From Spirochaetales bacterium (lineage in GTDB: Bacteria > Spirochaetota > Spirochaetia > SZUA-6 > JAFGRV01): a DNA stretch of 46,228 nucleotides. The notes beneath the pieces are model-generated. The model saw only the letters and a program-made list of their open reading frames with translations. It made no database searches and had not been told where the DNA came from. This document shows positions 1-46,228 of this stretch, in pieces. Within the stretch, counting starts at the first letter, position 1, and each line of letters starts with the position of its first letter. The position numbers and the translations under genes were made by a program. Location of the stretch: the NCBI GenBank assembly GCA_016930085.1, contig JAFGHO010000032.1:1-46228 (forward strand), in the 5' to 3' direction.

Positions 1-356
1 TCGTTCATGATCCCGACCCGCCAGTAGTAATAACGGTTTTCAACAAGGGGTTCGGTCACCGTATATGAAGGGGCAGTGAGGGTGTCGTCGTCAACGATAA
101 AGCCGCTTTTGAAATCCCCGTTCCCGCATACCTGGAGGTGGTATTTGAGGATGTTTTTTCCTTCCGGCCAGCGTATGACGAGACTTTCCGGTATGACGCT
201 TTCATTGTCCGGGGGTGAAAATCCGTCCGATCCAATATCGAATTTTTTTTCGTTATAGGTATCTTTATCCATGGGAAAGAAATCGCACGTCGAAATGAGG
301 AATAGTGTAAGAAGCACGGGTAGTATGAAAATAATTCGATCAGGTGTTTTATTCAT
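1..356 (-). CDS. Lipoprotein with FN3-like domain (3' part outside window)
   Basis: This minus-strand reading frame opens at an ATG at 356 and runs off the left edge without a stop, so only about 118 N-terminal residues are visible. The protein begins with a charged end and a hydrophobic stretch leading to LFLISTC, a relaxed spirochaete-type lipobox, so an exported lipoprotein is likely. Residues 55-118 carry a fibronectin-III-like pattern: LVIRWPEG, then KYHLQV, and YYYWRVGI. In FN3-like domains this Tyr-x-Trp-x-Val strand is typical. No clear Shine-Dalgarno precedes the ATG, but a good promoter lies 28 bases or more upstream. Function is unknown; adhesion or glycan binding is a guess. Confidence 0.7.
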   Translation of the reverse strand, partial: MNKTPDRIIFILPVLLTLFLISTCDFFPMDKDTYNEKKFDIGSDGFSPPDNESVIPESLVIRWPEGKNILKYHLQVCGNGDFKSGFIVDDDTLTAPSYTVTEPLVENRYYYWRVGIMN

Positions 357-390
357 GGTATTGGTTTTCGTTTAGGATAATATTACCGGC

Positions 391-419
391 AGTATATCAT
401 AAAAAACGCCCGGGTGCAA
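391..419 (-). promoter_or_regulatory. Sigma-70-type promoter for the FN3-like lipoprotein
   Basis: On the minus strand TTGCAC (419-414) and TATACT (396-391) are separated by exactly 17 bases, and transcription would start near 384, about 28 bases before the ATG at 356. It is back to back with the promoter of the ArsR/methyltransferase gene. Confidence 0.5.
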
Positions 420-446
420 TAAAATTCGAAATCGGTCTTTACGTTA

Positions 447-475
447 TTGACAGAAATAACAAAAAAACATATATT
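447..475 (+). promoter_or_regulatory. Sigma-70-type promoter of the ArsR-methyltransferase regulator
   Basis: TTGACA (447-452) and TATATT (470-475) are separated by 17 bases. The transcript would begin near 482, inside the palindrome that follows, which is the expected geometry for repression. Confidence 0.65.
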
Positions 476-477
476 AC

Positions 478-499
478 TATATCAGGATATATTGATATA
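478..499. promoter_or_regulatory. Operator-like palindrome at the regulator start (probable autoregulation)
   Basis: A 22-bp imperfect palindrome has 7-bp arms TATATCA (478-484) and TGATATA (493-499) and a mostly symmetric centre. It lies between the -10 box and the ATG at 501. AT-rich dyads of the ATCA/TGAT type are typical of ArsR/SmtB-family operators, so autorepression by the adjacent gene product is inferred. No ribosome-binding site other than a distant AGGA is visible in the leader. Confidence 0.55.
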
Positions 500-500
500 G

Positions 501-1421
501 ATGAAAGCGCTCGAATACTTCAAGGCCCTGGCCGATGAAACGAGGATCAGACTCTTTACGCTGCTCGGCTCCCACGAACTGAATGTGCACGAGATTACGG
601 AAATCCTCCGCATGGGCCAGTCGAGGGTGTCGAGGCATCTCAAAATTCTTTCCGACTGCGGCCTCCTTACGGCACGGCGGGACGGGTTGTGGTCGTTCTA
701 TTCCGTGCCGGATACCCCGGATGCCCGCCGGTTTGCCGGACTTGTACGGGAAGCGGTTGCGGGGGAAGCCGTGCTTGCTGAGGACGGCAGGGAAGCGGAA
801 AAGGTGATACGGGCCCGGAAAGATCGGACGAGGGAGTTTTTCGATGCGGTCGCCTCGCACTGGGAGTACATGAAAAAGGAGCTTTTCGGGGATATCGATA
901 TCATCGGGCTGCTTTTGGAGACAGTTCCTTCATGCCGGACGATCGCGGATCTGGGGTGCGGGACCGGCGACCTCCTTCACGCGCTGCTCGGCAGGGCGGA
1001 ACGGGTAATCGGGGTGGACAATTCGTCCCGCATGCTCGATGAAGCCCGGAGGCGTTTCGGGGCGGATCGGGGGCGGGCGGATTTTCGGCTCGGCGAACTC
1101 TCTCACCTCCCCCTCCGTGACGGGGAGGCGGAGTGCGCGGTGATCGCGATGGTTCTGCATCACCTGCAGGCGCCGGAGGTCGCGGTGGGGGAAGCCGCCC
1201 GCGTCCTTGAGCCCGGAGGCACGCTCGTCGTCATGGATTTCGACAAGCACGAAAACGAAATGCTCAGGGAGCGGTTTTCCGACCGCTGGCTCGGCTTCGG
1301 GATGGAGGGGCTTTGCTCTTTTTTGTCCGGAGCGGGTCTCGCAACGGAGGTGACGAAGCGGATTCCGGTCCTGAAAGGACTCGTGGTGAATATCGCGTCG
1401 GGAAAGAAGCAGGCCGATTGA
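501..1421 (+). CDS. sahR: ArsR-type HTH regulator fused to a SAM-dependent methyltransferase domain (SahR-like)
   Basis: The 306-residue protein has an N-terminal winged helix of the ArsR family (about residues 1-85: KALADETRIRLFTLL, then SRVSRHLKIL) and a class I methyltransferase domain (about 110-300). The latter has motif I DLGCGTGDLL followed by GVDNSS. The metal-binding ELCVCDL motif of classical ArsR proteins is absent, so it does not look like a metal sensor. ArsR-methyltransferase fusions beside ahcY are known as SahR-type regulators of the methionine/SAH cycle, sensing S-adenosylhomocysteine or SAM. The gene directly precedes ahcY, which supports that role. A promoter and a palindromic operator candidate lie immediately upstream. 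The symbol is assigned from architecture and context; real methyltransferase activity is not excluded. Confidence 0.75.
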   Translation: MKALEYFKALADETRIRLFTLLGSHELNVHEITEILRMGQSRVSRHLKILSDCGLLTARRDGLWSFYSVPDTPDARRFAGLVREAVAGEAVLAEDGREAEKVIRARKDRTREFFDAVASHWEYMKKELFGDIDIIGLLLETVPSCRTIADLGCGTGDLLHALLGRAERVIGVDNSSRMLDEARRRFGADRGRADFRLGELSHLPLRDGEAECAVIAMVLHHLQAPEVAVGEAARVLEPGGTLVVMDFDKHENEMLRERFSDRWLGFGMEGLCSFLSGAGLATEVTKRIPVLKGLVVNIASGKKQAD

Positions 1422-1498
1422 AGGGCCACCGGGCTGAATGTATGGGCGAATACATCGGTCTGAAATTTCCGAATGAAAAAACAAGGGGACGATACCGT

Positions 1499-1529
1499 TT
1501 GACAACAACCGGTTTTACGACAATTGTCG
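1499..1529 (+). promoter_or_regulatory. Promoter-like element with overlapping palindrome before ahcY
   Basis: TTGACA (1499-1504) is followed 17 bases later by a poor -10 (AATTGT, 1522-1527). That -10 sits inside the perfect 12-bp palindrome CGACAATTGTCG (1518-1529). A repressor site over the -10 is a reasonable inference. The same 12-mer recurs at 7421-7432 and 8172-8183. It does not resemble the palindrome in front of the regulator gene. Confidence 0.45.
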
Positions 1530-1572
1530 CAGGGACGGGAGGCGGTCCCCATTAACGATTATGGAATCGATT

Positions 1573-1588
1573 CCCGCCCTCAGGCGGG
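1573..1588 (+). other. GC-rich hairpin in the ahcY leader
   Basis: CCCGCC and GGCGGG pair around a 4-base loop, about 20 bases before the ahcY ribosome-binding site. There is no following T-run, so it is not a simple terminator. I could not match the leader to the SAH-riboswitch consensus. It could influence mRNA stability or initiation. Confidence 0.3.
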
Positions 1589-1619
1589 GTTACGTTATTT
1601 TACATGAAGGGAGACAATC

Positions 1620-2882
1620 ATGGATAAAGGAGATTTTTTTGAGGTAAAGGACCTGAAGCTGGCCGATCAGGGACGGAAAAATCTGGAGCTGGCCGAACTC
1701 AATATGGGCGCGCTTATGGTCGTGAAAGAACGGTTCGAAAAGGAAAAGCCGCTCGCCGGGATACGGATCGGGCTGGCGCTGCACGTGACAAAGGAGACCG
1801 GCATTCTGGTCAGGGTGCTGCGCGCGGGGGGAGCGGAAATCGCGATAACAGGGTGCAATCCCCTCTCCACACAGGACGACGTTGCCGCGGCCCTCGCTGA
1901 AGAAGGGGTGAAGGTCTGGGCGTACAAAGGCGAAACGAAAGAGGATTACTACCGCTATATCACCTACGTGATCGACAACAAACCGCATATCACGATTGAC
2001 GACGGGTGCGACCTCGTCTCGGAGATCCACAAAAACCATCCGCACCTGATTCCGGACATTATCTGCGGGTGCGAAGAAACGACCACCGGCATCATACGGC
2101 TCAAGGCCATGGAACGCGACAACCGGCTCAAGTACCCGATGATCGCGGTCAATGACAACAACACGAAACACCTGGTGGACAACTATTACGGAACGGGCCA
2201 GTCGACGATCGACGGCATTCTCCGCGCGACGAACATTCTCTTTGCCGGAAAAACCGTCGTCGTCTGCGGGTACGGAAGCTGCGGCAAAGGGGTGTCTTTG
2301 CGGGCAAGCGCCCTCGGCGCGAATGTCATCGTCTGTGAGGTCGACAAATTCAGGGCCCTTCAGGCGGCATACGACGGATACCGCGTGATGAAAATGGAAG
2401 AGGCCGCCGTTATCGGGGACGTCTTCTGCACGGTTACCGGCAACAAGCACGTGATCCGGCTCGAACACATGAAGGAGATGAAGCACGGGGCGATCATGCT
2501 CAATTCGGGCCATTTCGATATCGAAATAGACCTTGCCTCGTTACGGGAAGCGGGTGATTCATCCCGAAAGGTGCGGCCGTTCATGGACGAATACGTCCTC
2601 GGCGGGAAGAAGCTTTTCGTGCTGGGTGAAGGCCGGCTCGTCAATCTCGCCGCGGCGGAAGGGCACCCGAGCGAGGTGATGTCAACCTCGTTCTGCGGCC
2701 AGGCCCTCTCGTGCGAATACGGGGCAAAAAACAGGGGAAAAATGGAGAATAAAGTGATCCAGCTTCCCGCCGAGATCGACGACGAGATCGCCGGTCTCCA
2801 GCTCAAGGCCATGGGAATCACGATCGACACCCTGACCGCGGAACAGATCGCCTATCTCGATTCGTGGGAAGAAGGAACCTGA
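1620..2882 (+). CDS. ahcY: Adenosylhomocysteinase (S-adenosylhomocysteine hydrolase)
   Basis: This cytoplasmic NAD-dependent enzyme splits S-adenosylhomocysteine into adenosine and homocysteine, which relieves product inhibition of methyltransferases. The 420-residue sequence shows family hallmarks: DVAAAL near 80, CEETTTG near 151, the Rossmann glycine motif GYGSCGKG near 217, SGHFDIEI, and HPSEVM in the C-terminal third. It lacks the insertion and the C-terminal Lys/Tyr extension of eukaryotic and proteobacterial forms. It ends shortly after LTAEQIAYLDSW, so it is the short archaeal/Thermotoga-like type. AGGGAG eight bases upstream fixes the start. It lies downstream of the SahR-like gene with a 198-bp gap holding its own promoter-like element, and ends 10 bp from a convergent gene. 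Confidence 0.95.
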   Translation: MDKGDFFEVKDLKLADQGRKNLELAELNMGALMVVKERFEKEKPLAGIRIGLALHVTKETGILVRVLRAGGAEIAITGCNPLSTQDDVAAALAEEGVKVWAYKGETKEDYYRYITYVIDNKPHITIDDGCDLVSEIHKNHPHLIPDIICGCEETTTGIIRLKAMERDNRLKYPMIAVNDNNTKHLVDNYYGTGQSTIDGILRATNILFAGKTVVVCGYGSCGKGVSLRASALGANVIVCEVDKFRALQAAYDGYRVMKMEEAAVIGDVFCTVTGNKHVIRLEHMKEMKHGAIMLNSGHFDIEIDLASLREAGDSSRKVRPFMDEYVLGGKKLFVLGEGRLVNLAAAEGHPSEVMSTSFCGQALSCEYGAKNRGKMENKVIQLPAEIDDEIAGLQLKAMGITIDTLTAEQIAYLDSWEEGT

Positions 2883-2892
2883 GCAACATGTT

Positions 2893-5169
2893 TCAATCCG
2901 GCCGCCGGCCGAAGATTGTTTCGGACAGTTCCCTGTCATAGGCGAAAAGCATAAACCCGCCGGTTTTGAGCTCTCTTGTCGTGCGGATCTGCTCGAAAAG
3001 CATCGTCATGTCGTACGGGGTATCCCAGACACTGATCCCGATGCCGGGATAACAGGGAACCCCATACGCGTGGCCGAGCTGCGCCGAAGTCAGCACCCCG
3101 AACCGGAGGGCGTTGTCCGTATAGGTCATGGGGCAGACGAAATCGACATAGCGTCTTTCACACCAGCGTCCCCACTCCTGGGCGACCTCCTCACGGTCGA
3201 GGAACGGGTTGGGAAAAACCGCGGCTGACACGCCGATTCCGGGCCGGACTTTTTTTACTTCTTCGCTTATCCGTTCGACAAGCCCTGTTATTGTTTCCCT
3301 CCTGAAATTCTCCCACGAGTCCGTCAGCACGGGATCGGAAAAAATCTCTTCCGGCCACTTATAAAGATTCCTGCCGATTTTTTCCTCGAACCGTTTTCTG
3401 CATTCATCGCAAAAACAATACCCCGCGGATGGGTAGCGAATATAATCGAGATGGATACCGTGTACGCGATAACGCCGGACGATCTCGACTGCGGCTGCCG
3501 TCTCCAATTCCCGGTTTTTCGGGTGTGAAGGACACAGCCATGCTTCGGAAGGGGTCCCGGAAGAAGAAACCTGGAGACGCTTTTCCTTTTTCAGGAGTGA
3601 AAGAAATGAGGCGGGAACCTCCTGCCCGAGCTTGAAGCATATCTTCCAGACATGGCATCTGATGCCGTTCTTATTGCAGGCGGTCAGGCACTCATCGAGC
3701 CGGTCACCTCCTGTTTTTACAGCGGCATGATTCGGGATAAGGGAGCTTTTGTAATAAGCGATACCGCTCGTCCCCATATTCGGGAAAAGGTCGGTAAACC
3801 GGCTTTCTTTCAACCGCCCGACCGCCTCGTCCCACGAAAGTCCGGGTATTCCCGCCGCATTTGCGCACCAGACACCCCTGAACTCATTCCCCCCGCCCGA
3901 CTCAAAAAACTTTTCAAACTCCAATTTACCGATACCGCCTTTTTCCGGCGGGATATACCCCGTTCGTTCTTTCAATCCGGGAAAGAAATGTTCGAGTATC
4001 GCCGCAAGCATCAGGCGTTTCCCGACGGGATCGTCCTGTAAAAGTACATGAGAAAAATGAACGCAGTTGTCCGAAATAACGGCGGCCGACAGTCCCGTGT
4101 TCTCTCCATTGACCGTATACCATGACCCGAGTGTTTTACTTTTGCCCGGGATCGGGGCCGGTTCGATAATGTTCCAGGAAGCCTGAACTACCGAGGGGGG
4201 AATCCCTCTCACCGTTTCATCCTCGAAGCGCATGGTATAGAAATATCCGGGATACTCCTCCGCAATAAAAGATCCGGCGCCGAAACCGCAATCGCCGCGA
4301 AGCGAAGGAGGAAGGATATAAAAACTAATCAGGTGACCGCCTAAAAGAAGGTAATCTTTGAGGACATCAAGCGAGGAATCACTCATCGCGGGATTATAGG
4401 GCAGAATCAGGACTTTCTTGGATCGTATTTGCTGTAGCGACAGCTTTGTATCGCTCAATATATTGCAGGTCATCCCTAAAGCGGAGAGGGTACGGGATAC
4501 ATTATTCGTATACTCGATAACGGAGGGCCCTTTGGCCGGATCTTTTTTATACACCGATTCATTACGAATGACTGCGACCGGAAACTCGTCCTTCATCATG
4601 GCAATCTCGGAGACGGCAAACCATGTATCTCGGCCGCTGCAGGGATAGGCGGCAAGACGGATCATCTCGATCCTGTTGTACCCTTCAGGCGACCCCGTTA
4701 TCTGCATACTGCTTTTGGGAATAGTGATTGTGTCCCAGCAGTCCTTTCGCCGCGGATAAAAGGAAGCATAATACCAGCCGGTACCGCTTTTCAGATAAAG
4801 ATAAAAATGCGATATCGATGAAAGATCGGCGCAATAGAAGCGGATCCGTATACCCGGATACATTGTCATATCCGAAGCATCCTGCAATGCGACGGCTTTG
4901 TCCCAGAATGACCTTTCAGGCGGCAGTGAAGAAAAGAGACAGGGAAAACGGACGGCCTTTATCCCTTTCTGTTTTTTGAGTGAAACCTTGCCGCTTTTCC
5001 CTCCGGATTTCCAGGCATTTCTGGCGGCGTTATCATCGGTGTATGAACAATTTTCAACGGCCATTTTGTCCCGCGGGACCGGCCTTGTCCCGAACTGGCG
5101 GCACGAGGGGGTCGTTACAAGGAAAACGAACAGCAGAGGATATACGAATTTCAAAGCGTTACCGAACAT
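2893..5169 (-). CDS. Large lipoprotein with C-terminal GHL10-type (YngK/DUF187) glycoside hydrolase-like domain
   Basis: From the ATG at 5169 the protein has 758 residues. The start is chosen because it opens directly into a signal peptide (KFVYPLLFVFLVTTPSC) with a relaxed lipobox; the frame itself extends to 5256. After the anchor comes an all-beta, carbohydrate-binding-like region, then an alpha/beta segment (VLILPYNPAMS, LLLGGHLISFYI) resembling class I amidotransferase-like folds found in similar proteins. The last 330 residues match GHL10: FRGVWCANAAG, GIHLDYIRYP, and FVCPMTYTDN. This family comprises TIM-barrel, glycosidase-like surface proteins in the GH superfamily. The Cys-rich FCDECRKRF stretch after the DYIRYP motif is also usual. 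The substrate is unknown. It converges on ahcY. Confidence 0.75.
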   Translation of the reverse strand: MFGNALKFVYPLLFVFLVTTPSCRQFGTRPVPRDKMAVENCSYTDDNAARNAWKSGGKSGKVSLKKQKGIKAVRFPCLFSSLPPERSFWDKAVALQDASDMTMYPGIRIRFYCADLSSISHFYLYLKSGTGWYYASFYPRRKDCWDTITIPKSSMQITGSPEGYNRIEMIRLAAYPCSGRDTWFAVSEIAMMKDEFPVAVIRNESVYKKDPAKGPSVIEYTNNVSRTLSALGMTCNILSDTKLSLQQIRSKKVLILPYNPAMSDSSLDVLKDYLLLGGHLISFYILPPSLRGDCGFGAGSFIAEEYPGYFYTMRFEDETVRGIPPSVVQASWNIIEPAPIPGKSKTLGSWYTVNGENTGLSAAVISDNCVHFSHVLLQDDPVGKRLMLAAILEHFFPGLKERTGYIPPEKGGIGKLEFEKFFESGGGNEFRGVWCANAAGIPGLSWDEAVGRLKESRFTDLFPNMGTSGIAYYKSSLIPNHAAVKTGGDRLDECLTACNKNGIRCHVWKICFKLGQEVPASFLSLLKKEKRLQVSSSGTPSEAWLCPSHPKNRELETAAAVEIVRRYRVHGIHLDYIRYPSAGYCFCDECRKRFEEKIGRNLYKWPEEIFSDPVLTDSWENFRRETITGLVERISEEVKKVRPGIGVSAAVFPNPFLDREEVAQEWGRWCERRYVDFVCPMTYTDNALRFGVLTSAQLGHAYGVPCYPGIGISVWDTPYDMTMLFEQIRTTRELKTGGFMLFAYDRELSETIFGRRPD

Positions 5170-5293
5170 AACGGAATCCCGTCTTTCAGTATATGCGGAG
5201 AGAAGAGGAAAAGCAATAACCGGACGCCATGATAAAACGGCTGCCGGTAATCCCACGAAAGTGTCATTTATCCGTGAATATCATACCGTGTTT

Positions 5294-5697
5294 TTAATAA
5301 AGTGAGAATTTTTCTATTTTATCTTTTACGGCGGTGGCGGGAGATAATATTTCAATCACGATATCCGGCGCACCGAGACACCCTTTCTCATCCAGCTTTC
5401 CCGAATCACATATAACAACAAGGTCCGGCTGGACGACCGTTTATATTTCCTTTTCCGATTCGCCTTCTTCAGGCAGACGGACGTCAAAAGGGGCGAAGTA
5501 AATTGTGCATGATTTGTTCTTGAGGAATTGCGCGATTTGCATTCCTATTTCCCTCAGAATATCCCGGTGCCTTCTGGATGGTGCGTGGGACATATTATAA
5601 GCCTCGCTATCGATGAGTTCCCACCGTTCATTGTCGGGCCAGTCCACATAATCCGCATAGGTATAGTGATGATGAGATTTTTTAAGGGCACCGACAT
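5294..5697 (-). pseudogene. Decayed Uma2-family (PD-(D/E)XK nuclease-like) gene
   Basis: Read on the minus strand, the pieces match a Uma2 protein: an ATG at 5697 begins MSVPLK. The reading frame must then shift at a run of six A (about 5681-5686) to continue KSHHHYTYADYVDWPDNERW, LIDSEAYNMSHAPSRRH, and FAPFDVRLPEEG. An in-frame TAA (about 5441-5443) follows EKEI. After it, TVVQPDLVVICDSGKLDEKG and GAPDIVIEILSPATA continue in the same frame until a stop at 5294 just after IEKFSLY. The C-terminal third is missing. It therefore carries a frameshift, a nonsense codon and a truncation. Uma2 genes are mobile, multicopy families of uncertain function. Confidence 0.75.
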
Positions 5698-5762
5698 GAT
5701 AGAGCCATTATACGTTAAAGATCGGAAAGAGTCAAGGATTGCCCCATTGATGCAGGTACCGG

Positions 5763-7358
5763 CTACATGTTCCAGATTTCCTTGAACTGGTGGGGTTTTT
5801 CGCAATATTTACAGATATAGAAATCCGCCTTCAACCGGTAGAATTCCGGAATCGCATTTTCATGGTGTACGGGGTGGGAGATGCAATCCGGATTCGTACA
5901 CCCGATTTCCTCGAAATTATATACGCGGGGCGGCGCAAGAAGCCGGAGCTTCTTGATCACCCGCTGATGTTTGATAAAATTGAGTGTGCATCCCGGAGCG
6001 ATCGCCGCGAGTTTTTTTATCTTCTTCTCTTCGAAATCGACGACATCGACTTCGGGAAGAGAGACGATTCCTTTTGTGTCGTTGGTTTTGAGCGATTCGA
6101 ACACGCCGTGGGAACTGGGCATATTGAGATCGAGGATTTTTCGTATTTTGTAGATGTGATCCCAGATCGTGTCCACGTTGTCCCCCCGTCCGATATGATC
6201 GATGACGATTCCGTTTTCGATCGGTTTGATCCCGACTTTATATTCCGTTTTCGGCTGATCGTGAGGCTCGGCCTCTTTTATGAAATCATCCTGAAACCGA
6301 AGGGGTTCGGGGTGTTTGCCGGAAAAATCACGACCCAGTCTCCCGCCCAGCATACCGATAGCGATAATCCGGATAAAGTATCCGTTCAGTGCCTGCTCCT
6401 CCCATCCGTTCAACGGTGTATTGTCGAGAAAAAGCGGGACGGTGGGATGCTCGCGGTGCCGCGGGAGGGGATGATAGAAGCGGGTTTCCTCCGGAATCCG
6501 GTCGATAAATCCTCGTTGAAAGGTAACGGCATCCCGCAATATGTCACTCTTCTCGCGAACGTCTTCTCCCATCCGCTCGAGCTGCAGGCGGCTGAAATAC
6601 CAGATATTCGCGATACTGTCCTGCTTCAGATATTCTTCGATCGATGAAAAGGTACGGACTGCGAATTCGTTTTTTGCCATTTTTTCCGTATAGTGGGCGG
6701 GCATCTGGAGTTCTTCCGGGGCGATCAGATCCACGGTAACCTCATGGAAAATCCTCAAGCCGTCGGCTTTCGAGTGAACGGTTCTGCCGTGGAAAAGGTC
6801 CCCTAAAAGCGCGATATGAATAGAGTCCCTGTTCCAGTTCTTCTGTTCAAAGAAGGTATATTCATCCAGGAACTCCTGGGTGGGGTGTTCGTGCTTCCCG
6901 TCACCTCCGTTGATAAAAGAAGGTTTGGGCAGGTGATTCCGCTCCGCGTATTCGGCGAGGGTGGCCTCGAGCCATCTGCATACGCCTTCCAGTTTGGTTC
7001 GTACGATATAGATCGAATAATCGTTGTATCCGCAAAGCATTTTAAAGGTGTCCGAATAACTTTCCATTTTATTAAAGGAGGAATGACCGGGGTCGAGAAC
7101 GTTCAGCCGCGTGTTGTGAAACTCGGCGGCGTTCTTGAATGATTCTTTTGTTCGCGTGCTGTCTTCGAGAAAGATAATGTAGGTACCGATATTCTGATTG
7201 TTGATTTGAAACGATTCGAGTGTTTTTTTTGTACGAATGGCTTCTTTAAGTTCCTTTGTTTTCCGGTAAAGATACAGCTGCTCGTCGATGGAAAGATCAT
7301 TGACAACGGCGATGGTTCTTCCTTTAAACGGACCGTCTTCAAACGGTGGTCTCTTCAT
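5763..7358 (-). CDS. pyrBI: Aspartate carbamoyltransferase, fused catalytic (PyrB) and regulatory (PyrI) chains
   Basis: The 531-residue protein catalyses the first committed step of pyrimidine synthesis, carbamoyl phosphate plus aspartate to carbamoyl aspartate. The N-terminal 330 residues are PyrB-like, with the phosphate loop EDSTRTKESF (near 65-74), KHEHPTQEFLDEY (near 160), LGDLFHGRTVHS and PLPRHRE. The last 150 residues are PyrI-like, with an allosteric segment (IENGIVIDHIGRGD) and a zinc site, CTNPDC then CKYC. Such fusions are known from Thermotoga and some spirochaetes. AGGAG at 7370-7366 sits eight bases before the chosen ATG; an upstream GTG at 7391 would place this ribosome site inside the gene and is rejected. 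It is divergent from argF. Confidence 0.93.
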   Translation of the reverse strand: MKRPPFEDGPFKGRTIAVVNDLSIDEQLYLYRKTKELKEAIRTKKTLESFQINNQNIGTYIIFLEDSTRTKESFKNAAEFHNTRLNVLDPGHSSFNKMESYSDTFKMLCGYNDYSIYIVRTKLEGVCRWLEATLAEYAERNHLPKPSFINGGDGKHEHPTQEFLDEYTFFEQKNWNRDSIHIALLGDLFHGRTVHSKADGLRIFHEVTVDLIAPEELQMPAHYTEKMAKNEFAVRTFSSIEEYLKQDSIANIWYFSRLQLERMGEDVREKSDILRDAVTFQRGFIDRIPEETRFYHPLPRHREHPTVPLFLDNTPLNGWEEQALNGYFIRIIAIGMLGGRLGRDFSGKHPEPLRFQDDFIKEAEPHDQPKTEYKVGIKPIENGIVIDHIGRGDNVDTIWDHIYKIRKILDLNMPSSHGVFESLKTNDTKGIVSLPEVDVVDFEEKKIKKLAAIAPGCTLNFIKHQRVIKKLRLLAPPRVYNFEEIGCTNPDCISHPVHHENAIPEFYRLKADFYICKYCEKPHQFKEIWNM

Positions 7359-7418
7359 CGGCACACTCCTTTTTAAGGAAGAATCTCTCACGCGGTTTTC
7401 TCACATTCAGTCCGAAAG

Positions 7419-7434
7419 TACGACAATTGTCGTA
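7419..7434. promoter_or_regulatory. Perfect 16-bp palindrome between divergent pyrBI and argF
   Basis: TACGACAATTGTCGTA is perfectly symmetric and sits 61 bp upstream of pyrBI and about 190 bp upstream of argF. Its 12-bp core equals the element in front of ahcY (1518-1529). A shared operator for two carbamoyl-phosphate-consuming genes is one reading; a genome-wide iterated palindrome is the other. Confidence 0.45.
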
Positions 7435-7624
7435 AAAAAAAGATTCGAGAGACAACCGGGCTCGTATTCCCGTAAAAGTAAACTATAAATCTCGGGCATT
7501 GTCAATGGATATTCTATACAAAGAAGAACTTTCGGGGTATTATGTCAATCGTGCTTTGCGGGTTTATTAAAGACACCCTCAAAAAAATGGTAAAGCAACT
7601 ATAGGGTAATAAAGGAGTGTTTTT

Positions 7625-8560
7625 ATGTCTTGTCGTCTGAAAGGCCGTTCGTTTCTCACTCTTTTAGATTATTCGGAAGAAGAGATCCGGTGTCTTCTCG
7701 AGGCCGCACACAAAGCAAAAAAAGAAAAAAAATCGGGGAAAATATTCCGCCGTTTCGCTTCCAAAACGCTCGCGCTGCTTTTCGAGAAAAGATCGACGCG
7801 GACACGATGCGCGTTCGAAACCGCGTTTGGGGAAGAGGGCGGACATCCGGTTTTTCTGGGTGCAGGCGATATTCACCTCGGCGAAAAGGAATCGATCGAA
7901 GACACGGCACGGGTCATGGGCCGCATGTTCGATTGTATCATGTTCAGGGGTTATGAACAGAAAACAGCCGAAATACTCGCCGAGTATTCGGGGGTTCCGG
8001 TCTATAACGGGCTTACCGATCTCTTCCACCCGACGCAGACACTCGCGGACCTCATGACCATGGAAGAGGCGTTCGGAACACTCAACGGGAAAAAATGCGT
8101 GTACATCGGCGACGGAAGAAATAACGTGGCCAGGTCACTCCTTGCCGGGTGTTCGATTATGGGCGTCCATACGACAATTGTCGCACCGGAAGAACTCCGC
8201 CCGGACCGTGAATTCGTCGCGCGGTGCGGTACCATAAAGAAAGCCGGAGTAAAAATCGAAATCACGGATTCCGTGGACACCGGCCTTGACGGTGCCGATG
8301 TCGTTTATACCGACGTATGGGTTTCGATGGGTGAGGAGGAAAAGGAAGAAGAAAGGGTAAGACTGCTTACACCCTACAGGGTCACCGAAACCCTCATGAA
8401 AAAAAGCGGGAAATCCGAAACGATCTTTCTCCATTGCCTTCCCGCGGTAAAAGGAAAAGAAGTGACCGCACCGGTCATTGAAGGATCCTCCTCACGGGTA
8501 TGGGACCAGGCGGAAAACAGGAAGCACACGATAAAGGCGCTCATGCTTCTGACGCTTTGA
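7625..8560 (+). CDS. argF: Ornithine carbamoyltransferase
   Basis: The enzyme transfers the carbamoyl group of carbamoyl phosphate to ornithine to give citrulline in arginine synthesis (or the reverse in the arginine deiminase pathway). The 311-residue length is normal. Motifs are complete: FEKRSTRTRCAFE (phosphate loop, near 53-65), FHPTQTLADL (near 136), a DVWVSMGEE ornithine-side segment and FLHCLPA (near 273) with the catalytic Cys. AAGGAG at 7611-7616 supports the ATG. The absence of arcA or arcC nearby favours a biosynthetic role. A copy of the CGACAATTGTCG palindrome lies inside the gene at 8172-8183, coding for TTIVA. Confidence 0.93.
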   Translation: MSCRLKGRSFLTLLDYSEEEIRCLLEAAHKAKKEKKSGKIFRRFASKTLALLFEKRSTRTRCAFETAFGEEGGHPVFLGAGDIHLGEKESIEDTARVMGRMFDCIMFRGYEQKTAEILAEYSGVPVYNGLTDLFHPTQTLADLMTMEEAFGTLNGKKCVYIGDGRNNVARSLLAGCSIMGVHTTIVAPEELRPDREFVARCGTIKKAGVKIEITDSVDTGLDGADVVYTDVWVSMGEEEKEEERVRLLTPYRVTETLMKKSGKSETIFLHCLPAVKGKEVTAPVIEGSSSRVWDQAENRKHTIKALMLLTL

Positions 8561-8569
8561 CCGGCCGCG

Positions 8570-10696
8570 CTAAAAATAGTAATCGAAATCCTGTTCTTTA
8601 CGCGTCCATCGGCGAAGCAGCAGGATATGCGCCGGTTCCTTTTCGGGGTCCAGACTGATGAAATTTTTTATCCCCTGCCAGTAGAATTTTTCTTCGGAAA
8701 GCAGATCGATGACTTCGTAGGATTCATCCGGCCGGATATGGAATTCTTCTATCGGGACCGAAATATAACTTTCTTCTTTTTTGTAGGGATCGAGATTGAC
8801 GATCACCAAAACGATATCCTCGAGATCCGGGGTATATTTTCCGTAAAAAAGGATGTTTTCGTTTTCAGCCGCGTAAAACCTCAAGTTTTTATAGGACTGA
8901 AGGGCCGGGTGCGCTTTCCGGATCACGTTGAGTTTTTTGATAAACGCCTTGATGTGACCGGGCCTGTCCCAATCCCAGACTTTATACTGGTATTTTTCGG
9001 AATTGAGGTATTCCTCCGTCCCCGGTTTCGGAGTGCCTTCGCAGAGTTCGAATCCGTTATAGATGCCCCAGGTCGGGCTGAGGGTTGCCGCGAGGACGGC
9101 CCTCATTTTGAAAGCACTGCGCGGCGCATTCTGAAGGACGACGGGAAGAATATCCGGTGTATTGGTAAATAGATTTCCGATCATATACTCGGCCACCTGT
9201 GACCGGGTGAGTTCGGTGAAATAATCGGTTAACTCCTGCTTGAAATTACGCCAGGTAAAATAGGTGTAGCTCTGTGTAAATCCGGCCTTCGCGAGCGCCT
9301 TCATGATTTTGGGCCGAGTAAAGGCTTCGGCGAGAAAGATGACATCGGGATCCTTCCGGTGAATTTCTTCGATCAGCCATTGCCAGAAAAAAACAGGCTT
9401 TGTGTGCGGATTATCGACCCGGAAAATCCTGATTCCCTGATCCATCCAGAACCTGATTACAGACAATATTTCCTTCCATAATCCTTCCCTGTCTTTTGTG
9501 TTAAAGTTGAGGGGATAGATATCCTCGTATTTTTTAGGCGGATTTTCCGCATATTTTATCGTGCCGTCAGGCCGCTTATAATACCATTCCGGGTGTTCGG
9601 TGACCCATGGGTGATCCGGTGAAGACTGAAGGGCAAGATCGAGCGCTATTTCCATGCCGAGTTTCCGGCATTCCTTCTCGAACCGTCTGAAATCCTCGAT
9701 CGTTCCCAATTCGGAATGTATCGCCGTATGACCGCCTTCCTTGCTTCCGATCGCAAAGGGACAACCGGGGCTTCCCGGGGGACAAATGAGACTGTTGTTC
9801 GGACCTTTTCTGTTGGTTATACCGATGGGATGAACGGGCGGAAGGTAGATGACATCGAACCCCATGTCCTGTATTTCAGGAAGCCGCGCGATCATATCGT
9901 CGAATGTCGCGCTTTTCCCTTTGACCGTTCCCTGCGACCGGTGCCACATTTCATACCAGGAAGAAAACCGTGCTTTTTTTCTTATCGCCTCCACGCGGAG
10001 AGTTCTGCCGTAGCGGCCGCAGTCCGATCTGTCGGCATAGGCGTACATGACACTCTTCAACTCTTCACCCAAAATGATTTCGCTGACCGGATCATGGGCG
10101 GGTTTGATAAGAGTCTTTTCCGGAGATATGGCTTCGACCAGTTTCCTCATTTTTGCCAGTTGAGAGGAGATCGGTTTTTTCTCTTTGGATTTGACTTCGA
10201 TTGTATCGATGATTTTAAAAAGATCTTCGGTCGCCCGTGCCGGTTTCAGTTCCCTGTCGAAATAGGTAAGTATCCGCTTCAAAAACACCTTGTCCTCTTC
10301 CTTTGCCTCAGGGAGTATCGATTCGATCATGCTCTTTCCCTGAATCAGTTCGCTTGTAATATCCTGGTCCGCCGTATACTTTTTCTCGAGGTCTTCAGCC
10401 CAGGAGAGAAAGGGATCTCGCCAGGCAAAAAATGTATATTCATAGGCGGTGTTTTCATCAAGGCAGAACGAAGCTTCCCACCGGTCGTTGGTCGCGGGGA
10501 TCATTTCCGTCTCGGTCCAAACAGGAGCCCCTTGTTTTCTGTACATGCAGACCGCCTTTATCACCTCATGGCCGTGCGAAAAAATATCCGCCTCGACATG
10601 AAACACGTCTCCGACTGTACGTTTGACCGCGAACGAACCGCAGTCGATTTCCGGATAGACGTTTTCTATGATTACCGTGTTGATGTTCGTATTCAT
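8570..10696 (-). CDS. glgE: Alpha-1,4-glucan:maltose-1-phosphate maltosyltransferase (GlgE, GH13_3)
   Basis: GlgE elongates alpha-1,4-glucans with maltosyl units from maltose-1-phosphate. The 708-residue protein has an N-terminal beta domain and helical insert, then a GH13 barrel. Visible motifs are VIYLPPVHPIG, the nucleophile segment GIRIFRVDNPHTKP (Asp near 428), the acid/base segment FLAEAFTRPKI (Glu near 456) and WGIYNGFELCEG, all characteristic of the GlgE subfamily. The start at 10696 follows AAGGAGG, which lies within the last codons of the upstream gene. A longer frame reaching 10822 would overlap glgM and is not supported. It forms an operon with glgM (7-bp gap) and converges on argF. 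Confidence 0.92.
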   Translation of the reverse strand: MNTNINTVIIENVYPEIDCGSFAVKRTVGDVFHVEADIFSHGHEVIKAVCMYRKQGAPVWTETEMIPATNDRWEASFCLDENTAYEYTFFAWRDPFLSWAEDLEKKYTADQDITSELIQGKSMIESILPEAKEEDKVFLKRILTYFDRELKPARATEDLFKIIDTIEVKSKEKKPISSQLAKMRKLVEAISPEKTLIKPAHDPVSEIILGEELKSVMYAYADRSDCGRYGRTLRVEAIRKKARFSSWYEMWHRSQGTVKGKSATFDDMIARLPEIQDMGFDVIYLPPVHPIGITNRKGPNNSLICPPGSPGCPFAIGSKEGGHTAIHSELGTIEDFRRFEKECRKLGMEIALDLALQSSPDHPWVTEHPEWYYKRPDGTIKYAENPPKKYEDIYPLNFNTKDREGLWKEILSVIRFWMDQGIRIFRVDNPHTKPVFFWQWLIEEIHRKDPDVIFLAEAFTRPKIMKALAKAGFTQSYTYFTWRNFKQELTDYFTELTRSQVAEYMIGNLFTNTPDILPVVLQNAPRSAFKMRAVLAATLSPTWGIYNGFELCEGTPKPGTEEYLNSEKYQYKVWDWDRPGHIKAFIKKLNVIRKAHPALQSYKNLRFYAAENENILFYGKYTPDLEDIVLVIVNLDPYKKEESYISVPIEEFHIRPDESYEVIDLLSEEKFYWQGIKNFISLDPEKEPAHILLLRRWTRKEQDFDYYF

Positions 10697-10703
10697 CCTG
10701 TCA

Positions 10704-11912
10704 TTATCCTCCTTGAACATGCTGATATAATTCATATACCTTTCCCGCAATCGCATGCCAGGAAAAATGATCGCATACCCTCTTCCTGCCGGCCTCCGCC
10801 ATCGCCTTTCTCTTTTCACCATCCGACATGAGGGAACTCATCGCGGCAGCGAGATCCCTGGCGAATTTCTCCGGATGCCGCGCTTCGAAAGGAGGCAAAG
10901 ATTCCTGTTCCAGGGGAACGAGAAGACCCGTTTCATCATGAACGACGACCTCCGGTATCCCCCCCACCTTGCTCGCAACAACGGGAGTTCCGCACGACAT
11001 GGCTTCGAGGTTGATGATTCCGAACGGTTCGTAGATCGACGGACAACAAAACAGCGACGCGTGACTGTAAAACTGGACGATCCGGTTTTTTGGAAGCATC
11101 TCTTCGATCCAATAGACATGGGGATGCGTTTTTTTCAATTCGGCGACTTTTTCCTTCATCTCCTGCGCAATTTCGGGGGTGTCCGGTGCCCCTGCACAAA
11201 GAACGATCCCGATATCCGGATCGAGGTATGTCGCTGAGCGCACGAGATGGATGATCCCTTTCTGCCGCGTAATTCGACCGACAAAAAGAATATACTCGAG
11301 GTCGCGCGGTATCCCGTAGCGGTCGAGGGCCTCACGCTCCTCCGTTTTTCTATACTCGCCGGTATCGATGCCATTGGGTATAATCGCGATACGGTCCGGA
11401 TCGCAGTTGAAATGGGCTAAAATATCTTCTTTCGTCGACCGGGAGACGGCGATGACGGCATCGGCCATCTCGAGTGCGGTTTTTTCTATCCATGAGGAAT
11501 AATTAAAACCACGCCCGATCTGCTCTTTTTTCCATGGCCGGAGCGGTTCCAGGGAATGGGTGGTGATGACCAGGGCGGCATCGTAAAGCAGCTTCGCCAG
11601 TATGCCGCCGAAATGGGAATACCATGTGTGGCAATGGACGACATCGGCTGCAACCGGCAGCGCGTTGAACTGCACGCACCGGTCGATCGTCCCGATCGTC
11701 GAGCGCAATATATCGGGCGCCGTCTGAATACGGTCCCGGGCAACGGGAAAACCCCTGACGGTCAGATTCTCCGAGGCGGACCGCTGGTCGCCGAAGCAGC
11801 GGACTTCCACATTCGCGAAGGAACACAGACTGCGGGAAAGGTAATCCACATGCACTCCGGCCCCGCCGTAGACGTGCGGGGGGTATTCATTGGTCAGAAA
11901 AAGTACGTTCAT
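10704..11912 (-). CDS. glgM: GT4 glycosyltransferase of the GlgM/GlgA (maltose-1-phosphate or glycogen synthase) family
   Basis: The 402-residue GT-B enzyme starts with LTNEYPPHVYGGAGVHV, the signature of the actinobacterial-type GlgA/GlgM family. It has HTWYSHFGG, IPNGIDTGEY, LFVGRITRQKG and the C-terminal donor-site motif EPFGIINLEAMSCGTPVVAS with its two Glu residues. In mycobacteria the homologue makes maltose-1-phosphate from ADP-glucose and glucose-1-phosphate, and GlgE then consumes it. Linkage to glgE strongly supports GlgM function here, although direct glycogen synthase activity is possible. GGAG nine bases upstream marks the ATG. The ATG also overlaps the stop of a short leader ORF. 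The last codons (Gly-Gly-stop) contain the glgE ribosome-binding site, implying coupled translation. Confidence 0.88.
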   Translation of the reverse strand: MNVLFLTNEYPPHVYGGAGVHVDYLSRSLCSFANVEVRCFGDQRSASENLTVRGFPVARDRIQTAPDILRSTIGTIDRCVQFNALPVAADVVHCHTWYSHFGGILAKLLYDAALVITTHSLEPLRPWKKEQIGRGFNYSSWIEKTALEMADAVIAVSRSTKEDILAHFNCDPDRIAIIPNGIDTGEYRKTEEREALDRYGIPRDLEYILFVGRITRQKGIIHLVRSATYLDPDIGIVLCAGAPDTPEIAQEMKEKVAELKKTHPHVYWIEEMLPKNRIVQFYSHASLFCCPSIYEPFGIINLEAMSCGTPVVASKVGGIPEVVVHDETGLLVPLEQESLPPFEARHPEKFARDLAAAMSSLMSDGEKRKAMAEAGRKRVCDHFSWHAIAGKVYELYQHVQGG

Positions 11913-11983
11913 GAGCGTCCGCTCCCGTGCTTGATGGCTGAGGTTATGGGCTGCCGTTGTTCGATGATACGAGTCACGTCCAT
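11909..11983 (-). CDS. 24-codon leader ORF overlapping the glgM start
   Basis: On the minus strand an ATG at 11983 is preceded by AGAGG at seven-base spacing. It reads 24 codons (beginning MDVTRIIEQRQP, ending GSGRS) to a TGA at 11909-11911 that overlaps the glgM ATG as ATGA. The arrangement is typical of translational coupling by a leader peptide. It contains no obvious run of one regulatory codon, but two Ile-Ile and three Arg codons are present. Whether it is translated is unknown; it has the best Shine-Dalgarno in the region. Confidence 0.45.
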   Translation of the reverse strand: MDVTRIIEQRQPITSAIKHGSGRS

Positions 11984-12006
11984 ATGGTATCCTCTGTTTA
12001 TGACCG

Positions 12007-12035
12007 ACTATAATAAGTATAAGAGGTTTTGTAAA
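12007..12035 (-). promoter_or_regulatory. Promoter for the leader ORF-glgM-glgE operon
   Basis: On the minus strand TTTACA (12035-12030) and TATAGT (12012-12007) are 17 bases apart. This would start the transcript near 12000, about 17 bases before the leader ORF and 88 before glgM. Confidence 0.5.
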
Positions 12036-12166
12036 GGGAGGAGTCTCATCCGGCTTTTCACAAACGGCGTACAGACTGAGGACTGATCGCTTATTTGTCT
12101 ATAACAAAAACACTTACAACAGCCGCGCCACGTGCCCGCCGGCGGGATTATGAAGAAAAACATGAG

Positions 12167-14398
12167 TTAAAACCCTATCGACATAATGAAGGCCGCTGAT
12201 GCGATACAAAACCCGATAAACTGCGCTTTGACGATAAACCTGAGTACGGGATACTTCACACCCCCGAACCTGACCTGTGATTTACCGATGTAATAACCGA
12301 ACGACACACAGATAAACGGCGCGATATATCTGAACGCGTGGGTTGTATGGTAGGGCGACGAGAAATGCATCCATATATAAAAGAGGATCGAGACCGCGAA
12401 ATTGACGAACAGGATATATCCTTTACCCTCGAGTTCTCCTTTCCCGCTCAGCAGAAAGTAAAGGACGAGCAGCCCGAGCGTGATGAGATAGAAAAACATG
12501 AGACAAACCGCGACATCGCCGATTCCGGGAAGCGCCTCGTTATGGAAAAAAACGCCGAATACCGATGTCCGGATAAACTCCATGAAAAGAAAGATCCTGT
12601 CCGCGCCGTCTTCGAGGACAAAGGGATGTTCGAGTAGTTTTTCCACGGAGACGTAGAAGAGGTTATAGGGATTACTCGGCATGACCGGACCGGTCACCGA
12701 GACCGCATACCCAAGGTCCTGCTGAAAAAGAATATAATTCCTGATCTGGAAACTCAGGCCAAGGGGAACGGCTATCGCCAGAAAGATCAAAGCGAGTCTG
12801 ATGTAGCGTTTGAAGTCGATGCGGTTTCTCACCAGTTCGACCAGAAAGACAATACCGCCGACCAGGAAAATAATGAGCGCCGATTTTTTTGAAAGAACGG
12901 AGAGTGCGGCAAAAACGGCGAAGAGAACAGTGTGTTTGACCGATGAATCGCCGGCCCATTTGAGTAGATAATAGAAGCTGATCGTGTAGAAAAACGCGAG
13001 GGTCATATCGTTATTGAGGTAAACCGACATGAAGATCAGGCTCGGCAGAAAACAGGCAAATGCCATGCCGATGAGGGTGACCCGTTCATCGCACTTGAGC
13101 AACAGGAATATGCGGTAAATGACGAGAAGAAGGACGGCGGAAATAAAGAGCAGATACACCTGCACCGCCCTGAACGCGTTCACCTCATTGAGGCCGAAAC
13201 TTTCGGCGATCCTGAATACGATACCACTCAGCAGATAATGGAGGGGCGGATGGTAAGCTTCGTGTGTGCCGACCGGAGGAAGCAGGAACGTCCTGCCCAT
13301 ATATTTGATGTATTCGGTGTGACTCCACGCCCCCCACAGGTCATGCTGGCGTCCGCCGATAATATCGGTAAAAGGCGAATAGAGAAAGTAACAAAGCCGC
13401 AAGGCGATACCGAGAAAAATGACGATCTTTATCACGTTTGTCCACGTAAGCTGTTTCAACCGGTACAGATAGACCATTATTCCTGCCGCCATAAGCACAA
13501 AAAGCGCAAAGCAAAGCTGGACATCAAGGGCTGTCAGGGGCGAGGGGGCGTTCAGATGAACGATAAAAAACAGGACAAAAAACAGCGCCATCGGGACGTA
13601 AAACCACCGGGTAAACGTTTTCCGGACGATCGTATCCAGCGTATTGTTTTTGCCCCTGAGTATCAGCATATACAATGAAAAACATATGCTTGCGGCGAGC
13701 ATACAGAGTGAGATAAAAAGCGACATATGAAGGTTTCTCCTTGTGTAGTGTATGTTATTGACACGCGCGAAGTATTCATCGGCTTTTTCATCGGAATAAT
13801 TTTCATTGAAAGCGAACGAATGTATTTTCGAATTCGCCGGCTTCCCCGTCACCTGTTCGATCCGTATATCGTCGAAAAAGGCGGCTCCTTCGGAATCGGC
13901 CGCCCAGCTCCCGATCCTCAAGGCCACGGGCATCTGTGTCTGATACGGGGCGGTCATACCGTAAAGAGTCGCCATTTCCCATTTTCCCCCCGTATCCCTG
14001 TAGTCATTCGAATGGGCCGATGAATCAAGGACGGCGATATTGGCGCCGAGACTGCCCCGTATATCAATTGCTTTTATCCAGCAGGTAATTTTGTAGATCG
14101 TCTCCGGCAAAACCGTGATATACTGATATACCCTGGCGTCATTCGGCCGGGTGTTCTCAATCCTGACCGACCGCTTCCCCGTATGGGCGGTTCCTTCGGC
14201 GACCGCATAATTGACATGATCTCCGGCCTCGTACAGGGCGCGTTTATGCCAATGGGATACCCAGTCCATGCGAATATCTTCAAAAGAAGCGTTTTTAATC
14301 GTGTTTTCAATCGAGTCTTTCTCCGGGACCATGCCGCACGATAAAAAAAGGCCAGAGATGACGAACAGGATAATAATCAACAGAGCCGGATGTTTCAT
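12167..14398 (-). CDS. Fusion of a lipoprotein-type jelly-roll domain and a GT-C (PMT/ArnT-like) integral membrane glycosyltransferase
   Basis: From the ATG at 14398 (GGAGG five bases upstream) the protein has 743 residues. Residues 1-25 are a signal/anchor with FLSCG, a plausible lipobox. Residues 30-190 form a carbohydrate-binding-like beta domain (NASFEDIRMDWVSHW, HTGKRSVRIENT, AAFFDDIRIEQV; CBM4/9 or CBM22-like pattern). From about 225 there are roughly 11-12 membrane helices. The first loop after them has GGRQHDLWGAWSHTEY and THEAYHPPLHYLLSG, the acidic plus HPP(L) pattern of lipid-linked-sugar-dependent GT-C enzymes. It probably transfers sugars on the outer face of the cytoplasmic membrane. 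Acceptor and donor cannot be read. The Cys could instead lie inside the first transmembrane helix. Confidence 0.7.
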   Translation of the reverse strand: MKHPALLIIILFVISGLFLSCGMVPEKDSIENTIKNASFEDIRMDWVSHWHKRALYEAGDHVNYAVAEGTAHTGKRSVRIENTRPNDARVYQYITVLPETIYKITCWIKAIDIRGSLGANIAVLDSSAHSNDYRDTGGKWEMATLYGMTAPYQTQMPVALRIGSWAADSEGAAFFDDIRIEQVTGKPANSKIHSFAFNENYSDEKADEYFARVNNIHYTRRNLHMSLFISLCMLAASICFSLYMLILRGKNNTLDTIVRKTFTRWFYVPMALFFVLFFIVHLNAPSPLTALDVQLCFALFVLMAAGIMVYLYRLKQLTWTNVIKIVIFLGIALRLCYFLYSPFTDIIGGRQHDLWGAWSHTEYIKYMGRTFLLPPVGTHEAYHPPLHYLLSGIVFRIAESFGLNEVNAFRAVQVYLLFISAVLLLVIYRIFLLLKCDERVTLIGMAFACFLPSLIFMSVYLNNDMTLAFFYTISFYYLLKWAGDSSVKHTVLFAVFAALSVLSKKSALIIFLVGGIVFLVELVRNRIDFKRYIRLALIFLAIAVPLGLSFQIRNYILFQQDLGYAVSVTGPVMPSNPYNLFYVSVEKLLEHPFVLEDGADRIFLFMEFIRTSVFGVFFHNEALPGIGDVAVCLMFFYLITLGLLVLYFLLSGKGELEGKGYILFVNFAVSILFYIWMHFSSPYHTTHAFRYIAPFICVSFGYYIGKSQVRFGGVKYPVLRFIVKAQFIGFCIASAAFIMSIGF

Positions 14399-14721
14399 TA
14401 TTTCCTCCATGAAATCGACCGACGGGTTCGTGATTCATTTATTACAGGTAATACCGCTTCCCGTTCCGGCCGTAATATACGGGCCGCCTGACAATTTATT
14501 TTCCTCATCGGCATAATATAACCGGCGCATGAGCAAAGGAAATGCATAAACCGGATTCTTCTAAACCATTCATCCCGAATAATTTACAAGTAAAAATCCG
14601 CCTGCAAAGGAGCAACCGTCTTTTGAAGCCGTTTGCTAACGGCAACCAATCGACGGCATATTGCTGTTTTTTACCCTCTACCGGTATTATCGTTACAATG
14701 GCGACTACCTGACGAAGTCAT
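14399..14721. other. 323-bp gap without a confident gene
   Basis: This interval separates the GT-C gene (reading left) from the LamG remnant (reading right). I see AT-rich patches suited to a minus-strand promoter, but no -35/-10 pair I would defend and no terminator. No LamG-like N-terminal sequence can be recovered in any plus-strand frame, and the frame of the remnant is closed by a TGA three codons before its first ATG. Confidence 0.4.
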
Positions 14722-15105
14722 ATGAATCATTCCCGTCTGCCGTATATTATTCCCGTGATGGGGATTGGAAACGGACAAATCAAACACGAGATATGGGATT
14801 CGGCCAATACACGATTCGCCGTCGACATCGGCGACGTCCATCCCGGTATTTGGTCTCATATCGTCCTTACATGGAAAACCGGCGGGAAAATGCGTTCATA
14901 CATCGACGGCATCCTGACCCGTGAAATCGATACCGGCTCTAATCCCATGGGGATCGCGGTGTGTCGACTCCCCTTGAGGATAGGCTGCGCACCGCGGGAT
15001 ATCGATTACGCCGGATTCAACGGCAACATCGACGACCTCCGGCTGTATGAAGAAGAACTCGGTGCATCGGAAATCCTGGCGCTGTATCATTATCTCCCTT
15101 ATTGA
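14722..15105 (+). pseudogene. Truncated LamG/concanavalin-like domain fragment
   Basis: The 127-codon frame encodes the C-terminal two thirds of a LamG jelly-roll: IGNGQIKHEIWDS, GIWSHIVLTWKTGGKMRSYI, LRIGCAPRDIDYAGFNGN and IDDLRLYEEEL. Such domains normally sit inside larger secreted carbohydrate-binding proteins. Here the first strands, any signal peptide and any ribosome-binding site are missing, and an in-frame TGA precedes the ATG. It is best read as the remnant of a larger gene, although expression as a small free domain cannot be excluded. Confidence 0.55.
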
Positions 15106-15120
15106 CATACCTTTTTATAC

Positions 15121-15149
15121 TTGTCCCGATGCCTATCTTTTATTATATA
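15121..15149 (+). promoter_or_regulatory. Possible promoter for the SDR gene
   Basis: TTGTCC (15121-15126) and TATATA (15144-15149) are 17 bases apart, which implies a leader of about 145 bases before the SDR start at 15302. A second TTGACA lies at 15103-15108 without a good -10. Confidence 0.3.
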
Positions 15150-15301
15150 TGTGAAGACAGTATTATATTGACGGAGGATTTGTCGTCCGTCCGGATGGAA
15201 AACAGAAGCGATGAACCTTTCCGGCCGCAAAGGAAGCCGGCGCCTTTCTCGTTATTTCCGGACGGTAATACGTGAAGAGAAAAACATCGGGAGGATACCA
15301 T

Positions 15302-16084
15302 ATGGCCGGACATGTCGTTATTACCGGAAGCACAAGGGGATTCGGTTTTGCCATGGCAAAAGAGTTTTTGAATGCCGGATGGAAGGTGGCTTTATCGGGA
15401 AGAAGTGATGCCGGGGTAACCCGTGCCGCGGCCGGACTTACCGACTCGGGAAATCTTCTTTTTCTCAAACCCTGCGATGTGACCTCTTACGATCAGGTAT
15501 CGGCCCTCTGGAAGGAAGCCGCTTCGAAATGGGGCCGGATCGATATCTGGATCAACAACGCGGGGGTAAGTCAGCCCGACGCCCCGGTCTGGGATATACC
15601 CGCGCTTTATATCGATGCGCTGGTGAAAACGAATATCCTCGGTGTTGTGTATGGTTCCCGTATCGCCTTCAACAATATGGTGAAACAGGGATTCGGCGCA
15701 ATCTACAATCTGGAAGGATGGGGAAGCGACGGCAGACACATGGACAACCTCACGTTGTATGGAACGAGTAAATGCGCGGTCGCCTATTTTACCGAAGGTC
15801 TTGTGCAGGAAGCAAAAAACAAGGGAGTGATCGTCGGGACCATCCAGCCCGGTATGATGGTCACCGATTTTGTCCTCCTCCCCATGAAAGAAAACAGGGA
15901 AAAATTCGCACGATTCAAAAAAATTCTGAATATCATCGCGGATAAACCGGAAACCGTTGCCGCGTGGCTCGTCCCGCGGCTTATCCGCAATAAAAAACAC
16001 GGTACCCGCTTTCGATGGATGTCCGGACCGAAACTCCTTTCGAGATTCATTACCGCGCCCCTTTCGGGAAGAAAAGTAATTTAG
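15302..16084 (+). CDS. Short-chain dehydrogenase/reductase (SDR), chlorophyll(ide) b reductase-like subgroup
   Basis: The 260-residue NAD(P)-dependent oxidoreductase has the cofactor motif TGSTRGFG, a CDVTSYDQV adenine-side motif, INNAGVS and the catalytic YGTSK. The usual serine strand reads NLEGWGSDG instead of the common ISS. This resembles the NYC1/NOL-like (chlorophyll b reductase) branch of SDRs, which is widespread in non-photosynthetic bacteria with unknown substrates. The start at 15302 is set by GGGAGGA six bases upstream. The upstream GTG at 15272 would put that site inside the gene. The C-terminal tail is basic and could associate with membranes. The substrate is not predictable. 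Confidence 0.8.
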   Translation: MAGHVVITGSTRGFGFAMAKEFLNAGWKVALSGRSDAGVTRAAAGLTDSGNLLFLKPCDVTSYDQVSALWKEAASKWGRIDIWINNAGVSQPDAPVWDIPALYIDALVKTNILGVVYGSRIAFNNMVKQGFGAIYNLEGWGSDGRHMDNLTLYGTSKCAVAYFTEGLVQEAKNKGVIVGTIQPGMMVTDFVLLPMKENREKFARFKKILNIIADKPETVAAWLVPRLIRNKKHGTRFRWMSGPKLLSRFITAPLSGRKVI

Positions 16085-16190
16085 TGCGGTTTTCACATAC
16101 AGTCTCCGGCAGACAGAGTGCATTCCGAATGCGATATTGCCGATAAGCCGGTTCAAAACAGCCTTGCATCGCTTTCTATCATAGGATATT

Positions 16191-17543
16191 ATGTCCGGTA
16201 AGATGGCACAGGAAAAGGAATCCATACAGCAGATCGTCGAGAAGGAACTTCAAAATCTCATTAAAGCGACCGAGTTTATACAGTCGTTTTATACCCAGAT
16301 CTATGATTCAATTATCAATCTGCGGGACAATGTTTTTACGAACGCATTCACCTCGAATCAGGAATGGAAGAAATCACTCGATCCTTCCGCCGAAACGCTT
16401 CAATTCCCCCAATTCACCCTTCAGAGTCTCGAAGGAGAGATACAGAACAACGCGGACCTGATCGTCACGGTATTGAATAATATCCAGGCTATCGAAAATA
16501 TCTCGCTCAAGAATCCGGAATCCATGTCCATCGCCTCCCTCAACACGATGAAGGAACTCAACACATATATCATCGCCTTTATCCAGCGGCTGTATTCCCA
16601 CGATCACCTTTCCGTTCTTGCGTCACAGCGTCTCAATCTTGCCAAGAACATCAGGGAGTCGATCGCACAGGTCTTTGAAAACAATATCAATCCTTATATC
16701 GAGCGCTTTATCACGATCAAACAGGACGAATACAGAATCAAGCTTCGCCCCGAACTCAAACGTCTTGTCGGGTCCCACGCCCTCTATATTCAAAACACTA
16801 AAAAGTACGACGAATCGATCCGTCAAAAATGCAGGGAACTGTCGCTGGAATATCTTCAGGATCTTGTCGTGGTGGGTATTGCCGACCTCGCGAAATCCGA
16901 CGAAAGTTTCGAGCGCGAGATACGGTCGCGATACGCGACACAGGACACGCAAACACGATCCGGGAGGGTCTTCAGGCTCAAGGAAATCGCCAACCGTTCC
17001 ATCGCCCAGATACAGAATCTGACGAATCTCGAACAGTTTCTCTCATCCGTGTATGAATACTATCAGCCGCTTACGATTTTCCAGCAGATCATCAATTTCG
17101 TCAAAAAACTGTTTACGGGAGCCGGGATAGATTTTCCCAAAAAAGACCTCGTCTTTTTCTATTCCTCCCGGTCGGGGAGAATCGAACGCCGGCAGACATC
17201 GGTGAGGAACCTGCTGCACGATGTCGCTTCTCTCAGGAATTTTCTGACAAAAATCAAAAACACCTTTGATTTCTACACCTATACGAAGAACACCAGCATT
17301 ACCACGATCAAGGAAATGGAAAATGTCATTGACAACAGCATCTCCTCCCTCGACAGTATCCATACGCAATGCATCGGTCTCAGGGACTGGCTCATCTGGA
17401 AAAAGAATATCAATTACCTGAAAAAAATCCCCCCCAGACAGCAGGAAGAGTTCAATGACCTGATTCTCGCGATCAACCACAATCTCATTATCAACAAACA
17501 GAACCTCAGGGATATGAATAAAAAGTACGAGCAGCGGGATTGA
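16191..17543 (+). CDS. Uncharacterised helical protein, 450 residues
   Basis: I do not recognise this family. The protein is soluble by inspection, with no signal peptide or membrane helix, and strongly helical with many amphipathic segments (IQQIVEKELQNLIKATEFIQ; NTYIIAFIQRLYSHDHL; DVASLRNFLTKIKNTFDFYT). It is rich in Asn, Ile, Gln and Lys and has short coiled-coil-like stretches. The central part has the only non-helical segment (AGIDFPKKDLVFFYSSRSG). A weak AGGA precedes the ATG at 16191; a second in-frame ATG lies at codon 5. Neighbours (SDR upstream, convergent FGGY kinase downstream) give no functional hint. A structural or cytoskeletal role is only a guess. Confidence 0.7.
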   Translation: MSGKMAQEKESIQQIVEKELQNLIKATEFIQSFYTQIYDSIINLRDNVFTNAFTSNQEWKKSLDPSAETLQFPQFTLQSLEGEIQNNADLIVTVLNNIQAIENISLKNPESMSIASLNTMKELNTYIIAFIQRLYSHDHLSVLASQRLNLAKNIRESIAQVFENNINPYIERFITIKQDEYRIKLRPELKRLVGSHALYIQNTKKYDESIRQKCRELSLEYLQDLVVVGIADLAKSDESFEREIRSRYATQDTQTRSGRVFRLKEIANRSIAQIQNLTNLEQFLSSVYEYYQPLTIFQQIINFVKKLFTGAGIDFPKKDLVFFYSSRSGRIERRQTSVRNLLHDVASLRNFLTKIKNTFDFYTYTKNTSITTIKEMENVIDNSISSLDSIHTQCIGLRDWLIWKKNINYLKKIPPRQQEEFNDLILAINHNLIINKQNLRDMNKKYEQRD

Positions 17544-17635
17544 CGGCGGACCGGCTTTCAGGGCCGTGTTCGATTTGTATCTTCTACGGATTGTTTCGTG
17601 AAAAGTCCGGGGAAGCGGTCAATCGGCCTCCCCTC

Positions 17636-19180
17636 CTACCGCAGACGGTAGTCCAGGGACCTCTTGATAATGTTTTTCCAGCCCTCATACCGCCTTTTCC
17701 GCTCCTTCTCGTCTATTGTCGGATGATAGGCGACACCCTTTTTCGCGAGGCCTTCGAGTTCGTCTTCAGATTTCCAGAATCCGGCTGCGAGTCCCGCCAT
17801 GTAGGCGGCGCCGAGTGCCGTGGGTTCGGGGTGCGGAAAGTATTCGACATCAAAACCGAGAATGTCGCTTAAAAACTGGCAGAGAAATCTGTTCCTGGAA
17901 ACCCCCCCGTCGAGTTTGATATTTCCGGGTCTGATCCCCGTATCGCTTCCGATCCCGTCGACAATGTCCTTGATACGAAAGCAGAGTCCTTCGAGCACCG
18001 CCCGGATGAGATGGTTTTTTTTTGTATCCAGACTGATTCCAAAGAAGTTCCCCGTTGCCGTGGGGTCCCAGTACGGAAAGGTAAGCCCGGAGGTAAAAGC
18101 GGGAAGGAAATAGACCCCGTTGGTCGATTCCACTTCACCGGCAAGCGCCTCCGATTCATCGGGGTGCTTGATGAGGTTGAGTTCATCCTTGAGCCAGTCG
18201 ATGATGTTGCCGGTATTCTGCGACTGGCCCTCGAGCATATAGGTGGTTTCACCGTTCACCCGCCACGCGACAAGCGGATAAAGCCTTCGTTTCGAGGCGA
18301 ACGGGCGTTTCCCTGTGTTTATGTCGATAAAGGAACCTGTCCCGTTCGTGCATTTCATATCGCCGTAGCGGAAACAAAGCTGGCCGAACAGTGACGCCTG
18401 CTGATCCGCGACCATCGCGAGGATGGGAATCCCGCCGCCGAAAAGGGTCGTCGTGCCGAAATTCCCCCTCGTTTCCCTGATTTCCGGGAGGATATGTTCG
18501 GGAATTTTAAAAATCCCCCGCACGATCGGATTCCACTTCAATGTGAAGGGGTCGAGAATCCCGGTCGAAGATGCGGAAGAATAATCCGTTGCGTGGACCT
18601 TTCCCCCGGTGAGGTTCCAGAGTATCCATGAATCGATCGTTCCCCACGCGACCTGCGATGAGGGCTTTTTCACCTTTTCATTGAGTTCGGGATGTTTCTG
18701 AAGCAGGTACCCCGTCCTCGAGGAGGCATGGACGGAATCGAATTTCAGAATCGATATGGTCGTGAGTTTTGTGTTCGGGATTACGGAACAGAGCATCCCG
18801 ACGATTCGCCTCAGGATACGCAGCCAGAAAAGCCCCGTTTTTTCTTTTGCGTACGCCGCGGACCGTTTGTCCTGCCAGGTGATGATGTTCGTGTAATGTT
18901 TTCCGGTTTTTTTGTCCCATAAAAGAAATGAAGCGCGCTGTGTCGAAATACCCATGGAGACGATGTCGTCCGCCGTGTATTTTTTGGTTGAAAGGACATC
19001 CGCGATCACCTGCCTGCTCATCTTCCAGATTTGACCTGGATCTTGTTCAACCTGGCCTTCCTCGTTGATAATATAGGAAGGTTTCGCCCGTACTTCATGG
19101 ACGATCGAACCATTTTTATCAAAAAGAAATCCCTTGATATTTGTCGTTCCGACATCAAGAACCAAAACAAATTTTTTCAT
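17636..19180 (-). CDS. FGGY-family carbohydrate kinase, glycerol-kinase-like with altered substrate site
   Basis: The 514-residue ATP-dependent sugar/polyol kinase has the N-terminal DVGTTNIKGFLFD phosphate motif, TWQDKR, VADQQASLFGQ, NGTGSFIDINTG and the FGGY C-terminal signature LDGGVSRNRFLCQFLS with GAAYMAG. Compared with E. coli GlpK, the glycerol ligands Arg83, Trp103 and Asp245 have counterparts (QR, WQ, ADQQ). The position of Glu84 is Ala (QRAS near 81-84) and the Tyr135 region is divergent (PNTKLTTIS). Glycerol may therefore not be the substrate. The ATG at 19180 is chosen from the family start; a longer frame to 19318 would cross the promoter region. No ribosome site is visible and the putative promoter implies a nearly leaderless mRNA. 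Confidence 0.82.
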   Translation of the reverse strand: MKKFVLVLDVGTTNIKGFLFDKNGSIVHEVRAKPSYIINEEGQVEQDPGQIWKMSRQVIADVLSTKKYTADDIVSMGISTQRASFLLWDKKTGKHYTNIITWQDKRSAAYAKEKTGLFWLRILRRIVGMLCSVIPNTKLTTISILKFDSVHASSRTGYLLQKHPELNEKVKKPSSQVAWGTIDSWILWNLTGGKVHATDYSSASSTGILDPFTLKWNPIVRGIFKIPEHILPEIRETRGNFGTTTLFGGGIPILAMVADQQASLFGQLCFRYGDMKCTNGTGSFIDINTGKRPFASKRRLYPLVAWRVNGETTYMLEGQSQNTGNIIDWLKDELNLIKHPDESEALAGEVESTNGVYFLPAFTSGLTFPYWDPTATGNFFGISLDTKKNHLIRAVLEGLCFRIKDIVDGIGSDTGIRPGNIKLDGGVSRNRFLCQFLSDILGFDVEYFPHPEPTALGAAYMAGLAAGFWKSEDELEGLAKKGVAYHPTIDEKERKRRYEGWKNIIKRSLDYRLR

Positions 19181-19191
19181 TTTTATAGCAT

Positions 19192-19220
19192 TGTATAGCA
19201 CAATAACGACCTTTGTACAA
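19192..19220 (-). promoter_or_regulatory. Possible short-leader promoter of the FGGY kinase gene
   Basis: On the minus strand TTGTAC (19220-19215) and TATACA (19197-19192) are 17 bases apart. Transcription would start about five bases before the ATG at 19180, which fits the missing Shine-Dalgarno. An alternative is TTGTCA-N18-TATATT further upstream. Confidence 0.35.
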
Positions 19221-19240
19221 TATAAAAAACATTTCTCGCC

Positions 19241-19269
19241 TTGACAAGGAAACCCCGGGTTGTTATAAA
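19241..19269 (+). promoter_or_regulatory. Near-consensus sigma-70 promoter of the small Cys-rich protein gene
   Basis: TTGACA (19241-19246) and TATAAA (19264-19269) are separated by 17 bases; transcription would begin near 19276, just ahead of AAGGAG at 19285-19290. This is the strongest promoter match in the window. Confidence 0.7.
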
Positions 19270-19298
19270 CGTACCATAACGAACAAGGAGCATACCAC

Positions 19299-19469
19299 AT
19301 GGCGGAAAAAAAATGCAAAGGCGATCACGAAGGGCATCTCTGTGTGCTTGCGAGCAGGGAGCTGTTCGATGACATCATGAAACTGACAAAGGACCCGCAG
19401 TATATCTGCTTCAATTGCGGCCGCGTGGCCGATTGCGAAAAAAACCTCTGTAATCCAATGAAATATTGA
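19299..19469 (+). CDS. Small Cys/His-rich protein (56 aa), probable metal binder
   Basis: A 57-codon frame starts at an ATG nine bases after AAGGAG and follows a near-consensus promoter. It encodes MAEKKCKGDHEGHLC, a helix (ASRELFDDIMKLT) and YICFNCGRVADCEKNLC. The spacing of Cys and His (C-x3-H-x2-H-x-C, then C-x2-C, then C and C) suggests a zinc or other metal site. I have the impression that similar DHEGHLC...CGRVA...NLCNP proteins occur in other anaerobes, but I cannot verify this. It is divergent from the FGGY kinase. The function is unknown. Confidence 0.8.
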   Translation: MAEKKCKGDHEGHLCVLASRELFDDIMKLTKDPQYICFNCGRVADCEKNLCNPMKY

Positions 19470-19514
19470 CGCCTTCCAATGTCCGGGCCCGCCGCCTATC
19501 ACTATAAACGGTTT

Positions 19515-19552
19515 CCGGCACCGAGCCATAAGACATCCGGTTCCGGTGCCGG
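19515..19552. other. Inverted repeat between convergent genes
   Basis: CCGGCACCG (19515-19523) and CGGTGCCGG (19544-19552) form a 9-bp stem with a 20-base loop between the stops of the small protein gene and the GH44 gene. Neither strand has a T-run after it, so termination is only possible, not shown. Confidence 0.35.
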
Positions 19553-19558
19553 CTCCGA

Positions 19559-21388
19559 TCAACAAAAGGTTTCAACAAGCCCCACATAGTATTGCGCGAT
19601 AAGAAGGGCATCCACTATATTTATCACACCGTCGCAATTTGCATCCGCCCTGTCGAAAATGAAATTAGCCGGGTCCAGTCCGACATAATACTGCGCAACG
19701 AGGAGGGCATCCACGATATCGATATTCCCGTTGTCATTGACATCCCCCATCGCGGAGTGGGAAACCGGCCGGCTCTTCAGGATGATATGTGCAACGGAAA
19801 GCTTCGGGAGGGTACAAACAAACCGGTTCCCTGTTATCGAGGAAATCCCCGTACGTTTTGTAATCGAAGAGCCGGCGGAATCGAACGCCCATACTTCCCC
19901 GGAGGAGTAATCGATATTTCCGCTGATGGCAAAGATCGCATTCATGCTTTGATCGTAATTTTTATTGATCGCGATAATATGGAGTTCGGACTCATCACCG
20001 CTGAAATACGATGCGTAGACTGAACTGTCGCCCACATTGTTCGTCTCCGCCTTCACCGTTGTGTCCCCGAATGTGCCGTTATTACCGTCATAGTTTCTGT
20101 ATATTTTGAACGCCGCACTCGTATACCGGGTGGTATCCTCGAGTTGCCAGTAATTGGCGAGGTACACGCCGTATTTACCGAAAATGCCAAGGACATCGGC
20201 GGTCGCGATACCGCCTGAAACATGGTTTTCGCCGCCATAGCAGTATTCGGTGACCGCGCATTTCGTTCCCGGATAATATCCGTCGATCGACTGCTTTAGC
20301 CGGGGGATCAGGGGGAGAAAATCGGAAAACCATTCCCCGATCCAGCTGTCTTCCGTATAGGAAGGATCCCAGAGGCTTCGGGGGGCCTGAATACGGGCTT
20401 TGCACGTTTCATCGCTTCCCGCACCATTGAATACGATCCGCTGTCCTCCGCCCTGCGCTTCGGGATACCAGTGAACATCGAGGACGTCGAGCAGTCTTCT
20501 GCCGTCCGAATTGGAAGCGGCGCGCATTGAATCCAGATAATAGTCGATAAACCATTCGTAACCGCCGCGGACGGATTCCCAGTCGGGGGCGTCCTGAAAG
20601 CTGCTGAACGCGGCAAACCCGTAAAGAACGGGTCCCAGAAGTTCGGCTTCAGCATCCACATCCTTGACCGATTTAGCAAGGGCGACGGTTTTTTCGATTA
20701 TTTCACGGCACCCGGACTCATCGGGATGAATCCGGGGGTGGGTGGAAGGCCAGAGTGCGGGTTCATTGTCCAGGCAGTAGAACCGGATGCCCAAAGCACT
20801 CCCCGCGGGGCCGTTTTTGTTCACGAGAAAATTGACAAACTCGTCCATATACACATAATTGTCCCCGGTATCGGGATTGAGGGAAAAGGCCGATCCCTTT
20901 TTCGCTATTACCTCCTTCCATCTCGGCGACGGAGCCGTTTCGCTTTCCGCAACTTCTCCGTTTTTGTCCGCCGACACATAACCCGCCATCTGAAGCGTGA
21001 CAATTGTCGCACGGGCTTTTGTGACGTCTGCCTCACGGGCAACGGTCATGACAGCCGCCGGCGTCTCGAACATATTGTCCGGTACATCAAGCGAATCGCA
21101 AAGGTAATTGTCGCTGCTGTTGTGCCAGTCTTCACCCGCATTCGATGCATTGGTTTCCCAGTTATAGCCGGTTGTCCTGTTTCCGCCAATCCTCCGAACG
21201 GTCCAGTTTTCCGTTCCGGTAAGCAGCTGGTTTGTCCCGTAAATATAAGGACTGATCGGCTTGTTATCGGTTTCGGTATCGATGGTAAAGGTGACATCGA
21301 GTCCGAATGTACTCAGACAGATAAAAAGAAAAAGAAAAATAAGCCCGCAACGGAGTGTCTTTCCCCCAAAAAAAAGATACGATTGCAT
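19559..21388 (-). CDS. Secreted glycoside hydrolase family 44 (endoglucanase/xyloglucanase-like) with two dockerin-like repeats
   Basis: The 609-residue protein starts with a signal peptide (CGLIFLFLFICLSTFGLD). The catalytic domain (about 35-540) shows GH44 features: RRIGGNRTTGYNWETNASNA, YVSADKNG, FYCLDNEPALWPSTHPRIHP with the acid/base Glu, VLDVHWYPEA and VTEYCYGG with the nucleophile Glu. The end (about 550-609) holds two Ca-binding repeats, GDVNDNGNIDIVDALLVAQY and ADANCDGVINIVDALLIAQY, the pattern of type I dockerins. GH44 enzymes cut beta-1,4-glucans and xyloglucan. No cohesin or scaffoldin is in the window, so the repeats may anchor to other partners. GGAGG seven bases upstream sets the start. 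Confidence 0.9.
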   Translation of the reverse strand: MQSYLFFGGKTLRCGLIFLFLFICLSTFGLDVTFTIDTETDNKPISPYIYGTNQLLTGTENWTVRRIGGNRTTGYNWETNASNAGEDWHNSSDNYLCDSLDVPDNMFETPAAVMTVAREADVTKARATIVTLQMAGYVSADKNGEVAESETAPSPRWKEVIAKKGSAFSLNPDTGDNYVYMDEFVNFLVNKNGPAGSALGIRFYCLDNEPALWPSTHPRIHPDESGCREIIEKTVALAKSVKDVDAEAELLGPVLYGFAAFSSFQDAPDWESVRGGYEWFIDYYLDSMRAASNSDGRRLLDVLDVHWYPEAQGGGQRIVFNGAGSDETCKARIQAPRSLWDPSYTEDSWIGEWFSDFLPLIPRLKQSIDGYYPGTKCAVTEYCYGGENHVSGGIATADVLGIFGKYGVYLANYWQLEDTTRYTSAAFKIYRNYDGNNGTFGDTTVKAETNNVGDSSVYASYFSGDESELHIIAINKNYDQSMNAIFAISGNIDYSSGEVWAFDSAGSSITKRTGISSITGNRFVCTLPKLSVAHIILKSRPVSHSAMGDVNDNGNIDIVDALLVAQYYVGLDPANFIFDRADANCDGVINIVDALLIAQYYVGLVETFC

Positions 21389-21495
21389 GATAAACCTCCA
21401 CAGCCATTGATTTTTAATCTTCCGACAGATTGTTTATATCGGTTTTTAATCATTTCATTTATCATATATACCATTGTTTTTCCCGCAAATATATA

Positions 21496-21507
21496 GGACA
21501 TATGTCC
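21496..21507. promoter_or_regulatory. Perfect 12-bp palindrome GGACATATGTCC upstream of the GH44 gene
   Basis: The palindrome lies 108 bp upstream of the GH44 start and downstream of the hppA terminator, so it is placed to act as an operator for the glycanase gene. No promoter boxes could be assigned with confidence around it. Confidence 0.3.
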
Positions 21508-21542
21508 GTGTTTTCATGCTGATCACCACACCAGGCGCACAA

Positions 21543-21578
21543 AAACGGGGCGGACATGCCGCGCCCGCCCCGTTTCTT
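21543..21578 (-). terminator. Rho-independent terminator of hppA
   Basis: On the minus strand an 11-bp stem (AAACGGGGCGG with CCGCCCCGTTT, arms 21575-21565 and 21553-21543) is followed by further T residues (TTTTTG). It lies about 17 bases after the hppA stop at 21592. Confidence 0.8.
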
Positions 21579-21591
21579 AATATTTCATTTA

Positions 21592-23907
21592 TTACGGTAC
21601 GATCGCCTGAACGATCATGTTGTTCACGGTGATGAACAGCCCCACGAAAACGATCGATACCATACTCATGAGTTTGACAAGGATATTGATCGATGGACCC
21701 GAAGTATCCTTGAAGGGGTCCCCGACCGTATCGCCGACAACCGCCGCCTTGTGCGCTTCGGAACCTTTTCCACCGTGCTGTCCTTTTTCGATAAACTTTT
21801 TCGCGTTATCCCAAGCACCGCCCGCGTTCGCCATCATGATGGCCAAAACAAACCCGGAGGCAAGGGCTCCGGCCAGAAGGGCGATCACGGCAAAAGGGCC
21901 GAAAATAATACCGACAAGGATCGGCGCTATAATCGCCAGAAGCGAGGGGAGGATCATCTCCCGCTGCGCCCCTTTTGTGGAAATGGCCACACACGCAGCG
22001 TAATCCGGCTCGTCTTTCCCCTCGAGGATCTTCTTCTCCTTGAACTGCCGCCTTACTTCCTTAACCATATCGCCGGCCGCGCGGCCCACCGCACTCATCG
22101 AAAGGGAGGAAAAAACAAAGGGGAGTACGGTCCCGATAAACAGCCCGATAAGGATGACCGGATTCAGGAGATTGATCTTGAGAAAATCGATATTGACCGC
22201 GTTTTCGGCCGGAACCGCCATCCACGCCCCGAAATCGATTATCCCGGAATAGAAGGAGCGGAACGAAGCCGAAATGGATTCGATATTCTTATGCATGAAC
22301 TCCAGGATTTTATTACCGTATTCGGCAAGCAGCGCGAGTGCGGTGAGTGCAGCCGACCCGATGGCGAATCCCTTGCCTGTGGCTGCCGTGGTATTTCCCA
22401 GGGCGTCGAGGGCGTCCGTCCTCTCCCGGACTTCGGCTTCGAGACCCGCCATTTCGGCGATACCTCCCGCGTTATCGGCGACCGGGCCGTACGCGTCGGT
22501 CGAAAGCGTGATGCCCAGGGTCGAAAGCATACCAACCGCGGCCATTCCGATCCCGTAAAGTCCCTGTCCCCCTCCTCCAGAGAGGAAATATGCCGCGAGG
22601 GTGGCGGCAACGACGGTCAGGACCGGAATAAGCGTAGAAACCATTCCAAGGGAAAGACCGGCGATAATGATGGTCGCCGGGCCGGTAAGGGATTCGTTTG
22701 AAAGCCTTTGTGTCGGCTTGTAATGGTCGGAAGTATAGTATTCGGAGAAAATACCGATGATATTCCCCGCGAGAAGACCGACAAACATGGCAAGCCATAT
22801 ACCGATGTACCCGGGACCCATAATAAACCATACAAGAATGAAGGAACATATCGCGATAAGGACGGTCGACGTATAGACCCCTGTTCGTAATGACCGGAGA
22901 AGAACCTTCTGTGAAGCCCCCTCCTTTGTCCGCACCAGGAACGTTCCGATAATCGAGCAAAGCACACCGATCGTTGCGATCGTCACCGGAATCTGTATGG
23001 CATTCAGGGCCATATTCGCCGGAAACATACTGCCGGTAAAGGCGACGGATCCCAATGCCATTGTCGCGACGATCGAACCCACATACGATTCGTAAAGGTC
23101 CGCGCCCATTCCCGCGACATCGCCCACATTGTCTCCGACATTGTCCGCGATCGTTGCCGGGTTTCTCGGATCGTCTTCAGGTATCCCCGCTTCGACCTTG
23201 CCGACAAGGTCGGCTCCCACATCTGCCGCCTTGGTAAAAATACCGCCTCCAAGACGGGCAAAGAGGGCGACGGATGAAGCCCCCATTCCGAAGGTGATCA
23301 TGATCGGCGGTATTTCATTCACATCCTTTATCCAGTGGAGTGTCTCGAGGAACAGCCACCTGAGAAGGGTCCACCAGATCGAAAGATCCAGGAGCCCCAG
23401 CCCGACGACGACCATCCCCATCACCGTCCCCGATGAAAAGGCGACACGGAGTCCCGCGTTCAGGGATTTACGCGCCGCCCACGCGGTACGGGCGTTCGAC
23501 CGTGTCGAGATATACATACCGATAAATCCGGCAAGCCCGGAGAAAAACCCGCCTGTGATAAAGGCGAACGGAACGAACCCGGATATAATATCAAACCCGA
23601 AAGAAAGAACAAGGAAAATTATAAAAAGAACCAGAAGGAAAATTCCGACCACCTTATACTGCTGCTTCAGGTAGGCCATGGCCCCTTTCTGGACATGCCT
23701 GCTGATCTCTTTCATTTTATCCGTTCCCGCATCCTTTTTAAGGATGGTAAGGGCAAGGACAAGGGCAAAAACAAGCGCCGCGATCGAACCGATCCAGGCG
23801 ATCAACATGAGACTCGCCCCGCCGCTTTCTCCCGTATCCCCGAAAGAAAGGGCAGCGGGGACGATACTCAGGAGAATAATAAGTAAAAAAAGAGTACTTT
23901 TTTTCAT
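21592..23907 (-). CDS. hppA: Membrane-bound pyrophosphatase (ion-translocating, probably K+-dependent)
   Basis: The 771-residue polytopic protein couples pyrophosphate hydrolysis to H+ or Na+ export. Active-site segments are intact: the acidic DNVGDNVGDVAGMGADLYE (near 240-258 of the protein), GLEAEVRERTDALDALGN and GDTVGDPFKDTSGPS near the C-terminus. The motif GNTTAATGKGFA has Ala where K+-independent enzymes have Lys, so K+ dependence is predicted. Whether it pumps Na+ or H+ cannot be decided by eye. The ATG at 23907 opens a signal-like first helix and follows GAGAGGA; a longer frame to 23976 would overlap the promoter. It is a single-gene unit, with promoter upstream and terminator downstream. 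Confidence 0.95.
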   Translation of the reverse strand: MKKSTLFLLIILLSIVPAALSFGDTGESGGASLMLIAWIGSIAALVFALVLALTILKKDAGTDKMKEISRHVQKGAMAYLKQQYKVVGIFLLVLFIIFLVLSFGFDIISGFVPFAFITGGFFSGLAGFIGMYISTRSNARTAWAARKSLNAGLRVAFSSGTVMGMVVVGLGLLDLSIWWTLLRWLFLETLHWIKDVNEIPPIMITFGMGASSVALFARLGGGIFTKAADVGADLVGKVEAGIPEDDPRNPATIADNVGDNVGDVAGMGADLYESYVGSIVATMALGSVAFTGSMFPANMALNAIQIPVTIATIGVLCSIIGTFLVRTKEGASQKVLLRSLRTGVYTSTVLIAICSFILVWFIMGPGYIGIWLAMFVGLLAGNIIGIFSEYYTSDHYKPTQRLSNESLTGPATIIIAGLSLGMVSTLIPVLTVVAATLAAYFLSGGGGQGLYGIGMAAVGMLSTLGITLSTDAYGPVADNAGGIAEMAGLEAEVRERTDALDALGNTTAATGKGFAIGSAALTALALLAEYGNKILEFMHKNIESISASFRSFYSGIIDFGAWMAVPAENAVNIDFLKINLLNPVILIGLFIGTVLPFVFSSLSMSAVGRAAGDMVKEVRRQFKEKKILEGKDEPDYAACVAISTKGAQREMILPSLLAIIAPILVGIIFGPFAVIALLAGALASGFVLAIMMANAGGAWDNAKKFIEKGQHGGKGSEAHKAAVVGDTVGDPFKDTSGPSINILVKLMSMVSIVFVGLFITVNNMIVQAIVP

Positions 23908-23947
23908 TTTTTTGATTATTCCTCTCTCGTTATAGGATGTTCCCCCT

Positions 23948-23976
23948 AATGTAAAGATAAAACTATTTTCAGTCAA
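23948..23976 (-). promoter_or_regulatory. Promoter of hppA
   Basis: On the minus strand TTGACT (23976-23971) and TACATT (23953-23948) are 17 bases apart, giving a leader of about 34 bases that holds the GAGAGGA ribosome-binding site. Confidence 0.6.
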
Positions 23977-24009
23977 GACGATAAACTTTCTTGCACTAAT
24001 CGAGACAAC

Positions 24010-25008
24010 ATGATAGCATTATGGTTTGTGAAAAACGTAATATTCATGCCTTTTATATTTCTGTTTGTCCTCATCGTTATATTTCTTCTTCTCACCTCGA
24101 TTCATGTGCTGAATCAGGTTCTCGCCGAACATATCGAGGCGGGCCAGATAACGATCGGGTTTATTCTTTCAGCGTTTCCGTTCGCTTTTCTCTACGCCCT
24201 TCCCGCATCCGTCCTTCTCGCCTACATCTTCATTTTTTTTAAAATGCTCAAGACACCGGGCTACAGATTCTTTACGGTTATTTTCGTCGCCGGTGCAGCG
24301 TTTGTCGTACTCGCGGCCGGGATGATCTTTTTTACCGCCATTACACCAAAAGGCCAATCGGAAAGAAAAACAGTCGAACAGATTATCCTTCCCGGAAAGT
24401 TCTATAATGCCGAAAAAGCGACGATCAATACAGGTGCCATCGACAACAACACACTCTCCAATACCCTCGTCTTCTCTCCGGGAAGCATGAGAACCCGTAT
24501 GGCATTTTACAGAAACGGTGTGGGCAGGATAAGCGGTAATATCATCAGACTGAGTTTATCCGGTGACGGCAGAGAAATGATTTCTCTGCCGGTCGGGAAC
24601 CCGTACCGGAGTGCCGGATCGAATGATTTTTTTACCAGTGAGTTTTTTTCCGCGTACGGAGATTTTGTACGTGACCTGATCCAGCTCGTCGTATCGGGAG
24701 GAATCGGGTTCTACATCTACTGTTTTGCATTTTCATTCTTTTTCATGACCACAGGTGTTTTCATGAGAATATCGAAATGGCCCCTCTTTAATCTCTGTTT
24801 CATGTTTTTTATCATAACCGGTGTCTTTTTTCTCTACAGGCTTTACAAAAATATCCTGCTCATCGAACTGGATAAACTCATGAAAGGGATAACGCTATCA
24901 TCAATGGTTCCGGCCGTTGCCTTGATTATTACCGGCGCGCTCCTCTTTCTCATCGACATACTCTTTATACCGGCGGGATTCGAAAAAAAGGAAACCGCAG
25001 GTGCTTAG
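24010..25008 (+). CDS. LptF/LptG-like six-helix permease subunit
   Basis: The 332-residue membrane protein has three N-terminal helices (about 8-32, 50-75, 82-108), a beta-rich extracytoplasmic domain (about 110-215) and three C-terminal helices (about 220-250, 255-280, 298-322). This order and size match LptF/LptG (YjgP/YjgQ) permeases, which pull lipids from the inner membrane with an ABC ATPase (LptB). The PASVLLAYIFIFFKMLKTPGY stretch in helices 2-3 parallels the conserved LptF/G segment. Sequence similarity elsewhere is too weak to be sure. Its stop overlaps the start of the next gene by 8 bp, so the two are probably made together. No LptB-like ATPase is in the window. It is divergent from hppA. 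Confidence 0.55.
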   Translation: MIALWFVKNVIFMPFIFLFVLIVIFLLLTSIHVLNQVLAEHIEAGQITIGFILSAFPFAFLYALPASVLLAYIFIFFKMLKTPGYRFFTVIFVAGAAFVVLAAGMIFFTAITPKGQSERKTVEQIILPGKFYNAEKATINTGAIDNNTLSNTLVFSPGSMRTRMAFYRNGVGRISGNIIRLSLSGDGREMISLPVGNPYRSAGSNDFFTSEFFSAYGDFVRDLIQLVVSGGIGFYIYCFAFSFFFMTTGVFMRISKWPLFNLCFMFFIITGVFFLYRLYKNILLIELDKLMKGITLSSMVPAVALIITGALLFLIDILFIPAGFEKKETAGA

Positions 25009-26842
25009 ATCGAGTTTGAACAAAGTCGTTCCAATTTTACTCGTCACCTATCTTGTCAGCTATCTGGGGTTGTTCCTCTTCTGTCTCATCTTCCCGCCGC
25101 CCGACCTTCTTCCCTATTTCCGTCTCGATACCGCGGCAAAAAGCGGTCTCGACCTTTTTATCGAATACCTTATTCCCATTCATGCAACGGGAGTCCTCAT
25201 TGCCTATTCGCTTTTCGTCGAATTTGCCGCGATCGGTATCGGGAAACGTTCCGGTATCCACAGGATCGTCACGTCTGTCATCATCTTTTTTATCATCATA
25301 TCCATGATATATGCGGCGATCATCATATGGGTTCAGCCTGCCGTCATCACCGGCATTAATGAAAACAGATCCAAAAGCATGCTGTCACAACGTTATTACG
25401 AACAGGCGGAACAGGCAACGATTGACGCGGATAAAGCCACAGGAGACGAGAGAGAACGGCTTTACCGGAGCGCCTTTCTATATATCGACTCGTCTCTCTC
25501 CATCAATCCGGAATACAAACCCGCACAGGAACTTGAAAGGAAAATCAGGCGCGTTATTTCAAACGAAGAAATACCGCTTACAGAAAGCGGGCATCATGAA
25601 AAGGCGGAGCAGGAGGATCAGGGGAAAGCCCGTATCGAAGGACTCGATGCCGACGGTCTTATGGAAAACGCAAACAGAATGTACGCAAAAGAGGATTATT
25701 ATTCCGCTTACTATTACGCCTCAATGGCCTTTCGGCTTGACAACACAAGGGTTGATGCAAAAAATATGATCGTTACATCAATGGAAAAGATAAAATCATA
25801 CGATCTGTCCGGGGAAGATGAAAGAATCCGGAGTCTGTATTTGAAAAAACAGGAAGGATACGAGAAACTGGCAAGCGGGGAGTTCATATCGGCATACTAT
25901 CTGTTCAAGGAATTACATGAGGAGTACCCGGCCGATCAGGACGCAAGCGATTACCTGGCAAAAATCGAAGGGGAATTTCTCGATAAACTCGCTTTCTTCT
26001 ATGAAGAATTGGAACATCTCGACCTTCTTGTCGGTGTCCGGGATATCCTCTTTTCCAATCAGATTGATGAAACGGAAGCCGAGTATGTTTCCGTCGAAAA
26101 AATGGTCCGTGTCGATGAGGGGATATATTTCTTTAATACCGAGGTGATGCGCGTTTCCCCTTCCGGAACCATCCTGAGTCATTATCTGGCCCCCTACGGC
26201 AAGTATATGTTTGTCGATACCTCGATGCTTTCGGGCGGAAAGGAAAAAAAGCGGTCCAGCCACCATATTAATTTCAACTGTATCTATAAAAACTCACCGG
26301 TTCGGGGAAGCGGCCTCAGGCAGGGAACGGATCTGCTTCCCGTCTATTTCATTCAATCGAAAAAAGAAGGGAATGAACTCAAAAACATACTCCCGCTTTC
26401 GCCCGACATCAGCCTGTTCAAGAATTTCAGATCGACGCCGGACAATCTCCGGGAAACGGGACTGCTGGAACTCCTTTCAATTGCATTCAATCGGGAATAC
26501 GAAAAGGCGGGTTATTCGATAAAAACGGTCGATGCTGAAATTGTGACAAGATGCATGTTACCCTTTCTCTTCATCGTATTTTCCCTCTTCGCGATCGCAT
26601 TGGGCTGGGCGTGCCGTTCCCGTTATGAAGATCGTCCGTCATTGTTTACCATGATCTTTATCCCCGTATTCCCCATTGTCGTCACACTTTTCATCCGGTT
26701 TTTCATGACGGGTATGATGACGCTCTTTGATTTTTTCACGCTCATCTTCCCCCTTCTCGTATCGCTAGCGGTCTGCATCGCCATCCAGTTTATCTTCATC
26801 TTTGCCGGGCTGATCGTTATCGCGGGGAAACTCACCGATTGA
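25001..26842 (+). CDS. LptF/LptG-like permease subunit with TPR-like periplasmic insertion
   Basis: The 613-residue protein begins at a GTG that overlaps the stop of the preceding gene. It repeats the same plan: three helices at the N-terminus (about 6-34, 55-85, 87-115) and three at the C-terminus (about 525-550, 558-580, 585-610). About 400 residues lie between them. The first part of this region holds helical TPR-like repeats (YYEQAEQAT; LMENANRMYAKEDYYSAYYY; EGYEKLASGEFISAYYLFKE). The second part is beta-rich (VEKMVRVDEGIYFFNTEVMRV), as in the jelly-roll of LptF/G. A partner of the upstream gene in a lipid or lipoprotein export complex is inferred. I know of no named family with this insertion. 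Confidence 0.55.
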   Translation: MLRSSLNKVVPILLVTYLVSYLGLFLFCLIFPPPDLLPYFRLDTAAKSGLDLFIEYLIPIHATGVLIAYSLFVEFAAIGIGKRSGIHRIVTSVIIFFIIISMIYAAIIIWVQPAVITGINENRSKSMLSQRYYEQAEQATIDADKATGDERERLYRSAFLYIDSSLSINPEYKPAQELERKIRRVISNEEIPLTESGHHEKAEQEDQGKARIEGLDADGLMENANRMYAKEDYYSAYYYASMAFRLDNTRVDAKNMIVTSMEKIKSYDLSGEDERIRSLYLKKQEGYEKLASGEFISAYYLFKELHEEYPADQDASDYLAKIEGEFLDKLAFFYEELEHLDLLVGVRDILFSNQIDETEAEYVSVEKMVRVDEGIYFFNTEVMRVSPSGTILSHYLAPYGKYMFVDTSMLSGGKEKKRSSHHINFNCIYKNSPVRGSGLRQGTDLLPVYFIQSKKEGNELKNILPLSPDISLFKNFRSTPDNLRETGLLELLSIAFNREYEKAGYSIKTVDAEIVTRCMLPFLFIVFSLFAIALGWACRSRYEDRPSLFTMIFIPVFPIVVTLFIRFFMTGMMTLFDFFTLIFPLLVSLAVCIAIQFIFIFAGLIVIAGKLTD

Positions 26843-26867
26843 CACCTTTTTCATGGTTCAGCCCGCC

Positions 26868-27578
26868 CTACCAGACCATCTCCTTGGCGTCGGCGTCGAT
26901 ATAAATCGGGTCCTTGAGCGACCATTTCTTCAATATGGTCCTGCCGACTCTGGCAGCCGCCTGCTCCGGAGTTATCGGTGCCTCTTTGCCGCCCATATCG
27001 GAACTGAACCATCCGGGATGCATCGCCAGAATTTTAATCCCCTCTTCCCTGAACCGTGTCTGGAGAATTTTCGAAGCCATGTTCAGGGCGGTTTTGGACA
27101 TACAATAAGAATACTCGGTTTTTCTCCAGGCATTCCCGATCGATCCCGCTTCGGATGATATATTGATCACGAGTTTTTTGTCGCCCGCTTTGAGGAGGGG
27201 GATAAAGGCTTTTATCACCATCAGGGGCGCAATCGAGTTGACGAGAAAGGTCTGTTGGTAGACGGAGAAATCGATCTCGTCGAGATCGGGTTTTTGCTGT
27301 TCGAGATGAACCGCCGCGTTATTGACGAGAATATCGAGATGGGGTGTTTTCCCTTTTATGGCCTCATATGCATCCAGCAACTGCTTTTCATTTGTCACAT
27401 CCGCACCATAAAATGCGAACCGTTCTCCATGTTTCTTCTCAAGATCCTTCATCCCGTCGCTTTTCCGTCTTCCGAGACCGATAACACGGTGACCGTTTTC
27501 AAGAAAAAAATCCGCGAGGGAGAGTCCAAGCCCCCGCGTGACGCCGGTAACGAGTATGTGGAACGACAGTTTGTTCAT
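26868..27578 (-). CDS. Short-chain dehydrogenase/reductase (carbonyl reductase/sniffer-like)
   Basis: The 236-residue enzyme has TGVTRGLGLSLA (cofactor loop), GADVTNE, VNNAAVH, the catalytic serine strand VINISSEAGS and the active-site YCMSK, followed by MHPGWFSSDMGG. The pattern fits the C-factor/sniffer-type carbonyl reductases, which act on small aldehydes or ketones with NADPH. The start at 27578 is preferred because AAGGAA lies four bases upstream; two upstream in-frame ATGs at 27596 and 27593 are possible. It converges on the LptG-like gene with a 25-bp gap. Confidence 0.85.
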   Translation of the reverse strand: MNKLSFHILVTGVTRGLGLSLADFFLENGHRVIGLGRRKSDGMKDLEKKHGERFAFYGADVTNEKQLLDAYEAIKGKTPHLDILVNNAAVHLEQQKPDLDEIDFSVYQQTFLVNSIAPLMVIKAFIPLLKAGDKKLVINISSEAGSIGNAWRKTEYSYCMSKTALNMASKILQTRFREEGIKILAMHPGWFSSDMGGKEAPITPEQAAARVGRTILKKWSLKDPIYIDADAKEMVW

Positions 27579-27660
27579 ACGCTTCCTTTTCATCATTTCA
27601 GAATAGTCTTCAGGTTGACACGATTATAGTATAGTAAAAGCGGGCGGGGATATCCACATA

Positions 27661-27704
27661 AAAAAACTGTTGGAAGGGAGGATCTGAACCATCCCTTCCA
27701 ACAG
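27661..27704 (-). terminator. Rho-independent terminator of the small lipoprotein gene
   Basis: On the minus strand a 13-bp perfect stem (CTGTTGGAAGGGA and TCCCTTCCAACAG, arms at 27704-27692 and 27679-27667) has a 12-base loop and is followed directly by six T. It lies 27 bases after the stop at 27732. Confidence 0.88.
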
Positions 27705-27731
27705 CAAGCATGCCGAAAAATCTCGAGACGA

Positions 27732-28319
27732 TTACATCACCGGAATTGCGGGTATCGGAATCGTATATGAATATTTCAACGAATATGCATAGCCATTGAC
27801 CGTATATCCTCCGGAAAAATCAACTGTGGCGTTTGCCCCGTCGTTTGTCATAGAACATTCCATGTCCCAGATCACATCGTAGCGTTCACCCTTCCAGACA
27901 ATCTTCATTCCGCCTACATAACTCATCTCCATATTCATATAATCATCCATGGTCATCGTCATCGTCAATGAACCGTCCGCGACCGCCTGATAATACCCTT
28001 GAGCTTTAAATCCGGAAAACGTTATTTTTCCGACCCAGATGACGGGGTAAAAGTCATCATCATTATACTCATACCCGACTTCGATAGTACATGTCCCCGA
28101 TCCGTTCGTATACGTACCGTCTCCGGTCCCCCGCGATTTCATCAGATTAACGTTGTTGATCTCACCTATTGCGGGCAACATTTCCAGCATGACGCTTCCC
28201 ATCACCGTCATTGCCATCTGCTCCGCTTCCGCCTCGGCAAGGGGCGGTGAATCCGTGGAGCAGCCCGAAAAGAAAAGTGCCGCGCAGACCAGCACGGGAA
28301 AAACAAATGCCTTTTTCAT
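27732..28319 (-). CDS. Small putative lipoprotein, unknown function
   Basis: From the ATG at 28319 (AAAGGA upstream) the protein has 195 residues and a classical lipoprotein signal: KKAFVFPVLVCAALFFSGC followed by STDSPP. The mature part begins with a Met- and Ala-rich helix (EAEQMAMTVMGSVMLEMLPAI). It then becomes a beta-rich domain with many Tyr, Thr and Gly residues in amphipathic strands (GTYTNGSGTCTIEVGYEYN; DGSLTMTMTMDDYMN; YTVNGYAYSLKYSYTIP). I do not recognise the family. It has its own promoter and a strong terminator, so it is monocistronic and probably well expressed. Confidence 0.8.
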   Translation of the reverse strand: MKKAFVFPVLVCAALFFSGCSTDSPPLAEAEAEQMAMTVMGSVMLEMLPAIGEINNVNLMKSRGTGDGTYTNGSGTCTIEVGYEYNDDDFYPVIWVGKITFSGFKAQGYYQAVADGSLTMTMTMDDYMNMEMSYVGGMKIVWKGERYDVIWDMECSMTNDGANATVDFSGGYTVNGYAYSLKYSYTIPIPAIPVM

Positions 28320-28359
28320 TATATATTCCTTTCTTCCATATGATGTCTCTGTACGCACC

Positions 28360-28387
28360 AGTATACCACATATCGGTTATATTTCAA
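28360..28387 (-). promoter_or_regulatory. Promoter of the small lipoprotein gene
   Basis: On the minus strand TTGAAA (28387-28382) and TATACT (28365-28360) are 16 bases apart, starting transcription near 28353, about 34 bases before the ATG. It lies in the 82-bp gap after murA. Confidence 0.55.
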
Positions 28388-28401
28388 GAATTTTTCTCAT
28401 A

Positions 28402-29697
28402 TCAGCCGGGTTCCTCACTTTCCCTTGTCCGTTCGACCCTGGCGCCCAGGATTCTCAACCGCTCGGCGATATTCTCGTATCCGCGTTCGATCTGGTAGAC
28501 ATTATGCATCGTGCTCCTGCCCTCCGCGCAGAGTGCGGCAATCAGCAGACCCATCCCCGCCCTCACGTCCGGCGAGACGAGTTCCGATTCCTTGAGCCGC
28601 GTGGGCCCGGCGACGACGGCCCGGTGGGGATCGCAGAGAATGATTCGCGCTCCCATGCCGATGAGTTTGTCGACAAAAAACATCCGGGATTCGAACATTT
28701 TCTCGTGAATGAGAATCGTTCCCTCCACCTGAGTCGCCACGACCAGGGCGATACTGATCAGATCCGGTGGAAAGCCGGGCCATGGGGCGTCATCGATCTT
28801 CGGGATCATCCCTCCCAAATCGGGAACCACTTTCAGTTTTTGTGACGGTGAAACATAGATCGTGCTTCCGTCCGTCTCCCATGAAATTCCGAGCTTACCG
28901 AAAGCAATTTTTGTCATCCGGTGATGGTGCGGGGCCGCGTCCTCGATTTCGAGCTCGCCCCGGCTTGCCGCCGCGAGGCCGATGAACGACCCCACCTCCA
29001 TATAATCGGAACTTATCGAAAACTCGGTACCGTGCAGTTTTTTCACGCCCTCTATGGTGAGAATATTCGAACCGATACCGCCGATCCGCGCGCCCATCCG
29101 ATTCAACATCACGCACAGATCCTGAATATGCGGCTCGGATGCCGCGTTCATGAGGGTCGTCGTGCCCCCGGCCAGAACGGCGGCCATAATCGCGTTCTCC
29201 GTGGCGGTGACCGACGCTTCATCGAGGAAAATATCCGTTCCCATGAGTTTTTGAACCTCGAATACGAATTTCCCGTCGATGGTAATCTTTACACCCAGTT
29301 CCTTGAGCGCGAGAAAATGGGTATCGAGCCGCCTTCTCCCGATAACATCGCCGCCCGGCGGCGGGAGGACAACCTTTCCTGTTCTCGCGCAAAGGGGACC
29401 CGCAAAAAGAATCGACGCCCTGACCATCCGGGAATATTCCGGGGAAATCTCCGTGCGGTTGATATTATTCGTTTCAAGCACGTAGACGTTTTTTTCCGGC
29501 CGCTCGATTTTCGAACCGAGGTCTTCGAGAATCCTGACCATAACGGTCACGTCTTCCAGATCGGGTATATTGCGGAGAACAACCCGTTCGTCGGTGAGGA
29601 GTGTCGCGGCGAGACAGGGGAGAGCTGCATTCTTGTTTCCGCTCGGTCTGATTTTTCCCCGTATGGGGAATCCTCCCTCGATAATATATTTATACAT
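28402..29697 (-). CDS. murA: UDP-N-acetylglucosamine 1-carboxyvinyltransferase (MurA) with Asp in place of the catalytic-loop Cys
   Basis: MurA joins enolpyruvate from PEP to UDP-GlcNAc, the first committed step of peptidoglycan synthesis. The 431-residue length and motifs are typical: [11 protein letters not shown] near 17-27, a [17 protein letters not shown] segment, [16 protein letters not shown] and the late [15 protein letters not shown]. The loop that reads PGGCAIG in most bacteria is PPPGGDVIG here, with Asp at residue 117 where fosfomycin would alkylate a Cys. This substitution is known in Mycobacterium, Chlamydia and Borrelia and gives intrinsic fosfomycin resistance. No Shine-Dalgarno is visible and the likely promoter places the transcript start nearly at the ATG. 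Confidence 0.95.
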
Positions 29698-29705
29698 AGT
29701 CCGAT

Positions 29706-29734
29706 ATGGTAACTCTTGGCGATAATAATGTCAA
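29706..29734 (-). promoter_or_regulatory. Possible short-leader promoter of murA
   Basis: On the minus strand TTGACA (29734-29729) and TACCAT (29711-29706) are 17 bases apart. The transcript would start within a few bases of the ATG at 29697, consistent with the missing ribosome-binding site. The -10 match is only fair. Confidence 0.4.
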
Positions 29735-29760
29735 TAATATGACATCTTCAAGGTATGATT

Positions 29761-29836
29761 GTGCAATTCATAGCGAATTGTGCAATTCATAGCGAATTGT
29801 GCAATTCATAGCGAATTGTGCAATTCATAGCGAATT
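29761..29836. repeat. Four perfect tandem copies of a 19-bp unit
   Basis: The unit GTGCAATTCATAGCGAATT is repeated four times without a mismatch (29761-29779, 29780-29798, 29799-29817, 29818-29836). Each unit contains CAATTC-ATAGC-GAATTG-type dyad symmetry, so each can form a small hairpin. The array sits between the murA promoter and the 3' end of the next minus-strand gene. It has no spacers, so it is not CRISPR. Confidence 0.95.
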
Positions 29837-29874
29837 ATAAAGGAACGTTCGGCTCTCGACAAACCGGAGACGAT

Positions 29875-31128
29875 TTATTCAGCGGGAATCGGGTACAGGA
29901 CGAACTGCCGTTTGCCGAAGGGATTTTTGAGCATGTAGATGAGGACTTCCGGAATCACCGACAGACCGTTTCCATAAATGATACGAAAGGAGAGTTTGAA
30001 ATAGGAACCTTTCCCGTCTTTGACATAAAAAGGATTATCGAGTATCTCGGGAAAGACAACCTCCTCGATCCCGTCGAGAACATTGATGCCGGTAAGATCC
30101 TGTTCAAAAAAACGCGACAACCCGAACAAATTAAAAAGTATCTGTTGCTGCGTCATCCCCGATTTTTCAAATTTCCGCTTTTCGGCCGGATCGAGTGAAT
30201 ACGAAAGAAGTTGTTCGATACTGCCGGTCAGACAAATTTCCCTGAGTCCTTCGAGAAAACCATTGAGGTTTCTCACGATATTTATTGTCTTGTATTCGAT
30301 AAACCTCTTTTTGTTCCACCTTTTCCATGTGAGAAATGTCTCATATCCGACACCTTCCTCCATCCCGCGTTCATACAGAAGAATATCGAGAATACCGTCA
30401 TTATCGATATCCTCGACAATGGTCTTTACCGAAACCGTCTCCTTCAGACTGACGGTCGCAACGGGATAAATCACCGGACTTTTAAAAACAAGCCATTCCT
30501 GCACGGACCCCTCTTTGGTTTGAAACGAAACAGCGATGACGACGGGATCGGGCTGGTTTTTATCGAGGTTGAACTTTGTAATCGACCCGTACACCGAATG
30601 TTCCCCCAGGGCTATCGAATTAACGAGGGAATAACTGTCGTTGTGAAGGGAAAATATATTGAAAAAAAAGGGAAACACTTCCCGTTTTTCCTTGAACAGG
30701 CGGGAAAAATCCGATATGAACTCGAGCTGCGCGTTCGCCGGATCGTCGCTTTTTATACTCAACACACATACTTCTTCCACGTCGTCCTGCGTGAAATCAT
30801 GGATAAGATAGAGGATTTTTTTGTTGTTGACAAGGGGGTAGTCCGGATAATGAAAGAGACCCGCAATTTCATCATGTACTTTCTCCCGCCTGAACGGGGC
30901 CGGTGAGGCAGCCGCACCCGTATCGCTTTTATCGTCATGAAGCGAAGAATCCGTCTTGCCGCTTCCGAAGAGACCGGCGTTTTGTTCCTCGTCCTTTCCG
31001 AAAGTACCGTCTTCCTTGTCTCCGCTTGCGTCATGGATTTCGTTTTGCCGGGAAACCGATGTGCACACGGAAAACAGGGGAAGGATTGCCATCAGCATAA
31101 TAATCACGGGCCCCGCTGTCTTTTTCAT
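29875..31128 (-). CDS. Putative lipoprotein with FG-GAP/VCBS-like motif, unknown function
   Basis: The 417-residue protein opens with a signal peptide (GPVIIMLMAILPLFSVC), a relaxed lipobox, and then a low-complexity acidic linker of about 60 residues rich in Asp, Gly, Glu and Ser. The folded part begins near 85. It contains one calcium-loop-like DIDNDGILDILLYERG segment as found in VCBS/FG-GAP repeats, followed by FLTWKRWNKKRFIEYKT. The C-terminal quarter (SYFKLSFRIIYGNGLSVIPE) is beta-rich. It is probably a periplasmic or surface lipoprotein; no enzymatic motif is seen. It lies upstream of murA on the same strand but is separated by the tandem repeat, so it is not clearly in an operon. Confidence 0.75.
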   Translation of the reverse strand: MKKTAGPVIIMLMAILPLFSVCTSVSRQNEIHDASGDKEDGTFGKDEEQNAGLFGSGKTDSSLHDDKSDTGAAASPAPFRREKVHDEIAGLFHYPDYPLVNNKKILYLIHDFTQDDVEEVCVLSIKSDDPANAQLEFISDFSRLFKEKREVFPFFFNIFSLHNDSYSLVNSIALGEHSVYGSITKFNLDKNQPDPVVIAVSFQTKEGSVQEWLVFKSPVIYPVATVSLKETVSVKTIVEDIDNDGILDILLYERGMEEGVGYETFLTWKRWNKKRFIEYKTINIVRNLNGFLEGLREICLTGSIEQLLSYSLDPAEKRKFEKSGMTQQQILFNLFGLSRFFEQDLTGINVLDGIEEVVFPEILDNPFYVKDGKGSYFKLSFRIIYGNGLSVIPEVLIYMLKNPFGKRQFVLYPIPAE

Positions 31129-31445
31129 CTCATTCTATTATCGTTAATTTATGGTGTTCTGTTCAAGTCCCTCATTGGGTATTTTATCCGGTTTACCGGC
31201 GGAGCATGCGTGCTGCCAAAATGCCGCGGATCGGTAAAACGAGGATGCCCGCCGTCGGGCGGTGCAAAGAGAGTGTCCCGTGAATCGACGGCGAACAGCC
31301 GGAAACGGAAGCGTTATGGACAACGGCGATAATTTACCGTATACTCATCAATGATCGGGCGCCGGAAAAAGATCGAACCGGTATATCGACTCTTTTTCCA
31401 AAAACGAACGGGTGTAAAACGGAAATCCCGCAAGGAGGGGAGAGC
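31129..31445. other. 317-bp divergent intergenic region
   Basis: The gap between the minus-strand lipoprotein and the plus-strand aspartokinase contains a short hairpin (GCCCG and CGGGC around 31250) and a GCATGC palindrome at about 31205. I looked for a lysine riboswitch before the aspartokinase and could not recognise its conserved blocks. No confident promoter pair is assigned. Confidence 0.4.
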
Positions 31446-32852
31446 ATGAAAATAATGAAGTTCGGAGGCAGTTCTATCGCGAACAGCACACTCATCGAAA
31501 AAGTGGCGCGAATTGTCGCCGGTGAATCGGAAAAAACCGGGATTTGCCTCGTCCTGTCGGCGATGAAAGGGGTGACCGACCTTCTCATCGGGTGCGCAAG
31601 GGAAGCCGAAAACGGCAAAACATGCTATAAAGAAACCTTCAACGAGATTAAGAAAAAACACCTCGATACGGTTGAAACACTCTTCACTCAAAATAAAAAA
31701 AAGGAAATCAGGGAAGCGGTCATTTGGATGCTTTCGGAACTCGAGGAAATTCTGCACGGTATCGAACTCGTGCGGGAATGCTCCGCGCGAAGCCTCGACG
31801 TCGTCATGAGTTTCGGAGAAAAACTCAGCTGCCGCATCATGGCATCCTATCTCCCCGTCCTGGGACATGAAGCCGTTTTCATCGATGCAAGCGACGGGGT
31901 CATTATCACCGATAACGTGCACGGCAGCGCGGCCGTTTTATTTACACAAAGCTATAAAGCCATTTTGAAACGAATCAAAAGCGTAAAAGGAATTCCCGTT
32001 GTCACCGGTTTTATTGCATCGACTTCAAGCGGTGTCGTCACGACATTGGGACGGAACGGCTCCGATTATACGGCATCGATCGTCGGCGCGGGACTCGATG
32101 CGGATATCATCGAAATCTGGACCGATGTCGACGGCGTATTGAGTGCCGATCCTCGGTATGTAAAGGAAGCGTTCGTCATCCCCGAACTCAGCTACCAGGA
32201 AGCCATGGAGCTTTCGTACTTCGGAGCAAAAGTGATTCATCCCTACACGATGATTCCCGCAATCGAAAAGAAAAAAAACATTCTCATAAAGAACACACTC
32301 AATCCGGAAACCAAAGGAACCCTCATCGCGGATACGGTGAAACGTCATTCCACATGCATTACCGGTATCGCCTGTATCGACCGGATCGCGATCATCAATG
32401 TCGAAGGGTGCGGGATGGTCGGTATTCCCGGTATCGCCGCACGAATCCTGGGTGAAATAGCGGCCGCACATATCAATATCATCATGATATCGCAGGCATC
32501 ATCCGAACATTCCATCTGTCTGGCCCTGAAAGAAAACGAAGCGGTCAAGGCACACGACCTGCTGAACCGGGCGCTGGCGGACGAACTGGCGACAAAACAG
32601 ATTCAGAATATCGATCTTCTTCGGGATCTGGTTATCATTGCCGTCATCGGTGAAAACATGAGGGGGACGCCGGGGATTTCAGGACGCCTCTTCAGCGCCC
32701 TGGGACTCAAGAAGATCAATGTGTACGCGATCGCGCAGGGCTCGTCGGAAAGAAACATCAGTTTCGTCACGGGGAGCGGGGACAAGGAACAGGCCTTATT
32801 GACGCTTCATCACGCGTTTCTGGAAGTCTCACCGGAGAATACATCGGGATAA
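31446..32852 (+). CDS. lysC: Aspartate kinase with C-terminal ACT domains
   Basis: Aspartokinase phosphorylates aspartate, the first step toward lysine, threonine and methionine. The 468-residue protein has the kinase motifs MKFGGSS (4-10), VLSAMKGVTDLL, MSFGEKLSCRIMASYL and TTLGRNGSDYTAS. Two ACT domains follow in about the last 155 residues (IDRIAIINVEGCGMVGIPGI; RDLVIIAVIGENMRGTPGIS), which normally bind lysine or threonine for feedback control. The organisation fits the monofunctional LysC/AK-III class, which also resembles the kinase half of ThrA. No homoserine dehydrogenase domain is present. GGAGGGGAG upstream supports the first ATG. Isozyme specificity cannot be read. Confidence 0.93.
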   Translation: MKIMKFGGSSIANSTLIEKVARIVAGESEKTGICLVLSAMKGVTDLLIGCAREAENGKTCYKETFNEIKKKHLDTVETLFTQNKKKEIREAVIWMLSELEEILHGIELVRECSARSLDVVMSFGEKLSCRIMASYLPVLGHEAVFIDASDGVIITDNVHGSAAVLFTQSYKAILKRIKSVKGIPVVTGFIASTSSGVVTTLGRNGSDYTASIVGAGLDADIIEIWTDVDGVLSADPRYVKEAFVIPELSYQEAMELSYFGAKVIHPYTMIPAIEKKKNILIKNTLNPETKGTLIADTVKRHSTCITGIACIDRIAIINVEGCGMVGIPGIAARILGEIAAAHINIIMISQASSEHSICLALKENEAVKAHDLLNRALADELATKQIQNIDLLRDLVIIAVIGENMRGTPGISGRLFSALGLKKINVYAIAQGSSERNISFVTGSGDKEQALLTLHHAFLEVSPENTSG

Positions 32853-32969
32853 AAAAATTTGACTTTTCTCCTTTTTATGCAAATAGTTTAATTATGGCAT
32901 TATGGAAAAATCTGTCGCAACATCCGTTTATCCTTGAGATCATGATCGAAAAACGAGGAGGGTTTTTTT

Positions 32970-35486
32970 ATGATCCGGAAAGAAAGTAAAAAATATTCCG
33001 CAAAAACCCCCGCGACCGCCTGCGCGATACTGATCTCGTTTTTTTTTCTTATCGCCGGATGTGATGCGCTGCATAAAAGGATTTCACCGGATACCGAAGC
33101 GCCGGAGGAATCGTCCGGAATCAAGGACGCCGCCCGGATCGAACGATCCCGGCTCAATCTGTTCGGGAAAAAGGTACTTGCCCTCTATAAATCCACCGAG
33201 AATCAGACGGACAGGGAAAATCTGATTCTCTATCATCTGGCGGATATTCTCAATGATATGGGGTTTACCATCGAATACTGGGATATCGATTCGGGTATTC
33301 CCGATTCGCTGATCATGCAGGAAATAAGGGTCATTATCAGCTGGTACGGCAGCCCCGAGATGGAGGACCCGGTCGCCTATCTCGATTTTATCGACCGCTC
33401 GGTCAATGAAGGAAGAAAGTTTATCGTCATCGATAATTTTGGCGCATGGCGTTACCGGAAAGAAGGCGACGAGGTCTACGTGGACATACAACGGCTGAAC
33501 CTCACCCTCTCGAAACTCGGCCTCTGGTATCTCGGTGAATGGGCCCAGGGAAAGGACGTGATCGCTATTTCGGAGAAAGTACCGGAAATGGTCGAGGCGG
33601 GCGGAAAACAGATACTCACCGAGGAAAGCTTTTACTATTATTTTCTCAAGGTCGACAGGGACCTCGACGTCTATCTTTCCCTGAAAAGAAAGGACGAGGA
33701 TTTTGAAGCGAGTCCGGTGATCGTATCGAACCGGAACGGCGGTTTCGTTTTTTCGACATATATCTACCGGATGGACCAGGACGGGACGGCGACCATACTC
33801 ATCGATTTCAGGAAATTTCTGAAAACGGCGATCTTCCCGTCATATAAAAACGAACATATCGGTCTGATCGCCGATACCGGGAACGACCCCTCCCGTAAAC
33901 TCCTCGAATACGCAACGGAAATCCTTGCCCGCGTCAAGCTTCCGTTCACCGTCATCACCAGGGACCAGTTCGAACGGCTTCTGCCAGGCGATCTTTCCCG
34001 TTTTTCCGCGGTCGGGCTCATGGTCGCTTCCGCTGAAGGGTTGAACGGTCAGATATTCGAAGATTATCTGGATTCAGGCGGGTCCCTTGTCTCGTTCCTC
34101 CAGTTTTTTGCCTCATCGCCGGTTCCCTGGCTTGCCTCGACCGCGCGCGAACTGTCCGAAAAAGAAGTGGTAATGAACGGATACAGAATAAACGGTGGCT
34201 TCGCACTCGGGGAATCGGTTTCCGTCGAACGGGAAGAATTCAGGTGGCAATGCGGTTTCCTGTTTCCCGACGATACCGCCCGGGTCCTCGGAACAGACTT
34301 CGACGACACCCATCCCCTGCTCTGGAGCGCAGAAAAGGGGAACGGGAAGGTGCTCGTCTGGAACTGGGACGGTTTTCTCTGGGCGGAACTTGTCGGTCTT
34401 ATCCTCGAATCCTTTCTGTATGTCCGGCCCGTCGGCGTGTGCGGCACACTCGGCATCGGCCATCTTTTTATCGACGACTGGCCGCTTCCCATGTACAATG
34501 TGACAAAGGAACCGGTGGAGACAACCGATACCGAATTCTATACGGAGGTCTGGTGGCCCGATGTCAAGAATATTATAGACCGATTCGAGATCCCGTACAG
34601 CGCCTACCTTATCTTCAACTACAATGCCACCGTCGAACCACCCTTTACCGGCGGAGAGTTTTTCGCCGCTGATAACATGGCATCGCTCAAAACGGCAAAC
34701 GAACTCATGACGAACGACAGGGAGGTCGGCTTCCACGGCTATAATCATATGTCGCTCACCAGGGAAAAGACGAATGCGAACATCAACAAATGGCCTTCGA
34801 TCGCGATGATGGAGGGTTCCCTTACGGAAGGTAAAAAGACATGGATCAACCTCTTCGGGGAAAATTCCCTTCCCTTCGGGTATGTCGCGGTCAACAATAT
34901 CATTTCGGAAGAAGGGATAATCGCCCTTCACCGGGTTTTTCCCTCCATACGGACCGTATCGGCCCTCCGTTGGGGGACCGAAGAAGAGACCTATACCGAA
35001 ATAGGCCCGCACCCGAGGATTCCGTCAATCTACTTCATTCCCCGAATCTCCTTCGGATACCGATTCGACGAACAGCTTAGAACACTCGTCGTTTCCGGCA
35101 TGAGCGGCCCGGGATTTATCAGCCACTTCATTCACCCGGACGATGTCTACGACGAAGAACGGTCGAACGGTAAAAACTGGGAGACATTAAAAGAGGAGTT
35201 CGCACAGATATTCGGCTTTATCCGGACACATTACCCGTGGGTGGAATGGCTCGGACTCCGTGAACTCCACAAGCGTCTCCTCGAACACGACGCGACGACC
35301 TTTACATTCAGGCGGACGAATGAAAACCTCGAAGTCTTCACGTCGGCCGGCGGGTTGTTTCGGGTACGCCTCAACGGAAAACGACTCGAAGCGATAAAAG
35401 GGGGGACCGTAATCCATCACTACCGGAACCAGAACGCTTTCATCATAAAGACCCACGACAGACACTGCGTCCTCACGATCCGCTGA
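32970..35486 (+). CDS. DUF2194-like lipoprotein with polysaccharide-deacetylase-like domain
   Basis: The 838-residue protein begins with a lipoprotein signal (ACAILISFFFLIAGC). Residues 45-480 look like a flavodoxin/amidotransferase-like alpha-beta region (KVLALYKSTE, VIISWYGSPE, GLMVASAEGLNGQIFEDYL, YLDSGGSLVSFLQ). Residues 490-760 carry a deacetylase-like arrangement, GHLFIDDWPLP near 498 (an Asp-Asp pair) and GFHGYNHMSLT near 589 (His-x3-His), with SHFIHPDD further on. This combination matches my memory of DUF2194 proteins, found near polysaccharide export genes. The C-terminus is a small beta domain. AGGAGGG precedes the ATG. Activity on an extracytoplasmic glycan is inferred; the metal site is plausible but unproven. 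Confidence 0.65.
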   Translation: MIRKESKKYSAKTPATACAILISFFFLIAGCDALHKRISPDTEAPEESSGIKDAARIERSRLNLFGKKVLALYKSTENQTDRENLILYHLADILNDMGFTIEYWDIDSGIPDSLIMQEIRVIISWYGSPEMEDPVAYLDFIDRSVNEGRKFIVIDNFGAWRYRKEGDEVYVDIQRLNLTLSKLGLWYLGEWAQGKDVIAISEKVPEMVEAGGKQILTEESFYYYFLKVDRDLDVYLSLKRKDEDFEASPVIVSNRNGGFVFSTYIYRMDQDGTATILIDFRKFLKTAIFPSYKNEHIGLIADTGNDPSRKLLEYATEILARVKLPFTVITRDQFERLLPGDLSRFSAVGLMVASAEGLNGQIFEDYLDSGGSLVSFLQFFASSPVPWLASTARELSEKEVVMNGYRINGGFALGESVSVEREEFRWQCGFLFPDDTARVLGTDFDDTHPLLWSAEKGNGKVLVWNWDGFLWAELVGLILESFLYVRPVGVCGTLGIGHLFIDDWPLPMYNVTKEPVETTDTEFYTEVWWPDVKNIIDRFEIPYSAYLIFNYNATVEPPFTGGEFFAADNMASLKTANELMTNDREVGFHGYNHMSLTREKTNANINKWPSIAMMEGSLTEGKKTWINLFGENSLPFGYVAVNNIISEEGIIALHRVFPSIRTVSALRWGTEEETYTEIGPHPRIPSIYFIPRISFGYRFDEQLRTLVVSGMSGPGFISHFIHPDDVYDEERSNGKNWETLKEEFAQIFGFIRTHYPWVEWLGLRELHKRLLEHDATTFTFRRTNENLEVFTSAGGLFRVRLNGKRLEAIKGGTVIHHYRNQNAFIIKTHDRHCVLTIR

Positions 35487-35506
35487 CAACCGTAAATGTA
35501 GCCGGG

Positions 35507-35580
35507 CGTATTCACGGCCGGTACCGCGATGAATACGGCGGATGTTGCCGTGAATACGGCCACCGCTATGTTCATAGCGG
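35507..35580. repeat. Degenerate GC-rich palindromic repeat cluster
   Basis: The 145-bp gap after the DUF2194-like gene holds arms CGTATTCACGGC (35507-35518) and GCCGTGAATACG (35547-35558), a further GAATACGGC (35531-35539), and a hairpin with arms CCGCTATG (35563-35570) and CATAGCGG (35573-35580). Roughly 20-21-bp units can be discerned. TTCATAGCG is shared with the 19-bp repeat at 29761-29836. No T-run follows, so it is not a simple terminator. Confidence 0.6.
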
Positions 35581-35631
35581 GTGTTATCCCCTTTACCGGC
35601 CCATACCGTTCATGGTAGAATACCGTTATCG

Positions 35632-36762
35632 ATGCGGTATAAAAAATTAGTTCCAAGTTACGCCTTTGTCTTTATATCGAGCATCCTCCTTTTAATCCCC
35701 CTATACACGGCGCGCGCCGATCTCGTCTTCGACATCCGGCTCCCGGTGTTCGCGTTTGCCGAAACACTCGAAATAGAAAACTCGATCGACGAATATTTCG
35801 ACGACTATAACGATTCAATCGAAACGGAAATCCAAAAGAAAAACATGATGAAGGCCTTTTCCGAAGCGAACGCCTTTTCCTTTTCTTCGATCGCGCATCC
35901 GGCGGCCGGTAATATCGGCAGCTTCGCCGTTACCCTGGACATGACGGTAAGCGGCCAGTCGTTTACCTTCGATACGGAGGAAATATCCTCCTCGCTCGTC
36001 GACACCACGGAGGGCTCGGATTCATACCTCGGGTTCGGATTGCAATTGTTTACCGTTACCCTACTCTTTTATCCCGAAGCCTTCCTCGATATTTTCAATA
36101 CGGCTTTTCCCGGTCTTCTTATCGGCATTAATTGCGGCGCGTCAAGCTTCTCGTATAACGACTACCGGTTCCGTTCGTTCAACGCGGGCGTTTCTCTCTT
36201 TTACCCGTTATTCGACGATATGAAGCCTTTTCCGGCCTTGACGTGGCGGCCCCTGACACTGGCGACTGGAATCTCATACGTATACAACAAAATCGTCAAA
36301 CCGGTCCAGTGGGATTTTTCGATTCCCGTCGCCCAGGACCCGGACGGCCTTGGCGGCCCTGTTCCGGTGATAACCGGTGAGGCGGAAATATCATCCGATC
36401 CCGATGTGGGCATCTGTTCCCGGACATTCGTCGTACCGGTCTCGGGAACCACCTCCCTCGATATCGGCTGGTTTCTCATGCTGGATCTCGGATGCGGCTT
36501 CGATATGTTATTCGGCAGGGCATACGTGTCGATCGAAGACGAAGCGGATATCACAATCTCGGGCGACATGGCTTCATATGTGGATACCCCCGGCAGTCTT
36601 TCGGTCAAAGGAAGCATCAACGAAAACGCCCCGGACTTCATCCGTTTCAGAGTAACGGCGGCGGCCGGTATCCGCATCGATCCTGTCTGGATCAAAATCC
36701 CGTTTGTCTACTATTTCGATTACGGGCTGAGCGCGGGAATCAAGATGGGCATGAGTTATTGA
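35632..36762 (+). CDS. Predicted outer-membrane beta-barrel protein
   Basis: From the ATG at 35632 the protein has 376 residues and a signal peptide (AFVFISSILLLIPLYTARA) ending in Ala-x-Ala. After an acidic helix (EIENSIDEYFDDYNDSIETE) the chain is a series of amphipathic strands rich in Gly, Tyr, Phe and Ser (YLGFGLQLFTVTLLFYPE; WFLMLDLGCGFDMLFGRA). It ends with KIPFVYYFDYGLSAGIKMGMSY, an aromatic-terminated strand typical of barrels, though the last residue is Tyr rather than Phe. I do not recognise a specific family. The upstream in-frame ATG at 35581 would place the signal peptide internally. Its end overlaps the convergent next gene by 7 bp. Confidence 0.65.
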   Translation: MRYKKLVPSYAFVFISSILLLIPLYTARADLVFDIRLPVFAFAETLEIENSIDEYFDDYNDSIETEIQKKNMMKAFSEANAFSFSSIAHPAAGNIGSFAVTLDMTVSGQSFTFDTEEISSSLVDTTEGSDSYLGFGLQLFTVTLLFYPEAFLDIFNTAFPGLLIGINCGASSFSYNDYRFRSFNAGVSLFYPLFDDMKPFPALTWRPLTLATGISYVYNKIVKPVQWDFSIPVAQDPDGLGGPVPVITGEAEISSDPDVGICSRTFVVPVSGTTSLDIGWFLMLDLGCGFDMLFGRAYVSIEDEADITISGDMASYVDTPGSLSVKGSINENAPDFIRFRVTAAAGIRIDPVWIKIPFVYYFDYGLSAGIKMGMSY

Positions 36763-37127
36763 GGAGGCGGGGGTTCCAGTGCGGATTTCAGGACGGCAAA
36801 CGACAACCCGCCCACGACAAATCCAAATGAAACGAAAAACAATCCCCTGTCCGCTTCATGGGAGAAGCGGCCCTCGTTTATCGTCCGCGCGATGATATCC
36901 GAAAGCCCGTACAGGATAAAACCGATTCCGGCCGCGGTTCCCGTTCCGCCGACCGCGACGAGTTCAACGTTATACGTACCGATAACCGTATCGTCGAGTA
37001 GCGGCGTGGATAACGGCGGAAAGTCGAATTCCTCGTCGGGTGAGCTTTCCCCGTTTTCATCGCCGTCACCCCACACATAAAACGCGAAAAAAAATACCAA
37101 TAATAGACAGGAAGATCTCCTCAACAT
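36756..37127 (-). CDS. Small exported or membrane protein, unknown function
   Basis: From the ATG at 37127 the protein has 123 residues. It starts with a signal peptide-like segment (RRSSCLLLVFFFAFYVWG), continues with an acidic linker (DGDENGESSPDEEFD), and has two hydrophobic Gly-rich helices (AVGGTGTAAGIGFILYGLSD and LFFVSFGFVVGGLSFAVL). It ends in a proline run. No ribosome site is clear; a GTG at 37148 is an alternative start. It converges on the predicted outer-membrane protein. It looks like one of the short two-helix proteins often seen beside spirochaete envelope genes, but I cannot name it. Confidence 0.55.
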   Translation of the reverse strand: MLRRSSCLLLVFFFAFYVWGDGDENGESSPDEEFDFPPLSTPLLDDTVIGTYNVELVAVGGTGTAAGIGFILYGLSDIIARTINEGRFSHEADRGLFFVSFGFVVGGLSFAVLKSALEPPPPQ

Positions 37128-37319
37128 ATCAGGGAAGAATGGTATCACGGCGCACCGCCGGGTGTCAAGACGAAGGCCGTTCGGCGGGCGGCGCGCGATA
37201 TGAACCCGGAAACCTGAAATATTAAAGGCGCGGTGTTACCTGATTCCCCGTTTTCCGTTTTCTTTTATGTTATGGCTTTTGCTTGAAAAATAGCTTAGAA
37301 TTACGGGGGAGGATCTCAT

Positions 37320-40300
37320 ATGAAAAAATGTATCCTGGCCGTCCTGCTGGCCGCCGTCCTTTGTTCCACCTGCATCGAAACACAGATAAAAAAAGACACC
37401 GGTAACGATTCCGGCGTCACGGAGAATCTTTCGGGCTGGGAGAAGATAGCGCAGCTGCGGGAAAAGGGACTCATGGCGTCAATACTGAAAGAACTGGATG
37501 TCCTCTATACGAAGGCAAAAAAAGAAAAAGACGAGCTCGAACTCATTAAGATACTCATATACAGGCTGCCGTATGAATTGTTCTCAAGCGATTACGCATA
37601 TAAAGAGATCATCGAAAACCTCGAACGAGAAATCGGAGAAATAAAGGAACCGGCAGCCTCGATCCTGAAATCGATTCTCGCAGAATATTACTTCAGCTAC
37701 TTCCGGCGTTTTTCATATCAATTTTCCTACAGAACGGAAACCTTCGGTATCGAGGAAGACGATATCGAAACCTGGAATGCGGCAGCCTTCGGCAATAAGA
37801 TTACCGGTCTTTATCTCGATTCGCTTGAAAACGAAAAGCTGCTTGAGAAAAAGAAAATGGACGCATTTAGCGACATACTCGAAGAGGGAAACTCGCGGGA
37901 CATCCGGCCCACCCTCTACGATTTTCTCGCTTACAGGGCCCTCGATTTTTTCACGAGCGGGATGGTCTTCAGTTTCACGCCTCCGGCCGGGACCTTCGCG
38001 TTCGACGATCCCCGTTTGTTCGGGAGTCCGAAGGAGTTTTTGTCCCTGAAGATACCGATTGAAGACACCTCACCGATAACACTCCATGCCCTGCGTCTCC
38101 TCCAGAAGCTGACCGCCTTTCATCTCAAGGATAAAAAGCCCGAAGCCCTCATTCACCTCGATCTGAAACGCCTCGACTTCGTGAGAACGCAGGCGGCCGG
38201 ACCGGACAAGGACAAACACTATGAAAGCGCCCTCGAAAAGCTCGAATCCGCATACCGGAAGCACCCTTCGTACGGACTCGTTTCATACCGCCTGGCACGA
38301 TTATACAGGGAAAAGGGCAGCCGCTATCGTCCGGCAGTCTCGGACGAGCATCGCATGGATATTAAAAAGGCGTACGAAATCTGTGAAAGCGTGATCGAAC
38401 GTTTTCCCGGCACCGAAGGGGCGGCGGACTGCCTCGCACTCCGCTCGTCGATTCTGGAAAAGTCGCTCGACTTCTCCATTGAAAAAGCGAACCTTCCGGA
38501 GAAACCCTTCCGCGCGCTTCTCCGTTTCAAAAACATCGAAAAGGTTTATTTCCGCGCCGTTCCGCTCGAAAGCCCGATGCGTGAAACGATCGGGGAAATA
38601 CGGCGCACAGAGGGTTATGACGCGGCTTTCGACAGTTACCTGACATTGCCCGCCCGTAAAGCGTGGGCGGTCGATATTCCCGATACAGGGGATTTCCAGC
38701 CGCACAAGGCAGAGACGGCAATACCGGGCCTTGCGAAGGGATACTACGTCATCCTCGCCTCGGCAAACGAGGATTTTTCCACAGCCGGCAACGCAATCTC
38801 CTATTCCCCGGTCTGGATCACCGAAATCTCGTTTCTCAAGTGCGACGAATGGACGGAGGGAAACGGGCGCTATTACGCGGCGCACCGGGAAACGGGCCGG
38901 CCGCTTGCGGGGATAACGGTCGACATCATCGAACCAAAGTGGAATTCCATGACACAAAAATATACGCGCACACAGGCCGAACGATACACGACGGATAAAA
39001 ACGGTTTATTTTCAGTGAAAAAGGGATTCGAACGCGATTACCTGATATCCTTTACCTCGAAAGACGATGCACTCCTTTTCGACGACGAGTTTTACCAGTA
39101 CCCGCCGCCGGACTACGAGGAAAACCCGCTTGCGACCTACTTTATCACCGACAGGTCGATCTACAGGCCCGGCCAGACGATCTATTTCAAAGGCATCGTC
39201 ATACGCCACCTGGAAAACGGGGGCGACCGGCTGAAAACCGAAGCGCGACACAAGACAATTGTCGTATTCCATGACGTCAATTCGAAAGAGATAAGCAAGC
39301 TGAATCTGGAAACGAACGAGTACGGTTCGTTCAGCGGCTCCTTCGTCGCGCCGATTGACCGGCTTACCGGAAGCATGTCGATAACGAACGAATCCGGTTC
39401 CGTCACCTTATCCGTCGAGGAATACAAGCGGCCGGGCTTCGAGGTCTCCATGGCCCCCCCGCAGGGAAGCGTCACGCTGGGGAAAGAGGTGACGGTGACG
39501 GGAACGGCGCGCGCCTTCTCCGGCTACGGAATTGCCGATGCGGCCGTACGCTTCCGCGTGGTGCGGAACGCCTCGTATCCCTACCGGTGGTGGGGGTACC
39601 GGGGCTATTATCATCCTTCACCCGAGACGGAAATAAGGCACGGAACGGCAACGACGGATATCGCCGGAACCTTCACGATAGGGTTTACCGCCGCCCCCGA
39701 TCCTTCCGTCCCGGAAGAAGAGCTTCCCGTCTTCAGCTACACGGTCTACGCCGATGTCACGGATACGACCGGGGAGACCCATTCGAACAGCATAACGGTG
39801 AGATCAGGCTATGTGTCGCTCGACCTCTCGATCGACGTGCCCGAACACCTCGAAAGGGAACAACCCCGCGAGTTTCCGATCAAAAGCCGGAATCTCGACG
39901 GTGTCTTTATCCCGGCTTCGGGAACGGTCGCCATTACGCGGCTCGCACCGCCCGGGAGGGAGTTCAGGGAGCGGCTCTGGGAACGGCCGGATATCTTTCT
40001 CATGGACCGCGAATCCTTTTACGCGGCATTCCCCAATGACGTCTACGACGATGAAAACGAACCCCGCACATGGAAAAGGGAAGAACGCGTTTATTCTGGA
40101 AAATTCGACACGGCGAAACACCGGTCGCTCGAACTTGAAAACATCTCGGGGTGGAAGGGGGGGATGTATCTGCTCGAAATGGCGTCCGCGGACACCTCGG
40201 GAAGGAAGATCACCGTCGAGCGTTACTTCACCCTCTCATCCGGAAAGGCCGCCCCGCTTCCCGTTCCCGAAACGCTCCGCATACGCCCGGTCACCGAAAC

Positions 40301-43300
40301 GTGCAGGCCCGGAGACGACATCGAGTTCGAAATCGGTACGACGGAAACCGGCGTGTCCGTGACATACGAAATTTCCCACAAGGCCCGTATCGTCGAACAC
40401 AAGGCCCTCGTCATCGACAATGAAACAAGGACCGTCCGCTTTCCGGTAAAAGAGGACCACCGGGGCATGCTCAATGTCCACGTCATCGGTATCCGGCACA
40501 ACAGGGCATACACGGTCAACTATCCGGTGTTCGTGGACTGGGACAATGACGACATCGGCATCGAATTCGAGACATTCAGGGACACCCTCCTCCCCGGTGC
40601 AAAGGAGGAATGGCGGCTGAAACTCTCCGGCCCGAAGGGCGAAGCGGCCGCCGCAGAAATGGCCGCGACCCTCTACGACGCCTCGCTCGATTCCTTTCTT
40701 CCCCATGCATGGCCGAATACCTTTCTTCCGCAATTGTACGCGGCAAAATACTGGGAGGGGGATGTTTCATTCGCCCCCCTTTCATCCCGCACCGTCGAAT
40801 GGAACTGGAATATATACGAGGAAGGGTACAACCGCACCTATGACAGACTCAAATTCCTGGATGAATCGATGTCCGCCTCTTTTCAGTACGCCGTGGCACG
40901 GAGTTCAATCTCCATGGTTCCCGAAGTTGCCGATACGTTTCTGAAAGAAGAAAGCGAGGCATTGCCGCCTTCGCCCGGGATATCCACGGACAAGACGGCG
41001 GACGGCAGGGACGGGGCGCCCCGGAAAGACACCGGTACCGGCCCCGGCACGCCCTTCGCCGATATCGATATCCGCACCAACCTGAACGAGACCGCTTTTT
41101 TCTTTCCCCACCTGAAAACGGACAAAGACGGAAGGATCGTTATCGCCTTCACCATGCCCGAAGCGCTGACGCGGTGGAAAATGATCGGTTTCGCGCATAC
41201 GAAAACGATGTCATACGGGTATATCGAAAAGGAAACGGTCACGAAAAAGGACCTCATGATCTCACCGAACGCCCCCAGGTTTTTCAGGGAAGGGGACCGC
41301 ATCGCCTTTGCCGCGAAAGTGACCAACCTTTCTGAAAAAAAACTTTCCGGAAAAGCCGCCCTCATGTTGTTCGACGCCTTCTCGATGAAACCGGTCGATG
41401 CCGTTTTCAAAAACACCAATGCGTCCGTCCCGTTTACCGTGGACAAGGAACAGAGCGTGCCGGTTTCGTGGGACATCGAGATCCCGGAGAGTATTCAAGC
41501 CGTCACCTACCGGCTCACGGCGCGGGCGGGCGATTTTACGGACGGGGAGGAGTCGACCCTGCCCGTTCTCCCGAACAGGATGCTCGTCACCGAAGCCTTA
41601 CCCCTGCCGATAAAGGGAAAGCAGACGAAAACATTCGGGTTTGAAAAACTCGCCGCCTCCGGCGCTTCGAAAACGCTCAGGCACCACCGCCTCACCCTCG
41701 AATTCACCTCGAACCCGGCCTGGTACGCGGTCCAGGCATTGCCCTATCTGATGGAATTCCCCCACGAGTGCGCGGAACAGATCGCAAGCAGGTATTACGC
41801 CAACAGTCTCGCCGCGCATATCATCGGTCTCAATCCCAAAATAAAAAAGGTCTTCGATGCATGGGGGGACGGCGGGTCGAACATTTCGAACCTTGAAAAA
41901 AACGAGGACCTGAAATCCCTTCTCCTCAGGGAGACACCATGGGTCCTTCAGGCGCAGGACGAAACGGAACGGAAAAAGCGGGTCGCCCTGCTTTTCGACA
42001 TCAACCGCTTGGCGCGGGAAAACGGCATCGCGTTCGGGAAACTCATGGACATGCAGGCCCCGAACGGCGGGTGGCCGTGGTTTTCCGGACTTCCCGAAGA
42101 CAGGTACATCACCCAGCATATCGTCGCGCTCACGGGCCACCTGGACAAACTCGGCGTGAAAAGCGCCCGCGTGGATGACCGTGTGCGGAACACGATCGCG
42201 AGGGCGCTCGATTTTCTCGATAAGGCGATGCAGACCGATTACGACCGGTTGAAAAAATCCGGGACCGATCCCGAAAAACATCATCCCGGTTACCTTATGA
42301 TCCATTACCTCTACGCGCGGAGCTTTTTCCCGGATGCGGCGGTAGAGGAGCACCGCCGCGAGGCGTTCGACTACTGGAAAACGCAGGCGGGGCGTTACTG
42401 GAACGAGTACGGCCCCTACCTCAAAGCCATGACAGGGCTCGCGCTTTACCGCTTCGGGGAGAAAACGATACCGGAAGCGATCATCCGGTCCCTGAAAGAA
42501 AGCGCGATCGTCTCCGAAGAAACGGGCATGTACTGGAGCGTCCCCCCGGGTTATTACTGGTATCAGGCCAGGATCGAGACACAGGCCCTCCTCATCGAGG
42601 CGTTCAGCGACATCGCGGGCGACAGGGAAGCGGTGGATGAAATGCAGGTGTGGCTTCTCAAGCAGAAACAGACCCAGGACTGGAAGACGACAAAGGCGAC
42701 CGCGGAAGCGTGCTACGCCCTTCTCATGCAGGGAAGCGATCTTCTCTCCGACAATGAGGCGGTCGGAATCACCCTGGGCACGACAACAATCGACCCGCGC
42801 GCCATGGAAGCCGCGAAGCCCGAGGCGGGCACCGGCTATTTCAGGACATCATGGGGGCCGGGTGAAATAAAGCCCGACATGGGAAAGGTCACCGTGGAAA
42901 AAAAGACCGGCGGGGTCGCATGGGGCGCCCTTTACTGGCAATATTTCGAGGAACTCGACAAAATTACGCCTTATAAAACGCCCCTCGGCCTCGAAAAGAC
43001 CCTCACCCTCACCGTCGATACGGAGAAGGGCCGGATTCTCAAGCCGGTTAAAAAAACAACCGTCCTTTCGACCGGCGACCTCCTCACGGTTCGGATCGTG
43101 CTCAGGGTCGACCGGGACATGGAATACGTGCACATGAAAGACATGCGCGCCGCGGCCCTGGAACCGGTGAACGCCAACTCCGGCTACCGCTATCGGGACG
43201 GGCTGTGGTACTACGAAAGCATCAAGGACGCAACGGTCGATTTCTTCTTTCCCCGCCTTGTCAGGGGAACCTATGTTTTCGAGTACCCGCTCAGGATCAC

Positions 43301-43400
43301 CCAGCGGGGGAATTTCGCCAACGGGATCACGACGATCCAATGTATGTACGCCCCGGAGTTCACCTCGCATTCGGAAGGGGTGAGGATCGGGGTGGAGTAG
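37320..43400 (+). CDS. Alpha-2-macroglobulin family lipoprotein with thioester motif
   Basis: Bacterial alpha-2-macroglobulins are envelope-anchored protease traps. The 2,026-residue protein begins with KKCILAVLLAAVLCSTC, a relaxed lipoprotein signal. Residues 30-400 form a helical, TPR-like N-terminal region. Macroglobulin domains follow, with FITDRSIYRPGQTIYFKG (MG2, near 608-625), the bait-region-like low-complexity stretch around 1195-1240 (GISTDKTADGRDG; DTGTGPGTP) and the A2M core PEALTRWKMIGFAHTKTMSY near 1280. The thioester Cys-Ala-Glu-Gln is at 1484-1487 (ECAEQIASRYY) in an alpha/alpha toroid, so covalent trapping is predicted. The receptor-binding-like end closes the chain. GGGGAGG seven bases upstream sets the ATG. 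The usual proteobacterial partner pbpC is not adjacent. Part of its 3' region is duplicated at 44445-44637. Confidence 0.93.
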   Translation: MKKCILAVLLAAVLCSTCIETQIKKDTGNDSGVTENLSGWEKIAQLREKGLMASILKELDVLYTKAKKEKDELELIKILIYRLPYELFSSDYAYKEIIENLEREIGEIKEPAASILKSILAEYYFSYFRRFSYQFSYRTETFGIEEDDIETWNAAAFGNKITGLYLDSLENEKLLEKKKMDAFSDILEEGNSRDIRPTLYDFLAYRALDFFTSGMVFSFTPPAGTFAFDDPRLFGSPKEFLSLKIPIEDTSPITLHALRLLQKLTAFHLKDKKPEALIHLDLKRLDFVRTQAAGPDKDKHYESALEKLESAYRKHPSYGLVSYRLARLYREKGSRYRPAVSDEHRMDIKKAYEICESVIERFPGTEGAADCLALRSSILEKSLDFSIEKANLPEKPFRALLRFKNIEKVYFRAVPLESPMRETIGEIRRTEGYDAAFDSYLTLPARKAWAVDIPDTGDFQPHKAETAIPGLAKGYYVILASANEDFSTAGNAISYSPVWITEISFLKCDEWTEGNGRYYAAHRETGRPLAGITVDIIEPKWNSMTQKYTRTQAERYTTDKNGLFSVKKGFERDYLISFTSKDDALLFDDEFYQYPPPDYEENPLATYFITDRSIYRPGQTIYFKGIVIRHLENGGDRLKTEARHKTIVVFHDVNSKEISKLNLETNEYGSFSGSFVAPIDRLTGSMSITNESGSVTLSVEEYKRPGFEVSMAPPQGSVTLGKEVTVTGTARAFSGYGIADAAVRFRVVRNASYPYRWWGYRGYYHPSPETEIRHGTATTDIAGTFTIGFTAAPDPSVPEEELPVFSYTVYADVTDTTGETHSNSITVRSGYVSLDLSIDVPEHLEREQPREFPIKSRNLDGVFIPASGTVAITRLAPPGREFRERLWERPDIFLMDRESFYAAFPNDVYDDENEPRTWKREERVYSGKFDTAKHRSLELENISGWKGGMYLLEMASADTSGRKITVERYFTLSSGKAAPLPVPETLRIRPVTETCRPGDDIEFEIGTTETGVSVTYEISHKARIVEHKALVIDNETRTVRFPVKEDHRGMLNVHVIGIRHNRAYTVNYPVFVDWDNDDIGIEFETFRDTLLPGAKEEWRLKLSGPKGEAAAAEMAATLYDASLDSFLPHAWPNTFLPQLYAAKYWEGDVSFAPLSSRTVEWNWNIYEEGYNRTYDRLKFLDESMSASFQYAVARSSISMVPEVADTFLKEESEALPPSPGISTDKTADGRDGAPRKDTGTGPGTPFADIDIRTNLNETAFFFPHLKTDKDGRIVIAFTMPEALTRWKMIGFAHTKTMSYGYIEKETVTKKDLMISPNAPRFFREGDRIAFAAKVTNLSEKKLSGKAALMLFDAFSMKPVDAVFKNTNASVPFTVDKEQSVPVSWDIEIPESIQAVTYRLTARAGDFTDGEESTLPVLPNRMLVTEALPLPIKGKQTKTFGFEKLAASGASKTLRHHRLTLEFTSNPAWYAVQALPYLMEFPHECAEQIASRYYANSLAAHIIGLNPKIKKVFDAWGDGGSNISNLEKNEDLKSLLLRETPWVLQAQDETERKKRVALLFDINRLARENGIAFGKLMDMQAPNGGWPWFSGLPEDRYITQHIVALTGHLDKLGVKSARVDDRVRNTIARALDFLDKAMQTDYDRLKKSGTDPEKHHPGYLMIHYLYARSFFPDAAVEEHRREAFDYWKTQAGRYWNEYGPYLKAMTGLALYRFGEKTIPEAIIRSLKESAIVSEETGMYWSVPPGYYWYQARIETQALLIEAFSDIAGDREAVDEMQVWLLKQKQTQDWKTTKATAEACYALLMQGSDLLSDNEAVGITLGTTTIDPRAMEAAKPEAGTGYFRTSWGPGEIKPDMGKVTVEKKTGGVAWGALYWQYFEELDKITPYKTPLGLEKTLTLTVDTEKGRILKPVKKTTVLSTGDLLTVRIVLRVDRDMEYVHMKDMRAAALEPVNANSGYRYRDGLWYYESIKDATVDFFFPRLVRGTYVFEYPLRITQRGNFANGITTIQCMYAPEFTSHSEGVRIGVE

Positions 43401-43638
43401 GAGGGGGGGGCCGGTTATTTCACCGTGGTTGTTGCAGGTGCATGCGGCGGTTTTTCCGTTCGGTCAGGTAAGACCGGTGATTTTGTTCATGATGCCGTAT
43501 GGGGTTACGACGGATTTCGCGGTATGTGTATAACATTCCGTCATTCACGTTGCCTCTTTTAACGAACGTGTATTTGTTATTCTTCCGTGTTACTTCGACT
43601 ACATCTGTTTCATTAATATCGTGTAACGGCTCCATGTC

Positions 43639-43662
43639 AATTGTCTCGGCGCTGAGACAATT
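43639..43662. repeat. Hairpin element with AATTGTCTC arms
   Basis: AATTGTCTC (43639-43647) and GAGACAATT (43654-43662) are perfect complements around a 6-base GC-rich loop. It resembles a REP-like unit; other copies are not seen in the window, although its arm shares CAATTGTC with the recurrent GACAATTGTC palindrome. Confidence 0.5.
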
Positions 43663-43674
43663 CGGGTGTAAATT

Positions 43675-43796
43675 TCAAAAATCGAAGGGTTTTATATAAT
43701 AAGCTTTGTCCTGGTTTATACCGATTTCCCTGGCAAGCGTTGTAAAGACAATATCACCGTAATCAGCCCGGAAAGTTTCTGTTCGGAATAATTGGG
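43675..43796 (-). pseudogene. C-terminal fragment of an unidentified protein
   Basis: The minus strand reads about 40 protein-like codons ending FRADYGDIVFTTLAREIGIN then DKAYYIKPFDF and a TGA at 43675. There is no start codon and the frame is closed upstream by TAA within the repeated CGCGAAATCCG sequence. The ending looks like a genuine protein C-terminus, probably the tail of a gene cut by the repeat or by a deletion. I cannot name the family. Confidence 0.35.
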
Positions 43797-44051
43797 GTTA
43801 CTACGGATTTCGCGGTAAAGAACGGATTACGCGGGGACGGGAGTGATAGCGTAATACGGAAAAGCGGGATGTTTTGAATTATCAGGTTTTTTATTGTTAT
43901 TATAATTCGTATAACGTCCGATTTAAAAAAACAATATTAATTCCATATAATCATAGCCACATTCATAATTTTATTGAATTCTCATTCTCCATATCCATCC
44001 GCGTAATCCGTCTTCTTCCGTGGAATCCGTAGTTACTCTTCTTTCCTTCGT

Positions 44052-44390
44052 ATGGCGTTTACCATTCACGCACATTTCGGGCCGGGTTTGCTTGAATCCG
44101 TCTACGAAAGCGCTTTTTGCGTCGAACTCGCCCATGCCGGTATTCCGTTTGAACGGCAGAAAGTGTTTTCACTCAACTACAAACACGAATATGTCGGCGC
44201 CTATATCGCGGACCTTGTTGTCGACAATACCGTTATCCTCGAACTCAAGGCCGTCGCCCGGCTTGCAGCGGTAATGGAAGCGCAGCTTATCAGCTATCTC
44301 AGGCTTTCAGGGCTTCCGGTCGGCTACATCATCAACTTCAACTCTTTCTGCCTTGAATGGAAACGCTTTGTCAATCAACGGGAAGGATAG
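44052..44390 (+). CDS. GxxExxY-family protein, probably N-terminally truncated
   Basis: The 112-residue protein shows the family pattern: FGPGLLESVYESAF (the Gly-x2-Glu-x2-Tyr core), GIPFERQKVFSLNYK, YIADLVVDNTVILELKAV and AQLISYLRLSGLPVGYIINF. The fold is PD-(D/E)XK nuclease-like and the Asp and Glu-x-Lys residues are present. Activity in this family is not established. Members usually have some 10-15 residues before the IHxxxGPG segment; here the ATG lies only eight residues before the GPG. No ribosome site is visible and the upstream DNA consists of the AATCCG repeats. It may be decayed or start at a non-ATG codon. It lies between the alpha-2-macroglobulin gene and that gene's duplicated fragment. 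Confidence 0.7.
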   Translation: MAFTIHAHFGPGLLESVYESAFCVELAHAGIPFERQKVFSLNYKHEYVGAYIADLVVDNTVILELKAVARLAAVMEAQLISYLRLSGLPVGYIINFNSFCLEWKRFVNQREG

Positions 44391-44444
44391 CCTTCGGGCT
44401 GTCTTTTCCGTATTAAGCTCAATTGACATCACACTCGCTTTCTA

Positions 44445-44637
44445 TACGGAGAAGGTGCGGATTCTCAAACCGGTTAATAAAACAACCGCTTCCTTTCGAC
44501 CGGCGACCTCCTCACGTGTCAGGATCGTGCTCAGGATCGACCGGGACATGGAATACGTGCATATGAAAGACATGCGCGCCGCGTGTAAAATGCTTGACAT
44601 TTACACCGCGGCCCTTGAACCGGTGAACGCCAATTCA
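44445..44637 (+). pseudogene. Diverged duplicate of a segment of the alpha-2-macroglobulin gene
   Basis: About 165 bases here match 43016-43187 inside the preceding gene (for example RILKPV-KTT, VRIVLRIDRDMEYVHMKDMR and ALEPVNAN against the parent). Scattered substitutions, a few indels and an interruption after DMRAA separate the two copies. Nothing of the gene before or after this piece is left. It is a remnant of a tandem paralogue or of a local duplication followed by deletion. A 22-bp palindromic insert splits it at 44584-44605. Confidence 0.85.
44579..44610. mobile_element. 22-bp palindromic insertion with 5-bp target duplication
   Basis: Compared with the parent copy at 43149-43160, the duplicate contains 27 extra bases. 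These are a 22-bp element with arms TGTAAAATG (from 44584) and CATTTACA (to 44605) around CTTGA, plus a second CCGCG. The result is CCGCG-element-CCGCG (44579-44583 and 44606-44610), while the parent has a single CCGCG. This is the footprint of an insertion or of an excision scar. The inverse 9-mer CATTTTACA occurs again at 44642-44650, at the end of the duplicated homology. Confidence 0.6.
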
Positions 44638-44689
44638 TCAACATTTTACAGCCTTGTGAAGCTGCCAAAGTAAGACTACGGCAACCCTC

Positions 44690-45100
44690 CTATATTTGAT
44701 CATTACTGATTTCTTTAAACCAATCAAAAATTACCGGATAATACCATATACCATTAATTTTATCCTGATTCAGCTTGTCAATAAAATGAGAGAAAAGCTG
44801 TTTATTTTCCTTATTAACGGGGATTTTCCCTTTTAAGACACGAAATAGAAATTGATTTAAATTCAACGGAGATTCATCGTCAACAAAAGCGACAGCCAAT
44901 AAACCTTTTTTATTATCCTTGAAATGAGTCTCTTTAACATAAATTATATCGTCAGGTTTAAATTCATATAGTTCGCTTCTATCATCAGGTTCATAATCAA
45001 ACGGTAAAATCTTAAAACGTACAGAATCCGGTGTTTCTGCTTTTACCGGAATATATGATTCCGATCCATTAATACAAGTTAAATATATTGTACTTGTCAT
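44690..45100 (-). CDS. AT-rich orphan gene, 136 residues, unknown function
   Basis: The protein (MTSTIYLTCINGSESYIPVK...) is acidic, without signal peptide or membrane helix. It begins with strand-like segments, then a conserved-looking DDIIYVKETHFKDNKKGLLA section and a helical C-terminus ending GIWYYPVIFDWFKEISNDQ. I do not recognise the family. Size, charge and AT-rich coding resemble toxin-immunity or cassette-borne genes, but no toxin is adjacent. AGGTAGGCAATATG precedes the start, giving a reasonable ribosome site (AGG). It differs clearly in base composition from all genes left of 43.4 kb, which suggests acquisition by transfer. Confidence 0.65.
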   Translation of the reverse strand: MTSTIYLTCINGSESYIPVKAETPDSVRFKILPFDYEPDDRSELYEFKPDDIIYVKETHFKDNKKGLLAVAFVDDESPLNLNQFLFRVLKGKIPVNKENKQLFSHFIDKLNQDKINGIWYYPVIFDWFKEISNDQI

Positions 45101-45170
45101 ATTGCCTACCTGTCTTTTTTGACAAAGTTTTTATTATAGAAAAATCAATATTACGCATATACAATCGCCC

Positions 45171-45218
45171 ATGGCCGGATCGCCCAAACGCCTACGCGGT
45201 GTTGGCCGATCCGGCCAT
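45171..45218. repeat. GC-rich inverted repeat between AT-rich orphan genes
   Basis: ATGGCCGGATCG (45171-45182) and CGATCCGGCCAT (45207-45218) are perfect 12-bp complements. The 24 bases between them pair further (CCCAAACGCC with GCGGTGTTGG, partly). The element starts three bases after the stop of the gene at 45222-45737 and is much richer in GC than its surroundings. It could be a terminator-like structure or a recombination site resembling an integron attC. The core boxes do not match attC strictly. Confidence 0.6.
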
Positions 45219-45221
45219 TCA

Positions 45222-45737
45222 TCAATAATCCATACCTTCAACAGAATGATATAATTTCCAATCGCTTAAAAATAAATAAGGTATTATATCCAGCGGAAAA
45301 ATATCGTCATGATGTTTATATAAATATCCATTTATCCATATAATGTCCGGATTTGATTCGGAAAATGCAAATGAATAAATGACATGCTTATAAGATAAAA
45401 TATCACATCTGATAGTAAAGTCAATATTTTTTGTATCGTATATTTGTTGTAAATGTATGACTCCCTTTATTTTATTAAGCAATTTTGCAATTGGAACGAC
45501 TTTATACTTTCTTATTTCAATCTTGACATCACAATCTGTTTTTAAATCATCAGGTGTGTTATATCTATCAAATACCGTTAAACCATTATAATACACAACT
45601 ATCTCAACCGCTTTATTAAATATCGTGTAAGAATCAAATGTATCATTAATTGAAATTGGCTTATTACAGCAATAAAATAATAAAAATGCTTGAGAGATCC
45701 ATAATATTTTTAATATGTTTTTTATCGCATCTTTCAT
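45222..45737 (-). CDS. AT-rich orphan gene, putative lipoprotein of 171 residues
   Basis: The protein begins KDAIKNILKILWISQAFLLFYCC, a plausible export signal with two Cys residues that could serve as lipid anchor, followed by a small mixed alpha/beta protein (KAVEIVVYYNGLTVFD; DFTIRCDILSYKHVIYSFAF; DIIWINGYLYKHHDD). I do not recognise the family. Its base composition matches the other genes right of 44.6 kb and not the rest of the window. It is followed within three bases by the GC-rich inverted repeat at 45171-45218. A role as an immunity or surface protein is speculative. No ribosome-binding site stands out before the ATG. Confidence 0.6.
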   Translation of the reverse strand: MKDAIKNILKILWISQAFLLFYCCNKPISINDTFDSYTIFNKAVEIVVYYNGLTVFDRYNTPDDLKTDCDVKIEIRKYKVVPIAKLLNKIKGVIHLQQIYDTKNIDFTIRCDILSYKHVIYSFAFSESNPDIIWINGYLYKHHDDIFPLDIIPYLFLSDWKLYHSVEGMDY

Positions 45738-45973
45738 AAGCTAATTGTCATTTTAACCAACACCCCTCGCAATTGCGTTGGTTTTGTCAAAAATTTCTAC
45801 AAGATAAACGTTACATTCAAATTTTGCAGGTTAATTATAAAACAATTGTTTTGCAAATTCAATTTTAAAAATAGCATAATCACCCCGTCGATCCGGGAAC
45901 CGATCCGTCCGCACAATATCATAGACCGCGGGGGCCGGACATCATTCATGAATGGCCCGTTATGTGCATTATC
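45738..45973. other. Intergenic interval with two dyad elements
   Basis: AACCAAC (45755-45761) and GTTGGTT (45777-45783) are inverted around a GCAATTGC palindrome (45769-45776). An AT-rich stretch follows, then a GC-rich island of about 90 bases (45878-45972) whose ends, GCATAAT and GTTATGTGC, show weak inverted symmetry. That island ends immediately after the stop of the next minus-strand frame. No gene is seen. Confidence 0.45.
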
Positions 45974-46162
45974 TTAGTCTTCATATTCATTATAGATATA
46001 CCAATTTTCTTTTATCTTTATATAAATATAATAAGAGCCATTTTCGGGATATATCACATCTCTTATAGTATCAAAAGGTTTTGTTTGAATGGTATTATTG
46101 TTATATTTGAAAAAATTGGCAGGTTCTTCCATTGAGTAAAGAATATACTGCTCCCAAGAAAC
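45974..46162 (-). pseudogene. C-terminal part of an AT-rich gene cut by an insertion sequence
   Basis: A minus-strand frame ending at TAA (45974-45976) reads SWEQYILYSMEEPANFFKYN and ends IKIKENWYIYNEYED. It remains protein-like up to about 46162, where the insertion-sequence end begins, and then meets a stop. An internal ATG at about 46132 exists, but coding sense continues upstream of it, so the gene is probably disrupted. The family is unknown. It shares base composition and orientation with the two preceding orphan genes. Confidence 0.5.
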
Positions 46163-46228
46163 TGGACAGTACCTGAGTTAGATTGGTACTATATAAGAAA
46201 GGGAGAATAAATATGGGAAGAAAAAGAA
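46161..46228 (+). mobile_element. Left end of an insertion sequence (IS3-like), continuing beyond the window
   Basis: The protein-like minus-strand frame stops making sense at ACTGGACAGTACC (from 46161), and 50 bases later a Shine-Dalgarno and an ATG-GGA-AGA-AAA-AGA start appear in the opposite direction. A terminal TGGACAGT-like repeat followed closely by a Met-Gly-Arg-Lys-Arg transposase start is common in IS3-family elements. The right end is not visible, so the family and exact boundary are unconfirmed. Confidence 0.5.
46213..46228 (+). CDS. Start of a probable transposase (OrfA-like), five codons visible
   Basis: GGGAG (46201-46205) lies seven bases before an ATG that reads MGRKR and runs off the window. 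This beginning is typical for IS3-family OrfA proteins with a basic N-terminal HTH. With only 16 bases the call rests on context, namely the adjacent IS-like end and the interrupted gene. Confidence 0.45.

Follow-up and report, generated by a model that had tools for sequence, protein, structure and literature searches.

The window, that is the whole stretch of 46,228 nucleotides analyzed here from a Spirochaetales bacterium, contains two overlapping genes on the forward strand, which share 8 bases and both encode membrane proteins. Their parts were delimited on AlphaFold2 (AF2) models and, where stated, by alignment:

24010..25008, + strand: gene 1 (332 aa, ATG start), LptF/G-like membrane protein without insertion
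24013..24132, + strand: gene 1 TM1 (residues 2-41), AF2 model
24154..24252, + strand: gene 1 TM2 (49-81), AF2 model
24253..24264, + strand: gene 1 TM2-TM3 loop of four residues, at the site of the LptB coupling helix of LptF/G, AF2 model and hhalign
24265..24342, + strand: gene 1 TM3 (86-111), AF2 model
24400..24591, + strand: gene 1 periplasmic beta domain (131-194), AF2 model
24628..24966, + strand: gene 1 TM4-TM6 (207-319), AF2 model
24766..24792, + strand: gene 1 cytosolic TM4-TM5 turn, R-x-[ST]-[RK]-W-P-L-x-N, homologue alignment
25001..26842, + strand: gene 2 (613 aa, GTG start), LptG-like membrane protein with TPR insertion
25010..25216, + strand: gene 2 TM1-TM2 (4-72), AF2 model
25217..25246, + strand: gene 2 TM2-TM3 loop (73-82), no coupling helix, AF2 model and conservation
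25247..25435, + strand: gene 2 TM3 and its long helical continuation (83-145), periplasmic by topology, AF2 model
25442..25990, + strand: gene 2 periplasmic TPR domain (148-330), AF2 model, VIA-align and family profile
26036..26398, + strand: gene 2 beta domain (346-466), AF2 model
26519..26836, + strand: gene 2 TM4-TM6 (507-612), AF2 model

Three other features of the window were seen by eye. At 19559-21388 (- strand) lies a 609-aa secreted enzyme-like protein with two terminal dockerin-like repeats (DVNDNGNIDIVDALLVAQYYVGL ... DANCDGVINIVDALLIAQYYVGL), which is unusual in a spirochaete. A 542-aa ORF at 5763-7391 (- strand) resembles aspartate carbamoyltransferase fused to a regulatory chain that carries a cysteine zinc site at its C-terminus, and 37320-43400 (+ strand) encodes a candidate alpha-2-macroglobulin-like lipoprotein of 2026 aa.

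The AlphaFold2 models, calculated from alignments of 41 homologues for protein 1 and 55 for protein 2, reached a mean pLDDT of 89.5 and 87.5, respectively. Both show three transmembrane helices, a beta domain and again three transmembrane helices. This is the plan of LptF and LptG that had been proposed from the sequence alone, and structure comparison confirmed it. In Foldseek searches against the PDB, ranks 1-12 for protein 1 were all LptF/LptG chains, and for protein 2 ranks 1-6 were LptG chains, with TPR proteins making up most of the next rows. With VIA-align protein 1 reached Z 14.2 at an rmsd of 9.1, and Z 14.1 at an rmsd of 3.8 for 6s8g_G, the best unrelated row having Z 7.4; protein 2 aligned to LptG (6mjp_G) with Z 19.2 over 336/354 residues at an rmsd of 4.8, and the next unrelated row was a TPR match with Z 10.5.

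At the level of sequence profiles, protein 1 has no match to Pfam LptF_LptG (PF03739) and protein 2 stays below its gathering score (24.5 vs 27.9 bits). One gene 2 orthologue scores 29.5 bits, and the profile matches 32 of the 55 members of the protein 2 family at E<=0.01 (best 1e-11). The matching stretch of gene 2 (residues 467-594) overlaps TM4-TM6. When the protein 2 family profile was compared with PDB sequences, TPR proteins were found with E 1.9e-27 and LptG (8frl_G) with E 1.2e-5, and profile-profile comparison with canonical spirochaete LptF/G gave P values of 3.3e-6 for protein 1 and 5.7e-7 for protein 2. The anatomy of both proteins, the LptF/G fold as well as the TPR domain, is well supported. 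The two proteins resemble each other only weakly in hhalign (probability 11.6), and for this reason neither is labelled LptF or LptG here.

In gene 2 TM3 runs on as a 63-residue helix, which is followed by the TPR domain at about 148-330 and then by the beta domain. According to the positive-inside rule both the TPR and the beta domains are predicted to be periplasmic. The insertion of TPR-like helices before the beta domain noticed by the sequence-only reading is thus real and lies in the periplasm, but with some 215 residues it is smaller than the roughly 250 assumed. Among 15 segments compared, conservation in gene 2 is highest in TPR-b/c and TM4, and the two residues that are invariant over the 55 homologues, K283 and D312, are both located inside the TPR domain. 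In the gene 1 family the most conserved segment is the cytosolic TM4-TM5 turn, with the tryptophan present in 40/41 and the asparagine in 38/41 sequences; the turn is a possible cytosolic binding site.

The two genes form a conserved pair. Of 82 spirochaete loci whose upstream sequence is complete, about 80 have them side by side, with a median gap of -1 base; in 67 of these the neighbour was recognized by its profile, in 11 it is a multi-TM ORF scoring under the threshold, and 2 were decided manually. A few of the genomes enter this count twice. Because it recurs this often, the two-gene arrangement is not due to chance, and the paired arrangement noticed by the sequence-only reading is borne out. 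The pair is near-universal in the sampled genomes of the class Spirochaetia. The exceptions to adjacency are two Brachyspira-like genomes. In this family (f47) weak full-length gene 2 homologues occur without gene 1 (L198:8816-10537 and L199:8261-9985), and a 148-aa ORF lies upstream in place of gene 1 at both loci.

In small Borrelia-like genomes the pair is found between a lipoprotein-like gene and a CarD gene, downstream of pyruvate kinase. From this synteny and the B31 gene order, we take gene 1 and gene 2 to be the orthologues of BB0354 and BB0353, respectively. A functional description of the pair was not found in the open-access literature searched. In the papers covered by this search, BB0353 and BB0354 are listed only as hypothetical proteins (PMC6711536).

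In LptF and LptG a coupling helix binds the ATPase LptB. Its glutamate and glycine are the only absolutely conserved residues of LptFG, and the motif is essential for LptB binding (PMC5082905). The corresponding E-x7-G between TM2 and TM3 was present in 12/12 canonical spirochaete LptF/G, versus 1/41 members of the protein 1 family and 3/55 of the protein 2 family. No coupling helix is seen between TM2 and TM3 in the model of either protein. The hhalign alignment of protein 1 with canonical LptF/G has a gap of 8 columns at exactly this site, and in gene 2 conservation among the 15 segments is lowest in the TM2-TM3 loop (0.192 vs a mean of 0.401). Because the LptB-docking helix is missing from both families, an ATP-driven extractor of the LptFG type is not supported. 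An ABC gene did not stand out among the identified conserved neighbours of the pair either, and the idea of a further lptFG pair that brings along an ATPase was rejected on this ground. Together these two observations weaken the proposal of the sequence-only reading that the pair extracts lipids or lipoproteins in the manner of LptFG.

As one half of what would speak against it, the same reading had named canonical lptF and lptG elsewhere in the genome, and these were indeed found at G000:C83:61600-63917 (E 4.9e-72 and 1.4e-79). Hence the pair at this locus is a second, divergent LptFG-like pair. A search for LptB in this genome gave one match above the cut-off, located on another contig (C100), and 79 further weaker ABC matches. 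LptA/LptD_N (PF03968), which belongs to the remaining part of the canonical bridge, had no match in the genome. Across Spirochaetota, PF03739 matches were present in 222 of 247 genomes, generally two or more per genome. LpxC was found in none of the sampled genomes of the class Spirochaetia, including the genome of this locus, which agrees with the earlier remark that many spirochaetes lack LPS. The distribution of the pair therefore does not track lipid A, and a linkage to this pathway was rejected.

The strongest functional correlate of the pair is the presence of flagella and not a lipid pathway. The presence of the pair was scored by the protein 2 family, in 247 genomes plus further members of the class, and flagellin by PF00669. 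Among 155 genomes of the class Spirochaetia scored for both, flagellin and the pair family occur together in 125, neither occurs in 25, flagellin alone in 5 and the family alone in none; this tally was made by hand, and the further genomes scored for flagellin were chosen by the pair result and not at random. Accordingly 125/130 flagellated genomes carry the pair, and all 25 flagellin-less genomes, belonging to families f3, f8, f9, f14, f16 and f22, are without it. The contrast is also seen within families. In f3, G020 keeps both genes and G006 and G011 of the same genus are without both; in f16, genus g80 and the genome G282 have both and genus g27 has neither. The independent losses were counted by taxonomy, and canonical LptFG served as the sole non-flagellar control family. 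It was kept in all 17 flagellin-less genomes searched (of 25). In the 1.2 of 2.23 Mb read of the flagellin-less genome G265 of family f14 the pair was not found, and canonical LptF/G and murA were.

Flagellin without the pair occurs in G098 (1,139,633 bp, T. pallidum-like), in G031 and G056 (both f12), and in G045 and G050. Because of these five genomes the pair cannot be a universal part of the flagellum. The flagellar association of the pair is new here and the co-loss is a correlation; lineages without flagella may have lost much else, cell shape included.

The conserved neighbours that were identified encode a response regulator, a PspA-like protein, a STAS-domain protein, a DnaJ-TerB protein and MurA. 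In many loci murA lies tail-to-tail downstream of the pair, and the PspA-like gene is nearby in several genomes. In the Treponema-like G261 (L191:7916-18558) the pair divergently adjoins an operon with fliK-like, flgD, flgE, motA, motB, fliL and fliM genes. Among the genomes inspected such an operon was seen beside the pair only here, and adjacency to it was therefore rejected as a general feature. In the T. pallidum-like genome G098 a CDP-alcohol phosphatidyltransferase gene is oriented divergently to the fliK-like gene. A 593-aa ORF of this genome was considered as a homologue of the pair and rejected, as its weak match (E 0.48) covers TPR positions only.

Taking the evidence together, we infer that the pair does not pump lipids with ATP and acts as a platform for the TPR domain. 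The reading we prefer, with a probability of roughly 0.4, is an inner-membrane platform derived from LptFG and uncoupled from the ATPase, which displays the TPR domain for the work of periplasmic flagella or related tasks in the envelope. The two proteins would presumably pair as a heterodimer derived from LptF/LptG, in which the coupling helices for LptB docking were lost, a TPR domain was acquired on the periplasmic side and ATP-driven lipid pumping was abandoned. The long TM3 helix and the beta domains would position this TPR domain above the membrane, where it could bind a periplasmic partner that is needed in the presence of periplasmic flagella, with a role for example in the assembly of motor or collar or in the fit of the envelope to the flagella. 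If this is true, the membrane fold of an ABC transporter, without the contact to its motor and equipped with a protein-binding domain, would be a transporter turned scaffold.

A rather less probable alternative is that the pair is an envelope or shape factor, which handles lipid, lipoprotein or cell-wall material for elongated spiral cells and was lost with the flagella as shape and envelope changed. An LptF/G fold with its beta domain suits the handling of lipids, murA as conserved neighbour and the PspA-like gene in several genomes point in the same direction, and the T. pallidum-like genome has flagellin without the pair. However, the loss tracks flagellin also inside f3 and f16, and canonical LptFG, which is the known exporter of envelope lipids, is kept.

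It is unlikely that the pair is a second ATP-driven extractor, which would be coupled through a different contact to canonical LptB or some other ABC ATPase and export glycolipids or lipoproteins. Borrelia has no LPS, and the authors of a study on its Lpt proteins knew of no system that brings its lipoproteins or glycolipids to the cell surface (PMC10353723); the LptF/G fold, the gene pairing, and the single LptB above the cut-off next to the 79 weaker ABC matches fit it as well. Against it stand the coupling motif missing in both families, with a short and unconserved loop in gene 2, the lack of an ABC gene among the identified conserved neighbours, and the flagellin-less genomes, which keep canonical LptFG but not the pair. 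Least probable is a role as chaperone or secretion aid, with flagellar proteins of the periplasm (e.g., FlaA) or lipoproteins as the clients that the TPR domain would bind on leaving Sec: the periplasmic TPR domain as the best conserved soluble part and the co-distribution with flagella agree with it, but the retained LptF/G membrane and beta fold is left unexplained and the client role is putative.

Within the preferred reading of a TPR platform, a more specific and quite improbable proposal is that the pair (BB0353/BB0354) supplies an inner-membrane component still missing from the flagellar collar, so that the fold of a retired lipid transporter would serve as a motor anchor. The collar proteins of the spirochaete motor include periplasmic TPR proteins (PMC8609358, PMC11750108). 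A cryo-ET study of 2025 reported that large densities in the collar are unassigned; one of these adjoins a region with apparent contact to the inner membrane, for which a transmembrane or lipidated protein was suggested (PMC11750108). On the present hypothesis the pair would fill this density. The absence of the pair from flagellum-less spirochaetes turns two defined, little-studied genes into a concrete prediction for proteins that fill unassigned periplasmic parts of the motor.

Among the known systems nearest to the pair are LptF/LptG of LptB2FG (PF03739), with which it shares the order of three TM helices, beta domain and three TM helices, the adjacent genes, the profile match in the C-terminal part of gene 2 and the top positions of LptF/G chains in fold searches of the PDB. 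It differs from them in the lack of the E-x7-G coupling helix, in the TPR insertion in one subunit, in the presence of a canonical pair in parallel, in the absence of lipid A genes, and in a distribution that tracks flagellin. The Lpt system of Borrelia (BB0464-0466, BB0807/0808, BB0838) likewise represents an LptFG fold in a spirochaete without LPS; there LptF/G are BB0807/0808, and BB0353 and BB0354 are not mentioned in the text of the paper (PMC10353723). With the collar proteins FlcA, FlcB, FlcC, FlcD and FlbB the likeness lies in the periplasmic TPR (FlcA, FlcB); FlcA also has a transmembrane helix and the complex is specific for spirochaetes, but none of these proteins is described with an LptF/G fold (PMC8609358, PMC11750108). 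By its predicted topology gene 2 combines this fold with a feature of the collar type, a TPR domain in the periplasm with an inner-membrane anchor.
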